56,916 bases of DNA from assembly GCF_025370785.1 (NCBI RefSeq), contig NZ_JAMXFA010000042.1, forward strand, positions 1 through 56,916. Reading direction: 5' to 3'. The DNA comes from Laspinema olomoucense D3b. GTDB taxonomy: Bacteria; Cyanobacteriota; Cyanobacteriia; Cyanobacteriales; Laspinemataceae. Positions 1 through 56,916 of the stretch are shown here, in pieces. A model generated the notes under the pieces. The model ran no database searches, was not told the DNA's origin, and saw nothing but the letters and a program-made list of their open reading frames with translations. Positions within the stretch are counted from its first letter, which is position 1. Every line of letters starts with the position of its first letter. The position numbers and the translations under genes were made by a program.

Positions 1-78
1 CCTCCCCATCCTCCCCATCCTCCCCATCCTCCCCATCCTCCCCATCCTCCCCATCTCCCCCATCCTCCCCATCCTCCG
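1..78. repeat. C-rich 9-bp tandem repeat (minisatellite)
   Basis: The window opens inside a tandem array of the 9-base unit CCTCCCCAT, repeated about eight times with one irregular unit near base 55. It lies just upstream of ndhO and is cut by the window edge, so its full length is unknown. A related G-rich array in the opposite orientation closes the window, and a degenerate C-rich tract occurs near base 8225. Confidence 0.9.
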
Positions 79-136
79 ACCCCCGAAGAGATTAAAATGA
101 GGGAGAGAACGCGTTTTAAACAGTGCACAGCAACTT

Positions 137-352
137 ATGGCAGTTAAAAAAGGTAGTATGGTTCGCGCCGTTCGCGAAACGTTGGACAATAGTTTAGAAG
201 CAAGCGCTAGTGATTCGCGCTTCCCCAGCTATATCTTTGAAACTAAAGGGGAAGTTGTAGACATGAATGGGGACTATGCCCTGATCAAGTTTGGTCAGAT
301 GCCTGCCCCGAATGTTTGGCTGCGAATCGACCAACTCGAAGAATTCCAGTAA
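137..352 (+). CDS. ndhO: NAD(P)H-quinone oxidoreductase subunit O
   Basis: A 71-residue protein that matches the small hydrophilic NdhO subunit of the cyanobacterial NDH-1 complex, which sits on the thylakoid membrane and takes part in respiration and cyclic electron flow. Recognisable parts are the MAVKKG start, a central segment with [13 protein letters not shown], and the GDYALIKFG...VWLRIDQLE end. It has no membrane segment, as expected for this subunit. It lies 30 bp upstream of the malate dehydrogenase gene on the same strand, so the two may be co-transcribed. Recognition is from remembered family sequence, not a search. Confidence 0.94.
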
Positions 353-382
353 ACCCTAAACTGTTTAACGGTTGTATTAATC

Positions 383-1366
383 ATGTCCTCCTCCCCCTTT
401 TCTCCTCCTTCTTGTCATCAGGCTCGTGTTTCCATTATTGGTGCGGGCAAAGTTGGCAGCACCCTCGCCCAGCGAGTGGTCGAAAAAAATTTAGCCGATG
501 TGGTGATGTTGGATGTCCTGGAAGGGATGCCCCAAGGGATTGCCCTGGACTTGATGGAAGCGCGGGGGGTGGAGTGTCATGACCGGCAAATTGTGGGGAC
601 AAATGATTATGATGATACGGCGAACTCCGATATTGTGGTGATCACTGCCGGTCGTCCTCGGAAGCCGGGGATGAATCGAGATGACTTGATAGAAATTAAT
701 GCGGCGATTGTTAAGACAGCGGCAAAGGAGGCGATCGCCCGATCTCCAGAAGCCATCTTAATTGTGGTGACGAATCCCCTAGATGTGATGACCTACGTTG
801 CCTGGGAAGCGACTCAAATCCCCTGCCGTCGGGTGATTGGCATGGCGGGAGTGCTAGATGCGGCGCGGTTTAAAACCTTTATTTCGATGGAACTGGGAGT
901 GTCTATCCAGGATATCAAGGCAATGGTCCTGGGAGATCACGGACAATTAATGGTCCCCCTGCCACGCTACACGACGGTGGAGGGGATTCCCCTAAAGGAA
1001 CTGCTGGATACTCAAACCATTGAGCGAATTGTGGAACGCACCCGCAACGGGGGCACGGAAATCGTAGAATTAATGAAGACCGGGAGTGCTTATTTTGCTC
1101 CAGCCTCTTCGGTGAGTTTGATGATTGAAGCAATTTTGCTTGACCAGTCGCGAATCGTTCCGGCTGCGGCTTATCTGGAGGGTGAATATGGGTTACGCGA
1201 TCTGTTCATTGGGGTTCCTTGCCAGTTAGGACGCCGAGGGATTACTCAGGTGTTAGAACTTGAACTGGACGAGGCAGAACGCGCGGCTTTCCAGGCTTCT
1301 GCTGAATCTGTTGCCCAGCATCTCAAGCAAGCTCACGAGATTTTGTCAGGCAGCACCTTGGGCTAA
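383..1366 (+). CDS. mdh: Malate dehydrogenase (LDH-like family)
   Basis: This protein interconverts malate and oxaloacetate with NAD(H) in the cytosol. The Rossmann loop VSIIGAGKVGSTLAQ lies near residues 16-30 and an acidic residue (LDVLEG) follows the second strand, favouring NAD. The substrate loop AGRPRKPGMNRDDL, the VTNPLDVMTYVAW segment, IGMAGVLDAARF and the catalytic-histidine region GDHG are all present. Length (327 residues) is normal for LDH-like MDH. Most family members have GxHGD; here the residue after the second glycine is glutamine (GDHGQ), so the usual aspartate is replaced while the catalytic histidine stays. The start is probable; a short Ser/Pro-rich N-terminus precedes the Rossmann fold. 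Confidence 0.92.
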   Translation: MSSSPFSPPSCHQARVSIIGAGKVGSTLAQRVVEKNLADVVMLDVLEGMPQGIALDLMEARGVECHDRQIVGTNDYDDTANSDIVVITAGRPRKPGMNRDDLIEINAAIVKTAAKEAIARSPEAILIVVTNPLDVMTYVAWEATQIPCRRVIGMAGVLDAARFKTFISMELGVSIQDIKAMVLGDHGQLMVPLPRYTTVEGIPLKELLDTQTIERIVERTRNGGTEIVELMKTGSAYFAPASSVSLMIEAILLDQSRIVPAAAYLEGEYGLRDLFIGVPCQLGRRGITQVLELELDEAERAAFQASAESVAQHLKQAHEILSGSTLG

Positions 1367-1668
1367 CTGAAGTCGGTTGACAAATCGGAGGTTTCTACAT
1401 AAACGGGCGATCGCCTTCGAGATCTAGGGAGTTGGTTCAGTAGCGATTAGAAACCGGGTTTCTATGCCAAATCTCTACTCATCAGTAACAAATCTGGACA
1501 AAAAACCGGCTTTCTTGTCCTTCCTCTGGATTTCATCCTGTACCGACGCCCGAGAAAGGGGTCTGAACTAGAGAACCGATGGGTATTGTGTCAGGTTAAA
1601 AGAGTTTCGCGGCACACTTTAAGTAAGAGCTGAAGCTGAATTCGGTTTGCTCCTTTATACGTCTTGCT
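1367..1668. other. Intergenic region with palindromic repeat element
   Basis: No convincing gene is visible in these 302 bases. They contain one copy of a dispersed element: an arm AGAAACCGGGTTTCT at 1449-1463 and a second, related arm AAACCGGCTTTCT at 1502-1514, with about 38 bases between them. The same arms recur near 18.8, 19.9, 39.9 and 55.0 kb. Confidence 0.7.
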
Positions 1669-3564
1669 ATGGCTAGTTGTTCTATTTCTTCGATTAAAGA
1701 CCTAAATGCGGCGATCGCCGCTCAGAACCCTTTCCCCTACCCTGCATCAGTCAGCGATCGCGAAATTTGGCGCGATGACCTTCCCAATCTCAACAGCTTG
1801 AACGATCGCATCCGTCAGGTGGTTTTTCAAGCCCTTGAGCGCTCTCGCCAAGGTCGTTCTGCCCTGAGTGCGATTGCGGTAACGGGTAATCCAGGCATGG
1901 GCAAAAGTCATCTGATCAGCACCCTGCGCCATCAAATTCAACAAGACGATAGTGCGCTGCTGGTTTATATCAATGCCGGTCAATTAACGGACTTAAACCT
2001 CCTGCGCTATCAATTTCATCAGCGCGTTGTGGAGAGTTTACGCTATGCCGGTCAAGGTGGCGTCATGCAGTGGCAATCTCTCGCGGCGGCGATCGCTAAT
2101 CATGCTATTCAGGCGATCGACCCCAAGGCACGCAGCTTTTCTCCGCCGGAACTGATTGCCAAACTCAACCATCATACCCGGGCTAAAAATCAAACTTGGG
2201 TGACTCAACTCACGGAAGGATTCTGCAAACTTAAACCCGATATCGCCGATCCAGATATCGTTCGGGGGATTATCTGGACCCTATCTAGCACGGAAGCTCC
2301 CTACAGTATTAAATGGTTATCCGGAATGGCGATCGCCCCTTCTAAAGCCACAGAACTCGGTTTACCCAATCGGTCCCGCGACTCCCGCGATGCCGATGCC
2401 TGGGAAATCTTCATGCATACCTTAACCCTGATTAGTTCCTATTACCCCCTGATAATATGTTTTGACGAGTTGGAGGCAGCAGATAAAAGCGATACGGGCT
2501 TAAAACGAGAACGGGTCGTTGCCAGCATTATTAAACGAATCTGGGATACCTTGCCTCGCGCCTCCCTAGAACGGGGAATGGTCCTGTTCAGTGTCATGAC
2601 GGAGGAAACCTGGCGCACCAAGGTTCAAGCGCTTCCCCCGGGAATTGCCAACTACCTGTGCAAACAAGGCGAACCGATGCAGTTATACCAAATCAGTCCC
2701 GATGGCATTGTGGAGTTGGTTCGCCTCTGGTTACAAGGGTTTTATGACCACTACCATTTAACCCCACCTAATCCCGTTTATCCCTTTGAAGCGGGTCAAT
2801 TAAGGGCGTTAGCGCGGGAACAGTTGTCAGTGCGGGAGATTTTGGAATGGTGTGCGGAAAATTTTCATCCGGTGGAAGAAGACCCTTTTGAACAGGTGGA
2901 AGCGGCGTTTGAGGGGGAACAGATTTTTCCCCAGAATCTGGAGTCTCTACTCGATAATGGGACAGTGGCTCAGGCGATTTATTTTGGTCTCCAACGGGTT
3001 CTGGGACAGACGATCGCTGGGGTGGAAGTGGAGTCTGTGAGCGATGGCATTCAGCGCGATCGCCAAAATCGCGGTTATATTCAATTGACCTTGACCACTC
3101 GTGAGAATGGCCGTCTATCCACCCTAGGCGTGGCGATCCTGCAAGAGATGCAGAGCAAAAAAGTGGAAGCGGCTTTAAAACGGTTGGTTCAATATGAAAC
3201 CTTTGATCTCACCTGTGCTTGTTTAGTTCGCGCTTATGAGCATGGGATTCCCTCTCATTGGCAAGCATCCCGTTATCTGCAACAGTTCATGGGAGAACGG
3301 GGGGGACAGTGGGTGGATTTGAAAGCCCAGGACATTCTGCCTCTGATTGCTTTATGGCGGGTATATCAGTGCCGCAGTGTGTATGGAATCGGGACCGAAC
3401 AAATTTTTGAGTTTATCGCTTCCCGAAAACTCGCTACGGAAAATCCTCTGTTACAGGCGATCGCCCGCTGCACCCTTTCTCGGGAACGGGTCAAAGAAGC
3501 GACGCTTACCCCGGGGTCTGAATCCGTTAAAGGAATTAATTTAGCCACATCTGAGACTGTTTAG
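1669..3564 (+). CDS. AAA/P-loop ATPase, orphan, function unknown
   Basis: A 631-residue protein with a Walker A motif GNPGMGKSHL near residues 72-81 and a Walker B-like hydrophobic strand ending in CFDELEAAD near residue 265. It lacks transmembrane segments. The part after the ATPase core (about residues 330-600) has alpha/beta character with EVESVSDGI and YIQLTLTT strands, but I cannot assign a domain. It stands alone, with 300-540 bp on both sides and no partner gene in the same direction. ATPases of this general design occur in STAND-like and defence systems and in replication-initiator families; which applies here cannot be told from sequence alone. ATP binding is well supported, the role is not. 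Confidence 0.6.
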   Translation: MASCSISSIKDLNAAIAAQNPFPYPASVSDREIWRDDLPNLNSLNDRIRQVVFQALERSRQGRSALSAIAVTGNPGMGKSHLISTLRHQIQQDDSALLVYINAGQLTDLNLLRYQFHQRVVESLRYAGQGGVMQWQSLAAAIANHAIQAIDPKARSFSPPELIAKLNHHTRAKNQTWVTQLTEGFCKLKPDIADPDIVRGIIWTLSSTEAPYSIKWLSGMAIAPSKATELGLPNRSRDSRDADAWEIFMHTLTLISSYYPLIICFDELEAADKSDTGLKRERVVASIIKRIWDTLPRASLERGMVLFSVMTEETWRTKVQALPPGIANYLCKQGEPMQLYQISPDGIVELVRLWLQGFYDHYHLTPPNPVYPFEAGQLRALAREQLSVREILEWCAENFHPVEEDPFEQVEAAFEGEQIFPQNLESLLDNGTVAQAIYFGLQRVLGQTIAGVEVESVSDGIQRDRQNRGYIQLTLTTRENGRLSTLGVAILQEMQSKKVEAALKRLVQYETFDLTCACLVRAYEHGIPSHWQASRYLQQFMGERGGQWVDLKAQDILPLIALWRVYQCRSVYGIGTEQIFEFIASRKLATENPLLQAIARCTLSRERVKEATLTPGSESVKGINLATSETV

Positions 3565-3646
3565 GGCGCTGATGAGTTGACCCCAACCCCTCACCGCACT
3601 GTCCCTGGGATGGGCACTTTTCATCGGATTTTATCCGGGGAGCTGA

Positions 3647-3672
3647 AGGGGAACCCATGATGGGGTTCCCTT
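3647..3672 (+). terminator. Stem-loop after the AAA ATPase gene
   Basis: A ten-pair stem with GGGAACCC on the left and GGGTTCCC on the right, around a six-base loop (3657-3662), 83 bp after the ATPase stop. No T-run follows, so it may be an intrinsic terminator of weak type or simply an RNA-stabilising hairpin. The rest of 3565-3998 shows no gene. Confidence 0.45.
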
Positions 3673-3998
3673 GGTAAATAAGTATTATCACCGAGTTAAT
3701 CCGGTTATTTTGCTGTGTAAACTAAAAGGAAAGAAACAGGATTGAGGGCGATCGCGTCTCTAGGGAAAATAAGCGCTTACAGCCACATCTCAAACTGGCC
3801 TAATCTTATCCATCATCGGCTCCAAAGAACTTAGGCTGTAGCTATCAGAAGCGATGGCTCAAGGCAGCCGCCCCTCGCGCTGAATTCAGAGAGAATCCAC
3901 AAAATCTAGGTAATTCGGTGGCGGGGTTCTTCTCAGCTTTTAATTTTAACCCATTGTGGTTAATCAGCCCCTTATTTTAATAATTCTTAACTTATTTG

Positions 3999-4027
3999 TT
4001 GGACTTTTGTAACTTTTGCTTTATAAT
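3999..4027 (+). promoter_or_regulatory. Sigma-70-type promoter for the small membrane protein
   Basis: TTGGAC at 3999-4004 and TATAAT at 4022-4027 are separated by exactly 17 bases, close to the consensus for the housekeeping sigma factor. Transcription would start near 4034, about 68 bases before the ATG at 4102. The surrounding sequence is AT-rich compared with the genes. Confidence 0.65.
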
Positions 4028-4101
4028 CTGTTACAGAAACGAATCGGAAAAACCAGCTGGGGATCGCCTTGCTGGGTAGGAGAACTAGACGAGGAAATGT
4101 T

Positions 4102-4284
4102 ATGTCTGAAATATTCCCGGTTATCCTCTTTGCACTGGGCACCATAGCGATCGCTTACTTCCTGCAGCTATTTGCCGTCATCTTTGGGGATGTATGGTTA
4201 GCGCTTGCAGCCATTCCCAGTTGGTCCTGGACCGTTGTCTTATTAATGGCTGTGATTGCTACTTATAAAGCCTTACCCGAGTAA
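4102..4284 (+). CDS. Small two-helix membrane protein, function unknown
   Basis: A 60-residue protein beginning MSEIFPVILF. It has two hydrophobic stretches (about residues 5-28 and 37-53) separated by a short AIPSWSW turn, and a short polar end. An upstream ATG at 4069 is in frame, but the ATG at 4102 is preceded at good spacing by GAGGAA (4091-4096), so 4102 is preferred. It has its own near-consensus promoter at 3999-4027. I do not recognise the family. It is most likely a cyanobacterial inner- or thylakoid-membrane protein. Confidence 0.6.
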   Translation: MSEIFPVILFALGTIAIAYFLQLFAVIFGDVWLALAAIPSWSWTVVLLMAVIATYKALPE

Positions 4285-4550
4285 GTAATAATGCTTAATG
4301 TAGTTCGGGCAGTCCGGGTCCTCCCTTCAGAAATCCTAGGGAAAAATTCTGGACTTGATTTTAACAAACCCTAACAAAATCACTCCCTTCCCGGGAGTGT
4401 CTGCCCCATGCGCAAGCTGACCCAAATTAATCTGTGGGAATCTAGGACTTGTGGGGGTCAATACAAGGGCAACAACCGCCCCATGTTGCCCTTGGGAAAT
4501 ACCACTATTCAAATCAGGGCTATACAGTTGTCGCAGCAATGGCAGAATAG

Positions 4551-4787
4551 GTGATAAATAGGTCCGGGGAAGAGTTAATCACCACACAACTCTTTCAATC
4601 TGTGGACATGACGAGGGTCGGTTTTGGGCGGATGGGAACTCCGGGTCAGATAGACCAACTGTGGCAGCATTTTGAAGAAAATGGAGAGATGGAGGCGATC
4701 GCGCCGGAACAGGAACATGATAATCCCCCTTTAATTTCCCCGGCGGGTCGGGTTCCTGCCTCTGTGGAAAATTGGGGCTTAATCTAG
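4551..4787 (+). CDS. Possible small hypothetical protein
   Basis: An open frame of 78 codons with a GTG start and no clear ribosome binding site. Internal ATG codons at about 4608 and 4632 are alternatives. The product is acidic in the middle (FEENGEMEAIAPEQEHD), has no membrane segment or motif I know, and ends in a Pro-rich tail. It fills part of a gap between two well-supported genes; it could equally be a chance frame. Listed for completeness. Confidence 0.25.
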   Translation: MINRSGEELITTQLFQSVDMTRVGFGRMGTPGQIDQLWQHFEENGEMEAIAPEQEHDNPPLISPAGRVPASVENWGLI

Positions 4788-5135
4788 GCAGCTTTTAAGG
4801 GGGGGGATTGTCCTTCTAGAACGACTGAAGTGGCGACCCCAAAATTTAGGGTTCTGGGTTTAATATGGCGATCGCCTCAGAGAATTGCGCCCAGCCCTGT
4901 AGGTCACTTCCCTTAGAACGGGGTATTATTAACCTACAGAAAATATAAAGACTTTTGAAAAGACTGGCAGGAAATCATTTTTTTAAAAATTTGTCAAGTC
5001 TCTCAAGAAATAAAGTGCGGAGGGTATAGCTTGTGGGATATCAAATCAGTCCGACTACTCCAGAGAGTAGCGGTTCCAAAAGCGGTTGAAACCTCCGAGT
5101 TGAGCGCAAAAATTTAGTGAGTGAGGTAGGCTCCA
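4788..5135. other. Intergenic leader of the PAS/GAF histidine kinase
   Basis: No gene seen. The region holds an AT-rich tract at 4930-5010, a likely place for the kinase promoter, and GTGAGGTAGG just before the kinase ATG, a plausible ribosome binding site. Confidence 0.5.
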
Positions 5136-8100
5136 ATGGTCACACGGTCCCAACTGGTCGCGCTGCAAAAAGAATATGCTGAACTCCAAAACAGGCTTCA
5201 GGAGAGTGAAACCCTGTTTCAGATTAGCTTTAGTCAAGCCCCGGTGGGAATGGTACAGTGTGGATTAGACGGTCAAATTTGGAAGGCGAATCAGAAGTTC
5301 TGCGAGATCGTGGGATACACCGGGGAGGAGTTGCGATCGCGAAGTTTTGAGGACCTGACCCACCCGGAAGACTTGAATGTAGAATTAGTCTGGGCCCGAA
5401 AATTAGTTAATGCTGAAATTGATACCTATTCCCTACAAAAACGATATTTGAGAAAGGACGGTGCGATCGCCCGAGTTTCCCTGCGGGTGGATTTGGTCCG
5501 GGATGGGAAGGGACTGGCGCATTCAGTCATGGGTTTTATCACAGAAATCACCCATGCTCAAGGTAGAATTGACCCGATCAAAGATGAGGTCAGACAGGAA
5601 AAAGCGGAACGGGAACGCGCTGAAGCTGCTTTGCATGAATATGAAGCCCGCTTTGAACGGTTAGCGAAAACTTTACCGGGAATGGTTTATCAATACCGTC
5701 AGTATCTGAACCCAACCTATGATATTTTTACTTATATTTCCCCTGCCTGTCGAGAGATTTATGAACTTGAACCTGAAGCGGTCCTCAACAATTGCCAGTT
5801 GATGTGGCAAACCATTCATCCGGAGGATAGTCCGGGATTTGCTCACTCATTCATCTGTGCAGCCCAAACGGGGAAAGAATGGCGTTATCAGTGGCGGATC
5901 ATCACCGCTTCGGGACAACTGAAATGGCTGCAAGGGGCTGCTAAAATGTCCCCTCAACCCGATGGCGCGATGTTATGGGATGGGATGGTTTTGGATATTA
6001 CCGATCGCAAGTTAGTTGATGATTCCATGCGTCAACAGATCGAGATGTTGGATCAAGCGAATGACTCGATTCTAATTCGCGACTTAAACGACTACATCCA
6101 ATATTGGAATCAAGGTGCTGAACGATTATATGGATGGAGTCTAACCGAGGTCAAAGGACAATATATTCATGAGTTTTTGCAGACGAGCTTTCCTGAACCG
6201 TTGCCAAAAATTATGACAAGTTTTTTACGGGATGGACATTGGCGCGGAGAGTTGGTCCATACCAAGCGAGATGGCACTCAAGTTGTGGTCGATAGTCGGT
6301 GGAGTTTGCAACGGGATGAACAGAATCATCCTCGGGCTATTTTAGAAATCAATACGGATATCAGCGATCGCAAACAAGCAGAACTGGCTTTAAAAAACAG
6401 TGAAGCTCGCTTTCGGACGACCTTTGAGCAAGCGGCAGTGGGGGTGGCTCATGTGGATTTTCAGGGTCGATTTATTCGCATCAATCAACGCTTTTGTGAC
6501 ATTGTGGGGTATTCCAAAGCGGAAATGCTGACTCTGACTTTTCAGGAGATTACGCATTCGGAAGATTTAGATTTAGATTGGGAATTGGCGCAGCAGGTGA
6601 AGCGAGAGCAAATTACTCATTACTCGATTGAAAAGCGCTACATTCGCAAAGATAACACCTGGATTTGGGTGAATTTAACTGTGGCGATGGAGCAAGACGG
6701 GAGTTACTGGATCTCGGTGGTGGAAGATATCAGCGATCGCAAGAAAGCTGAAGCGGCAAGACTTCAAAGTGAGGCCCAACTGCGAGAAAAAGTGGAACGA
6801 GAGGAACTGCTTAATCGCCTGACTTCCCAAATCCGCAATTCCCTGGATCTGGACCGGATTCTGGAAACTGTGGTGAGTGAACTCCAGCGAGTTTTGAATC
6901 TGGATCGCTGTTATTTTTTGTGGCATCAAACAGAGCCTATTTCGGTTTGGTCTTGCATTCAAGAGGCTAAACGACCCACTTTAGACAGGTTTTTGGGGGA
7001 ATACCCGATTCCAGAAAATAGCTTTTTGTATCGCAGACTGATCGAAGGGGAGATAGTGTGGTGCGATGATTTGGCCCAATCGCCGGATCTGGACTGGCAT
7101 ACTGTTTATTTAGAATATGGCTTCAGGGCGATTTTGTTAGTTCCCCTGCGAAAAAGTAATGGCAAGTTGGGGGTGATTTGTTGTGCTAATTCGGGGGAAA
7201 CCCGTCCCTGGAAACTGTCGGAAATTCACTTGTTGGAGGCGGTCCGCGACTGCATGGAAATTGCCATTTTTCAGGCAGAATTGTATAAAGAAGCTACGGC
7301 GCGATCGCAAGAACTCGAACAAACCCTCAAAAAACTCCAAAAAACTCAAACTCAACTGATTCAAAGTGAGAAAATGGCGGGCCTGGGCCAACTGGTGGCG
7401 GGAATTGCTCACGAAATTAATAATCCAGTCAGCTTTATTTTTGGAAATATTATTCATGCTAGAGATTATCTGTCCGATTTGCTAGCAGTGGTGGAGCTCT
7501 ATGACCAACACTATCCCAATCCAGGACCCGAGATTCTCGATAAAGCAAATGAGGTGGATTTAGAGTTTTTGAAGGAAGACTTTTCTAAACTTTTGGACTC
7601 GATGGAACAGGGGGCGATTCGCATCCGAGAAATTGTGACGTCTTTGCGGACTTTTTCGCGGTATGATGAAGCGGCGCTCAAAGATGTAGACATCCATTCT
7701 GGAATCGAGAGTAGCTTAATGATTCTGAAAAATCGGTTAGACTCTCAAGGGAATCGTCCGGAAATTGAACTGATTAGAAACTATGGAACCCTTCCGATGG
7801 TGGAGTGTTTTGCCAGCGAACTGAATCAGGTATTTATCAATATTCTGACTAATGCGATCGATGCTATTGATGAAGCGTATTCTCGCCAGAGCAATCGTCA
7901 GGAACCGGGTAAAATCTGGATTCAGACTCAGGTACTACCGGGCGATCGCATTGCTATCCAGATTAAAGATAATGGCTGTGGCATTTCCGAAGATTCCCTC
8001 GCGCGCCTCTTTGACCCCTTTTTTACTACAAAACCCATTGGGAAAGGGACGGGGTTAGGATTGGCTACGAGCTATCAAATTGCAGTGGATCGCCACAAAG

Positions 8101-8198
8101 GGGGACTCCAATGTACCTCGACTCCAGGGATAGGGAGTGAATTCATCATTGAACTGCCTATTCACCAGGACCAATTTCACAAAGATGAAAAAAGATAA
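5136..8198 (+). CDS. Soluble multi-PAS/GAF sensor histidine kinase
   Basis: A 1020-residue kinase without membrane segments. After a short coiled coil come four PAS-type domains (about residues 30-150, 165-295, 300-415, 420-545), a GAF domain (about 560-710) and a histidine kinase core. PAS1 and PAS4 are clearly similar to each other (both carry an ...N..FC.IVGY... core), so an internal duplication is likely. The H-box GLGQLVAGIAHEINNP puts the phospho-acceptor histidine near residue 760; the N-box (ILTNAIDAID), DNGCGI and GTGLGLAT boxes are intact. No receiver domain is attached. No response regulator is adjacent, so its partner lies elsewhere. No haem or flavin cysteine/histidine signature is evident, so the ligand is unknown. 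Confidence 0.9.
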   Translation: MVTRSQLVALQKEYAELQNRLQESETLFQISFSQAPVGMVQCGLDGQIWKANQKFCEIVGYTGEELRSRSFEDLTHPEDLNVELVWARKLVNAEIDTYSLQKRYLRKDGAIARVSLRVDLVRDGKGLAHSVMGFITEITHAQGRIDPIKDEVRQEKAERERAEAALHEYEARFERLAKTLPGMVYQYRQYLNPTYDIFTYISPACREIYELEPEAVLNNCQLMWQTIHPEDSPGFAHSFICAAQTGKEWRYQWRIITASGQLKWLQGAAKMSPQPDGAMLWDGMVLDITDRKLVDDSMRQQIEMLDQANDSILIRDLNDYIQYWNQGAERLYGWSLTEVKGQYIHEFLQTSFPEPLPKIMTSFLRDGHWRGELVHTKRDGTQVVVDSRWSLQRDEQNHPRAILEINTDISDRKQAELALKNSEARFRTTFEQAAVGVAHVDFQGRFIRINQRFCDIVGYSKAEMLTLTFQEITHSEDLDLDWELAQQVKREQITHYSIEKRYIRKDNTWIWVNLTVAMEQDGSYWISVVEDISDRKKAEAARLQSEAQLREKVEREELLNRLTSQIRNSLDLDRILETVVSELQRVLNLDRCYFLWHQTEPISVWSCIQEAKRPTLDRFLGEYPIPENSFLYRRLIEGEIVWCDDLAQSPDLDWHTVYLEYGFRAILLVPLRKSNGKLGVICCANSGETRPWKLSEIHLLEAVRDCMEIAIFQAELYKEATARSQELEQTLKKLQKTQTQLIQSEKMAGLGQLVAGIAHEINNPVSFIFGNIIHARDYLSDLLAVVELYDQHYPNPGPEILDKANEVDLEFLKEDFSKLLDSMEQGAIRIREIVTSLRTFSRYDEAALKDVDIHSGIESSLMILKNRLDSQGNRPEIELIRNYGTLPMVECFASELNQVFINILTNAIDAIDEAYSRQSNRQEPGKIWIQTQVLPGDRIAIQIKDNGCGISEDSLARLFDPFFTTKPIGKGTGLGLATSYQIAVDRHKGGLQCTSTPGIGSEFIIELPIHQDQFHKDEKR

Positions 8199-8221
8199 AA
8201 AGGAGGGATAAATATTAGAGA

Positions 8222-8280
8222 GTTCCCCCATCTCGATGGCGGTCCACCCCATCTCCCCTATCCTCCTCCTCCCCATCTGT
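8222..8280. repeat. Degenerate C-rich tract (CCCCATCT units)
   Basis: A run of imperfect CTCCCCATC-like units, of the same flavour as the minisatellite at the start of the window, between two kinase genes. It is shorter and more decayed than the arrays at the window edges. Confidence 0.6.
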
Positions 8281-8303
8281 CCTCAAAAAAATTGCAATCC
8301 TCG

Positions 8304-8331
8304 TTAACTCGCAGAGCAAGCGCGGTACAAT
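8304..8331 (+). promoter_or_regulatory. Putative promoter of the giant kinase gene
   Basis: TTAACT (8304-8309) and TACAAT (8326-8331) are separated by 16 bases and lie 54 bp before the ATG. The -35 box is only moderately close to consensus, so this is a tentative call. Confidence 0.4.
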
Positions 8332-8384
8332 AGAATGAAAGTAGAACACTTAAAAAAAGTGCCTGGGACTGGAGAGACGATATA

Positions 8385-11300
8385 ATGCACGCGATCGCTG
8401 ACTATTTGATCACCGAAAAAATTCATGAAAGTGTTCACACCCTGGTGTACCGTGGATATCGGCCAGGGGATGACGCTTCTGTGATGATTAAAATTCCCAA
8501 TGCTGAATATCCGACGGTGGCGGAACTGGTTCGGTTGCGGAATCAATATGCGATCGCCAAAAATCTCAATGTCCCGGGAATTGTCAAAGCCTTAAGCCTA
8601 GAACGCGATCGCAATGGGTTGGCTCTGATTCTGGAAGATTTTGGCGGCATATCTTTAAAAGATTATATCACCTCTCATCCGCTTTCTATTGCTGACTTTC
8701 TCTACATCGGCATCCAGATTGCAGATGCGTTAGAAGCCTTGTATCAAAATCGCATCATTCATAAAGATATCAAGCCGGATAATATTTTAATTCACCCCCT
8801 GACCAAGCAGGTTAAGGTGACGGATTTTAGTATTTCTTCTCGGTTGCCTAAAGAATCCCTGACTTTGGTGAATCCCAATGCCTTAGAGGGGACTTTGGCT
8901 TATATTTCTCCGGAACAAACCGGGCGCATGAACCGCTTTATTGATTATCGCACGGATTTTTATTCGTTGGGCGTAACGTTTTATGAACTGTTAACGGGAA
9001 CTTTACCCTTTGTCTCGACGGATGCGATGGAATTAGTCCATTATCACATTGCCAAACAGCCGGTCCCACCGAACCGAGTGGTTTCGGATCTTCCCCAGGC
9101 GATCGCGGATATGGTGATGAAACTGATGGCGAAAAATGCCGAAGAAAGATATCAAACGGCGCGGGGGTTAAAAGCAGATTTAGAAACCTGTTTGATGCAG
9201 CTACAAACCACGGGGACTATTCAACCCTTTGCCATCGCCCAGAAAGATATTGCAGCGCGATTCCAGATTCCGGAAAAACTGTACGGACGAGAGGAGGAAA
9301 TCCACCGCTTAATGGGGGCATTTGAGGCGGTTGCCGCAGGGGGTGCTCAACTGATGTTAGTGGCGGGATATTCAGGGATTGGTAAATCCGCTTTAGTTCA
9401 GGAAGTCCACAAACCGATTCTGGCAAAACGGGGTTATTTTATCTCAGGAAAATTTGACCAGTTTAAGCGAAATATCCCGTTTGCACCCCTGATTCAAGCG
9501 TTTCAAGATTTAATTCGCTACCACATCCTCACGGAAAGTCCCAAGGCGATCGCCACTTGGAAAAAACAACTCACTGCCGCCTTAGAAAAACAAGGGCAGG
9601 TTATCATTGATGTAATTCCTGAACTGGAATTACTGTTAGGAAAACAACCGGCCCTCCCGGAACTACCGGCGGCTGAATCCCAAAATCGATTTAATCGGAT
9701 TTTTCCCAACTTTATTCGCGTATTTGCTGATGAACAGCATCCGTTGGTGTTGTTTTTAGATGATTTACAATGGGCGGACATCGCGTCCTTAAAGTTACTA
9801 GAGTTACTCTTAAGCGACGCAGATTTACACCATGTGCTGGTGATTGGGGCTTATCGGGATAACGAAGTGAGTCCGGTTCACCCCTTGATGTTGATGGTTA
9901 ATCGCCTCCAACAAACTCAGGGGGTGGGGTTCAACCGGATTGAAGTTCCACCCCTGAAGCGCCAGGATTTGAATCACTTAGTTGCCGATGCCTTAACCTG
10001 TCCCGAAACGCGATCGCAACCCGTTTCCGAACTGGTGTTTCAAAAAACCGAAGGAAATCCCTTCTTTGTTACCCAGTTTTTAAAGTCCCTTTATGAGGAT
10101 CATTTATTAGAGTACGATGGCGATCGCGGGTATTGGCAGTGTGATCTCACCCAAGTTAGATCCTTAGCGATTTCCGAGAACATTGTAGACTTTATGGCGA
10201 CTCAGTTGCAACGGTTACCGGCCCCCACCCAAACCGTTTTAACCTTAGCCGCTTGTATCGGACATCAATTCGATCTCGCCACCTTAGGGTTAGTCTATCA
10301 GCATTCCCTCGGGGAAACCTCAGCCCAGTTATGGGAAGCTTTGCAATCCGGTGTGGTGATTCCGGTGAGCGAATTGTATAAATTCTTCCAAGGGGATTCG
10401 GGGTCTGAGGGAGAAGAGATTAACGCTGAAGTCCCTTCAGTGCAGTATAAATTTTTACACGATCGCGTCCAGCAAGCCGCTTATTCTCTCATTCCCGACC
10501 CGGAAAAACAAGCCACTCACCTCAAAATCGGACGGTTACTGTTACAAAATACCCCCGGAGAAGCTGTTGAAGAAAAAGTTTTTGATTTAGTCAATCAATT
10601 AAATATGGGGGCAGATTTAATCGAAAATTCAGGGGAGAAATATCAATTAGCGGCCTTGAATCTACAAGCCGGACATAAAGCCAAAGCTGCCACGGCTTAC
10701 GAACCCGCCTTACGGTATTTGGATGCAGGTTTAGCCTTATTGAATCCCACCAGTTGGGGCGATCGCTATGATTTAACCCTCCAGCTTCATCTGGCAGCCG
10801 CCGAATCTGCCTATTTGAGTACCGCGTTTGAACGCATGGAGTGCCTCGCCCAACTTGTCCTGGAAAAAGCCGATACACTCCTGGACAAAATTCAAGTTTA
10901 TGAGGTCAAAATCCAAGCCTACACCGCCCAAAATAAACAACTTGAGGCCCTGGCTACCGCCCGAGAAGCCCTCGCTTTATTGGGAATTAACTTACCGGAA
11001 CAACCCACATTTGATCACATTCAGCACGGACTAGGAGAACTGTTTTCCCGCTTAAAGGAACACCGGGTCGAAGCCTTAAGCGAATTGCCCAAAATGAGCA
11101 ATTCTAACATAAAAGCGGCGATGCGGATTCTGAATAGTGCCATTGCACCCGCTTATCAAGCTGCGCCTTTATTGTTACCTTTGCTGGTTTTTGAAGAAGT
11201 TAATCTGTCTTTGGAATATGGCAATACAGAGGAATCGACTTATGCCTACGGCTGTTATGGATTAATTTTATGTGGCCTTGTGGGAGATATCGACACCGGC

Positions 11301-13838
11301 CATCGATTTGGCCAATTAGCCTTAAAGGTTTTGGCCCAATTCGAGAATCAGAAACTCAAAGCCCGGACGGTTATGGTGGTGAATAATAATGTCCGGTTCT
11401 GGAAGGAACCCCTCCAGCGTACCATTGCACCTTTACTCCTCGCTTATGAGAGTGGATTGGAAACTGGAGACGTAGAATATGCCGGGTTATGTGCTTATAA
11501 TTACTGTGGTAATTCCTATTTTGCCGGGAAGGAATTGGGTCAGTTGGAAGCGGAAATGTCTTCCTACAGCTTGCTGATGGAGAAACTCAAGCAGACGAAT
11601 ACCCTCAACTATCAAAAAATGTATTGGCAGGTGGTGTCCCACTTAATTCGAGGGGCAGATCATCCTGATTTTCTGGTGGGGGAACTCTATAATGAGTTCA
11701 CAATGTTACCCCTGCATGAACAAACTAGCGATCGCTACGCCTTATGTTGTTTATACCTGCACAAACTCATTCTCAGCTATCTCTTCAGAGAAAACGAATC
11801 GGCCTTTGAAAATGCCGGGATAGGGGCGAATTATTTAGATGGTTTGACTGCGGTTTACCCCTTACCTTTGTTTTATTTTTATGACTCTCTGGCTGCATTA
11901 GGGGTTTATCCGAAGCGGTCTGAATCTGAACAAGAAGTGCTTTGGAATAAGGTCGAGGAAAATCAAGGGAAGATGAAAAAATGGGCAGAATTTGCCCCCG
12001 ATAATTTTCTGCATAAATATGAACTGGTGGAAGCAGAAAAAGCCCGAGTTAGGGGGGACCTGGCTGAGGCGATCGCCGGTTATGACCGGGCCATTCTCCA
12101 CGCCCGGGAAAGCCTATATATCCAAGAAGAAGCCCTGGCTAATGAACTCGCCGGTGAATTTCATCTCCAGCGGGGGAGTCAACAAATAGCCCAGTTTTAT
12201 TTAACTGAAGCCTACTATGGATATGTGCGGTGGTCAGCGAGTGCTAAGGTAAAATTTTTAGAACAAAAATATCCCTTAGTGTTGGCCCGAGTCACCCAAC
12301 GCTCAGTGATTCGGCCCTTCAGCATTCAGGAAACCATTTCCTCTTTTGCCACCACCAGTACCAGCATCACCCAAGGTTCTTCCGCCTTAGATATGACCAC
12401 GGTGATGAAAGCTGCATTAGCGCTTTCTGAAGAACTGGTTTTGGATAAATTTCTCAATAAATTAATGCGAGTTATCCTGGAAAATGCCGGGGCACAGACT
12501 GGGTTTTTAATTTTAGAACAAGAGGGAAAACAAGTCATTCAAGCGGCTGGAAATATTGAGGATGAGACGGTGACGACTACCATACCGTCCATTGAAATTA
12601 GTTGTGCGGGAATTCCTCTGGAAGATTTCTCATGTTTGCCCTTGAGTATTATTAATTATGTGCATCGAACCGGGGAAGTTCTGGTTTTGAATAATGCGGC
12701 GGTAGAGTCGGTCTTTACCACGGACCCGTATATTACCGCGAAGAAACCGAAATCAATTCTGTGCTTCCCGATCGCCTACCAAGGGCAAACCGTAGCAATT
12801 TTATACTTAGAAAATAACTTGAGTACCGGCGTGTTTACCCGCGATCGCCTCGAAGTTTTAAAGTTACTTTCGTCTCAGGCTGCTATTTCTTTAGAAAATG
12901 CCCGACTATACCATAATTTAGAACAGTCGATTCAGGACTTAAAAGAAGCCCAATTGCAACTGGTTCAGACGGAAAAAATGTCTACTTTGGGACAGTTAGT
13001 CGCGGGAGTCGCCCACGAAATCAACAATCCCCTCAGCTTCGTTCACGGCAATCTGAATTTGGCCCTAGAATATGCAGAAGATTTGCTCACCCATTTGCAA
13101 CTCTATCGGCAATCCTATCCCGAACCTGTTGCAGATATCCAAAATCATGCCATTGCGATCGATTTAGAATACTTGCAAGAAGATTTCCCGCAACTGCTGC
13201 GATCCATGAATCTCGGAACCGATCGCATCAAGGAAATTGTTAAATCCCTAAAGAATTTTTCCCGCAAAGATGCCGGGGTTTTTCAAAAAGCGGATATTCA
13301 TGCGGGACTAGATAGCACGCTGCTGATTTTATCTAATCGCTTGAAAGCCACAGGTTCTAAATCAGCAGTTACGGTGATTAAAGAGTATGGAAAGCTCCCC
13401 TTAGTGCAATGTTATCCGGGCCAACTGAATCAGGTATTTATGAACTTGATTGCTAATGCGATCGATGCCTTAGAATCAGGAGTTTCGAGCCATTGGTCCG
13501 GCGTTACCAATGGTTCTTCTGAAGAGAATAATTCTGCACTTTTACCTAAAGAACCGGAATCTAAAACCCTTCGCATTCGGACAGAAGTGAAAGAAAATTG
13601 CGTCGCCATTCACATTGCTGACAATGGTGCGGGGATGAGCGAGGAGGTGCAAAAACAACTATTTCGTACTTTCTTTACCACGAAACCGGAAGGGAAAGGG
13701 ACGGGACTGGGGTTATCGATTAGTCACCAAATTATTGTGGATCGTCATCAGGGACAACTCCTCTGTACCTCCCAACCTGGGGAAGGCACAGAGTTTACGA
13801 TTGAAATTCCGATTCACCCTGAAAACCGTCCGGTTTAA
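8385..13838 (+). CDS. Ser/Thr kinase - AAA ATPase - GAF - histidine kinase fusion
   Basis: An 1817-residue protein of the trifunctional cyanobacterial type. A Ser/Thr kinase domain (1-265) has the lysine in VMIKI, HKDIKPDN at 126-133 and DFS in place of DFG at 147-149. An AAA/STAND-type ATPase follows, with Walker A GYSGIGKSAL near 327-336 and LFLDDLQWAD as Walker B. A long helical, TPR-like region spans about 550-1240, then a GAF domain (about 1345-1500). The histidine kinase end has H near 1544 in AHEINNP and intact N and G boxes. The protein is soluble. Ser/Thr and His phosphorylation in one chain suggests cross-talk signalling; the signal is unknown. The DFS variant is, as I recall, common in this family, so the domain need not be inactive. 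Confidence 0.92.
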   Translation: MHAIADYLITEKIHESVHTLVYRGYRPGDDASVMIKIPNAEYPTVAELVRLRNQYAIAKNLNVPGIVKALSLERDRNGLALILEDFGGISLKDYITSHPLSIADFLYIGIQIADALEALYQNRIIHKDIKPDNILIHPLTKQVKVTDFSISSRLPKESLTLVNPNALEGTLAYISPEQTGRMNRFIDYRTDFYSLGVTFYELLTGTLPFVSTDAMELVHYHIAKQPVPPNRVVSDLPQAIADMVMKLMAKNAEERYQTARGLKADLETCLMQLQTTGTIQPFAIAQKDIAARFQIPEKLYGREEEIHRLMGAFEAVAAGGAQLMLVAGYSGIGKSALVQEVHKPILAKRGYFISGKFDQFKRNIPFAPLIQAFQDLIRYHILTESPKAIATWKKQLTAALEKQGQVIIDVIPELELLLGKQPALPELPAAESQNRFNRIFPNFIRVFADEQHPLVLFLDDLQWADIASLKLLELLLSDADLHHVLVIGAYRDNEVSPVHPLMLMVNRLQQTQGVGFNRIEVPPLKRQDLNHLVADALTCPETRSQPVSELVFQKTEGNPFFVTQFLKSLYEDHLLEYDGDRGYWQCDLTQVRSLAISENIVDFMATQLQRLPAPTQTVLTLAACIGHQFDLATLGLVYQHSLGETSAQLWEALQSGVVIPVSELYKFFQGDSGSEGEEINAEVPSVQYKFLHDRVQQAAYSLIPDPEKQATHLKIGRLLLQNTPGEAVEEKVFDLVNQLNMGADLIENSGEKYQLAALNLQAGHKAKAATAYEPALRYLDAGLALLNPTSWGDRYDLTLQLHLAAAESAYLSTAFERMECLAQLVLEKADTLLDKIQVYEVKIQAYTAQNKQLEALATAREALALLGINLPEQPTFDHIQHGLGELFSRLKEHRVEALSELPKMSNSNIKAAMRILNSAIAPAYQAAPLLLPLLVFEEVNLSLEYGNTEESTYAYGCYGLILCGLVGDIDTGHRFGQLALKVLAQFENQKLKARTVMVVNNNVRFWKEPLQRTIAPLLLAYESGLETGDVEYAGLCAYNYCGNSYFAGKELGQLEAEMSSYSLLMEKLKQTNTLNYQKMYWQVVSHLIRGADHPDFLVGELYNEFTMLPLHEQTSDRYALCCLYLHKLILSYLFRENESAFENAGIGANYLDGLTAVYPLPLFYFYDSLAALGVYPKRSESEQEVLWNKVEENQGKMKKWAEFAPDNFLHKYELVEAEKARVRGDLAEAIAGYDRAILHARESLYIQEEALANELAGEFHLQRGSQQIAQFYLTEAYYGYVRWSASAKVKFLEQKYPLVLARVTQRSVIRPFSIQETISSFATTSTSITQGSSALDMTTVMKAALALSEELVLDKFLNKLMRVILENAGAQTGFLILEQEGKQVIQAAGNIEDETVTTTIPSIEISCAGIPLEDFSCLPLSIINYVHRTGEVLVLNNAAVESVFTTDPYITAKKPKSILCFPIAYQGQTVAILYLENNLSTGVFTRDRLEVLKLLSSQAAISLENARLYHNLEQSIQDLKEAQLQLVQTEKMSTLGQLVAGVAHEINNPLSFVHGNLNLALEYAEDLLTHLQLYRQSYPEPVADIQNHAIAIDLEYLQEDFPQLLRSMNLGTDRIKEIVKSLKNFSRKDAGVFQKADIHAGLDSTLLILSNRLKATGSKSAVTVIKEYGKLPLVQCYPGQLNQVFMNLIANAIDALESGVSSHWSGVTNGSSEENNSALLPKEPESKTLRIRTEVKENCVAIHIADNGAGMSEEVQKQLFRTFFTTKPEGKGTGLGLSISHQIIVDRHQGQLLCTSQPGEGTEFTIEIPIHPENRPV

Positions 13839-13844
13839 TCTGAA

Positions 13845-14783
13845 TTAGAACCGAGGCGATCGCCCGACGGTTTCTAGGATTTTCAGAGGACCTGCTGATT
13901 GCAGAAGCTCCATTTCCTGAGCATTCCGGACAAAGAGGGAACCGGCAAAGGCGAGGGAATTAATCGAAATGGATTCAAAATTTTCCTGCGATCGCGGGAC
14001 AATTAGCATCCAGTTTCTGGTCATCAAAAGATTGTAAGGACCGGCTTGTTTGGGACTCGTTTCCTCCGCTTTTAAACCTACGGTTGCTAACAGTTGGAAA
14101 TAGGATTTGAGGGTGATTTGCGCCGCTTCCACTGGATGATTAAATAAGTCGGGGTCAAAAAAGCTGACGGCACAATCAAAGGGAAAGGCGGCGATCTTTC
14201 CGACCCCATCTATTACCGTTGCCGACATGATTGCCGCTTCCAAGGGAATCCTCGGTCCCTCGGCGGCGATCGGCAGGGGGACTAATTGCAAATGTTTGTG
14301 TCTCTGACTCGCCCCGGCTTCCTTTCCACCATTATAAAACCCTAACCCATCAAACTGCTGTAAACAGCCCCACATCGCCTCAAAATCGGCTAGAGTGAGT
14401 AACATTTCCTGGTCCTCCAACTCCCGGGTCACTAATAGCAAATGATAGTCTACGACATTAAATTTATTTAGCAAACAAACATGAGTGGGGGAAATATCAG
14501 TAACAAATAAATCGCGTTCGTAGGGTAAAAAAGGATTAAATTCTTGACCCGATTTTTGAGTTTTCTGGGCTTCCGATTGCTTGGCTTTCTGCTTACGAAC
14601 GAGATTCGACAAAATCCGCACTAAAAAGCGCATTCCCTGGGTTTCTAAAAACTCTGAGTCAGTGGGAATCGATTGGAGTGCACCGGATTCTATTCCCTGT
14701 TTTGTACAGTGTTTCACCTTAAACCATAACGTATCCGGTTCTAGGGTAAGGCTGCTTTGCATCCTCGGTTTGTCCTCTATCAT
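13845..14783 (-). CDS. ATP adenylyltransferase (Ap4A phosphorylase-like)
   Basis: This protein is likely to cleave diadenosine tetraphosphate with phosphate, giving ATP and ADP. The HIT-like catalytic segment GGKEAGASQRHKHLQLVPLP carries the HxH motif, preceded by NKFNVVDYHLLLVTRE, a typical strand of the family; a second conserved part (KQAGPYNLLMTRNWMLIVPR) follows. The frame is open further upstream to 14990, but that part is low-complexity in relation to the family and overlaps the divergent helicase gene. The ATG at 14783 (MIEDKPRM) or 14762 is the better start. It is convergent with the giant kinase, 6 bp apart, and divergent from the Dnd island. Confidence 0.82.
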   Translation of the reverse strand: MIEDKPRMQSSLTLEPDTLWFKVKHCTKQGIESGALQSIPTDSEFLETQGMRFLVRILSNLVRKQKAKQSEAQKTQKSGQEFNPFLPYERDLFVTDISPTHVCLLNKFNVVDYHLLLVTRELEDQEMLLTLADFEAMWGCLQQFDGLGFYNGGKEAGASQRHKHLQLVPLPIAAEGPRIPLEAAIMSATVIDGVGKIAAFPFDCAVSFFDPDLFNHPVEAAQITLKSYFQLLATVGLKAEETSPKQAGPYNLLMTRNWMLIVPRSQENFESISINSLAFAGSLFVRNAQEMELLQSAGPLKILETVGRSPRF

Positions 14784-14966
14784 GATGGCAATGTGACGGA
14801 TAGGATTACCGGATCTACTGTAGAACAGATTCTGACATTTGACTAGACTGTAGCGGATTGGGTTAATTCCTGGGGTGATGGCTCTCTCTATTTTAGCAGG
14901 GTTTAACTGAAAATTCCAGGATTTTAAGATAAAATAAAAAATATTTTTTAATCCCAAATTTGACAG

Positions 14967-16364
14967 ATGAGTGCATCGAATCCTGCTCAAAGATCGGGAC
15001 CGGGGGTTCCGACTCTACCGCCTAATTTGCATCTGCGATCGTATCAAAAACAGGCGATCGCCAGTTGGTTTGGCAATCAGGGACGAGGAACCCTGAAAAT
15101 GGCAACGGGAAGCGGCAAAACCATCGCTGCTTTAGCGATCGCCACGGAACTGTATCACCGCATTGGATTACAAGTGTTGCTTATCCTCTGTCCCTACCGC
15201 CACCTCGTCAATCAGTGGGCGCGAGAATGTGAGACATTTGGATTGGCCCCGATTTTAGCCTTTGAAAATGTTTACACCTGGCACAGTCAGCTTTCCACCC
15301 AACTTTACAACGTCCGGGCTAACCTCCAGCCTTTTCTCACAATTATTACGACTAATGCCACCCTGATTAGTGAGGGATTACAGTCTCAATTGCGGTTTTT
15401 CCCCGAAAAAACCTTGATTATAGGGGATGAAGCCCATAACCTGGGTGCCCCGCGTCTTGAAGAAAGTTTACCCCGTCAAATTGGCTTACGATTAGCCCTT
15501 TCTGCTACCCCAGAACGCTATTTTGATGAGACTGGAACAGCGGGTTTACTAGAGTATTTCGGCCCGGTTATTCCCCCGGAGCTGACCCTTGCTGATGCAA
15601 TTCGAGCAGGGGCATTAGTGCGGTATCTCTATTATCCGATTCTGGTGAATTTAACTGAATCTGAAGGCTATGCTTATATAAAATTAACAAAGCGCATTGG
15701 CTGGATATTAAGTCATCAAGAAAACCTGGATCTTGAGCATGATGATTTAAGAGGATTAGTGATGCAACGCGCCCGGTTAGTTGGATCAGCCAGTAATAAA
15801 TTAAATGCTTTGCGAGAGTTAATGAAAACTCGCCTGCATACCAGTCATACGTTATTTTATTGTGGGGATGGGACCGTTGAACAGTCCGGTTCTCGGGGCA
15901 GCGATCGCCAACTGGAAGCGGTTTCCCACCTGCTGGGGTCTGAACTTGGCTATCGGGTGAATACCTACACCGCTGACACGGCGATCGAGGAACGAGAAGA
16001 ATTGCGACGGCAATTTGAAAGCGGAGAATTACAAGGATTAGTCGCAATTCGCTGTTTAGATGAAGGGGTGGATATCCCTGCGATTAAAACCGCTGTGATT
16101 CTCGCCTCTAGTGGCAATCCCCGCCAGTTTATCCAACGTCGGGGCCGGATTTTGCGCCCCCATCCCAACAAGGATAGAGCCACTCTCTTTGATACCATTG
16201 TTATGCCTCCGAAACTCGACCGAGAAGCATTAGAAATCGAGCGAAATATCTTAAAAAAAGAATTGCGCCGCTTCATAGAATTTGCGGATTTAGCAGACAA
16301 TGCAGGGGAAGCGCGAATGCAATTACTTCAACTTCAGAAATCTTACGGATTATTAAGTCTTTGA
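14967..16364 (+). CDS. SF2 DEAH helicase, dnd-linked restriction family
   Basis: A 465-residue superfamily II helicase/translocase. Walker A MATGSGKT lies near residues 45-52, DEAH at 154-157, SAT at about 179, and motif VI QFIQRRGRILRP near 395. The layout matches the family named DNA phosphorothioation system restriction enzyme, known by co-occurrence with dnd genes rather than by biochemistry. I see no nuclease motif inside it, so if the system cleaves DNA, another subunit must do it or a cryptic fold exists. It is the first gene of a three-gene operon: 69 bp separate it from the next gene, which in turn overlaps the ATPase gene. It starts the island and diverges from the Ap4A phosphorylase-like gene. 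Confidence 0.82.
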   Translation: MSASNPAQRSGPGVPTLPPNLHLRSYQKQAIASWFGNQGRGTLKMATGSGKTIAALAIATELYHRIGLQVLLILCPYRHLVNQWARECETFGLAPILAFENVYTWHSQLSTQLYNVRANLQPFLTIITTNATLISEGLQSQLRFFPEKTLIIGDEAHNLGAPRLEESLPRQIGLRLALSATPERYFDETGTAGLLEYFGPVIPPELTLADAIRAGALVRYLYYPILVNLTESEGYAYIKLTKRIGWILSHQENLDLEHDDLRGLVMQRARLVGSASNKLNALRELMKTRLHTSHTLFYCGDGTVEQSGSRGSDRQLEAVSHLLGSELGYRVNTYTADTAIEEREELRRQFESGELQGLVAIRCLDEGVDIPAIKTAVILASSGNPRQFIQRRGRILRPHPNKDRATLFDTIVMPPKLDREALEIERNILKKELRRFIEFADLADNAGEARMQLLQLQKSYGLLSL

Positions 16365-16433
16365 CAGTTGGGGGAAACCCCGGTAAAATTAATGACAATT
16401 GGGTAACACTTCAATCGGGGAGGAAATCATCAA

Positions 16434-16727
16434 ATGTACGCCAGTCACCCGCCAGAATCAGATACAACTTTGGGAGTCGCCTATCCTTCCGGGACAGTTC
16501 CGGTCAAAAAGCACCTTATTTTCGCAGAAAATCAGCCCGCCTATCACCCCAGCAACCGACCCCAAGAGGAACTGCGCGATATCGAAGAACCAATCCTCAG
16601 TGCCTCCCCAGAAGTCCGCGCCATTATTGAGCGGGTTTTGCAAGCGGAAAAAGATAAACTCTATATGAAAATGCCCCGGAATATTAACGATGATATCCTC
16701 AAAATTGTCAAGGAAGTAATTCAATGA
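16434..16727 (+). CDS. Small protein between helicase and Rad50-like ATPase
   Basis: A 97-residue protein with a strong ribosome binding site (GGGGAGG) before its ATG. The first half is Pro-rich and probably disordered; the second half is helical and charged (SPEVRAIIERVLQAEKDKLY, then NDDILKIVKEVIQ). Its stop overlaps the ATG of the following ATPase gene (ATGA), a sign of translational coupling and equal dosage. This is the best evidence that it is real, since two other frames are also open here. I infer an adaptor or accessory subunit of the helicase/ATPase pair. I do not recognise a family. Confidence 0.72.
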   Translation: MYASHPPESDTTLGVAYPSGTVPVKKHLIFAENQPAYHPSNRPQEELRDIEEPILSASPEVRAIIERVLQAEKDKLYMKMPRNINDDILKIVKEVIQ

Positions 16728-18796
16728 AACTGATTTCTCTCACTCTTTGTAATTTTCGCCAATTTTATGGCAGAACCCCCGAAATTTTCTTATCCCGAGG
16801 GTCGCATAATACGACCATCATTCATGGCAATAACGGGTCCGGTAAAACTACCCTAATGAATGCCTTTACTTGGGTACTTTATGAACAATTTTCCGCTGCT
16901 TTTGCCGGACCCGATCGCCTGGTGAATAAACGCGCAATCACCGAAGCAAAACCCGGTGAACCCGTTGCCTGCTGGGTGCAATTAGTATTTGAACATGACA
17001 GCAAACGCTATCAAGCAAAACGCCTAATTCGTGCTTACAATACCCAGACGGGAATTACGCATGGTTCGAGTGAATTATTTATGACGATCGCCGGAGATGA
17101 TGGCAGATGGTCACCGCCTCCACCGCAACAACATCCCGATGATATCATTGGCCGGATTTTACCCGAAAGTTTACATCAATATTTCTTTTTTGATGGAGAA
17201 CGAATCGAGTATATCGTCCGGTCCGAGAAAAAAGCTGAAATTGCCGAAGCAACTAAAAAATTACTGGGATTAGAAGTCTTAAATCGGTCAATTCGGCATC
17301 TCGGGGAAACCCGCAAAAACTTAGAAACGGAATTAAAAGCGATTGGCGACCCGCAAACCAAACAATTATTAAAAGAAAAGGCAACCCGGGAAAAAGATGG
17401 CACTCGCCTCCAGAAACGACAAACTGAGATTACCAAAGAGTTAGAAGCACAAGCGCAACTGAAGAAAACCATTAGCGATCGCCTCCTGGAACTAGGTGGG
17501 GCCGAAGAATTGCAAAAGCGGCGCAAAAACCTAGAGGAACAAAACACCTCCATTCGCAACCAATTAAAACAAGCTAAAGAAGCGCTAAAACGGGCCATTT
17601 CTACTCAAGGTTATATCACTTTACTGGGAGAATTTACCAGCGAATTTAGAACTTTAGTTAATGATTTACGGAACCGAGGGGAATTACCAGCAGGGATTAA
17701 ACAACCCTTTGTCCAACAATTGCTCGATCGCCAACGCTGTATCTGTGGATCCGAACTTAGCGAAGGCAATCCCGCCAGACAACTGGTGCGATCGTGGATG
17801 GACAAAGCAGGCATGGCAGACATTGAAGAAACCGCCATTCGTATGAGTACCCAAGTGGAAGCGATCGACAAACAAGTACCGGACTTTTGGCAAGAAATGG
17901 ACCGCCAACAAAAGGCGATCGAAGGATTTAGAACCGAACTTTCTGCCATAGAAAATCAGCTTGATGAAATCAAAGATAAACTAAGAAGCTATCCCGATGA
18001 AAACATCCAAGAGTTGCAAAAGCGCCTAGACGAAATCGAACGCAAAATGAGCGAACTCGACCGAGAATCTGGTTCCAATCAAACCCAAATCGACAGCTTG
18101 CAAGGGGCGATAGAACGGTTAAACAAGCAACTGGAAAAGCAGAAAACCAACGAAGAGAAACAAGAGTTAGCCAAAAAAAGAGTTTTCGCCACCCAGGATG
18201 CGATCGACCGCTTAACCGAGGTGCGATCGCGCCTAGAAAACCAATTTAGAACCCAACTCGAACAACGAGTTCAGGAAATATTTAGTGAAATTTCCTTTAC
18301 TCCATATCTCCCAAAACTCAGCGACAAATATGAACTCACCTTAATCGAAAATACCAGCGGATTTGAACTCCCCGTTGCTGCCTCCACTGGAGAGAATCAA
18401 ATTCTTAGCTTATCCTTTATTGGGGGTATTATCGACGGCGTTCGCGAGTGGAGTAAAAAGAACACCTTAATGGGACCGGATAGCAGTACCTTCCCCATCG
18501 TCATGGACTCCCCCTTTGGCAGTTTAGACGAAATTTATCGCCGCCAAATTGCCAAAATTCTCCCCCAACTTGCTAATCAACTCGTTGTCTTAGTCACCAA
18601 AACCCAATGGCGAGGAGAAGTCGCCCAAGAAATGAGTCCTTATATCGGCAAAGAATATGTCCTTGTCTACAATTCTCCCAAACCCGATTGCGAAGAAGAC
18701 TGGATAGAATTAAAAGGAATGCGCTACCCCTTAGTTAAGTTGAGTCCGAATGAATTTGAATATACCGAAGTTGTGGAGGTAGACGAAGCATTTTAA
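16724..18796 (+). CDS. Rad50/SMC-like ATPase related to DndD
   Basis: A 690-residue ABC-type ATPase. Walker A GNNGSGKTT is at residues 35-43. Long coiled coils span about 180-320 and 375-510. Between them is a Cys-x-Cys hinge (RCICGSEL) in the place where Rad50 has its zinc hook. Signature and Walker B regions lie near the end (GENQILSLSFIGG and PIVMDSPFGSLDE). The segment FDGERIEYIVRSEKK...LLGLE parallels FDGEQVKELAEQE...LLGLE in DndD at 27684, so the two are paralogues. Because it is coupled to the 97-residue gene and sits behind the helicase, I infer it belongs to the restriction or sensing arm, not to sulfur insertion. Confidence 0.83.
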   Translation: MKLISLTLCNFRQFYGRTPEIFLSRGSHNTTIIHGNNGSGKTTLMNAFTWVLYEQFSAAFAGPDRLVNKRAITEAKPGEPVACWVQLVFEHDSKRYQAKRLIRAYNTQTGITHGSSELFMTIAGDDGRWSPPPPQQHPDDIIGRILPESLHQYFFFDGERIEYIVRSEKKAEIAEATKKLLGLEVLNRSIRHLGETRKNLETELKAIGDPQTKQLLKEKATREKDGTRLQKRQTEITKELEAQAQLKKTISDRLLELGGAEELQKRRKNLEEQNTSIRNQLKQAKEALKRAISTQGYITLLGEFTSEFRTLVNDLRNRGELPAGIKQPFVQQLLDRQRCICGSELSEGNPARQLVRSWMDKAGMADIEETAIRMSTQVEAIDKQVPDFWQEMDRQQKAIEGFRTELSAIENQLDEIKDKLRSYPDENIQELQKRLDEIERKMSELDRESGSNQTQIDSLQGAIERLNKQLEKQKTNEEKQELAKKRVFATQDAIDRLTEVRSRLENQFRTQLEQRVQEIFSEISFTPYLPKLSDKYELTLIENTSGFELPVAASTGENQILSLSFIGGIIDGVREWSKKNTLMGPDSSTFPIVMDSPFGSLDEIYRRQIAKILPQLANQLVVLVTKTQWRGEVAQEMSPYIGKEYVLVYNSPKPDCEEDWIELKGMRYPLVKLSPNEFEYTEVVEVDEAF

Positions 18797-18810
18797 TCCA
18801 AGGACCCAAA

Positions 18811-18904
18811 AACCGGGTTTCTCACCAAAATTGCTGCAATTTAGCATAAACTTGGTTAAGAAACCCAGTTTCTAACCTTAAACAAATGACCAATGACCAA
18901 TGAC
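18811..18904 (+). repeat. 94-bp direct repeat, left copy
   Basis: Copy one of a direct repeat with 85 of 94 bases identical to 19860-19953. It contains its own inverted arms (AACCGGGTTTCT and AGAAACCCAGTTTCT), so it belongs to the dispersed palindromic family. The ATG of the DUF4351 gene (18900) lies inside its right end. Confidence 0.88.
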
Positions 18905-19811
18905 TCGCTTTATTCATGACCAATTTGCCAAAGATTACTTAGAAGAATTGCTGTCCCCTTATGGCGAAGTCAAACCATCCCGGCGAGTTGCCGGAGAAGT
19001 CCGAGAAATCGATGTTTGGTTTGCACCTTCCCCCATCGCCGCTGCCAATCTTGCCGGATTAGGATTATTAGGACGATTCGCCAGGACCCCGGCAATCTTT
19101 GAACCCTTTCGCAACCCCGCCAACCCCGACGACATCTGTAATTGCCTTTTAAAATTACTAGAAGTCCGAGGAGATTACCAACGAGAAGCGAATCGGAATA
19201 ATACCCTGATTCAAGAGTCAAACTTACCCAAATTATGGATACTCACCCCGACGGCATCGGCTAACCTTTTAAAGGGATTTAGAGCTATACTAGAACCAAA
19301 TTGGTTGCCTGGGGTGTACTTGATGGGGGACTCTCTGAGAACGGCGATCGTGGTGATTCACCAACTACCCCAAACCTCAGAAACCCTCTGGTTGAGACTT
19401 CTGGGAAGGGGAAGCGTCCAAAAACGGGCGATCGATGAACTCGAAGCACTTCCACAGGATAACCCATTGCGGGCAGTTGCCTTAGAAATGCTTTACAACC
19501 TGCGACAAAACTTACAAGTTAATCAAAGTAACGATGCAGAAGAACGGGAGTTAATTATGCGATTAGCACCACTTTATCAACAAGACCGAGAACAGGCAAT
19601 CCGTGAAGGAGAACAGCGAGGAATTCAGGAGGGACAGCGCCAATTGATAGACAATTTCTTGCGGGGACGCTTTGGGGAATTAGATGAGGAACTTTCTGCA
19701 TTGATTGACCTCTTATTAGCATTACCTCCCAAAGAATTGAGCGCCCTCATGCTACAATTAGCTACTCTATCTCGCGAAGAATTATTAGGGAGATTTTCTG
19801 AAAGGGACTAA
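18900..19811 (+). CDS. DUF4351 protein with nuclease-like N-terminus
   Basis: A 303-residue protein. The N-terminal 200 residues contain GEVREIDVWFAP, resembling a PD-(D/E)XK core strand of the Rpn-like proteins linked to transposons. A charged stretch QAIREGEQRGIQEGQRQ (about 230-250) leads into a C-terminal DUF4351 module (FGELDEELSALIDLLLALPPKELSALM...). Such proteins are numerous in cyanobacterial genomes and behave like mobile or selfish genes. Here the gene is bracketed by two 94-bp direct repeats, and its start codon falls within the left one, which points to insertion by recombination. Whether it takes part in the Dnd system is doubtful. Confidence 0.75.
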   Translation: MTRFIHDQFAKDYLEELLSPYGEVKPSRRVAGEVREIDVWFAPSPIAAANLAGLGLLGRFARTPAIFEPFRNPANPDDICNCLLKLLEVRGDYQREANRNNTLIQESNLPKLWILTPTASANLLKGFRAILEPNWLPGVYLMGDSLRTAIVVIHQLPQTSETLWLRLLGRGSVQKRAIDELEALPQDNPLRAVALEMLYNLRQNLQVNQSNDAEERELIMRLAPLYQQDREQAIREGEQRGIQEGQRQLIDNFLRGRFGELDEELSALIDLLLALPPKELSALMLQLATLSREELLGRFSERD

Positions 19812-19859
19812 ATCTTTGATTTTTTGAGCAAAAACTGTTTGACCAACCCCCGGACCAGG

Positions 19860-19953
19860 AACCGGGTTTCTCGTCAAAGTTGCTGCAATTTACCATAAAC
19901 TTTGTTAAGAAACCCGGTTTCTAATCTTAAACAAATGACCCATGACTAATGAC
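19860..19953 (+). repeat. 94-bp direct repeat, right copy
   Basis: Copy two of the repeat at 18811-18904, in the same orientation, starting 48 bp after the DUF4351 stop codon. The inverted arms are better preserved here (AACCGGGTTTCT and AGAAACCCGGTTTCT). The rest of 19954-20068 shows no gene. Confidence 0.88.
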
Positions 19954-20068
19954 CCGTAACAAATAACTGCCGATCGCGCTAGAAGAGGAAACTGGCACAA
20001 TCCTGCTGCAAACCGGCGCAATTTAGGCTACAAATCCCTCGTATGAAAGCGTAAAAATTGATAACTCA

Positions 20069-21022
20069 ATGAAAGCATTGCAAGTCTTAGCAGGCGTTTT
20101 AGTCGTCTTCACCCTACCCAATAGCGCCGAATTGGTACCACCGGGGAGAGAAACCCCCCTCACCGAGTTGGGGGATACCTTCGAGGAAGTTGGGTGGAGT
20201 TATAACTTCAATAACCCTAAACTCCACAATCAATATCACAATCCCGGTTCGGGTTGGGTTGAAGTGATCCATGCGGGGAATGCTCCCACTGGTGTCTCTG
20301 CCAATGGCAGGTGGATGGAGGGACCGACTCGGGGACATCCGGATATTGTGGAACAAGTCACAACCCCACCGGGAGGCATACCTGGAAGTCAATATTCCTT
20401 GCGTCTAAGAACTACAAATTCTGGCACTCCTAATATTACTCAAGGGACGATTCAACAAGACGATTTACTGAATATTATTCCAGGAAAAATAAACGGGGAT
20501 ATTCCTCTGGGTTCAGGGTTAAGTGTGGTGACGCGAATTTATCTACCACCCTTAAACCAATGGCAAGATATGAGTGGATATCATATCGGGTTTCGCGTCG
20601 GTGCCACGGGACGAAAACCCGATGGTCAACTTGCAGATTATTGGCCGGGAATTTGGATGTGGATGGACAAAGAAAGTAGTGGTCGTCGCTCTTTTCGCTG
20701 GGTGGTTCGCGCCAATAACGAAGGGGTAGATGTCAATGCCAGCGAACAAAAATTCACGAATACAGGATGGTGGACTCTTGGCATGGCATTCAATTCAGAT
20801 GGGTCTATTAGTTACTACGCCAGTCCGGGAGTTGATGATTTAACTCCGAGAGATTTACTCACCTTCCGCGCCGGTTCTCAGTCTGCTGCGGCGACTTATA
20901 CCCCTTATGGATTTAAGTTTGATAATCTGGACTATTTGTTCTTTTCTACGGGGAATACAGATGGTCAAAATTCCACAGAATTTATCATTGATGATGTGGG
21001 GGTGTATCGAGTGGAACCCTAA
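20069..21022 (+). CDS. Secreted protein, lectin/glucanase-like fold suspected
   Basis: A 317-residue protein with a signal-like N-terminus (MKALQVLAGVLVVFTLPNSA; cleavage probably after NSA). The mature part has alternating strands and many aromatic residues (WPGIWMWMD, SFRWVVRANN, GWWTLGMAF) and ends with IIDDVGVYRVEP. This pattern suits a concanavalin-like beta sandwich as in polysaccharide lyases and LamG proteins, but no catalytic motif is certain. It is out of place between Dnd genes, since the Dnd pathway is cytosolic. It may be a passenger gene. No clear ribosome binding site precedes the ATG. Confidence 0.6.
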   Translation: MKALQVLAGVLVVFTLPNSAELVPPGRETPLTELGDTFEEVGWSYNFNNPKLHNQYHNPGSGWVEVIHAGNAPTGVSANGRWMEGPTRGHPDIVEQVTTPPGGIPGSQYSLRLRTTNSGTPNITQGTIQQDDLLNIIPGKINGDIPLGSGLSVVTRIYLPPLNQWQDMSGYHIGFRVGATGRKPDGQLADYWPGIWMWMDKESSGRRSFRWVVRANNEGVDVNASEQKFTNTGWWTLGMAFNSDGSISYYASPGVDDLTPRDLLTFRAGSQSAAATYTPYGFKFDNLDYLFFSTGNTDGQNSTEFIIDDVGVYRVEP

Positions 21023-21050
21023 AAAGGTGAGTCGCCGACTATGAAAAAAC

Positions 21051-21080
21051 CTCCATCTATGCTAGATTAGCAGGATGGGG
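21051..21080 (+). terminator. Hairpin after the secreted-protein gene
   Basis: CTCCATC (21051-21057) pairs with GATGGGG (21074-21080) and TGCTA (21060-21064) with TAGCA (21068-21072) around a three-base loop. No T-run follows. It probably separates transcription of the secreted-protein gene from that of the gene at 21133. Confidence 0.45.
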
Positions 21081-21132
21081 GCGTTGCTTCCGGAATCCTG
21101 TTCACTGTTCAACACAATACAGGGCGATCGCA

Positions 21133-21603
21133 ATGGGTGCATATCGAATTAAGGTGGCCAAAGATAAAGCAGATTTAGTCACATCCTTAACTTCATCGGA
21201 CAACAAAACCGGCGTATTTCGTCACTTTACCGATGTTCTCGTTTTTGCTGCTGCCTTGGGTGCCAAACGCAAAAAACGAGTTCCCCTCGGCGCAATTTCC
21301 AAAACCGAACCGGGTCCAATTGACATCGATACCTTTGTCACAAAAGGATATGACTTGGTGATTAAATTACTGGCGATCGCCGAAACCAAAGACTCCAAAA
21401 TTATTGCACCCAACGACCCCGATTCCGAAGAAATCCGCGCTCATATCTTTGAAGAATATGCCAACGGCGGCCTAGAAATCCTCCGCGAAGAGTTACGAGG
21501 TGCGGTAGACTATACTGAAAGAATCCTCCTCATCCTCCTCTCTGAACGCTTCAAAAAAACCACCTCAGAACCCGATGATTTTGACCTCAGTCGATTTTTG
21601 TAA
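21133..21603 (+). CDS. DNA phosphorothioation-associated small protein
   Basis: A 156-residue acidic protein. The motif pattern resembles what I recall of the family called dnd system-associated protein 4: RIKVAKDKADLV, FRHFTDVLVFAAALGAKRKKRVPL, then FEEYANGGLEILREELRGAVDYTERILLILLSERF. The biochemical role of that family is unknown to me. It has no membrane segment. It stands alone, with a hairpin before and a strong hairpin after it, facing the DGQHR gene on the other strand. Its presence supports the Dnd assignment of the whole stretch from 15 to 34 kb. Confidence 0.7.
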   Translation: MGAYRIKVAKDKADLVTSLTSSDNKTGVFRHFTDVLVFAAALGAKRKKRVPLGAISKTEPGPIDIDTFVTKGYDLVIKLLAIAETKDSKIIAPNDPDSEEIRAHIFEEYANGGLEILREELRGAVDYTERILLILLSERFKKTTSEPDDFDLSRFL

Positions 21604-21611
21604 TTGTTCGT

Positions 21612-21690
21612 AACAACACCCGGCGGGGGATTTATCCCCCGCCGGAGTTGAGGATAGTATTCTTCATGTTCAACGTCCCGACTTCAGTCG
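21612..21690. repeat. GC-rich hairpin plus ACTTCAGT palindrome (repeat family)
   Basis: A perfect 11-12 bp stem, CCGGCGGGGGAT against ATCCCCCGCCGG (21620-21645), is followed at about 21679-21690 by CGACTTCAGTCG, itself a short palindrome. A related pair occurs at 46991-47142. Between the convergent genes ending at 21603 and 21697 this may also end transcription from both sides. Confidence 0.7.
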
Positions 21691-21696
21691 TTCCCC

Positions 21697-23331
21697 TCAC
21701 AAAACCTCCGGCAAACCCACCTCCTTCGGTTTCACAAACTTCCCATCAAAACTAACTGCTTTCCCTTCAAAAGTACGCGCATCCGCTAACGCTTTGCGTA
21801 GATTTGCTCGCTCATAATCATCCTCAATTCCCCCTAAAATATAAACCAACAACTTCGCCGCCAAATCCCGACCCGAAACTAATACCCGCCGTTTACTCGG
21901 GTCATACAATACCCCATACCATAGGGACTGGGGATATTCCATCCCACTAAATCCCCCATCTACATCAAATTCCTGCAATTTCTCAATCAACTCTTTCAAG
22001 GAAAACCCTTTCTCAAACACTAAAATTCCCATTGCTTGCGCTAAGGCAATTTGTCCAATGGGACGAAACAGTAAATTGCCATCACCGCCGCCTTTTTCAT
22101 GACTAAAACGGCGCATTTCTGGGGTTTCTGTTCCTGAGTCAAGTTGCTGATAGCTAACTAAGCTGGATAATCCATCAAATAATGCTTTAAATTCCTCTAA
22201 CCCTTCCTCTAGTTCATCATCTTCCGGACGAATCGGAACTAACCCTTTGTTATTGGCCGATCGCCACTGGGGAAATTTCGGGCCTAAGTAGCGTTCCGAC
22301 ATATCTTTAAGCGCCTGAAGGGTGGTTAAAACCGTTGATTTTGCCGCAACCGTTGCACTATCCCAATTCACCCGAGGATTCCGTTTCTTTTTCTCTTTCA
22401 ATAAGGGATGAGTAACCGCAACTTTCCGCGCGATAATCGAAAATCCATCATCTTCATTTAAAACAGCCAGTTGTCCTTTACTCAGGTTGACCGCCATCAG
22501 GTTAACATGAACAAAAATTGACCGGACCCTGCGCCTTGCTTCGTCTCGGGTTTCTCCTTCCAGGACTGCGGGAATAAATTCGATGCCGATTCGTTCCGAG
22601 GCTAAATTTTGCAAATGTGCCGATTCGACGTGATATTGCTGTTTTAAATCATCAACAGTAATCGCCGCACCCACGGCCTTTTTATTTTTATTAAATCGTT
22701 GGAGTCGTCCGGTTTTAATCAGTTCCATTAACCCCTGGACTCCCATCAGTCGATGTTGACCATCGAGAGCAAAAATTGCCACTTTTTCAGATACATCTAA
22801 AAGTCCGATAGTGTTGTCTTTGTCTAAGGCAACGAAATCACAGGTAGACTGACGCGATCGCCCATTTTCATCCCACTCGGACGCATCTGGATTATCCACC
22901 CACGGCGGACTTTGCACTACCAACAAAGCGGGAAATTTATGGTTTTTTCGGGCGACTAAATACAGGGTCAAAGCTGCTTGTCGGGACCAATCTAGGGGAC
23001 GTTGTAGCAGTTCGTCAATGGTTTCCCGGTCCCGGACCACATTATCCGTTTGAGGGTCATATTTTTTCTGAAATAGTGGCAGTTGGGAGGCGAAACGAAC
23101 CCGACTGCTTAACCATTCTAAGGTCACGGACCCGATAAATGCCTCAGTATTCCCCATCTGGGTTTTTTGGACCAGAAGGCGATCGCTGCGGGAGAGGTGG
23201 CGATCCAGCAATAGCGCCAATGCTTCGCGATCGCTATTTTCCTGTTCCAGGATTTTACTGGCAAGGTCTGTTGCTGGATTCCGGGGAGGGTTCATGGGGA
23301 CTTTCATCTCGATAGGCACATCCTTAAACAT
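21697..23331 (-). CDS. DGQHR-domain protein, large type
   Basis: A 544-residue protein with the DGQHR signature at residues 190-194 (IFALDGQHRLMG), the mark of the DndB-related superfamily. Family members bind or regulate at phosphorothioation loci; DndB itself acts as a repressor of dnd genes in the systems studied. The protein is much longer than DndB, with an extra N-terminal half-domain (1-150) and a C-terminal part of about 250 residues ending VSFDGKFVKPKEVGLPEVL. No membrane segments. It is convergent with the gene at 21133 and divergent from the DndB gene at 23565 across 233 bp, an arrangement that would allow mutual control. Confidence 0.78.
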   Translation of the reverse strand: MFKDVPIEMKVPMNPPRNPATDLASKILEQENSDREALALLLDRHLSRSDRLLVQKTQMGNTEAFIGSVTLEWLSSRVRFASQLPLFQKKYDPQTDNVVRDRETIDELLQRPLDWSRQAALTLYLVARKNHKFPALLVVQSPPWVDNPDASEWDENGRSRQSTCDFVALDKDNTIGLLDVSEKVAIFALDGQHRLMGVQGLMELIKTGRLQRFNKNKKAVGAAITVDDLKQQYHVESAHLQNLASERIGIEFIPAVLEGETRDEARRRVRSIFVHVNLMAVNLSKGQLAVLNEDDGFSIIARKVAVTHPLLKEKKKRNPRVNWDSATVAAKSTVLTTLQALKDMSERYLGPKFPQWRSANNKGLVPIRPEDDELEEGLEEFKALFDGLSSLVSYQQLDSGTETPEMRRFSHEKGGGDGNLLFRPIGQIALAQAMGILVFEKGFSLKELIEKLQEFDVDGGFSGMEYPQSLWYGVLYDPSKRRVLVSGRDLAAKLLVYILGGIEDDYERANLRKALADARTFEGKAVSFDGKFVKPKEVGLPEVL

Positions 23332-23564
23332 AGCAGGAAAGTTCCCCGCCTGACTTATATCGGCTCAAACCCTCGTTCTACAAGGGTTTTGAACTTTTTT
23401 GCTAAAAAGCTAGTTTTTAAAAACTTTTTGTGCAATACTGAAACAAAGCCATTCAATCCAGGGTTGCTATATCATATTTATGCAAATTTGTCAAAGATTA
23501 TTACAACAAAAAGGGGAGGCGGTGCGGTTGGATCCTGTCTACCGCACATACCGGGAGGGCGATC
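23332..23564. promoter_or_regulatory. Divergent promoter region between two DGQHR genes
   Basis: An AT-rich spacer with a poly-A/T stretch at 23385-23430 and TTATTACAACAAAAAGGGGAGG before the plus-strand gene. Both promoters of the divergent pair must lie here. I could not fix the individual boxes. Confidence 0.45.
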
Positions 23565-24638
23565 GTGCTAAATACGGCCTTTGAATATGTCTTACCTGTC
23601 ATCCGGGGAATCCAGGCGGGACGGGAATACTATGTATCCATGTGTCCTCTGCGACTGCTGCCGAAACTGTTCCCTTTGGAACAGGGGGAAACGCCGCCAG
23701 AAAAGCGGGCACGGCGATCGCTGAATCGGACCCGAGTGCCACAAATTACCCAGTATATTTTGGATAATCCCCAGAGTTATACCCTCTCGGCGATTACGGC
23801 CTCTATTGATGCAGATATCACCTTTGAACCCCTGGGAACAGAGGCGGAAGGGCGAAAAATCGGACGCTTGCGAGTGCCAATGGATGCGCGATTTACCATC
23901 AATGACGGCCAACATCGGCGGGTGGCATTTGAGTCGGCATTGAAGGAGAATCCAGAGTTAGGATATGAAACCATTCCCCTAATCTTGTTTCTGGATGTGG
24001 GTTTGAAGCGATCGCAGCAAATTTTTAGTGACCTCAACCGCTACCCAGTGCGATCGGACCCTGCCTTAAATCTGCTGTATGACCATCGCGATCGCGCCGC
24101 CGCATTAGGGAGAGGTGTATATCAGCAAGTGGAGGTATTCCGCACCCTCACGGAAACCGAACGCAGTCATTTAAGCACCCGGTCTGGTAAACTCTTTATA
24201 CTCCCCCATATTTGTCAGGCAACCGTGACATTATTGGCAGACCGGGAAGGGGAACCCCTAGAGGCACAAATCCAACAGGCAGTGGATTACTGGAATGCCG
24301 TCAGTCGGCAAATACCAGATTGGCAACTTGTATTAGACCGCAAAGTCAGCGCTTTTGAGATGCGGCGAGATTACCTGCATACCCAGGCGATCTTCTTAAT
24401 CGGACTAGGCGCAGTGGGTGCAACGTTACTCCGGACCTATCCAGACACCTGGCGAGACCATTTGGACCCCTTGCGGCAAGTCGATTGGTCGCGATCGAAT
24501 TTAGACTGGGAAGGGAGGGTGATTTTCAAGGGTCAACTGTCCCCAGGGTCAACCAGCGTGATCCGGATGACTGCTTATCTGAAACAGCGCTTAAATTTGC
24601 CACTAACGGAGGAAGAGAAGCGTTTGGAACATGAGTAG
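23565..24638 (+). CDS. dndB: DndB-type DGQHR protein
   Basis: A 357-residue protein, the usual length for DndB, with FTINDGQHRRVAF placing the DGQHR motif at residues 114-118. The flanking layout also fits: IRGIQAGREYYVSMCPL at the start, RVPQITQYILDNP, then VGLKRSQQIFSDLNRYPV after the motif. DndB is described as a DNA-binding repressor of the dnd operon; here it is not co-directional with a second gene but faces its two relatives. The start is GTG at 23565 after GGGAGGG. The downstream end is convergent with the gene at 24710-25885. Of the three DGQHR proteins this one best deserves the name DndB. Confidence 0.8.
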   Translation: MLNTAFEYVLPVIRGIQAGREYYVSMCPLRLLPKLFPLEQGETPPEKRARRSLNRTRVPQITQYILDNPQSYTLSAITASIDADITFEPLGTEAEGRKIGRLRVPMDARFTINDGQHRRVAFESALKENPELGYETIPLILFLDVGLKRSQQIFSDLNRYPVRSDPALNLLYDHRDRAAALGRGVYQQVEVFRTLTETERSHLSTRSGKLFILPHICQATVTLLADREGEPLEAQIQQAVDYWNAVSRQIPDWQLVLDRKVSAFEMRRDYLHTQAIFLIGLGAVGATLLRTYPDTWRDHLDPLRQVDWSRSNLDWEGRVIFKGQLSPGSTSVIRMTAYLKQRLNLPLTEEEKRLEHE

Positions 24639-24709
24639 GAATTCAGGAGGGAGGAATTAGAGAGCAATTTAGGGCGATCGACTCCCTCCTCCTTGCTAAA
24701 TGTCACAAC

Positions 24710-25885
24710 TTACATCCATCCTAGATGGGTTTTGACCCGATTTACAGCAATTCTTATAGCATTAACTCCTGCTGTTATCTTGTAAGGTTTTGCTGGATTT
24801 TTAGGGTTAGGATCCAATAATACAACATTGTCTCTCCATAAATGCCCTTCTCTGGACCAATTGAGTTGAGCTAATGTAGAAATTTTATTAGGGTCAAACA
24901 AATGAACATTTTTGTCATAAATACAATAGAGCAAGTGGCCTAATATTTCCATGCCAACACTTCTACCCAGCAAGTTTTCATTTTTAAAATTCTCTATTTC
25001 ATCAATGCTCAAATCATCAACATGGGTATTAACAATATGACGACTCTGACTGCATTCACTAAAAAATTGATTCAGGGCATGAATTAATGCGTCGGATGCT
25101 TTATCTACATCACGCTCTTTTAACTCGCTATTAGAGTCCCCAGAGAAAGCGGCCCCTACGAGCTTGGCGATATAATTTGTGGTATAAATTAATTTCTTTT
25201 TAGAAGGAGGAGAACTTTTGATTTTTTCAGTCTTCCCTCGAAACATGACAACTTCATCAAGAACTCGCTTAGTGATGCCGACCCGACCTTCAAATTCCCC
25301 AAACGACAACAGCAGTGATTTATCAAGTTGCTTGGTTTGTGCCATATCTCTAAAATCACTCTGGCACTGGTTAAAGTCAGGTTCTAACACAAGAGTAATG
25401 GGGAAATCATTATCGCCAATTACCTCGCCAAATTCACCGATAATCAAATCTTGGATTGCACTTTTGCGATGTTGTCCATCTGTAATATCTAACTTGACCC
25501 CCCGAGGAATGACGACTAAACAAATCCCTCTCCCCAATTCAATGAGCTCAATCTTGCTGGGATCGACATTTGCCGTTAGGGTTCCTAAAATCCAGGGTTT
25601 GCCTTTGGTGGCGCGTTTGAGAATATACTCTTTGATTTCCTCGGCATGACCCTTAACTTCTGGGCGATTTTTACCCGAATCGGGGTCGTTGTCACTAGAG
25701 GGTTTTGCTTGTAGAAGCGTCGGCAAATCATCGGCAGGGACATTGATTTGCACCATCTGGCGCTTCCCCTGGCGAAAAATTAACCCGGGATAACACTTTT
25801 CGCGATGATGCTTTGCGAAATAGGGTTCAAGCACCGGATCGAGGCGGGTAGGCGTTTCTGACTGGGGCAACAAGTCATCTGTCAT
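24710..25885 (-). CDS. DGQHR-domain protein, DndB-like paralogue
   Basis: A 391-residue protein with LDITDGQHRKSAIQ, motif at residues 136-140. It is of similar length to DndB but clearly distinct from the neighbour at 23565, and more lysine-rich, with a lower GC content than the genes around it (many AAA/ATT codons). Its start diverges from dndC across 82 bp that hold the dndC promoter, so it is ideally placed to autoregulate and to control dndC. That regulatory role is inference from position plus the known role of DndB. Confidence 0.8.
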   Translation of the reverse strand: MTDDLLPQSETPTRLDPVLEPYFAKHHREKCYPGLIFRQGKRQMVQINVPADDLPTLLQAKPSSDNDPDSGKNRPEVKGHAEEIKEYILKRATKGKPWILGTLTANVDPSKIELIELGRGICLVVIPRGVKLDITDGQHRKSAIQDLIIGEFGEVIGDNDFPITLVLEPDFNQCQSDFRDMAQTKQLDKSLLLSFGEFEGRVGITKRVLDEVVMFRGKTEKIKSSPPSKKKLIYTTNYIAKLVGAAFSGDSNSELKERDVDKASDALIHALNQFFSECSQSRHIVNTHVDDLSIDEIENFKNENLLGRSVGMEILGHLLYCIYDKNVHLFDPNKISTLAQLNWSREGHLWRDNVVLLDPNPKNPAKPYKITAGVNAIRIAVNRVKTHLGWM

Positions 25886-25897
25886 ATTAAGTCGTAA

Positions 25898-25925
25898 TTG
25901 TAGTAAAAAGCTGTAAAATTATAAC
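25898..25925 (+). promoter_or_regulatory. Putative dndC promoter
   Basis: TTGTAG (25898-25903) and TATAAC (25920-25925) with a 16-base spacer, in the AT-rich 82-bp gap between the divergent DGQHR gene and dndC. An AAGGAG ribosome site (25952-25957) follows ten bases before the ATG at 25968. Confidence 0.55.
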
Positions 25926-25967
25926 ATAGCCATTGCCATTTAGAAAATATCAAGGAGTTTGGAGATT

Positions 25968-27596
25968 ATGCCACAACAAGGCCAAATGTCGCTTTTTCCA
26001 CCTCGGACTGTGGAAGAATTAGTAGAAGACATCGAAAAATTAACGAAAGAGATTCAAGCGCTCTACTGTTTAGATGAAATTCCCTGGATTTTGGGGTATT
26101 CAGGCGGTAAAGATAGCACAGCAACATTGCAGTTAGTCTGGAATGCGATCGCGCAACTTCCTCCCTCAAAACGAACCAAAACAATTTACGTTATTACAAC
26201 AGATACCCTGGTAGAAAATCCAATTGTTGCGGGTTGGGTTCGCAAATCTATCGATAATATGAAAGTAGCAGCTATGGAACAAAAAATGCCTTTTGAACCG
26301 CATTTGCTGCAACCCGATATTAAGCATACATACTGGGTAGGTTTAATTGGAAAAGGATACCCAGCACCTAGAATTAAATTCCGATGGTGTACTGGGCGCT
26401 TAAAAATAGAACCATCTAACCGTTTCATTCGCAATGTAGTTAGAACCAATGGTGAAGCGATTCTTATCTTAGGAACTCGTAAAGCCGAAAGTTCTAAACG
26501 TGCTGCCACAATGAAAAAACTAGAAGAAAAACGAGTGCGTGATCGCCTAAGTCCTAATGCTCATTTACCCAATTCTCTTGTTTATAGTCCTATTGAAGAC
26601 TGGCGCAATGATGAAGTCTGGATTTATTTGAATCAATGGTCTAATCCTTGGGGACAAAGTAACAAAGACCTTTTTGTCATGTATCGTGAATCTACCGCCG
26701 ATAATGAATGTCCTCTAGTCGTTGACACCTCTACTCCTAGTTGTGGAAGTTCTCGTTTTGGATGCTGGGTTTGTACTCTAGTTGATAGTGACAAATCTCT
26801 GACTGCAATGATTCAAAATGATGAAGAAAAAGAGTGGTTGCAACCTCTAGTAGATATCCGTCTTGAATTGGATATTGAAAATGATCGCCAGCATAGAGAC
26901 TTTCGCCGAATATGGGGAGATGTCCAATTATTTGAGCGAAATATTGAAGGACAAACCTCAGTGGAGCCAATCCCCGGACCTTATACTAAGGAATGGAGAG
27001 AATATTTACTGAAAAGAATTTTAGAAGCTCAAACTTTGGTCCGTAAGACTGCCCCGGCAAACATGGGAGATATTACCCTAATTAGTTTAGACGAACTCAG
27101 TGAAATTCGTAGAATTTGGCTGGAAGAGAAGCATGAATTTGATGATAGCTTGCCCAAGATTTATGAAGAAGCGACTGGGGAAGTATTTAAGGATCCTCGT
27201 CCTGGCGCTGGCAATCAGTTGTGGGGAAGTGATGAGTGGGAGGTTTTGCATGAAATCTGCGAACCGGATGCGATGCACTTGGAATTGATGTCTAAATTGA
27301 TTGGAACGGAGTATCAGTATCATACGAAGTCTCGGCGGATTGGGGTGTATGATGCGTTAGAGAAATGCTTTGAGAGTAGTTCGCGATCGCAGGAAGAAGC
27401 AATTGAAAATGCTCATTACAAGCGGGACCTAAAAACTGCTGCTAAGGACGGGGATGTTTATGCGATTAAACAGCTCAAAAATCGCGAAATGAAACCGTCT
27501 GTGACTGATGGGGATGTTGCTGGGACTAAACAGTTAAGTTGGGGGATGATGAAATATCCAACTATCACTCCTGATGATGAGGATGGAGAGAATTAA
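25968..27596 (+). CDS. dndC: DNA sulfur modification protein DndC
   Basis: The sulfurtransferase of the phosphorothioation pathway. It has an ATP pyrophosphatase fold like PAPS reductase: ILGYSGGKDSTATL gives the PP-loop at residues 45-51. A cysteine group CGSSRFGCWVC about residues 250-260, with an earlier cysteine (CPLVV), is where DndC binds an iron-sulfur cluster. Length 542 is typical. A TTG codon at 25959 is in frame but touches the AAGGAG site; the ATG at 25968 has correct spacing. The last 50 residues hold a lysine-rich imperfect repeat (DGDVYAIKQLK / DGDVAGTKQLS). It leads the dndC-dndD-dndE series. Confidence 0.95.
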   Translation: MPQQGQMSLFPPRTVEELVEDIEKLTKEIQALYCLDEIPWILGYSGGKDSTATLQLVWNAIAQLPPSKRTKTIYVITTDTLVENPIVAGWVRKSIDNMKVAAMEQKMPFEPHLLQPDIKHTYWVGLIGKGYPAPRIKFRWCTGRLKIEPSNRFIRNVVRTNGEAILILGTRKAESSKRAATMKKLEEKRVRDRLSPNAHLPNSLVYSPIEDWRNDEVWIYLNQWSNPWGQSNKDLFVMYRESTADNECPLVVDTSTPSCGSSRFGCWVCTLVDSDKSLTAMIQNDEEKEWLQPLVDIRLELDIENDRQHRDFRRIWGDVQLFERNIEGQTSVEPIPGPYTKEWREYLLKRILEAQTLVRKTAPANMGDITLISLDELSEIRRIWLEEKHEFDDSLPKIYEEATGEVFKDPRPGAGNQLWGSDEWEVLHEICEPDAMHLELMSKLIGTEYQYHTKSRRIGVYDALEKCFESSSRSQEEAIENAHYKRDLKTAAKDGDVYAIKQLKNREMKPSVTDGDVAGTKQLSWGMMKYPTITPDDEDGEN

Positions 27597-27683
27597 TCGA
27601 AGAACCCCCCCTAACCCGATGGCGTTGCTAAGGGGGGGAATTGAAATGTTGCCTACTGTTGACTTTATTACCTTGACTGTATC

Positions 27684-29666
27684 GTGATTTTTATTGAACT
27701 GGTTCTGCAAAATTTTGGTCCTTATATGGGACGACAGGTGATTGATTTACGTCCCCAAATTCAGGGGGAAACTCGTCCGATTATCCTGTTTGGGGGGATG
27801 AATGGTGGAGGGAAAACCACCCTGATGGATGCCATTCGGTTAGCGCTTTATGGTCCTCGTGCTCAATGTTCGACCCGAGGCAATTTGAATTATAGTGATT
27901 TCCTGACTCAATGTGTGACTCGGGATTCGGATCCGGTGGAAAAAACTCGGATTGAGTTGGTGTTTGAGCATTTTGAAAATGATGCGGCAGTGGAGTTGCG
28001 GATTGTGCGCTATTGGGAAGCAAATCCCAGGGATGGTAAGGATACGTTAGGGATTTTAGAAGGAGATTGGCCCCGAACAGATTTGACGAATATTTGGGAT
28101 GAATATATCGAAAATTTGTTGCCCTTGGGAATTTCTAATCTGTTTCTATTTGATGGGGAACAGGTGAAGGAATTGGCGGAACAAGAAACGCCGCCTCCGG
28201 TGGTGGTAGATGCGATTCAATCGCTGTTGGGGTTGGAGTTGGCGGAACGGTTATCCATAGATTTGGATATTTTGGTCCGGCGGAAACAGAAGAAGTTGGC
28301 AAGTGCAAAGCAGTTGGCAAGTTTGGAAGAAATTGAACAAAAGTTGTCCAAATCTACGGGGGAACTAGAGGAGGCAAAGCAAGAGTTAGGCGGGTTACAA
28401 AATAATTTAGAAAAGGCCCATGAACGGCAGCGGGAAGCATGGGATAAGTTTATTTCAGAAGGGGGGAAAATTGCAGCACAACGGACTCAGTTAGAAAAGC
28501 AAAAGCGCAATTTAGAAGGAAATTTGGAACAGATGCGCGAGTCTTTGGGGGAATTAGCTGGGGGGAGTTTACCCTTAGCTTTGATTCAACCATTGCTGAA
28601 TCAGGTGCAGGTTCAAGGGGAAACCGAGGCGAAGTCTCTTCAGGCAAAAATTGCGCGGGATGTGGTGAAGGAACGCAGTAGTCGTCTAGTAGAATATCTG
28701 GACAAATTGAAGCTGAAACCACAGCAATTAGATAAGATTAAGTTTTTTCTGGATCAGGAGGATGAGGCACTCGATCGCGAAATAGGTTCTGAGGAGGATT
28801 TGTGGTTGTCGGCGGATGAGGAAACCCTGTCTTTGTTAGCGAATGTTTTGCGTCATGAACTGCCGAGTCAGGTAAAATTAGCGGAGGAAAAGTTGCAATC
28901 TGTGGAAGCATTGGAGGTGGAAATTACTTTCAATGAACGACAACTGGCATCGGCCCCTTCTCCGGAGATTTATGAGCAATTGGATGCGGCATTGAAGGCG
29001 GCACAAGCGGCAGTGGTAAAAGCACAAGGGGACTATAATAATGGTCAGCAGCGATGCGATAAGTTAGGCAAAGATATTGAGGGGTTCAAGAAAGAACTGG
29101 CGGTGTACAGTGAAACGAGTATTGAACGCCAAAATGATGAGCATATTATTGAATCATCGAAGAAGGTTCAGGAAACTCTGAAATTGTTTAAGGAACGGTT
29201 AACCCTGCGGAAGTTAAATAAGTTAGAGGTGGAGGTAACGGACTGTTTCCGCTATCTGTTACATAAAGTGGATTTAGTCCATCGGATTGCCATTGATACT
29301 CAAAGTTTTGGATTGTCTCTGTACAACCCCGAGGGTCAACCTGTCCCCAAACATCGCCTCTCGGCGGGGGAAAAACAGTTGTTAGCGATCGCCTTTTTGT
29401 GGGGATTAGCGCGAGTCTCGGGACGGCATCTGCCGGTGGCGATCGATACGCCATTAGGACGCTTGGATTCGTCCCATCGGAATAATCTGATTGAACGCTA
29501 TTTTCCCTCAGCATCCCATCAAGTGATTTTGTTATCTACGGATACAGAAATTAGCAAAAATGAGTATGAACATCTTTTAGAACAAGAGGCGATCGCCAAC
29601 AGCTACCTCCTCAAATATCAACCAGAAACCCGAAAAACTGTTGTACAAAAAGGCTATTTCTGGTAA
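27684..29666 (+). CDS. dndD: DNA sulfur modification protein DndD
   Basis: A 660-residue SMC/Rad50-type ATPase thought to nick or reshape DNA during sulfur insertion. It opens with MIFIELVLQNFGPY and Walker A GGMNGGGKTT at 37-46, continues with LFDGEQVKELAEQE and coiled coils (about 205-300 and 390-520), and ends with the signature LSAGEKQLLAIAFLWGLARVSG and Walker B PVAIDTPLGRLD. Unlike the paralogue at 16724 there is no Cys-x-Cys hinge. It starts with GTG (27684), 87 bp after dndC, and has no strong ribosome site. Confidence 0.94.
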   Translation: MIFIELVLQNFGPYMGRQVIDLRPQIQGETRPIILFGGMNGGGKTTLMDAIRLALYGPRAQCSTRGNLNYSDFLTQCVTRDSDPVEKTRIELVFEHFENDAAVELRIVRYWEANPRDGKDTLGILEGDWPRTDLTNIWDEYIENLLPLGISNLFLFDGEQVKELAEQETPPPVVVDAIQSLLGLELAERLSIDLDILVRRKQKKLASAKQLASLEEIEQKLSKSTGELEEAKQELGGLQNNLEKAHERQREAWDKFISEGGKIAAQRTQLEKQKRNLEGNLEQMRESLGELAGGSLPLALIQPLLNQVQVQGETEAKSLQAKIARDVVKERSSRLVEYLDKLKLKPQQLDKIKFFLDQEDEALDREIGSEEDLWLSADEETLSLLANVLRHELPSQVKLAEEKLQSVEALEVEITFNERQLASAPSPEIYEQLDAALKAAQAAVVKAQGDYNNGQQRCDKLGKDIEGFKKELAVYSETSIERQNDEHIIESSKKVQETLKLFKERLTLRKLNKLEVEVTDCFRYLLHKVDLVHRIAIDTQSFGLSLYNPEGQPVPKHRLSAGEKQLLAIAFLWGLARVSGRHLPVAIDTPLGRLDSSHRNNLIERYFPSASHQVILLSTDTEISKNEYEHLLEQEAIANSYLLKYQPETRKTVVQKGYFW

Positions 29667-29683
29667 ACTATTAAACCAACTTC

Positions 29684-29725
29684 TTAGCCCGCGCAGGCGG
29701 GCTTCGTCCCTATAGCCCCACCCTT
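29684..29725 (+). repeat. 42-bp hairpin repeat, left copy
   Basis: An element starting with a perfect stem AGCCCGC-GCAG-GCGGGCT and continuing to CTATAGCCCCACCCTT. It is identical in 41 of 42 bases to 34472-34513. It sits just after the dndD stop, where the stem may also slow transcription before dndE. An imperfect second hairpin (CCCCACCC with GGGTGCGGG) follows to about 29758. Confidence 0.85.
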
Positions 29726-29785
29726 TCCTTACGGAACGCTGCGCGAACAGGGTGCGGGACTCTCCCCCTTTATTTTACATCATCA

Positions 29786-30205
29786 ATGGAACCACCCCTC
29801 GACCGAATTAAACTCTCTCAAACTGCTAAAGAACAACTCAGTAAACTCAAACGTTATACGAAAATTGACCAATGGAATATTTTATGCCGCTGGGCCTTTT
29901 GTAAATCCTTGTCAGAAACTTCTACCCCTTCTCCCGTTCCCATTCCCGCCGATAGTAACGTGGAAATGAGTTGGCGAGTCTTTGGCGGAGAAATGTCAGA
30001 TATTTTAATTTTGGCATTGAAACAACGCTGTCACCAAGATGGATTGGGGACGGATAAAGAGACATTGGCGAATCAGTTTCGCTTGCATCTGCATCGCGGG
30101 ATTGGGTATCTGGCAGGAGACCCGAATATTAAGAAAATTGAGCATTTAATCGAGGTGGCAGTGGCGAGTCAGACAGGGGAGAAAGAATCAAAAGGGAAAC
30201 AGTGA
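29786..30205 (+). CDS. dndE: DNA sulfur modification protein DndE
   Basis: A 139-residue protein with the typical DndE pattern: LDRIKLSQTAKEQLSKLKRYTKIDQWNILCRWAFCKSL, a short Pro-rich loop, then EMSWRVFGGEMSDILILALKQRC and a helical end. DndE binds nicked DNA as a tetramer in the studied systems and is needed for modification. It ends in a lysine-rich tail. It is separated from dndD by 119 bp that contain the 42-bp repeat, so the usual tight dndCDE coupling is loosened here. Confidence 0.92.
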   Translation: MEPPLDRIKLSQTAKEQLSKLKRYTKIDQWNILCRWAFCKSLSETSTPSPVPIPADSNVEMSWRVFGGEMSDILILALKQRCHQDGLGTDKETLANQFRLHLHRGIGYLAGDPNIKKIEHLIEVAVASQTGEKESKGKQ

Positions 30206-30263
30206 ACCAGTCGTCAAATTTGCCGCTAGAATGGAAAGAGTATTTTACATCAAACGGTGATTT

Positions 30264-30794
30264 ATGTACAACTTATCTCCTGTCAAAGTTCTCACGCTAT
30301 GTTTTTCGGTCACCTTGGCAATCTTGTGTTATTTTGGTGCAACTCCTGCGGCATTCGCTGCGGAGATTTCACCGAATGCGATGATCGCCAGTCTGTTCTC
30401 CTTTTCCGGGGAACGTCCTGATAATTTAGGCGTAAGTATGGGAAAATTAGCCCCTTGTCCGAATTCTCCCAATTGTGTCTCTTCTCAAGCAGAAGAAACG
30501 GATAAAAAGCATAAAATTGAACCGTTAAAATATGAGTCTTCGGCCAAAAGAGCATTTGCTCATCTCAAGGAGATTCTCGAAGAAATGGAAAATGCCAAGG
30601 TGATTAAATCCGACGCCCATTATTTGTATGCTGAATTTACCAGTTCTTTAATGGGATATGTGGATGATGTGGAATTTTTTCTCGATCGCAAGTCTAACGT
30701 GATTCAAGTGCGATCGGCATCGCGGTTAGGACAGTCGGATTTAGGGGTAAACCGCAAACGAATCGAAGACATTCGCAGTAAATTTAGCGTCTAG
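30264..30794 (+). CDS. DUF1499 domain protein with signal peptide
   Basis: A 176-residue protein with a hydrophobic leader ending at AFA (residues about 1-32, LAILCYFGATPAAFAAE). It has the complete DUF1499 pattern: LAPCPNSPNCVSSQA near 58-72, HYLYAEFTSSLMGYVDDVEFFLD, and VRSASRLGQSDLGVNRKR. The mature protein is exported to the lumen or periplasm. DUF1499 proteins are common in cyanobacteria and plastids; their chemistry is unknown. It lies between dndE and the dnd-associated methyltransferase though it cannot meet their cytosolic products, so it is probably a passenger. Confidence 0.85.
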   Translation: MYNLSPVKVLTLCFSVTLAILCYFGATPAAFAAEISPNAMIASLFSFSGERPDNLGVSMGKLAPCPNSPNCVSSQAEETDKKHKIEPLKYESSAKRAFAHLKEILEEMENAKVIKSDAHYLYAEFTSSLMGYVDDVEFFLDRKSNVIQVRSASRLGQSDLGVNRKRIEDIRSKFSV

Positions 30795-30912
30795 TCCTCC
30801 ATCGGTTTCTGGGTTGACGGGGTAGCGGCAATAAATTTTTGGACTGGCGGCAGCCATTTTGTGGTATGAAAAAGGTGGGTCACGATCGCTGCTGTGTTAC
30901 ACCTCCAATCTT

Positions 30913-33858
30913 ATGGACAAATCCAGTTTGCCGCTACCCCAAACCAAACTAAACCGTTTGGCATCGGTTCACCGCCATCTACCCCGTCCCCTGCGTCTCG
31001 CCGGAGAAGCGGGAATCCTGACTGCTGAAACCACTTTTTTGGACTATGGGGGAGATCCCAATCACAATCCGGCAGATGTTGTTTATCTTGCCGATATCCT
31101 CAATATAATTCAGTCCCCGGAAGAACGTCAGGAGGTCTTGCAGGATGCCTGGAAATTGACCCAAAACCTGTTAATTGTCGCTGCATCGGTCACTATTTCT
31201 GAGGTCAATCAGGGAAAAATCGCCTACGGGAAAGAAGGCGTTATTCCCATGAATTCCGTTCATTATTATTATGAACAAGTAGAACTAAAAACCGAACTAG
31301 AACGGATTTTATCCGTAGAGGCAACCCCGGCAGGATTGGGAGTTTATTTTATCTTTCGAGATGCGGCAGATGCTCAAATTTATCGCTTCAATTTAGGCCG
31401 ATCGCGTTCCGTAGTTCCTCCCTTAAATCCCGATGATACAACGTTAATTTCCCAGGAAGAAATCCTCACCCCGTTGATGGAGTTTGTCGCGGATTGGGGA
31501 CGGTTACCCCAAGTAAATGAGTTATCTACCGGCAAAAAAATTGTCACCGTATTTGGCAGTTTAGAACAGGCATTTAATCAAATTAAAGAAGCAACCCAGA
31601 GTGAAATTTGGGACCAAATCCAGGAACAATGCCGCCAAGATGCCTTAATTTATCTAGCAAGTCTAATTGGGGAAAACAAGCGCGTTCCCTCCTTATCCCA
31701 ATTTTCCCCTAAAATTGCCTCTAATTTTCGCCCCTTATTTGGAAATTGGACGACAGCAAAACAATTATCCCAAAACTTGTTATCCCAATTAGAAAACCCG
31801 GAGGCAGTCGCCACCGCTTGCCAAAATAGTCCCCTGGGGAAAAAGCTACCTGGTGCATTGTATATTCATGTTTGGGCGATCGAATCCTTAGACCCCATTC
31901 TGCGTTTATATGAGGCCATTAACCGTCGTCATATAGGACGAGTCGATGGGGCAACTTTAATCAAATTTAACCTGGATAAACCGATTATTTCTTACCTATT
32001 TTACCCCGAATTTGATACAGACCCCCATCCGGCATTACAGGCCAGTCTACAGATTCATTTCCCCCAGGGTCGAATTCGCTATAGAGATTATCGCCCAGCA
32101 GATAATCCCCCCATTCTCCACCGCAAAGAAACCTTTGTCACCCCGGATTATCCGCTATATAAACTCTTTGAAAACCTCACCCGAGAAGAAGAAAAATTAG
32201 GACTTTTAAACAAGTCACGGGGGATTGGAACTCGCAATGGATGGTTAGAATGTTTGGCCGATGCTGGAGTTGAAATTCAGGGACATACTGTCATTGTCAC
32301 CTCCGAACCCAAGACCACTTATAAACCCCTAAAAACCACCCCCAAAATCGAACGCCATCGCGCTGCAATTGTCCGTAATGCCATCTCCCGTCCGATGCGA
32401 TTAGGATTAGAAGCGGGATTTTTTACCGAAGGAACGACCTTTTTTGATTATGGATGTGGTCATGGGGGTGATATTAAACGGATTGCGGAACAAGGATTTT
32501 CGAGTAGTGGTTGGGACCCGTATTATTCCCCAGATACTCCTTTAACTCCCGCCGATGTGGTGAATTTGGGTTATATAATTAATGTCATTGAAGATTTAGA
32601 AGAACGCCGACAAGCGCTAATTCAATCCTGGGAATTGACCCAAAAAGTGTTAATTGTTGCGTCTTTAGTCTTAGTGGATGACCGGAATTCGGGTCAAGTT
32701 GCCTATGGAGATGGGGTAATTACGCGCCGCAATACCTTTCAGAAATATTATGAACAAGAAGAACTAAAACAGTATATCGAAAGCGTTTTGCAAGTGGAAG
32801 CAGTTCCTGTGGCATTGGGGATTTATTTCGTCTTTCGGGACCAACAACTCGCACAATTGATTCAATCCTATCGGTTCCGCAGTCGGACCACCGTTCCTAA
32901 ACTGCTGAAAAGTTTTGATGAATATCGGGAAATCCTGACGCCACTCATGGAATTTGCCAGCGATCGCGGCAGACTACCCGTTCCCGGCGAACTCCCCCAA
33001 GAACCCCAAATTATCGCCGAATTTGGCAATTTGCGCCGCGCCTTTAAAGTGATTATGGAGTTCACTCACCCCGAAGAATGGGAGGCAATCACCGAAAAAC
33101 GACGCAAAGACCTCCTCACTTATATTGCTGTCACCAACTTGTTAAAACGAGTCCAACTATCTCATTTACCCTTAGAAATTCAAAATGATATTAAAGCACT
33201 ATTTCCCTCCTATCGGACCGCCTGCATTATGGCCGAACAACTGGTTTACAGTTTAAATGATATTGAATTAGTGGCCCGAAGTTGTCAAAATAGTTCCGTG
33301 GGTTTGCTCAAATCCAACAGTTTTACAATTCACATTTCTGCCTTAGAAACCCTCGAACCCTTACTGAGAATTTATGAAGGGGTCGTTAGTCGAGCAATTG
33401 GCCGGATGGATGAGGCAACCTTAATTAAGTTTAGCCTGAAAAAGCCAAAAATATCTTATTTATTTTACCCCCATTTCGACCAAGAAACTCATCCCATATT
33501 ACATACCCAGATGGATATTGACTTAATCGATTTACGGGTAATTTATCGAGATTATGATAACGACGATAATCCGCCCATTCTTCATCGTAAAGATGCCTGC
33601 GTGACTCCGGACTATCCCCAGTATGATAAACTGGTGAAACTAACCCATCAGGAAGAAAATCGGGGATTGCTAGACCGACCCTGGGAGATTAAAACCCTCA
33701 AAAATTGGCAAAAACGGTTAGAAGAAAACTGTGCGGAGATTCGGGGAAATATAGTATATTGGCGCAAAGATGCTGACCCCTATCGCCTGAAAATCCTCAA
33801 AGCGGCAATGCGATCGCGTCAGAAAAAGCCAGTGCAACCTGACCCAAATTTAAGCTAA
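30913..33858 (+). CDS. Duplicated DNA phosphorothioation-associated methyltransferase
   Basis: A 981-residue protein made of two homologous halves joined near base 32340. Both halves carry RPLRLAGEAGIL/RPMRLGLEAGFF, a block ending ADVVYL/ADVVNL, an LIVAAS/LIVASL strand, ISYLFYP, DNPPILHRK and VTPDYP. The second half has the SAM-binding loop FDYGCGHGGD (near 32445-32475). In the first half DYG is followed at once by GDPNHNP; about 25 residues including the glycine loop are gone. So only the second half can be expected to bind SAM. This is the family called dnd-associated putative methyltransferase, known by co-occurrence. TTG at 30859 is an alternative start. Confidence 0.85.
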   Translation: MDKSSLPLPQTKLNRLASVHRHLPRPLRLAGEAGILTAETTFLDYGGDPNHNPADVVYLADILNIIQSPEERQEVLQDAWKLTQNLLIVAASVTISEVNQGKIAYGKEGVIPMNSVHYYYEQVELKTELERILSVEATPAGLGVYFIFRDAADAQIYRFNLGRSRSVVPPLNPDDTTLISQEEILTPLMEFVADWGRLPQVNELSTGKKIVTVFGSLEQAFNQIKEATQSEIWDQIQEQCRQDALIYLASLIGENKRVPSLSQFSPKIASNFRPLFGNWTTAKQLSQNLLSQLENPEAVATACQNSPLGKKLPGALYIHVWAIESLDPILRLYEAINRRHIGRVDGATLIKFNLDKPIISYLFYPEFDTDPHPALQASLQIHFPQGRIRYRDYRPADNPPILHRKETFVTPDYPLYKLFENLTREEEKLGLLNKSRGIGTRNGWLECLADAGVEIQGHTVIVTSEPKTTYKPLKTTPKIERHRAAIVRNAISRPMRLGLEAGFFTEGTTFFDYGCGHGGDIKRIAEQGFSSSGWDPYYSPDTPLTPADVVNLGYIINVIEDLEERRQALIQSWELTQKVLIVASLVLVDDRNSGQVAYGDGVITRRNTFQKYYEQEELKQYIESVLQVEAVPVALGIYFVFRDQQLAQLIQSYRFRSRTTVPKLLKSFDEYREILTPLMEFASDRGRLPVPGELPQEPQIIAEFGNLRRAFKVIMEFTHPEEWEAITEKRRKDLLTYIAVTNLLKRVQLSHLPLEIQNDIKALFPSYRTACIMAEQLVYSLNDIELVARSCQNSSVGLLKSNSFTIHISALETLEPLLRIYEGVVSRAIGRMDEATLIKFSLKKPKISYLFYPHFDQETHPILHTQMDIDLIDLRVIYRDYDNDDNPPILHRKDACVTPDYPQYDKLVKLTHQEENRGLLDRPWEIKTLKNWQKRLEENCAEIRGNIVYWRKDADPYRLKILKAAMRSRQKKPVQPDPNLS

Positions 33859-33888
33859 ACTAAAATAAAGCAACCGAGAGGTTCAATC

Positions 33889-34431
33889 ATGAGTTTAACA
33901 ATTACCGACTTGGAACAAGTCCAACGGGAACATCCCGAGTGGAACCTGGAATTAATTGACGGAGGGATTAAGGCAATGGGTCCATCTGACGACACCTCTA
34001 GCGAAATTGGTGCGCGGTTTTGCCGATTTTTAGGCAACTGGGTTGATCCCCGTCGATTAGGGCGAGTTTATGATTCTAGTGGGGGATTTATCCTCCCCAA
34101 TACCGACTTGCGTGCACCGGATGTATCCTTTGTTCGGGCGGACCGAATTAAGCGCAGCAATCGGGATTTTGTGCGCCTAGTTCCCGATTTGATGGTAGAA
34201 ATTAAATCAAAAAGCGATCGCATTAATCCCCTCGCCGATAAAATAAAACTTTTTTTAGCATTAGGAACTACCGTCGGGATATTAGTTGACCCGGATAAAG
34301 AAACCGTAACTGTCTATCGTCCCACCGGAGAAACTACCGTACTAAATACTGAAGATACTTTAACAATTCCTGAATTATTTCCCGGTTGGGAAATGCCAAT
34401 TGCTGATTTATGGCCGCCGGTATTTGAGTAA
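33889..34431 (+). CDS. Uma2-family (DUF820) PD-(D/E)XK protein
   Basis: A 180-residue protein with the Uma2 pattern: the opening MSLTITDLEQVQREHPEWNLELIDG, a central PNTDLRAPDVSFVR, LVPDLMVEIKSKSDR (the D...E-x-K core), then GVILVDP-like strand (VGILVDPDKETVTVYRP) and a C-terminal LTIPELFPGWEMPI. Uma2 genes are abundant in cyanobacteria and usually unrelated to any one system. It follows the methyltransferase gene by 30 bp, so co-transcription is likely, and it precedes the second 42-bp repeat. Confidence 0.88.
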   Translation: MSLTITDLEQVQREHPEWNLELIDGGIKAMGPSDDTSSEIGARFCRFLGNWVDPRRLGRVYDSSGGFILPNTDLRAPDVSFVRADRIKRSNRDFVRLVPDLMVEIKSKSDRINPLADKIKLFLALGTTVGILVDPDKETVTVYRPTGETTVLNTEDTLTIPELFPGWEMPIADLWPPVFE

Positions 34432-34471
34432 TAAAACTGTTGGGTTCCCTCATTAAATCAGTTTTAATATA

Positions 34472-34513
34472 TTAGCCCGCGCAGGCGGGCTTTGTCCCTA
34501 TAGCCCCACCCTT
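34472..34513 (+). repeat. 42-bp hairpin repeat, right copy
   Basis: Second copy of the element at 29684-29725, in the same orientation, with one C-to-T difference. The stem AGCCCGC/GCGGGCT is intact. It lies between the Uma2 stop and the convergent M15-like gene, so it may act as a terminator there. Confidence 0.85.
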
Positions 34514-34533
34514 GAGGGTGTGGGTTTATTTAA

Positions 34534-35109
34534 TTATTTAATACTTCTTGCCAACTCCACCCACTTCTCAATCCCTTTCTTAGTCGGCTGTCTTCCTTGA
34601 GTAAAAGTCCAAATATCCCGCTTGTGTTGGGGACCGTAACTAATATGAATGGGCCGATTTTCCCCATAAAAATAAAGCGAATCAAAGGGTAATGGACGCG
34701 CCAATATCCACTCGACTAAATCTGCACTGGATAAATCGAGAATCAGAAAATCACAGGAAGCCCCGAGGCGGTTACAATAATATTTCCCCCTTTGATTCAC
34801 CTCATGGGCCAAATGTTGGTCAAGTTCCGGGGCTACTCGACCATTTTTTTGTCCCGTTACCGGGTCTTTTTTCTCCAGATATCGCTTTAAGTCTTTAGAA
34901 CAAAATCCATAAGTCAAGCGGAACCGATCGCGTCCAAACTCGTCGATAACTGGATCAAGGATGGCCTCGATTAACGCCGAAATTGCCGGAATCGTTTCCT
35001 GGAGGTTTTCAGGAAAGGGATGAATCTGATCCTTATAGGTCCGATAAGTTTGCGTACAGGTACAAAATTCTTCTAGGGTGAGGTATTTGCCAATTTTTTC
35101 TCCATTCAT
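34534..35109 (-). CDS. Peptidase M15-like (DD-peptidase fold) protein
   Basis: A 191-residue protein. The order of features fits the M15/hedgehog fold: LTYGFCS in place of the SGYRS strand, DQHLAHE with a histidine, then GASCDFLI with an aspartate, and DSLYFYGENRPIHISYG with a second histidine, all spaced as the zinc ligands of M15 enzymes. No signal peptide is visible, so it would act inside the cell, which is odd for a cell-wall peptidase. I think it is a cytosolic relative with a different substrate, but the fold itself is a pattern-level call. Confidence 0.55.
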   Translation of the reverse strand: MNGEKIGKYLTLEEFCTCTQTYRTYKDQIHPFPENLQETIPAISALIEAILDPVIDEFGRDRFRLTYGFCSKDLKRYLEKKDPVTGQKNGRVAPELDQHLAHEVNQRGKYYCNRLGASCDFLILDLSSADLVEWILARPLPFDSLYFYGENRPIHISYGPQHKRDIWTFTQGRQPTKKGIEKWVELARSIK

Positions 35110-35376
35110 CGTTGCGATCGCTCATTAATGGTAAAATAAGCCAGAATCAGGGCCACAACAGATTACTCTGTTCCCACCTCCTGCGTTCATTCCCTAAGTT
35201 ATACTCCATTGATATCGTCAATCTCCGGTTTTAACAATAATTCACAGCATTCGTGAATGGCCAATTGCTAATTTTAGACCGGGTTGGACGCCGATCGCCG
35301 TGGGTCATTTCCCCGGTGAGTAAAACCGGGGGAGGTGAGCAAAATTCGTGCAAAATCGATATAATCTCCACCCACT

Positions 35377-36828
35377 ATGATTAATTTTAGCGATAAATTG
35401 CAAAGTGCGATCGACCGCAATAACAGCCTTCTGTGTGTGGGACTCGACCCGGATCCAGAGGCGCTGCCCTCCCGGTTCGGAACCCCGGACAACCCGGACA
35501 CTGCCATCGCGCAGTTGACGGATTGGCTGCATTTTATCATTGCCCAAACTGCTGAACTGGTTTGTGCCTACAAACCAACCCTCGGATTTTACACCGCATT
35601 GGGTGCGGATGGCCTAAATTTATTGCAGCAAATTTTACAAGCCATTCCCCCTTGCCTGCCGGTGATTTTAGATGTCAAACACTCGGATCTCAACAGTAGT
35701 ACCGTATTTGCCCAGACGATTTTTGACCGTTGGCAGGTGGATGCGGTGACCCTGAGTCCGTATCCCGGCCAAGATTTGGCGGCCCCATTTTTACTGTATC
35801 CCGATAAAGCAGTCTTTGTCCTGTGTCACACCTCCAATCCGGCGGCGCAAGTCTTGCAGCATTATCCTAAAAATGATGCACCCCTGTACCTACAAATTGT
35901 TAAAGAGATCCGGACTTGGGGGACTCCGGAACAGGTAGCAGTCGAGGTGGGAACCAATACGCCGGAAGTCTTGGCGCGAGTCAGGTCCGTTGCCCCAGAA
36001 CGGCTGATTCTCGCCCGCAGTATCTGGTCGGAAGGAACGGTTTTAGCTAACATCCTCAAGGCCGGTTTAAATAGTCAAGGGGATGGATTAATCCTCCCGG
36101 TTCCCCAAGATTATTTAAGTAGTGAAAATGCCGGTTCTCTAATTTTAGGATTGCGAGAAACGATTAATCAAGTCAGAGTTCGCATTCCATCAGAGGCACA
36201 AGCGTGCCCGGTGTGGTTTCCCGATATTCCCACCACCAATGCTCATCCGCATACGGATTTAATTTTGCAACTCTATGATTTGGGTTGCATCATGTTTGGA
36301 GAATATGTCCAAGCATCTGGAGAAACCTTTCCCTATTATGTGGATTTGCGAACAATTATCTCAAATCCGCAAATTTTTGATAAAATTATTGGTGCTTATG
36401 CGGAGGTTTTACAAACCCTAAAATTTGACCGTATTGCCGGAATTCCCTACGGGGCCTTACCCACGGCCACGGGTCTCTCTTTGCGTTTAAATTATCCGAT
36501 GATTTTTCCACGGAAAGAAGTGAAAGCACATGGAACGCGGCGGTTAGTGGAAGGTCATTTTAATCCCGGGGAAACCGTTGTAGTCGTGGATGATATTCTG
36601 ATTAGTGGAAAAAGTGCGATGGAAGGGGCGCAAAAGCTGCAATCCACCGGGTTGAAGGTGGAGGATATTGTGGTCTTTATTGACCATGAAAAAGGGGTGA
36701 AACAGCGATTAAAAGTCAATGGGTATCAAGCTCATTCTGTCTTGACCCTTTCGGAAATAGCCGAAACCCTTTATGATGCAGGTCGCATTAACGATCGCCA
36801 ATTCCAGTTTTTTAAAGATACCCATTAA
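35377..36828 (+). CDS. pyrFE: Orotidine-5'-phosphate decarboxylase / orotate phosphoribosyltransferase fusion
   Basis: A 483-residue bifunctional enzyme that carries out the last two steps to UMP in the reverse of pathway order. The decarboxylase half (1-275) has LCVGLDPDPEAL, YKPTLGFY and ILDVKHSDLNSS with the D-x-K-x-x-D residues, and ends with APERLILARSIWSEG. The transferase half (290-483) carries GIPYGALPTATGLSL and the PRPP site VVVVDDILISGKSAMEG. The decarboxylase is of the PyrF subfamily 2 type that is often fused. It begins 268 bp from the divergent M15-like gene. No partial domains or frameshifts are visible. Confidence 0.94.
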   Translation: MINFSDKLQSAIDRNNSLLCVGLDPDPEALPSRFGTPDNPDTAIAQLTDWLHFIIAQTAELVCAYKPTLGFYTALGADGLNLLQQILQAIPPCLPVILDVKHSDLNSSTVFAQTIFDRWQVDAVTLSPYPGQDLAAPFLLYPDKAVFVLCHTSNPAAQVLQHYPKNDAPLYLQIVKEIRTWGTPEQVAVEVGTNTPEVLARVRSVAPERLILARSIWSEGTVLANILKAGLNSQGDGLILPVPQDYLSSENAGSLILGLRETINQVRVRIPSEAQACPVWFPDIPTTNAHPHTDLILQLYDLGCIMFGEYVQASGETFPYYVDLRTIISNPQIFDKIIGAYAEVLQTLKFDRIAGIPYGALPTATGLSLRLNYPMIFPRKEVKAHGTRRLVEGHFNPGETVVVVDDILISGKSAMEGAQKLQSTGLKVEDIVVFIDHEKGVKQRLKVNGYQAHSVLTLSEIAETLYDAGRINDRQFQFFKDTH

Positions 36829-37327
36829 TTCCCCTGGGGAAACCCGGATTTGGCTCGATGATGGCGCTTGATTCGGCCATTGTGTCTATGTATAGCCCCC
36901 AGGGGACAAGGATGATTTGAGATTGGGGGCAGTGCTCACAGGGGAAACTCACGGTCCCGGGGCTGCAAAAGGGCGATCGCTGCCGATCCGGTTGCCCTCT
37001 CTCACAAAGCGGAGATTTGGGCAGTAGTGGAGGGGCGATAGTTCTGGGCTTTTATGAACCCTGAACCCTCCTGACTTCCGAGGGTTTATTTCGCAATTGG
37101 GACTTAAAAAATCACCAAATTAAGAATTGTTAAGAAAAAAATTTTTTGGCTAAAAAGTAAAGTATGGGTCAACGGTTATGATAAAATTTTAAGAAAATAT
37201 TAAGGAAAAGAACAGGCTAAAATACACCCTCCAATTCCATAACCCCAACGGTCAAATTTCCTCCCTCTCTAAACCCAGTTGTCCTCAAACCCGGTCCTTA
37301 ATTCACCCAGACAGTCGGAGACTTCAC
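36829..37327. other. Upstream region of the phytochrome gene
   Basis: No gene found. The first 200 bases are GC-rich; then comes a hairpin AACCCTC-CTGACTTCC-GAGGGTT (37064-37086), possibly ending pyrFE transcription. A very AT-rich block follows (37100-37210) with many A/T runs, where the phytochrome promoter is expected. I could not choose a single -35/-10 pair. Confidence 0.5.
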
Positions 37328-39814
37328 ATGATGCAGCCAGAAACACTAAGTTGGGCAAACTACGAACGAGAACCGATCCAAAGTCCCGGTTTAATCCAAC
37401 CTCATGGGGTCCTGTTCGTCATGTCCCAGGAACTCAATATATTACAAGTTAGCAACAATACCGCTAAGTTTTTTGGACGCCCACCAGAAACTTTTCTGGA
37501 CCAGCCCTTAGAGATGTTACTGGATGCCACTCAAATCAATGTTATCAAGGAATCTATCAATTATCATAACTTGGGAAGTGTGAATCCTATCAATATAACC
37601 ATTCATACTGACTGGAAAACCCTCTATTTTGATGGCATCATTCATCACTCTCATCCCGATTGTCTTATTTTAGAGCTAGAACCCGCCCTTTCTCCAAAAA
37701 CTGTGGGATTTTTAAGCTTTTATAAGTTGGTGGAAGCGGCTGCATCTACGATTCAAAATTCCAAAAATTTTCAAGAACTCTGCGAATTCGTAGTAAAAGA
37801 AGTTAGAAATATTACGGGATTTGATAGAGTAATGCTCTATCGATTTGATACCGCAGGGCATGGGACCGTTTTGGCCGAGGAAAAACTGGATTCTATGGAC
37901 TCTTGGTTAAACTTAAATTATCCCGCCGAGGATATTCCCCCCCAGGCGAGACAACTTTATTCAATTAATTTTCTGCGATTAATTGCCGATGTCAACTACA
38001 AGCCTGTGGCGATTGTTCCAACACTTAATCCCCTAGACAAAAGGCCCCTTGACTTGAGCCATTCGGTTCTTCGCAGCGTGTCCCCATGTCATATCGAGTA
38101 TCTTCAAAATATGAAGGTCAGTGCATCTATGTCGATCTCCATCGTCAAAGAGGGAAAACTCTGGGGACTGGTTGCCTGTCATCATAACTCTCCTAAATAT
38201 GTGTCTTATGAAGTGAGAAAAGCCTGCGAATTCTTTGGAAAGGTGATGGCATTGGAACTCCGGTCTAAAGAAGATGATAGCTACTATGAATATCGCCTGC
38301 AATTGCAAGCGACTACCGCAAAATTAGTAGAATATATGTCCGGGGAGACTAATTTTATTGACGGATTAGTAAACTTTAAACCGAACTTACTAGAACTGGT
38401 CAGGGCTGATGGGGCGGTGATTTATTATAAAGGAACTTGTTGGTCCCTGGGCAATACTCCCAGCAGCGATCGCATTGAGCGTCTGATTCAGTGGTTGGAA
38501 AAACAAAACTTTCCCAGCATTTACCATACTGATACCCTTCCCAGTGTTTATCGCGAAGCCGAAACTTATAAAGATATCGCCAGCGGCTTGCTGGCAGTGG
38601 CGATTTCCAAAGAACCAAAGCATTATGTGTTATGGTTTAGATCCGAGATGATTCATCAGGTCACTTGGGCAGGAGACCCGAATACTCCCTTTGAACTGTT
38701 ACCGGGAAGAAATCCGCGACTGCATCCTCGCAAATCCTTTGAAGTGTGGCAAGAAATTGTCAAATTAAAATCTTTACCTTGGAAACCCTGTGAAATTGAT
38801 GCCGCATTAGACCTCAAAAATGCGATCGTGACCATCGTTCTGCGGCAGGCGGATGAACTGGCAAAATTAAATGCAGCCTTGCAGGAATCCGAAGCGAAAA
38901 CCACAGAAAACGCCAATCAGCTTGCCCAAGCCCTGCAAGAACTCCAGCGGACCCAAACCCAGTTAATCGAACAAGGAAAGATGTCGGACCTGGGGGATTT
39001 GATTGCCAGTATAGCTGCTGAAATTACGAATCCGATTAACTTCATCACGGGAAATTTGTCTCATGCTCAGGAGTATGCGGAGGATTTATTAAATCTATTG
39101 TATCTTTATCAACAGCACTATCCTGAACCTGTCCCAGAGATTTTAGAAACGATAGAATCAATTGATCTAGAATTCACTTCCCAAGATTTTTCCAACCTGA
39201 TCGAGTCGATGAAAGGAGGGGCGGAACGAATTCGAGATTTAGTTAATGCGTTGCGAAATTTCATGCGATTGAATGAATCTGAATTGAAGGCGGTAGACAT
39301 TCATGAGGGAATTAATAGCACGTTATTGATTTTACAACATCGATTCAAAGGGAAAGGGGATTCCCGAGGAATTCAAATTGTCAAAGCTTATGGAAACCTG
39401 CCCGAGGTGGAGTGCTATCCTAGCCAACTGAATCAAGTGTTTATGAATCTGCTCTCTAATGCGATCGATGCGTTAGAGTCCCACCCCAATCACCCGGGAC
39501 AAAAAACCATTCTGATTCGCACAGAAGCCCTGGGAGGCGATCGCGTCTTAATTAGTATTGCCGATAACGGGGTGGGGATTAACCCAACCTTTCAGGAGCA
39601 AATCTTTGAGCCCTTTTATACTACCAAATCGCCGAAAAAATCCCTCGGGGTTGGGTTAGCGATCGCCAAGGAAGTTGTGGTAGAGAAACATCAAGGTGAG
39701 ATTCGCTGTATTTCCGAACTGTCCCAAGGGGCAGAATTCATCCTGGAAATTCCCACCAAGCAGCCGTATCCGACTCGTACGCCATCCCTTGAGGCAGCAG
39801 GAAAAACCCCCTAG
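37328..39814 (+). CDS. Cph1-type phytochrome with histidine-less kinase core
   Basis: An 828-residue photoreceptor: PAS (about 20-120), GAF (140-310), PHY (330-500), then coiled coil and a kinase-like end. The GAF domain has AEDIPPQARQLY (the DIP motif) and SPCHIEYLQNMKVSASM with Cys254 next to His255, at the place where Cph1 binds phycocyanobilin. The PHY tongue motif PRKSF is at about 465. The H-box reads SIAAEITNP where its relatives have GIAHEINNP: Ala564 (codon GCT) stands in place of the phospho-acceptor histidine. The N, G1 and G2 boxes are recognisable (LLSNAIDALE, IADNGVGI, LGVGLAI). The light switch thus looks intact and autophosphorylation at this site impossible. Confidence 0.9.
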   Translation: MMQPETLSWANYEREPIQSPGLIQPHGVLFVMSQELNILQVSNNTAKFFGRPPETFLDQPLEMLLDATQINVIKESINYHNLGSVNPINITIHTDWKTLYFDGIIHHSHPDCLILELEPALSPKTVGFLSFYKLVEAAASTIQNSKNFQELCEFVVKEVRNITGFDRVMLYRFDTAGHGTVLAEEKLDSMDSWLNLNYPAEDIPPQARQLYSINFLRLIADVNYKPVAIVPTLNPLDKRPLDLSHSVLRSVSPCHIEYLQNMKVSASMSISIVKEGKLWGLVACHHNSPKYVSYEVRKACEFFGKVMALELRSKEDDSYYEYRLQLQATTAKLVEYMSGETNFIDGLVNFKPNLLELVRADGAVIYYKGTCWSLGNTPSSDRIERLIQWLEKQNFPSIYHTDTLPSVYREAETYKDIASGLLAVAISKEPKHYVLWFRSEMIHQVTWAGDPNTPFELLPGRNPRLHPRKSFEVWQEIVKLKSLPWKPCEIDAALDLKNAIVTIVLRQADELAKLNAALQESEAKTTENANQLAQALQELQRTQTQLIEQGKMSDLGDLIASIAAEITNPINFITGNLSHAQEYAEDLLNLLYLYQQHYPEPVPEILETIESIDLEFTSQDFSNLIESMKGGAERIRDLVNALRNFMRLNESELKAVDIHEGINSTLLILQHRFKGKGDSRGIQIVKAYGNLPEVECYPSQLNQVFMNLLSNAIDALESHPNHPGQKTILIRTEALGGDRVLISIADNGVGINPTFQEQIFEPFYTTKSPKKSLGVGLAIAKEVVVEKHQGEIRCISELSQGAEFILEIPTKQPYPTRTPSLEAAGKTP

Positions 39815-40366
39815 CACAATGTTTCACCCCCATCCAGCATTGGTAGAGTCACGAGACGAAAAACCGGCTTGGGGGCAGAAAATTCCGAGCAATCCGCCGT
39901 AAATCAGGGCGGTGAAAGCCGGTTTCTTGTCCCGGGGTGAATCCCTCTACCAGCCCTGTAGAAGACCGTAAAATCAGGGATTCAATGCCCTGAGAGTTGC
40001 CATTCAAAGAAGCAACTCGGTATGCATTCGGCGCTAAATATCATTGAGAATATCGGTTTGTGCTTTACCGTGACAGGGTAGATAGACCTGGGGAACCCTA
40101 CAACTGCGGCGATCGCATTCTAGTCCAAGGTAATGGGACGAGAGTTTCCTTTGAGGAAGATGGGGTGGAAGATATGATTTGTCCCCCGGGTAAATCCTAA
40201 TCCATCGATTGACAGGGGTGCAATTCTACGTTAATATAACAAGTCTAACTCAGTTGCACTGGAGTTGGTTCGCGTAGCCTGTGCCTTTGCCCAAATATCT
40301 GGCTTGCTTTCTTGATGTTAGAATTATGTTAAAATAATTTAGGCTAACCTATAATTGGGGATGTTG
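39815..40366. other. Intergenic region with repeat element and ORF remnant
   Basis: It contains a palindromic element with arms at about 39857-39870 and 39914-39927 (GAAAGCCGGTTTCT), a member of the dispersed family. Then comes a short open frame at 40060-40200 described separately. Around 40220-40360 is an AT-rich stretch with no gene. Confidence 0.6.
40060..40200 (+). pseudogene. Short open frame or gene remnant
   Basis: A 46-codon frame from GTG (40060) to TAA (40200). The product has a polar composition with CGDRILVQGNGTRVSFEEDG in its middle and MICPPGKS at the end. The strand-loop-strand character looks protein-like, but no ribosome site precedes it and the frame is closed just upstream by TGA, so it may be the tail of a lost gene. 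Weakly supported. Confidence 0.25.
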
Positions 40367-40474
40367 CTATTTTTTCCCCGGCCATTTTGTCCCCATTTCC
40401 GTAAGAGCAGAAAAGACTAAATAGAGAATTAACGCCCCCATACAGCCGATAAAAACAAGCCAATCGTGACTCAT
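40367..40474 (-). CDS. 35-residue single-helix membrane protein
   Basis: A very short gene on the minus strand. The product begins MSHDWLVFIGCMGALILYLVF, one membrane helix (about residues 5-23), and ends in a basic tail with WPGKK. GGAAG lies about nine bases before the ATG. Size and layout resemble the single-helix subunits of cyanobacterial thylakoid complexes (for example NDH-1, cytochrome b6f and photosystems), but I cannot match it to one. It lies 116 bp downstream of the hybrid kinase gene on the same strand. Confidence 0.5.
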   Translation of the reverse strand: MSHDWLVFIGCMGALILYLVFSALTEMGTKWPGKK

Positions 40475-40590
40475 CAAAAACTTCCATTTTTACAAACAAG
40501 CGGTAAGAAACTGGATTGATGACATTAATCCGAGATGTTCAGGATGACCCCTATCCCAAGTTAGGGGAAGTGATATACTGCCCGAACTTT

Positions 40591-43500
40591 CTACTTTGAG
40601 TCAACCCCTGGAGAAGTTTGGAGAAGTTGAGCGATCGCCTGAATGAACAGATCCGGCTCAATGGGTTTAGACAGATGTAACTGAAACCCCGCTAAAAGAG
40701 CTTGTTGACGATCCAGTTCACTGGCATAGGCAGTAAGAGCGATCGCCGGAATTTTGCCCCCCAGTTCGGGAGGAAAGGAGCGCACCTGACGGATAAACAT
40801 ATATCCATCAACATCGGGCATTCCGATATCACAAACCAGCAGATCATAGAGGTTTTGATGCAAGGCAATGAGTGCCTCAGCAGCAGTGGCGCAGGAAGTC
40901 ACCTGTGCGTGAGCTTGCTCCAAGGTAAAAGCTCCCAACTCCCGCAGATCCGGTTCATCATCCACCAGCAGCACGCGCAGGCCCTGTAAATTCTCCATCC
41001 GACCCAGGGGAGGGCGATCGCCCGTATCCGGATTTGCCTCCACAGACATCAGGGGTAAATGGACCGTAAAGCTTGAGCCTAAGCCCTCCCCGGGACTTTC
41101 TGCCATCACCGAACCCCCATGCTGTTCCACAATATAGCGGACGATCGCCAATCCCAATCCCAGACCCCCAAAAGAGCGAGTCGTCCCGCCATCTTCCTGG
41201 CGAAAATATTCAAACACATAAGGCAGAAACTGGGGAGCAATACCTTTTCCCGTATCCTTCACCTGAATCTGAGCCATTGAATCCACCTGACCTAAAATCA
41301 CCTCAATTTTCCCATTAGCCGGGGTAAACTTCACCGCATTAGAGAGCAGATTCCAGAACACTTGTTGAAGGCGAATCACATCACCTGCCACTGGACTAGC
41401 GACCTTATCAAATCGAGTTTCGAGGTGAATAGATTTCGCCTCCGCTGCCAAGCTAACGGTTTCTAAGGCTCCGGTGATGGCCGAGATTAAATTAACAGGT
41501 TGGACATTCAGGGTTAATTTGCCGCGCAGAATCCGAGAAACATCAAGTAAATCCTCAATTAATTGAGTTTGTAACAGGGCATTGCGCTCGATAGTTTCTA
41601 AAGCTTTATCAATGGTTTTTTGGTCAAAGGTCCGGGAACGGAGCAACTTAGCCCAGCCTAAAATCGGATTGAGGGGCGATCGCAATTCATGAGAGAGCAC
41701 CGCCAAAAATTCATCCTTAATCCGGTTAGCCGATTCCGCATCTTCTCGGGCCGCACGTTCTCGCTTAAGGAGTTGTTCGCGCTCCCGTTCCATTTGTTTG
41801 CGCTCGGTCAAATCCAGGACAAAAGCGATCGCCTTATCCGCCGTTTCTTCTAACCGGGCAGCCCCAAGTAACACCGGGACCCGACCCCCATCGGCGCGGA
41901 TACATTCCATTTCAAAAGGAGTGAACGCCCCAGTTTCTTGCAATTCCTGAGTGAGGCGGCGATCGCCCTCAAAAGATTCGGGAGGGGCAATTTCCAGCCA
42001 ATGAATTTTACCCGAGGCTAAATCAGCGCGAGTATAGCCCATCATCTGAAGAAATTCATCATTAGCTTCGAGTACCGGGCCTTCAATTTCCACCACGATC
42101 GCCCCAATAATATTCGATTCCACCAAGCGGCGAAATTTCGCCTCACTTTGTCGTAACTCCGCCTCAGCGCGATCGCGTTCTTGGGTGCGTCGAACCAGGC
42201 GATCGCGCATAGTTCCAAACACCAAAGATAAATTCGCCAGTTCCGTAATATTGCTACGCGGTAGAGGCGCTTGGGAATTGCCCTGTCCTAACTCTTGTGC
42301 GGCAAATGCCAGGGTTCTCAGGGGATGGGTCAAGCGGTGAGAGAGAAACCCCCCGATCGCCAGGGAAGCCGTTGCCACCGCCAACAGCACCACAAAATCC
42401 CGCTCCCGTCTAACATTCAAAGTTCCTAACACTTCCTCTGCCGGACGTTCCACGATCGCACCCCAGCCAAAAGCCGGGACTCGGGCATACCCCACCAATT
42501 CTCGGACAGATCCATTCCAGTAGCTGAGTTTTCCCAAGGAAATGGGACTGTTTAAAAGGGCAGCCACCGGAGGCACGTGGGCGAAGTCCGCAAAAGAATT
42601 GACCAACTCCATATTGGGATGAGCAATCACCCGACCTTTCTTATCAACCAGATAAGCTTTTAGATTCGTATCCGACGCCATCCGACCCAGTTGCGCCATA
42701 ATCCGTGACGAGGCGATCGAACCCGCGATAACCCCGGCAAATTCACCCTGAGAATTTTTGAGCGGCACCAGAAACAACGCCACCGGCAGATTCATTGTTC
42801 TATTCATCTGAAAATTTAGAAGAGGTTCATCCATCAGGCGGACCTCTTGAAAAGGGGCCGTATCCCCAATCGGGGCACCCAGGGGTTGGTTATCGCTGCG
42901 GGCAATCTCCTGACCCTTAGCATTGAAGGTACTTAAGAGCATAATATCGGGATAAGCCCCATGAAAAACCTTGAGGAGAGACTCCTGTTTTTCCGGCTCC
43001 ATTTCCACCAATCCGGGGTGATTCGCCAGAGCAATCAGGGCAGAACGGTGAAGATTGATATAGGTAGCCATATCCTGAGAGAGGGCAACCGCCAGGGACT
43101 GCTGGACCGCCAGAGAGCGCTCGATCGTGGCTTGTTCTTGGGGGAGGGACACCAGGGTAGTTAAAGAGAGTAGGGGTAAAGTCACGATGCCAATCGAGGC
43201 GACGGCAACTCGGGTTTGTAACGAATGAGGATCCAGACGGTTCAGGCGCTTGCCAATCCAAGGGAGGAATGCCAAAGCCGTTCCCAACCCTCCGTAGGAG
43301 AGTACCCCATTCCACAGAGAAAACCCCCTCCCTAGAATCCAGGTCCAAAGGAAGACCCCCGCGAAGAAATGCACCAATTGAAACAGCCAGCGAGGGACTT
43401 TAGGGTAAAACTGAACCCCGACAACACTCACGCCAATCCCGAGATAGAGGAGGGTGTAGGGTATCCGGTAGGCAGGCACCACCGAGGACCAGGATTCCTG

Positions 43501-43977
43501 TAATTTTGGATTCAAGAGGATGAGGAACAGCAGTCCTTCTATCACCATTCTCAATCCCATTGCCACTGCAAACAGGTCGATCGCCCCTGTCTTCCCCTCC
43601 TTCTGGCGATATCTACCCTCATCCTCAGAAGATAGAAACGGGGCGATCGCCAGAGCCAATCCCAATATCATCGCCCCCACCACCCCCATCAACTTGCCCT
43701 CGGAGGCATATCCGATTCCAATCTGGAACAACACCACCCCCGCCAAGAAATGAGCAGTGAGGATACTCCACCGCAGGGGTAACAGGGTCGCCACCCCAAT
43801 CAACGCAGCACCCACCATCACTTGCAACGCGCCCAACCCCGTCACATAAGGTTGAAACGGGGCAAAAATATCGGTGGCGACCTTATGTGGCAACATCAGC
43901 ATCAATGTTCCCCGGATGGCAAGATAAATGCCAATAAACCATTGAAGCGTATCAATCCGGATAGGGCGTTTCATCAA
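40591..43977 (-). CDS. Membrane hybrid histidine kinase (MASE-like, Cache, HAMP, PAS, receiver)
   Basis: A 1128-residue sensor. The first 270 residues form about seven to eight membrane helices with short loops. A further helix leads into an extracytoplasmic Cache-like domain (about 295-520; contains KAYLVDKKGRVIAHPN). Next are a membrane helix, HAMP (550-605), PAS (620-735), and a kinase core with LAVLSHELRSPLNPI (H near 763), LLSNAVKFT, KDTGKGI and GLGLGLAIV. A C-terminal receiver follows: VLLVDDEPDLRE and LLVCDIGMPDVDG with the phospho-acceptor Asp near 1050. All catalytic boxes are intact. No adjacent partner gene is present. Confidence 0.9.
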   Translation of the reverse strand: MMKRPIRIDTLQWFIGIYLAIRGTLMLMLPHKVATDIFAPFQPYVTGLGALQVMVGAALIGVATLLPLRWSILTAHFLAGVVLFQIGIGYASEGKLMGVVGAMILGLALAIAPFLSSEDEGRYRQKEGKTGAIDLFAVAMGLRMVIEGLLFLILLNPKLQESWSSVVPAYRIPYTLLYLGIGVSVVGVQFYPKVPRWLFQLVHFFAGVFLWTWILGRGFSLWNGVLSYGGLGTALAFLPWIGKRLNRLDPHSLQTRVAVASIGIVTLPLLSLTTLVSLPQEQATIERSLAVQQSLAVALSQDMATYINLHRSALIALANHPGLVEMEPEKQESLLKVFHGAYPDIMLLSTFNAKGQEIARSDNQPLGAPIGDTAPFQEVRLMDEPLLNFQMNRTMNLPVALFLVPLKNSQGEFAGVIAGSIASSRIMAQLGRMASDTNLKAYLVDKKGRVIAHPNMELVNSFADFAHVPPVAALLNSPISLGKLSYWNGSVRELVGYARVPAFGWGAIVERPAEEVLGTLNVRRERDFVVLLAVATASLAIGGFLSHRLTHPLRTLAFAAQELGQGNSQAPLPRSNITELANLSLVFGTMRDRLVRRTQERDRAEAELRQSEAKFRRLVESNIIGAIVVEIEGPVLEANDEFLQMMGYTRADLASGKIHWLEIAPPESFEGDRRLTQELQETGAFTPFEMECIRADGGRVPVLLGAARLEETADKAIAFVLDLTERKQMEREREQLLKRERAAREDAESANRIKDEFLAVLSHELRSPLNPILGWAKLLRSRTFDQKTIDKALETIERNALLQTQLIEDLLDVSRILRGKLTLNVQPVNLISAITGALETVSLAAEAKSIHLETRFDKVASPVAGDVIRLQQVFWNLLSNAVKFTPANGKIEVILGQVDSMAQIQVKDTGKGIAPQFLPYVFEYFRQEDGGTTRSFGGLGLGLAIVRYIVEQHGGSVMAESPGEGLGSSFTVHLPLMSVEANPDTGDRPPLGRMENLQGLRVLLVDDEPDLRELGAFTLEQAHAQVTSCATAAEALIALHQNLYDLLVCDIGMPDVDGYMFIRQVRSFPPELGGKIPAIALTAYASELDRQQALLAGFQLHLSKPIEPDLFIQAIAQLLQTSPGVDSK

Positions 43978-44286
43978 GTTTTCTCGTCAATGGTGAATGA
44001 TGGAAACCAGGGCATCAGGGGAATCGCCAGTTTGGGAGCAGGTCAATCGAATACGGCCAAATTTTTCTGGGGTGTGGACTTATGATTTTAGCATGGACAG
44101 CAGAGGCTAGACTTGGCACTCGACCCTCCTAGGACCCCGTTAGGGATTTAGATCCCAAGGGGAAGAAAGCGGGTTTCTGACCCGAGAAAAACTTACTCAT
44201 GAGCATAAATTTTGTCAATAACCCCGGTTTCCAATTCAGTCTAAACGGACTCGACTCATGAGGTACTCATCGAGATCAAGACAGGA
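43978..44286. other. Divergent intergenic region
   Basis: 309 bases between the minus-strand hybrid kinase and the gene at 44287, which must hold both promoters. It has half-arms of the palindromic family (GCGGGTTTCT near 44169, CCCCGGTTTCC near 44224). No gene is seen. Confidence 0.5.
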
Positions 44287-45597
44287 GTGATCGTGCAAAC
44301 TTATTTAATTTACCCTCAACTATTTCTATTTGCTTATGACCGACAGGTTCCCGGTTCTGAAGGGGGAAATGGAAAGGACTGGGATGCTTTGCGCGATCGC
44401 CTGCAAATTCATCCCGAGGCCAATCAACCCGGCGATCGCGATTATCTGTTTCGCAACCCGGACGGACAAGGGTTTTACCTGCGCTATGGCGTGGGTGATA
44501 CCCAGAGTCTGATGGTTGCATTGATGCCTCATTCTGACGAAACCTGCGATATCACCCTCTTATCTGGCTTTCGTCATACCCTGGATGTTTCTGCCAATTT
44601 GGGCAAAACTTGGCTAATTTTAGGCTATGTCAACAGTCGCTCCGATGCCGTTCATTTTCAAGCTGCTCACGCCGCCTATCAAGGGTTTTATCCATCAAAA
44701 TCCGTTCCCGCTTTTCATCCCAGTAAATTACTGAATTGTTCCTTGTTTGAGGTCCGGGAATCTCCTCAAGATTGGCAGAATTCTGACCAAGAACTAGAAG
44801 TGATCATCATTTGTATTTGTCCCTCGAAATCCGCTTTAAAACGAGTGGCCGACTTATATTTTGAGTGGCTGTGGTTATTTCTGGATCGCCATCAAATTTG
44901 GTCAGCTTATCGCACCAGCCAACTCATCCAAAAGGCGTTAGAAGAACAAGGAATTTTCAGAAGTTGCTCAATTTTACCGGAACTCCCCGAACTGATGCGA
45001 TCGTCTCCGGCGATTTCCCTTCAAAATTTATCCAATCTCCAATCCCAATTGGCTCAAAATCTGGGAACTTTAGCGCAACATCGCGCAGGATTGGAAGCCT
45101 TAGAAACCCAACGCCATACTTTAAGTAGCCATTTAAGAGATTATGAGAAACGATTGCAGCGGATTCAAGAGCAACTCCAGGAAGAAATGGCCACCAGTGA
45201 CTTAAAAGTTTGGGTTGAATTTAGAGATTATATCGCCCCTCAATATCAAGGGGAACTCGAACAACAATGGCGGGGATTTAAGATGGGATTGCTCAGGCGA
45301 GAACAATCCTTACAAGAAATAGCAGCAGTGCTAAAGCGCGCTGAAATCAAAGAACGCGATCGCCGTTTGGAAAATGCGATCGCCGCTGCTGCAATGGGAG
45401 TCGGGACAACCACTGCATCGGCCATTTCTCTGACTCAGGCGCTCTCCAAACTATCGCCACCGGCATCCCGAGATGAATTCACCCCAACTCAGCTTGGATT
45501 AAATTATGGGTTAGTATTGTTGGTGAGTATTTTCCTGGGAATTCTGTGCGCCGGAGTGAGTTGGAGGGGATTAAATCGCTGGCGATCGCCCCAGTGA
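44287..45597 (+). CDS. Coiled-coil protein with C-terminal membrane helices, unknown
   Basis: A 436-residue protein with a GTG start after ACAGGA. The first 230 residues form a mixed alpha/beta domain (YLIYPQLFLFAYD, LSGFRHTLDVSANLGKTWLILGYVN) without a motif I know. About 245-350 is coiled coil (LQSQLAQNLGTLAQHRAGLEALETQ and further). It ends with two hydrophobic stretches, the last being LVLLVSIFLGILCAGVSW at about 410-427, so it is likely anchored to the membrane with most of the chain in the cytosol. No relation to the flanking genes is evident. Confidence 0.65.
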   Translation: MIVQTYLIYPQLFLFAYDRQVPGSEGGNGKDWDALRDRLQIHPEANQPGDRDYLFRNPDGQGFYLRYGVGDTQSLMVALMPHSDETCDITLLSGFRHTLDVSANLGKTWLILGYVNSRSDAVHFQAAHAAYQGFYPSKSVPAFHPSKLLNCSLFEVRESPQDWQNSDQELEVIIICICPSKSALKRVADLYFEWLWLFLDRHQIWSAYRTSQLIQKALEEQGIFRSCSILPELPELMRSSPAISLQNLSNLQSQLAQNLGTLAQHRAGLEALETQRHTLSSHLRDYEKRLQRIQEQLQEEMATSDLKVWVEFRDYIAPQYQGELEQQWRGFKMGLLRREQSLQEIAAVLKRAEIKERDRRLENAIAAAAMGVGTTTASAISLTQALSKLSPPASRDEFTPTQLGLNYGLVLLVSIFLGILCAGVSWRGLNRWRSPQ

Positions 45598-46001
45598 AAT
45601 TCCCCCCACTGCACTTATCATCCCCAAGATTCAAGCTAAATCTATCTCCAGGAGGATGTCAACGGTCCCCCTTACCCAATTAGCCCAAACTGACTTGAAA
45701 GCTGAGGCGATCGCGGCAATCCTAGCACCTGAATTCTGGGGGGGATTCCTCAAACAAAACCGGGTGACTCTTCTGATTCCTCCACCCCCGAGTCTCCCCT
45801 GGAGCAAACTATGCCTACAGAGGATTGGCAACCCCTCATTTCATCTCTTACTCTAAAACAAGACAAACCCAGTTTTCATCCCTTAGATTCCCGAGTCTCT
45901 AACTTTTGTTTTCAGTGGTGCATCCCCCTGAATGAGAACGGGTTCTCAGTCCAATTAACAAGCAACCCTAAGTTATCAGTCAATCTCAACAAAACATAAT
46001 C
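45598..46001. other. Intergenic region with a possible broken small gene
   Basis: Two short frames overlap in different phases: 45656-45856 (AGGAGG directly abuts its ATG) and 45811-45999 (MPTEDWQPLISSLT..., GGAG seven bases upstream). Read together, with a shift near 45810, they would give one protein of about 110 residues, so a frameshifted gene is possible. Neither frame has a recognised motif. The first might also be a chance frame. Confidence 0.3.
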
Positions 46002-46967
46002 ATGCAACCTGTTAATCTCTCTAAAATAGTTTTGGCAAGTGCCTGTACCTTAAGTGTACTCACTGTGCCTTTATTCAATCTCCCCGGTTTTGCTCAAACC
46101 TCACCCGATGGCATGGGGACAACTTCCCCCACTGCACCGGCTGGGACTGATGATCCCGAGGGAACCACCGATTTGGAGAACACCGACCCTTCTTATACCG
46201 ACCCTAGTTATACCACGGACCCGGAAGGAATCACCCCCCCCGGAACCACGGACCCAGAAGGAGCAACGGATTTTGATACGAACTCCCCAGATTCCACCAC
46301 CCCAGATTCCACCGCCCCTTATACCACGGACCCGAATCTGACCGCCCCGGCTCCCACCACCCCGGATGCGACTGCCCCTGATGCCACAGACCCTTATACT
46401 AGCGAACCGGAGAGCACGCCAACTCCCGGAACTTTCGACTCGGCTCCGATTCAACCCGATAGCACTCTAACCCCAGGTACAACTCCTGAGACAACAACTC
46501 CGGGTACGACTCCGGGTATGTCTCCGAGTATGACAACCCCGGGTACGACTCCAGGTACAACAACTCCGGGTACTACCAGTCCAGGGATGATGTCTCCGGG
46601 TACAACTCCGGATACTACCAGTCCCAGCACCACTCCAGGTACTACCACCAGTCCAAATATGACCGCTCCGAGTACAACAACTCCTGGCACAACTCCCGGA
46701 GGTACGATGGTTGTACCGAATACAACGACGACACCACGTACTACCACCCCGAATACAACGACGACACCCGGTAGTACCACCATTATCGAGCGTACCGATA
46801 CAGAAACAACGACGACTCCAGCGACAACTCGTTCGGCGACTCAAACGGTCGAAACCCGCGAGCGCGATACGAATTGGGGACTTTTCGGGTTACCTGGACT
46901 CATCGGTTTAGCGGGTCTAGCAAATGCGTGGCGTCGTAATCGCCGACCCGCTGTTCACACTCGTTAA
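46002..46967 (+). CDS. Secreted Pro/Thr-rich low-complexity protein with WGxxGL anchor
   Basis: A 321-residue protein. It has a signal peptide ending in GFAQ (about residue 33), then a 220-residue region built from Thr-Pro-Gly-Thr and Asp-Pro repeats, such as TTPGTTPG and TDPEGTTD. The C-terminal end WGLFGLPGLIGLAGLANAWRRNRR is a short hydrophobic segment with glycine spacing followed by arginines, as in the WGxxGxxG sorting-type tails of cyanobacterial surface proteins. The mature protein is therefore thought to be displayed or anchored at the cell envelope, probably an extended, possibly glycosylated, stalk. The repeat region varies in length easily by slippage. Confidence 0.8.
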   Translation: MQPVNLSKIVLASACTLSVLTVPLFNLPGFAQTSPDGMGTTSPTAPAGTDDPEGTTDLENTDPSYTDPSYTTDPEGITPPGTTDPEGATDFDTNSPDSTTPDSTAPYTTDPNLTAPAPTTPDATAPDATDPYTSEPESTPTPGTFDSAPIQPDSTLTPGTTPETTTPGTTPGMSPSMTTPGTTPGTTTPGTTSPGMMSPGTTPDTTSPSTTPGTTTSPNMTAPSTTTPGTTPGGTMVVPNTTTTPRTTTPNTTTTPGSTTIIERTDTETTTTPATTRSATQTVETRERDTNWGLFGLPGLIGLAGLANAWRRNRRPAVHTR

Positions 46968-46990
46968 ACTGCACTGCCAATTCGGTATAA

Positions 46991-47142
46991 GCAACACCCG
47001 GGGGGATCAATCCCCCGCCCGGTGTTGCCACAGGTGCAAGAGTTTCGATTAACTGAACTTGATATAACCGCTTTATCCTGGGAAGAGAACAGACAACTGA
47101 AGTCGTCACTCCGAACATCGGGAAACGACTTCAGTCGTTAAT
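46991..47142. repeat. Hairpin and ACTTCAGT palindrome, second copy
   Basis: A stem GCAACACC...GGTGTTGC enclosing GGGGGAT/ATCCCCC (46991-47028), then ACTGAAGTCGT near 47097 and ACGACTTCAGTCGT near 47125. The same two-part composition occurs at 21612-21690. It lies between convergent genes, so it may also end transcription. Confidence 0.7.
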
Positions 47143-49717
47143 TCAAATTCAAGGGATCCACATCGATCGCCAAACTAATGTCTCGGGGACAGCGCGATCG
47201 CAACTCCTCCAACATCGGCAACTCCACCCGTATATTAGGCAGAAATTTAAGTAAAATTTGCCAACGATAGCGATCGGCAACCCGTAAAATCGGTGCCGGT
47301 GCCGGTCCTAACAACTCATATCCTCGGGTAAGATAGGCATCCGGTCCTCCCAGTACCTGCCCTAACTCCACTGCCGTATCCTCCACCGTCCAATCATCCC
47401 TCCCGGAAATTCTTAACAAAATCAACCGTCCATAAGGGGGATAACTCAACGCCTCTCGGTGTTCCAACTCTTGTTGGATAAAACTGTTATATTCCTGATT
47501 CCGCACCGCCTGTATCACCGGATGTTCTGGGGAATAGGTTTGTAAAATTGCCCGTCCCGGTTCATCCCCTCGACCCGCCCGACCCGCCACTTGGGTTAAC
47601 ATTTGAAATGCGCGTTCCGATGCTCTAAAATCCGCTAAATTTAATAACCCATCCGCTGCCACCACCCCGACTAAAGTCACTTGCGGTAAATCCAACCCTT
47701 TCGTCAGCATTTGAGTTCCCAGCAAAATATCTGCTTCCCCCGAGGCAAACTGCGACAATAATATCCGATGTGCGTCTTTCGTGCGAGTCGTATCACTATC
47801 AAAGCGAATCACACGCAACTGAGGAAACTCCCTCGCCAATTCCTGCATCACCCGCTGAGTGCCACTGCCGAAGCGCCGAAAATAGGGAGAATCACAGTCA
47901 GGACAGCGTTCCGGGGGACGACTGGTATAACTGCAATAATGACAGCGCAGAAATTCGGTCCCGCCTTCTTGAAATTGATGATAAGACAAAGAAACATCGC
48001 AATGGGGACATTCCATCACATACCCGCAACTGCGACAAGAAACAAAGGTACTATGTCCCCGGCGATGGATGAATAATATCCCTTGTCGTCCGGTTTCTCG
48101 GAGGGTACTTAACTCTTGTTGCAGGGATTCGCTAAACAGGGAACGGTTTCCTTTGCGTAATTCCTGGCGCATATCCACCACTTCCACCGGCGGCATGGGT
48201 CGAGATTCGATGCGTTCGGGTAAGCGTAGATAATGGGTGCGATCGCCCTCGGTGGGATTAAGCGCAATCTCTACCCAAGTTTCCAAAGAAGGGGTGGCAG
48301 AACCGAGAATTAGGGGACAATTGGATAATTCCGCCCGCCATTGGGCGACAGTCCGGGCGTGATAGGTGGGTGCAGGTTGGTCTTGTTTGTAACTGTCGTC
48401 GTATTCTTCATCGAGGATAATGAGGCCGAGATTGGGTAACGGGGCGAAAATGGCCGATCGCGTTCCGATCGCAATTTGCGGGGTGTCTGTGAGCATTTGT
48501 CGCCAAGTGTCGTACCGTTCACCCTGGGATAGCGCACTGTGATAAACCACCACTTTATCCCCAAATCTTGCTTGGAAGCGATCGCACAGTTGCGGCGTCA
48601 GTCCAATTTCCGGGACCAGCACAATCGCCGATTTCCCTTGTGCTAATATCGGGGCGATCGCCTGTAAATAAACCTCAGTTTTTCCCGAACCTGTCACCCC
48701 ATGCAGCAACACTCGGGCATATCCGTCGATCTGATTAATCGCATCTAATGCCTGTTGCTGATACGAATTCAAAACTTTAGGTGAGTCAGGAGTTTGGGTA
48801 GGTTGCCCTGGCGATCGCAATGCTTCGCGATCGTAGATTTCCACGCACCCTTTTTCCGCCAACTTTTTCACCACTCCCGAACTCGTCTGACAGATTTTCA
48901 GCAACTCCGCCATCCACAGTTCCCCACCCCGTCGCCTTAGCACTTGTAGCACTTCTCGCTGACGCTTACTCAAATCTGGGGGAAAAGAACTGGTAATCAG
49001 AGTAACCGCCTGTTGCAGTTTCGGCGCAGGGCGACTGCCTGCCTCATAGTAACTTTCCACCCACCCCCGTTTTTTTAACTCCCTTAATCCCGAATTTGCT
49101 CCCGGTTTAACTTTACTGCGAATATATTGCAAAGTATAATCTCCAGTTCCCGAAGATTGCAACAGTTCCAGGATTTTTTGGGCAGAAATGGTTTTTAGAA
49201 ACTCTTTTCCCCCTGCTGGAACTTGCTCACTCAGGCGGATTCGGTGTTGCGATCGCGCAAATAATCCCGGAGGCATTGCGGCCCGAATTACTCGCACTAA
49301 GGGAGTATAATAGTAATCTGCCACCCGTTCCAGCAGTTGCCAATAGTTGCGGGCAAAAAACCCAGAAACCACCACATCTTCAATATCTTTAATCTGATCC
49401 AGGGATAAATGTGCTGCTAATTGATCCGTAAACCGGATGGCGATCGCCCCTAACTGTTGCGATCCAAAGGGCACACTGAGAATATCCCCCGGTTGTACCG
49501 TTAACTCCGGAGGGACTCGATAAGTAAATAATTTCAGGGGTTCTTCATCCAGAGGCGTCTCTGAAGCGGGAGAGTCTACCAACACCTCGATCCAAGGCCC
49601 TTGCAGTTCCGGGTTTGTCCCTGGTGTCTCCCCGATCGCATCATAACCGCCCCCGGGTTCGGCAACCAGGCGGGCGATCGGCGATAAATCTTCCCAGGGG
49701 ATATCGTATTGCATCAT
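47138..49717 (-). CDS. priA: Primosomal protein N' (replication restart helicase PriA)
   Basis: An 859-residue 3'-5' DNA helicase that reloads the replisome at stalled forks. The N-terminal DNA-binding part (about 30-130) has FTYRVPPELTVQPGDILSVPFG. The helicase has Walker A GVTGSGKTEVYL (about 342), GTRSAIFAPLPNL, GSATPSLE and QVAGRAGRGDEPG. Eight cysteines between the helicase lobes (CRSCG, CPHCD, CHYC, CPDCD) bind two zinc ions. The Walker B box reads DEEYDDSYKQ; in E. coli the fourth position is histidine (DEEH). The gene starts ATGATGCAA and lies divergent from the GUN4 gene across 228 bp. Confidence 0.95.
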   Translation of the reverse strand: MMQYDIPWEDLSPIARLVAEPGGGYDAIGETPGTNPELQGPWIEVLVDSPASETPLDEEPLKLFTYRVPPELTVQPGDILSVPFGSQQLGAIAIRFTDQLAAHLSLDQIKDIEDVVVSGFFARNYWQLLERVADYYYTPLVRVIRAAMPPGLFARSQHRIRLSEQVPAGGKEFLKTISAQKILELLQSSGTGDYTLQYIRSKVKPGANSGLRELKKRGWVESYYEAGSRPAPKLQQAVTLITSSFPPDLSKRQREVLQVLRRRGGELWMAELLKICQTSSGVVKKLAEKGCVEIYDREALRSPGQPTQTPDSPKVLNSYQQQALDAINQIDGYARVLLHGVTGSGKTEVYLQAIAPILAQGKSAIVLVPEIGLTPQLCDRFQARFGDKVVVYHSALSQGERYDTWRQMLTDTPQIAIGTRSAIFAPLPNLGLIILDEEYDDSYKQDQPAPTYHARTVAQWRAELSNCPLILGSATPSLETWVEIALNPTEGDRTHYLRLPERIESRPMPPVEVVDMRQELRKGNRSLFSESLQQELSTLRETGRQGILFIHRRGHSTFVSCRSCGYVMECPHCDVSLSYHQFQEGGTEFLRCHYCSYTSRPPERCPDCDSPYFRRFGSGTQRVMQELAREFPQLRVIRFDSDTTRTKDAHRILLSQFASGEADILLGTQMLTKGLDLPQVTLVGVVAADGLLNLADFRASERAFQMLTQVAGRAGRGDEPGRAILQTYSPEHPVIQAVRNQEYNSFIQQELEHREALSYPPYGRLILLRISGRDDWTVEDTAVELGQVLGGPDAYLTRGYELLGPAPAPILRVADRYRWQILLKFLPNIRVELPMLEELRSRCPRDISLAIDVDPLNLN

Positions 49718-49945
49718 TGACTCACACCAGTTAGGCTACCCAATTGTAGCGGGTCTTGATCCAGAAACCCAGCCGTTTCGTTTCATTGTAGGATAATAAA
49801 CACCCCGAGGTTTATTGCCAAATCCCATTCCTTCCCCCGCTGAACTGTGCTTTGTTGTATTTTAAATCATGAATGAACCCATCCTTGTAACCTGCGATCG
49901 CCTGATGCTTTGGTATCAGTTTCATCTCCCGGTTGCCGAATAACA

Positions 49946-50458
49946 ATGCCAGATTCTCTGATTATTGGGACTGTCAATTATACGCAACTGCGGGAATTTT
50001 TAAACGCGGGGGAATGGCAACGTGGCGATCGCGAAACCGGACGCATTCTGTTAGAAATTGCCCAAACCTCCCGAGTTGTAGCGGGACTCTCCAAAGCAGA
50101 TACTCAATGGCTAACCCGTTTGGATTATCTCACAGAAGACGATAGTTTGAGCATTCCCTGTGCCGACCTTTGCCTAATCGATCGCCTCTGGATGGACTCT
50201 AGCGAGGGTCACTTTGGATTCACCATTCAGTCCCAGATTTGGCAGCAACAGCAGGATTATGCGCACTTTGCCCAAACTGTGGGATGGGCAGTCTCAGGGG
50301 GGATAGAATGGCGCAGTTATGGTGAACTCATCTTTGATTTAAGCGCACCTACGGGACATTTACCAGCCAAACCATTTTACACCGGGGAGGGCTTAGGAGT
50401 GGGATGGGCGGCAAATTTGGCATCTCGCTTGGATGACTGTCAAGGGTTGGATTTTTGA
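49946..50458 (+). CDS. GUN4-domain protein
   Basis: A 170-residue protein with a GUN4-like domain: LTEDDSLSIPCADLCLIDRLWMDSSEGHFGFTIQSQIW followed by an aromatic GW and LIFDLSAPTGHLPAKPF. In true GUN4 this domain binds porphyrins and stimulates magnesium chelatase in chlorophyll synthesis; single-domain variants of unknown role are common in cyanobacteria. The domain is almost the whole protein. The frame is open to a TTG at 49910, but the ATG at 49946 gives the more likely start. It is followed by the GNAT gene, 49 bp away, same strand. Confidence 0.8.
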   Translation: MPDSLIIGTVNYTQLREFLNAGEWQRGDRETGRILLEIAQTSRVVAGLSKADTQWLTRLDYLTEDDSLSIPCADLCLIDRLWMDSSEGHFGFTIQSQIWQQQQDYAHFAQTVGWAVSGGIEWRSYGELIFDLSAPTGHLPAKPFYTGEGLGVGWAANLASRLDDCQGLDF

Positions 50459-50507
50459 GTCCGTTTCCCTGGGGGATATAATAATCCCACAATACTCTCC
50501 CGGGATT

Positions 50508-50996
50508 ATGTCCGAAAACTGTTCTGAAATCCGAATTCGTTCTGCCACTGTGGATGATGTGGCGGTACTCTTTGAGTTAATTTGCGCCCTCGCTGCTTAT
50601 GAGAAGCTATCCGATGCCGTCACCGGCAGTCCCCAAGCACTTCAGGACCATTTATTTGGCGATCGCCCCTACGCTGAAGCATTGATTGCAGAATATTCTG
50701 GGACAGTTGTTGGATTTGCCCTCTTTTTCTATAATTATTCTACATTTCTAACCAAGCCCGGGCTATATTTAGAAGATCTGTTTGTATTACCCGACTATCG
50801 CGGCAGAGGGATTGGCAAATCCCTAATTGAGGAACTAGCAAAATTTGCCGTTGATCGGGGTTGTGGACGGATGGAATGGTCAGTATTGGATTGGAATGAA
50901 CCAGCGATCGCCTTCTATCGTCGCCTAGGGGCCGAAATTCTCCCCGACTGGCGCATCTGTCGTCTGAGTGGAGAGGCCCTGGTCAACAGAGGGTGA
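50508..50996 (+). CDS. GNAT-family N-acetyltransferase
   Basis: A 162-residue acetyltransferase using acetyl-CoA. It begins EIRIRSATVDDVAVLFELICALAAYEKL. The CoA-binding motif A is YLEDLFVLPDYRGRGIGKSLIEELAKFA (about 83-110), and motif B is WSVLDWNEPAIAFYRRLGAE. This layout, in particular LYLEDLFVLP and NEPAIAFYRRLGA, is closest to the spermidine/spermine acetyltransferase type, so an amine or small-molecule substrate is likely. The start at the ATG 50508 is preferred over an upstream in-frame GTG (50433) that overlaps the GUN4 gene. Confidence 0.88.
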   Translation: MSENCSEIRIRSATVDDVAVLFELICALAAYEKLSDAVTGSPQALQDHLFGDRPYAEALIAEYSGTVVGFALFFYNYSTFLTKPGLYLEDLFVLPDYRGRGIGKSLIEELAKFAVDRGCGRMEWSVLDWNEPAIAFYRRLGAEILPDWRICRLSGEALVNRG

Positions 50997-51069
50997 GGCC
51001 CCTGATAGGTTCCACCCCCTAGGGGGGAATACTCCCTATAATGGAAAATCAATTAAGGGGAGGGTTGGG

Positions 51070-52506
51070 ATGGATGAAATTATTGCAATTTTAGAAGATG
51101 ACCCCGGGCGCATTCAGGCAATGGAAAAGCGTCTAAAAGAGTCATTTCCTAACTATTCGGCCATTTTTTTTAATAATGCCCCGGATATTATTGCCTGGTT
51201 AAAAAAACACCTGCATGAGTGCCTTTTGCTGAGTCTGGACCATGATTTGGGTCCGAGTTGGGAACGCAATGGCCAACTATTTGATCCAGGAATTGGTCGC
51301 GATGTAGTGGATTACCTCATCACCCAATTGCCCCAATTTCCAGTGATTCTCCATACCTCGAATAGTGATGCTGAAATTGGCATGGAAATGGCGTTGAAGG
51401 GTGCAAATTGGCACTGTGAAAGGGTCATCCCTTATCACTCCCTAGATGCAGTTGATTCTTGGGACTGGATTGATTCAGGTTGGGCCGATACGCTGAAACG
51501 GTTAATCCAATACAGGGCTAAAAATAGCTCCAATTGTAGTGAAGACCGCCTCAAAGAGAAGCCTCAGCAACGCGACCCGCAAACCGTTCCTTCATCGCGG
51601 ATGATTATTGTCTTAGATGATACTCCAGAAGCCCAAACTTTAATCAGCGATCGCCTCGGTGAAGTCTTTCCGGGTTGGTCCTGCGGGTTTTTCAAAAACT
51701 CTTTAGAATTAATGGCCTGGGTGTCGCGCAATACCCACCAATTTAACCGCCTGAGTCGAGCAAAAAGTATTGTGATATTAGATAATAATAAAAAGCGCAT
51801 TGACCTAATGCGCCATCACCTGGAACAGATGTTTCCCGATGAATATGTGTTATTTTTTGATAATGCTCCTGAGCTTCTATCTTGGCTAAAAGTTCATTTA
51901 CATAAATGCTTATTAATCAGCTTAGACTATAATTTAGGTCCGGCCTGGACCCGGCAAGAAGCCACTTTTGAACCCGGAAATGGGCGAGAAGTAGTTGATT
52001 ATTTGGCCACACAACCGCCCTTATGTCCGTTGATTTTTCATACCTCGAATAAAGAAGCAGAAATAGGGATGGAAATGGAATTAATAGACACCCATTGGAT
52101 TTTTGAACGGGTCACAGCTTCCCCGGATTTAAAATGGATTGAAAAAGCATGGTTGCCCCTGGTTAGGTTACTGTTAAAACCGCTGGACCATACCCAAATC
52201 AGTGCATCGGATATTCCCTCCACCCATGCCCGGTGGGAATTATTTAATCATTTTGCTTTAACCTTCAATGGATATCAATCCTGGGAGTCCGTGGAAAAAT
52301 GTGTGGAAATAGGGCAGCGCTGTGCAAAAGATTACCAAAGAAAGCAAATTCTGCCGGAATCATTCCAGGAACTTCGCACCGCCTTATTGATAGCTAGAAA
52401 TCGCTGGCGGCGGTGTAATATGGAACCCGATGAGGAAGGGATGAGTTACATTCAGGCGATCGCCCAACGCCTCCGTGACAAAGTGCGCGCCCAGCATCAA
52501 GAGTGA
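51070..52506 (+). CDS. Triplicated receiver-like (cREC-type) protein
   Basis: A 478-residue soluble protein with internal repeats. Copy one (1-150) has IAILEDDPGRIQAMEKRL, FNNAPDIIAWLKKHLHECLLLSLDHDLGPSW, and VVDYLITQ...VILHTSN. Copy three (about 235-385) has the same blocks (IVILDNNKKRIDLMRHHL, DNAPELLSWLKVHLHKCLLISLDYNLGPAW, VVDYLATQ...LIFHTSN). Copy two (about 175-230) is a partial one (IIVLDDTPEAQTLISDRL to WVSRN). The D-D, D-x-D and Thr/Ser-Asn patterns resemble receiver-type folds of the cyclic-phosphate-processing kind. Copy three has an asparagine pair (LDNN) where copies one and two have acidic pairs, so its phosphate site may be changed. A helical C-terminal domain (390-478) follows. 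Confidence 0.6.
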   Translation: MDEIIAILEDDPGRIQAMEKRLKESFPNYSAIFFNNAPDIIAWLKKHLHECLLLSLDHDLGPSWERNGQLFDPGIGRDVVDYLITQLPQFPVILHTSNSDAEIGMEMALKGANWHCERVIPYHSLDAVDSWDWIDSGWADTLKRLIQYRAKNSSNCSEDRLKEKPQQRDPQTVPSSRMIIVLDDTPEAQTLISDRLGEVFPGWSCGFFKNSLELMAWVSRNTHQFNRLSRAKSIVILDNNKKRIDLMRHHLEQMFPDEYVLFFDNAPELLSWLKVHLHKCLLISLDYNLGPAWTRQEATFEPGNGREVVDYLATQPPLCPLIFHTSNKEAEIGMEMELIDTHWIFERVTASPDLKWIEKAWLPLVRLLLKPLDHTQISASDIPSTHARWELFNHFALTFNGYQSWESVEKCVEIGQRCAKDYQRKQILPESFQELRTALLIARNRWRRCNMEPDEEGMSYIQAIAQRLRDKVRAQHQE

Positions 52507-52858
52507 GGGGGAAGCAAACCGGAAAATTTAGCCCCGATTGGGGAATCAACTCCGCAGACTTGCTACCCCATGTGAACCTGGAATTCCCCAGTTTTGTTAT
52601 CCCCAGCAGGACTTACACAGCTTTTAAGAAGCTCACCCTAAACCCAAAAGCGATTCGCTTTTGATGCTTCTAAATTTAGGGTTCGACGGTAGAGATTCCC
52701 TAAGTTCTGGCCCTCTCAAAAGTCCCTAGAGGAATCGCTCCTTAATTTCATAAAATTTCTTAAACTGGGGATAGGCGGAAGGCTGCCAATCTTAAGATTT
52801 GATTAAAAAAGCAGCCTTGAAGAGGATCTAGCTCCACAATAGAAGGTTATAGGGAATT
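52507..52858. other. Intergenic region with nested hairpin
   Basis: Contains a two-level hairpin: outer arms ACCCTAAA (52635-52642) and TTTAGGGT (52675-52682), and inner arms AAAAGCG (52646-52652) and CGCTTTT (52656-52662). It likely ends transcription of the preceding gene on either strand. Downstream is AT-rich and leads to the kinase at 52859. No gene was found. Confidence 0.5.
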
Positions 52859-54430
52859 ATGGCGTCCCCATCTAAAGTAAAAGCATATCTGGCTCATTGG
52901 CTGCAATTAGGCAAAACTGTCTTGATGAGAAACGGAGGGCTAGACCGCAAGCCGAAACAAACCATTGCAGGCGAGTCCTACAGTCCGGAGTTTGAACAAT
53001 TATGGTTCGAGGTGCAAGCGCCAGAGTCCGGGCATTGTTATCTAGCCGGAACTGAGGAAACCGTCGCCGAGCTCATGAGTTCCGAATGGGAAATTGTGGA
53101 TTGCCCTCGATGTTCCATGCCCCACCCCCTAAGAACGAGAGGAATGCCCCCCATGTCCTGTCCTTGTAACGACCTGCCGAACTGGCCGAATCAGGACATT
53201 CCCGCACCGCGATCGCCCGTGAGCAATCGGAACGAACTCCAAACCATTCGCGATCGCCTTGAGCACATGGCACTCAGAGCAGATTTGTATGCCTCCACTA
53301 TTGGCACCCAACCAGCGGATTACCCCCCCCCGGATCAAGCCCTAGCCTGGTTGCGCCATCAGAACGAATTAATCTTAAACTCTGCCGGAGAAGGAATTTG
53401 TGGATTAGATGAGCAGATGAAGCTCACCTTCTTAAATCCCGCTGCCGAGAGAATGTTGGGTTATGGACCCGCAGAGGCGATCGGTAATTCGGTCCAAATC
53501 CTGCTCAGAATGACCCATACTCCTAACCCCTCCAATCTCGAAGGGGAATTTCCCATTGATGAGACCCTCAAACAAGGTAGCGTCAAATTTATTACTGATG
53601 GTGTCTTTTGGCGGAAAGACGGCACCTGTTTTCCCGTAGAATATATCAGCGCCCCCCTGCGGCAAAAAGGGGAAATTGTCGGGGTTGTCTTAACCTTCAA
53701 AGACATCACCGAGCGGATTGAAATCGAACGGATGAAAGATGAATTTATCTCCATCGTCAGCCATGAACTTCGCACCCCACTCACCTCAATTCGGGGTTCC
53801 CTGGGACTTTTAGCCAGTGGAGTTCTGGTGAATCAACCCGAAAAATCCCAACGAATGCTCACCATTGCCTTAGAGAACTCCGATCGCCTCTTGCGTCTGC
53901 TTAACGACATTCTGGATATGGAACGCATGGCTTCGGGAAAAGTAGCGATCGTCAAACAGCCTTGTCATGCCGGAGAGCTCATGCAACGCGGGACAGATTC
54001 CATACAGGCCCTAGCTGAAGAGGCATCGGTTTCCATTGTAGTTGAGCCAGCAGAGGTCATTTTATGGGCCGATGCCGATCGCCTAATCCAGGTATTTACC
54101 AATCTCCTGAGCAATGCCATCAAATTTTCCACTCCAGGGTCCCGCGTCTGGGTGACGGCATCCAGGCAATCCACCCATATCCTCTTCCAAGTCAAAGATT
54201 GTGGACGCGGCATTCCCCCGGAACGGTTAGAAAAGATTTTCGAGCGCTTTCAACAAGTTGATAGTTCCGACTCCCGCGCTCATGGAGGGACCGGCTTAGG
54301 TCTAGCCATTTGTGAAAAAATTGTTCAACAGCATGGCGGGCGGATTTGGGCCGAAAGTACCCTGGGTCAAGGGAGTACATTTTCATTTACCATCCAGCTA
54401 CCCGAGCCTACCCCTCAGACGGATGACTAA
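52859..54430 (+). CDS. PAS sensor histidine kinase with cysteine-rich N-terminus
   Basis: A 523-residue soluble kinase. The N-terminal 110 residues are unusual: a segment EIVDCPRCSMPHPLRTRGMPPMSCPCNDL holds a Cys-x-x-Cys and a Cys-x-Cys, suggesting a metal or redox-sensitive site. A PAS domain spans about 165-285, followed by SHELRTPLTSIRG with the histidine at about 302, then LLSNAIKFSTPG, KDCGRGI and GTGLGLAIC. There is no receiver and no membrane helix. It has its own leader region and is followed by psbY on the opposite strand. Confidence 0.9.
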   Translation: MASPSKVKAYLAHWLQLGKTVLMRNGGLDRKPKQTIAGESYSPEFEQLWFEVQAPESGHCYLAGTEETVAELMSSEWEIVDCPRCSMPHPLRTRGMPPMSCPCNDLPNWPNQDIPAPRSPVSNRNELQTIRDRLEHMALRADLYASTIGTQPADYPPPDQALAWLRHQNELILNSAGEGICGLDEQMKLTFLNPAAERMLGYGPAEAIGNSVQILLRMTHTPNPSNLEGEFPIDETLKQGSVKFITDGVFWRKDGTCFPVEYISAPLRQKGEIVGVVLTFKDITERIEIERMKDEFISIVSHELRTPLTSIRGSLGLLASGVLVNQPEKSQRMLTIALENSDRLLRLLNDILDMERMASGKVAIVKQPCHAGELMQRGTDSIQALAEEASVSIVVEPAEVILWADADRLIQVFTNLLSNAIKFSTPGSRVWVTASRQSTHILFQVKDCGRGIPPERLEKIFERFQQVDSSDSRAHGGTGLGLAICEKIVQQHGGRIWAESTLGQGSTFSFTIQLPEPTPQTDD

Positions 54431-54656
54431 GGCGATCGCCCCAAGAAAAAAGCCCCCAAACCTTAGCTCAGTGGCCTGGGTTCAGGTGCTTTTAGATTAG
54501 TTTTGTGTTTGCGTTTGCGTGATTGGCAGTCCAAGCTGCTGGGTCGAAATGACCCCTGAACCCCTCTTCAAGTTCCAGAAGGACTCCTGCAAGCTCAAGC
54601 GAAAAAACGACTCCGCAAGAGGGAAGAATCCACCGCTGGTCCCCAGGTGCAACGGA

Positions 54657-54782
54657 TTAGGCTTGTTTGTTCAAAAAGTTTTGGATCTGGGCGATCGCCA
54701 CTTTAGCAACATTGAACAGCGCCCAACTTCCAGCAGCAATGATTGGGAACAGAACAACAAGTATGCGCCAGTCAAAATCCAT
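54657..54782 (-). CDS. psbY: Photosystem II protein Y
   Basis: A 41-residue gene. The product begins [20 protein letters not shown] and has the layout of PsbY: a short D-W-R N-terminus, one membrane helix, then a conserved tail with AQIQNFLNK. PsbY is a minor subunit of photosystem II on the thylakoid membrane. It lies alone between two genes on either strand, so it has its own transcript. The match to psbY is by recognised pattern and size. Confidence 0.88.
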
Positions 54783-54943
54783 AGTGAATTCCCCTTTTCT
54801 TTAAATTCTTAACTTATTTTCCGAGTTCTACTGATATTTTGCAATCAATTGGCTCACTTGAACAGCCCTTTTCCCCGATTCTGCTCAAATTAGCCCAGGA
54901 AACCCTCAGACCCCTTAAAACTCCGGGATGGGCTCGGGTCCAT
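54783..54943 (-). promoter_or_regulatory. Upstream region of psbY
   Basis: AT-rich bases with TTAAATTCTTAACTTATTTTCC on the given strand, likely to include the psbY promoter read from the opposite strand. A GGGG AAT just before the ATG on the minus strand could be the ribosome site. Individual promoter boxes were not fixed. Confidence 0.35.
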
Positions 54944-55110
54944 AGAGGTTAGAAACCCGCTTTCTTTACCACAATGCTGATAAATAGCCACCCATTCCGT
55001 CAGAAACCCGGTTTCGGGTCCTCTGGGGACAGCAGAGGTTAGAAACCGGGTTTCTTTCCCAAAATGCTGATAAATAGCCACCCATTCCGTCAGAAACCCG
55101 GTTTCTGGTC
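54944..55110. repeat. Two tandem copies of the palindromic element, period 90 bp
   Basis: Copy one starts at 54944 and copy two at 55034, exactly 90 bp apart, with nearly identical cores (TGCTGATAAATAGCCACCC). In each, arms AGAAACC(C/G)GSTTTCT face each other about 36 bases apart (54951-54965 with 55002-55015; 55041-55055 with 55092-55106). This is the best-preserved pair of the dispersed family in the window. Confidence 0.92.
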
Positions 55111-55128
55111 CTTAACTGTACCAGCCTC

Positions 55129-55719
55129 CTAGCTAAAGCCTAGGTCCGTCCCCTTACCCCCATGAACCAGCGCCAACTTCTCATAGCGCCTTGCGTGTTC
55201 AATCAATTCAGCCGCTTCCGCTTCCGAAACCGTACGCAAGGGTTTAGCCGGAATGCCCACCACCAGGGTATAAGGCGGAACATCCTTCGTCACGACTGCC
55301 CCAGCCCCGATTGTACTCCCGGTTCCCACTCGCACCCCATCCATCACCACCGCACCAATCCCGACCAAACAGCCGCGTTCAATATAGGCCCCATGTACTA
55401 CCGCTCGATGGCCCACCGTCACAAACTCTTCTAAAACCGTCAGCTTTCCGGGGTCGCCATGTAAAACCGCCCCATCTTGAATATTGCTACTCGCACCTAT
55501 GATAATTTTTTCCACATCAGCGCGCACCACCGCCCCATACCAGATACTCGCCCCGGGACCCACCTCCACCCAGCCCATCACCGTCGCATTCGGAGCAACA
55601 AAAGCCGCAGCAGACAGATCCGGCACCGGCCAATAATTCGAGGAAACCCCGAGAGGTTGATTGAAATTTGTCACAATTGAGCTTGCCTTATTTAAGGAAT
55701 CGCCATAAATTGTAAGCAA
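55129..55719 (-). CDS. Gamma carbonic anhydrase-like hexapeptide protein
   Basis: A 196-residue left-handed beta-helix protein built from hexapeptide turns (VGPGASIWYGAVVRAD, VGIGAVVMDGVRVG, IGAGAVVTKDV). Zinc-binding positions are kept: a histidine in DGAVLHGDPG, and two in VGHRAVVHG. The family includes carboxysomal CcmM-like and ferripyochelin-binding/YrdA proteins, and many members lack measurable anhydrase activity. The first 25 residues do not fit the helix; a GTG about 15 codons inside the frame may be the true start. Length is typical. It is divergent from the zinc-motif gene at 55795. Confidence 0.85.
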   Translation of the reverse strand: MLTIYGDSLNKASSIVTNFNQPLGVSSNYWPVPDLSAAAFVAPNATVMGWVEVGPGASIWYGAVVRADVEKIIIGASSNIQDGAVLHGDPGKLTVLEEFVTVGHRAVVHGAYIERGCLVGIGAVVMDGVRVGTGSTIGAGAVVTKDVPPYTLVVGIPAKPLRTVSEAEAAELIEHARRYEKLALVHGGKGTDLGFS

Positions 55720-55794
55720 TACCCAGGTCTCCCTCGCTATAATAAAGCCAAAATCCCTGGCGCACCTATCCCAAGCAAGTTGGCCCCCAATAGC

Positions 55795-56304
55795 ATGATC
55801 AATTTAGCTTCGCAGTATCCTATCTTCGGCCCAGAGATTCAGTGTCCCCACTGTCGTCAGACAATTCCCGCACTGACTCTGACGGATACTTATTTGTGTC
55901 AGCGTCATGGTGCATTTGAGGCCAACCCCACTACCGGAGAACTGATTCACCTCCAGTCTGGACGGCATTGGCGTCAGTGGAATAAGGAGTGGTATCGGCA
56001 ACATACCCATCCCGATGGGATTCGCTTTGAAATCCATGAAGCCCTCGATCGCCTCTATACCCAAGGTTATCGGGCAACGCAAGTGATTATTGCCCAACGC
56101 TATCAGAACCTAATCGGTTCCTACCTCGAACGCAGTTCTCCTTGGCGGGGTCAGCCGGATTCAGCCAAACTGCGACTCTATGGGTTACCTGTGGAATTCA
56201 GTCCCGAGGCGGCGGTGGAACCCTGTTGGGAAGTGATTAATTTTGAGCTGGAAAAAGAACCCGGGGTTCCCATCCGCTATCCTTATTTCCGATTGTTTGA
56301 GTAA
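55795..56304 (+). CDS. Cyanobacterial conserved protein (TIGR02652-like) with zinc motif
   Basis: A 169-residue protein. It opens with YPIFGPEIQCPHCRQTIPALTLTDTYLCQRHGAFEANPTTGELIHL, a Cys-x-x-Cys with a later Cys-x-x-His that probably bind one zinc ion. Next are SGRHWRQWNKEWYRQHTHPDGIRFEIHEALDRLYTQGYRATQVIIA and an aromatic C-terminal part (PYFRLFE). I recognise it as a cyanobacteria-restricted family without known function. ATG at 55795 is a better start than the TTG at 55780. The VOC gene follows in 20 bp, so they are likely co-transcribed. Confidence 0.78.
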   Translation: MINLASQYPIFGPEIQCPHCRQTIPALTLTDTYLCQRHGAFEANPTTGELIHLQSGRHWRQWNKEWYRQHTHPDGIRFEIHEALDRLYTQGYRATQVIIAQRYQNLIGSYLERSSPWRGQPDSAKLRLYGLPVEFSPEAAVEPCWEVINFELEKEPGVPIRYPYFRLFE

Positions 56305-56324
56305 CTCCATCTAAGGCAGGGAAG

Positions 56325-56916
<592 letters not shown>

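Follow-up and report, generated by a model that had tools for sequence, protein, structure and literature searches.

A PbeABCD system with a nuclease-free PbeA beside the Dnd genes of the cyanobacterium Laspinema olomoucense D3b

The window, a stretch of 56,916 nucleotides from Laspinema olomoucense D3b, encodes a helicase, a 97-residue protein and a Rad50/DndD-like ATPase alongside a Dnd cluster. Because of the PADLOC and NCBIfam matches of the helicase and the ATPase, the three are PbeA, PbeB (by position) and PbeC of the known antiviral system PbeABCD (CxC ABC-ATPase). The apparently new aspect is a PbeA without a nuclease domain, both in the window and in the 81 intact loci fetched from its order; PbeABCD itself has already been described. 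In the original prediction, the trio was proposed as an alternative restriction arm of a Dnd system. The co-occurrence with Dnd genes in the order, the failure to find DndH and the nuclease-free PbeA are in keeping with that proposal; a wholly new kind of restriction arm is ruled out by the PADLOC and NCBIfam matches, which point to PbeABC.

Table 1. Features of the Pbe and Dnd region, in positions of the window
Feature	Position	Strand	Basis
PbeA, SF2 helicase, 465 aa, helicase-only	14967-16364	+	TIGR04095, PADLOC PbeA
PbeB, 97 aa, assigned by position	16434-16727	+	Conservation; no PADLOC, Pfam or NCBIfam family match
ATGA, shared by the PbeB stop and the PbeC start	16724-16727	+	Sequence; kept in relatives
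PbeC, Rad50/DndD-like CxC ABC-ATPase, 690 aa	16724-18796	+	PADLOC PbeC; CxC, Walker A
PbeD candidate, TIGR04062 (dnd_assoc_4), 156 aa	21133-21603	+	185.8 bits
DGQHR-domain protein, 544 aa	21697-23331	-	TIGR03187, 170.7 bits
DndB	23565-24638	+	TIGR03233, 454 bits
DndB-family protein, 391 aa	24710-25885	-	PF14072, 290 bits
DndC, sulfurtransferase	25959-27596	+	TIGR03183, 693 bits; SGGKDS motif at residue 48
DndD	27684-29666	+	TIGR03185, 673 bits; no CxC
DndE	29786-30205	+	TIGR03184, 140 bits; PF08870
dnd-associated putative methyltransferase, 999 aa, neighbour	30859-33858	+	TIGR04096, 1050 bits
Uma2 protein (putative restriction endonuclease family), inside the Dnd cluster	33889-34431

The Pbe genes

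The three reading frames and their ATGA overlap are confirmed as predicted. The helicase matches TIGR04095 with 646.5 bits (NCBIfam cut-off 600) and contains helicase motifs I, II, III and VI, as matched by motif patterns. The PADLOC PbeA model scores 523 bits, covering only positions 242-681 of its 682. The nearest solved relatives of PbeA are the archaeal XPB helicases.

PbeB of the window has no family match in Pfam, NCBIfam or PADLOC, the PbeB model of the latter included. Homologues of this protein occur in 45 of the 97 fetched loci, 43 of these from the window's order, and contain a conserved C-terminal module. A chance reading frame is ruled out by this conservation and a dN/dS below 0.2. 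The homologues, the dN/dS and the conservation of the overlap, which is kept in 39 of the 42 loci having both genes, therefore identify the 97-residue frame as a real gene. The overlap had been taken to imply a stoichiometric complex; it is conserved, but what it shows is translational coupling.

The ATPase scores 1101 bits against the PADLOC PbeC model versus 184 bits against that of DndD, with the Walker A motif at residue 35 and the CxC at residue 339. A CxCG is found in the window's PbeC and in all 42 relatives examined. PbeC is absent from the fetched stretch in 42 of 81 loci, partly through contig ends. The suggestion that this DndD paralogue replaces the DptH motor was not borne out by the present analysis. 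The genes of the trio are real and are maintained under purifying selection, with a dN/dS of 0.07-0.09 for PbeA, 0.11-0.18 for PbeB and 0.02-0.05 for PbeC (five relatives each).

The three-gene set is incomplete, as PbeABCD needs a fourth gene, and a candidate lies beyond the span first considered. Its product exceeds the TIGR04062 cut-off of 74.25 bits, and its dN/dS is 0.02-0.06 (three relatives). In the A-B-C-D operon of Ruegeria a TIGR04062 protein follows PbeC, the PbeD position in relatives, while in the window two genes lie between PbeC and the candidate. The TIGR04062 protein is likely to be PbeD. In a search of PDB structures with the candidate, DndE crystal structures (TM 0.41-0.66, E >1) were the sole matches with TM >0.4 among the 50 listed. 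Comparison of TIGR04062 with DndE profiles by hhalign gave no support for a relationship, and the TIGR04062 profile had one match among solved structures, with an E of 0.42.

The Dnd genes

The presence of dndC, dndD and dndE is confirmed by family models, to which dndB can be added; it is one of the three predicted DGQHR/DndB-family proteins, all of which were found. The predicted absence of dndFGH agrees with the lack of any match in the genome to the models dnd_assoc_1, _2 and _3, taken here to be DndG, DndF and DndH, although these models matched no control genome either. Across the phylum, 386 genomes were searched for DndH; none gave a score above the cut-off, and this search has no positive control. 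The Uma2 protein inside the Dnd cluster is one of 73 Uma2 matches in the genome.

Absence of the HKD domain from PbeA

No nuclease motif had been seen in the trio, which is upheld by the lack of an N-terminal HKD (PLD) nuclease domain in PbeA. Homology searches found no HKD-like nuclease domain in the genome, and none is present in the six-frame ORFs of at least 60 aa within the window. Among the intact fetched loci of the order, an HKD domain is fused to PbeA in none of 81, one of which (L069) includes just 133 bases upstream of the PbeA open frame. Seven further PbeA-bearing genomes of the order (G078, G103, G306, G155, G153, G237 and G119), left out of this locus survey, have PbeA open frames of 485-513 aa. 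Outside the order, the HKD state was read for 12 plasmid loci of 30 matches; three of these 12 plasmids, all non-cyanobacterial, carry a helicase-only PbeA.

In two trees, the HKD-bearing relatives G193 and G170 are nested among the helicase-only sequences (support 83; 94/86). However, a constraint uniting the helicase-only sequences is not rejected (p-AU 0.636), and its likelihood is higher by 4.45. With these two results set against each other, a single clean loss of the domain was dropped as a proven event. The HKD domain may have been lost once, lost several times or gained in Pseudanabaena.

Distribution and inheritance

The census of the order covered PbeA, PbeC, TIGR04062 and DndC. For 78 genomes, the PbeC and TIGR04062 calls come from family models; for the other 27 they come from blastp searches of the fetched loci with the window's proteins. 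All four markers are present in 87 of the 105 genomes, none in 9 and a mixture in 9, with PbeA itself in 92. PbeA and DndC are both present in 89 genomes, both absent in 9 and split in 7; Fisher p-values for this co-occurrence ignore relatedness, and it corresponds to approximately 3-4 separate losses. The predicted tie between trio and Dnd thus holds within the order. Outside it the prediction is contradicted: the available text of the 2019 report gives 320 of 553 PbeAC pairs with no dndCD nearby (PMC6459918).

The Pbe and Dnd genes are often scattered, for example on the closed chromosome of G143, and Pbe genes are also found on plasmids. On the PbeA tree, 23 changes of family label are counted, compared to a minimum of 18 and a shuffled mean of 54.7. 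As PbeA tracks the taxonomic families this closely, its tree suggests vertical inheritance within the order. In families f6 and f3, 37 of 38 loci have a lexA gene directly upstream of pbeA; among 45 loci from the other families, the window's own included, no such neighbour was found. In three genomes (G385, G054 and G159) pbeA is broken, an indication of decay in a few genomes.

Proposed mechanism and alternative explanations

The preferred explanation, at about even confidence, is that PbeABCD is paired with DndBCDE and, having a PbeA without a nuclease domain, would exert a phosphorothioate (PT)-coupled block on the replication of unmarked DNA with no nuclease of its own. The gene identities, the order-wide co-occurrence with DndC, the absence of HKD and the purifying selection are observed, and the following steps are proposed from them. 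DndCDE would place phosphorothioate marks on host DNA, and scanning of the DNA would fall to the PbeC ATPase, working with a DndE-like PbeD. PbeB, translationally coupled to PbeC, would tie PbeC and PbeD to PbeA, the SF2 motor of which would act on mark-free DNA so that replication is stalled and the DNA is not cut. Near-universal occurrence within one order is atypical of defence systems, which counts against this explanation, as does the abundance of Uma2 proteins in the genome as a possible nuclease in trans. A reappraisal from 2024, in its available text, also counts against it by making cleavage part of the Pbe mechanism (PMC10853773). In its favour, the text available from the 2019 study reports that virus DNA stayed intact in Haloterrigena jeotgali while virus replication was inhibited, and that cells without pbeA retained low-level resistance (PMC6459918).

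It is rather unlikely that the same system cuts through a separate nuclease recruited in trans, be it Uma2, a repair nuclease of the host or a different PLD protein. The kinship of PbeA to the archaeal XPB helicases, which partner a separate nuclease, Bax1, is in its favour, as is the Uma2 gene within the Dnd cluster. Some HKD-like match occurs in 29 of the 78 genomes of the order searched, but six of these are HKD-fused second copies of PbeA and the other 23 are matches of 26-42%, mostly inside long frames; the remaining 49 genomes, including that of the window, have none. By blastp, Uma2-like proteins lie within 8 kb at 13 of 81 loci, approximately the number that the density in the window's genome (73 in 7.02 Mb) would predict. 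In a separate single-linkage clustering, Uma2-like neighbours fall into two clusters, one with 10 loci and one with 13. Uma2 was dropped as a dedicated nuclease due to this near-background density, and no other nuclease recurs across families near pbeA (clusters named by eye).

A vertically kept chromosomal function, either PT-dependent genome maintenance or gene regulation in place of antiviral defence, is slightly less probable again. The frequency of PbeA in the order, its grouping by family, the lexA neighbour in f6 and f3 and the dispersal of the genes over closed chromosomes would all fit such a role. However, the plasmid-borne Pbe genes and the lack of a lexA neighbour in the other families do not, and the Pbe family is antiviral where tested, according to the accessible portion of the 2019 work (PMC6459918). 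A more doubtful version would make Dnd-Pbe a near-core, vertically inherited and nuclease-free guard of chromosome replication, with PT marks as a licence read by PbeCD-PbeA and antiviral action secondary or lost. A degenerate remnant, which lost its function together with the nuclease domain, is highly improbable: the broken pbeA genes are consistent with it, but it is disfavoured by a dN/dS of 0.02-0.18 across the four genes, and the ATGA overlap, helicase motifs and CxC hook are all retained.

Relation to known systems

PbeABCD was described and tested in the archaeon H. jeotgali A29 by Xiong in 2019 (PMC6459918), and the earlier statement of a lack of experimental description is therefore wrong for the system. 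From the available parts of that report, the two systems share a helicase, a small protein, a DndD-like ATPase and a small fourth protein, and both occur with dndCDE and without DndFGH. The archaeal PbeA contains a PLD domain, whereas that of the window has none; the window also differs in having DndB and DGQHR proteins and in having two genes between PbeC and the PbeD candidate. The DndFGH (DptFGH) complex, for which no model match was found in the genome, would occupy the same slot beside DndBCDE.

Likeness to the CxC ABC-ATPase-DndE systems, as presented in the excerpted 2024 reappraisal, extends to the CxC hook of PbeC, the small protein, a putative DndE cognate and adjacent canonical DndDE (PMC10853773); cyanobacteria go unmentioned in these excerpts. 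The HKD domain is fused to the SF2 helicase in the vast majority of those systems and is absent here across the order. Whether PbeABCD cuts DNA is disputed between these sources, so far as their available text goes: no cleavage was seen in the 2019 experiment, while the reappraisal infers it from the HKD domain. Since a whole order has PbeA without HKD, its members are natural variants in which the need for cleavage can be tested.

The helicase family was linked to DNA phosphorothioation by ProPhylo in 2011, and in the available part of that paper TIGR04095 (dnd_restrict_1) is apparently a second DPT-dependent restriction enzyme, with no further mechanism given there (PMC3226654). Both TIGR04095 and TIGR04062 are family models only, and their curated cut-offs are passed by the window's proteins. 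A 2021 paper, in the portion available, claimed that PT restriction components are missing from cyanobacteria, where dnd would have arisen as an antioxidant system (PMC8569181). The present census bears on this claim, as most DndC-bearing genomes of the order also have PbeA, PbeC and TIGR04062.

Identity of the genes

The three genes of the original prediction, encoding an SF2 helicase, a 97-residue protein and a Rad50/DndD-like ATPase, are present in the window, together with the predicted overlap of the second and third. The helicase scores above the cut-off of TIGR04095, a family named 'DNA phosphorothioation system restriction enzyme', and matches the PADLOC model of PbeA over profile positions 242-681 of 682 only. 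Its nearest named relatives, from Laspinema, Phormidium and Oscillatoria, share 94-96% identity. The ATPase scores 1101 bits with the PADLOC model of PbeC versus 184 bits with that of DndD, and contains the CxC motif, which is absent from the DndD of the window. The 97-residue protein occupies the PbeB position and has no family match in PADLOC, Pfam and NCBIfam profile searches. Homologues occur in 45 of the 97 fetched loci, and the dN/dS of its gene is 0.11-0.18. The window is an entire contig of a 7.02-Mb genome.

By position, PbeD is likely to be the TIGR04062 protein. On a Ruegeria plasmid, the TIGR04062 gene directly follows those of the helicase, small protein and ATPase. The AlphaFold model of the protein has a mean pLDDT of 83.6. 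Among the 50 fold matches listed, only DndE exceeds a TM of 0.4, with E >1, and hhalign gave no support for kinship between the TIGR04062 protein and DndE.

Features of the window and of related loci
Feature	Location	Observation
Helicase (PbeA), 97-residue protein, ATPase (PbeC)	14967-18796	
Overlap of 97-residue protein and ATPase genes	16724-16727	ATGA
Rpn-like protein and 317-residue protein	18900-21022	Between pbeC and the pbeD candidate; weak TIGR01784 match in the former; signal-like start, no Pfam or NCBIfam match in the latter
TIGR04062 protein (fourth member, PbeD candidate)	21133-21603	Profile match; two unrelated-looking genes precede
DndB, DndC, DndD, DndE and two further DGQHR/DndB-family proteins	Downstream of TIGR04062 gene	Profile matches
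dnd-associated putative methyltransferase, 999 residues (TIGR04096)	30859-33858	Model spans C-terminal half; residues 1-495 matched nothing in profile searches except a sub-threshold HNH_repeat
HKD-fused PbeA-like second copies	Loci L129-L133, L135	
PbeA of Pseudanabaena galeata plasmid pPg_01	L136:11254-13404	Annotated start 11974; open frame from 11254
lexA immediately upstream of pbeA (example)	L052:7454-9800	Same strand

Association with Dnd genes

The same 386 genomes of the phylum, 105 of them in the window's order, were searched for PbeA, DndC and DndH. PbeA was matched in 99 and DndC in 94. Within the order, 89 genomes have both, 9 have neither, 3 have only PbeA and 4 have only DndC. 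The complete set of four markers (PbeA, PbeC, TIGR04062, DndC) occurs in 87; 9 lack every marker and 9 have a mixture, with a decayed TIGR04062 match (G268) scored as absent and broken PbeA and DndC frames (G385) scored as both present. As the nine empty genomes cluster in few lineages, which Fisher p-values for marker co-occurrence ignore, perhaps three or four independent losses lie behind them, not nine. The genes are frequently apart; G143 has them on a single contig, at 2.10, 2.47, 3.34 and 3.98 Mb. The predicted co-occurrence of the trio with Dnd holds within the order; elsewhere the coupling is loose: 320 of 553 PbeAC are reported to lack nearby dndCD in the available text of PMC6459918.

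None of the three DndFGH protein models matched anything in the window's own genome, but none matched a control genome either. Across the 386 genomes, the DndH model gave no match above its cut-off and one below. The available text of Jian 2021 independently gives dndFGH as absent from cyanobacteria (PMC8569181).

The missing nuclease domain

The PbeA proteins of two genomes outside the order, G193 (733 residues) and G170 (714 residues), have an extra N-terminal stretch, which we take to bear an HKD-like motif; Pfam PLDc_2 scores 20.9 bits with the former, below the cut-off of 27. This stretch has no match in the window's own genome, nor in any of the 81 intact PbeA loci of the order (81 genomes). 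Among the best 80 named loci, all cyanobacterial by title, it is present in 6 (Pseudanabaena, one uncultured, one Synechococcales) and absent from 74, 3 of which have <700 bases upstream. Helicase-only PbeA is not confined to cyanobacteria, because the HKD domain, found in 9 of 12 fetched plasmid loci (2 with split frames), is absent from those of Natrinema, Halorhabdus and Lactiplantibacillus.

Six genomes of the order (G116, G253, G312, G357, G070, G197) carry a second, diverged, HKD-fused PbeA-like copy beside the helicase-only PbeA. On the Arthrobacter and Chlorohelix plasmids (L219 and L221), the HKD parts are split between frames or lie in a different frame from that of the helicase, and in Chlorohelix a transposase adjoins the split part. 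The public gene start of the pPg_01 PbeA looks too late, as the open frame includes the HKD domain. PbeA-like helicases (33-40% identity) are encoded in four unannotated metagenomic phage records (MT835493, MT835506, MT837093, MT835926).

Proposed mechanism

PbeABCD of Haloterrigena jeotgali, with DndCDEA, protects against a virus, the DNA of which stays intact while its replication is inhibited (PMC6459918), and TIGR04095 and TIGR04062 were tied to DNA phosphorothioation (PT) in 2011 (PMC3226654). Going by the available text of both papers, the original view that there was no experimental description therefore fails for the system. For helicase-only PbeA in cyanobacteria, no description was found in the main text of the open-licence literature searched.

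A 2024 reappraisal, in its available text, describes PbeABCD as CxC ABC-ATPase systems, in the vast majority of which PbeA joins an HKD nuclease to a helicase, and makes the case that DNA is cleaved (PMC10853773). It is possible that a nuclease acts in trans, and a role other than defence is also possible. The best-supported reading is a PT-coupled block of replication, in line with the archaeal experiment, since the helicase motifs and CxC hook are intact, the genes are under purifying selection and the system has no nuclease of its own. PbeC and PbeD would scan the DNA and PbeA would then act; the steps between are ones that we infer.

Inheritance and gene neighbourhood

On the PbeA tree (94 rows), family labels need 23 changes, against a minimum of 18 and a shuffled mean of 54.7. 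In two families (f6 and f3), lexA lies immediately upstream of pbeA, in the same orientation, in 37 of 38 loci, at a gap of 18-494 bases in most and 1313 in one; none of 45 loci from other families showed this arrangement. A link of pbeA to LexA regulation is conceivable. In the f6 and f3 loci argF is also near pbeA, and the lexA-pbeA adjacency holds even with pbeBC elsewhere.
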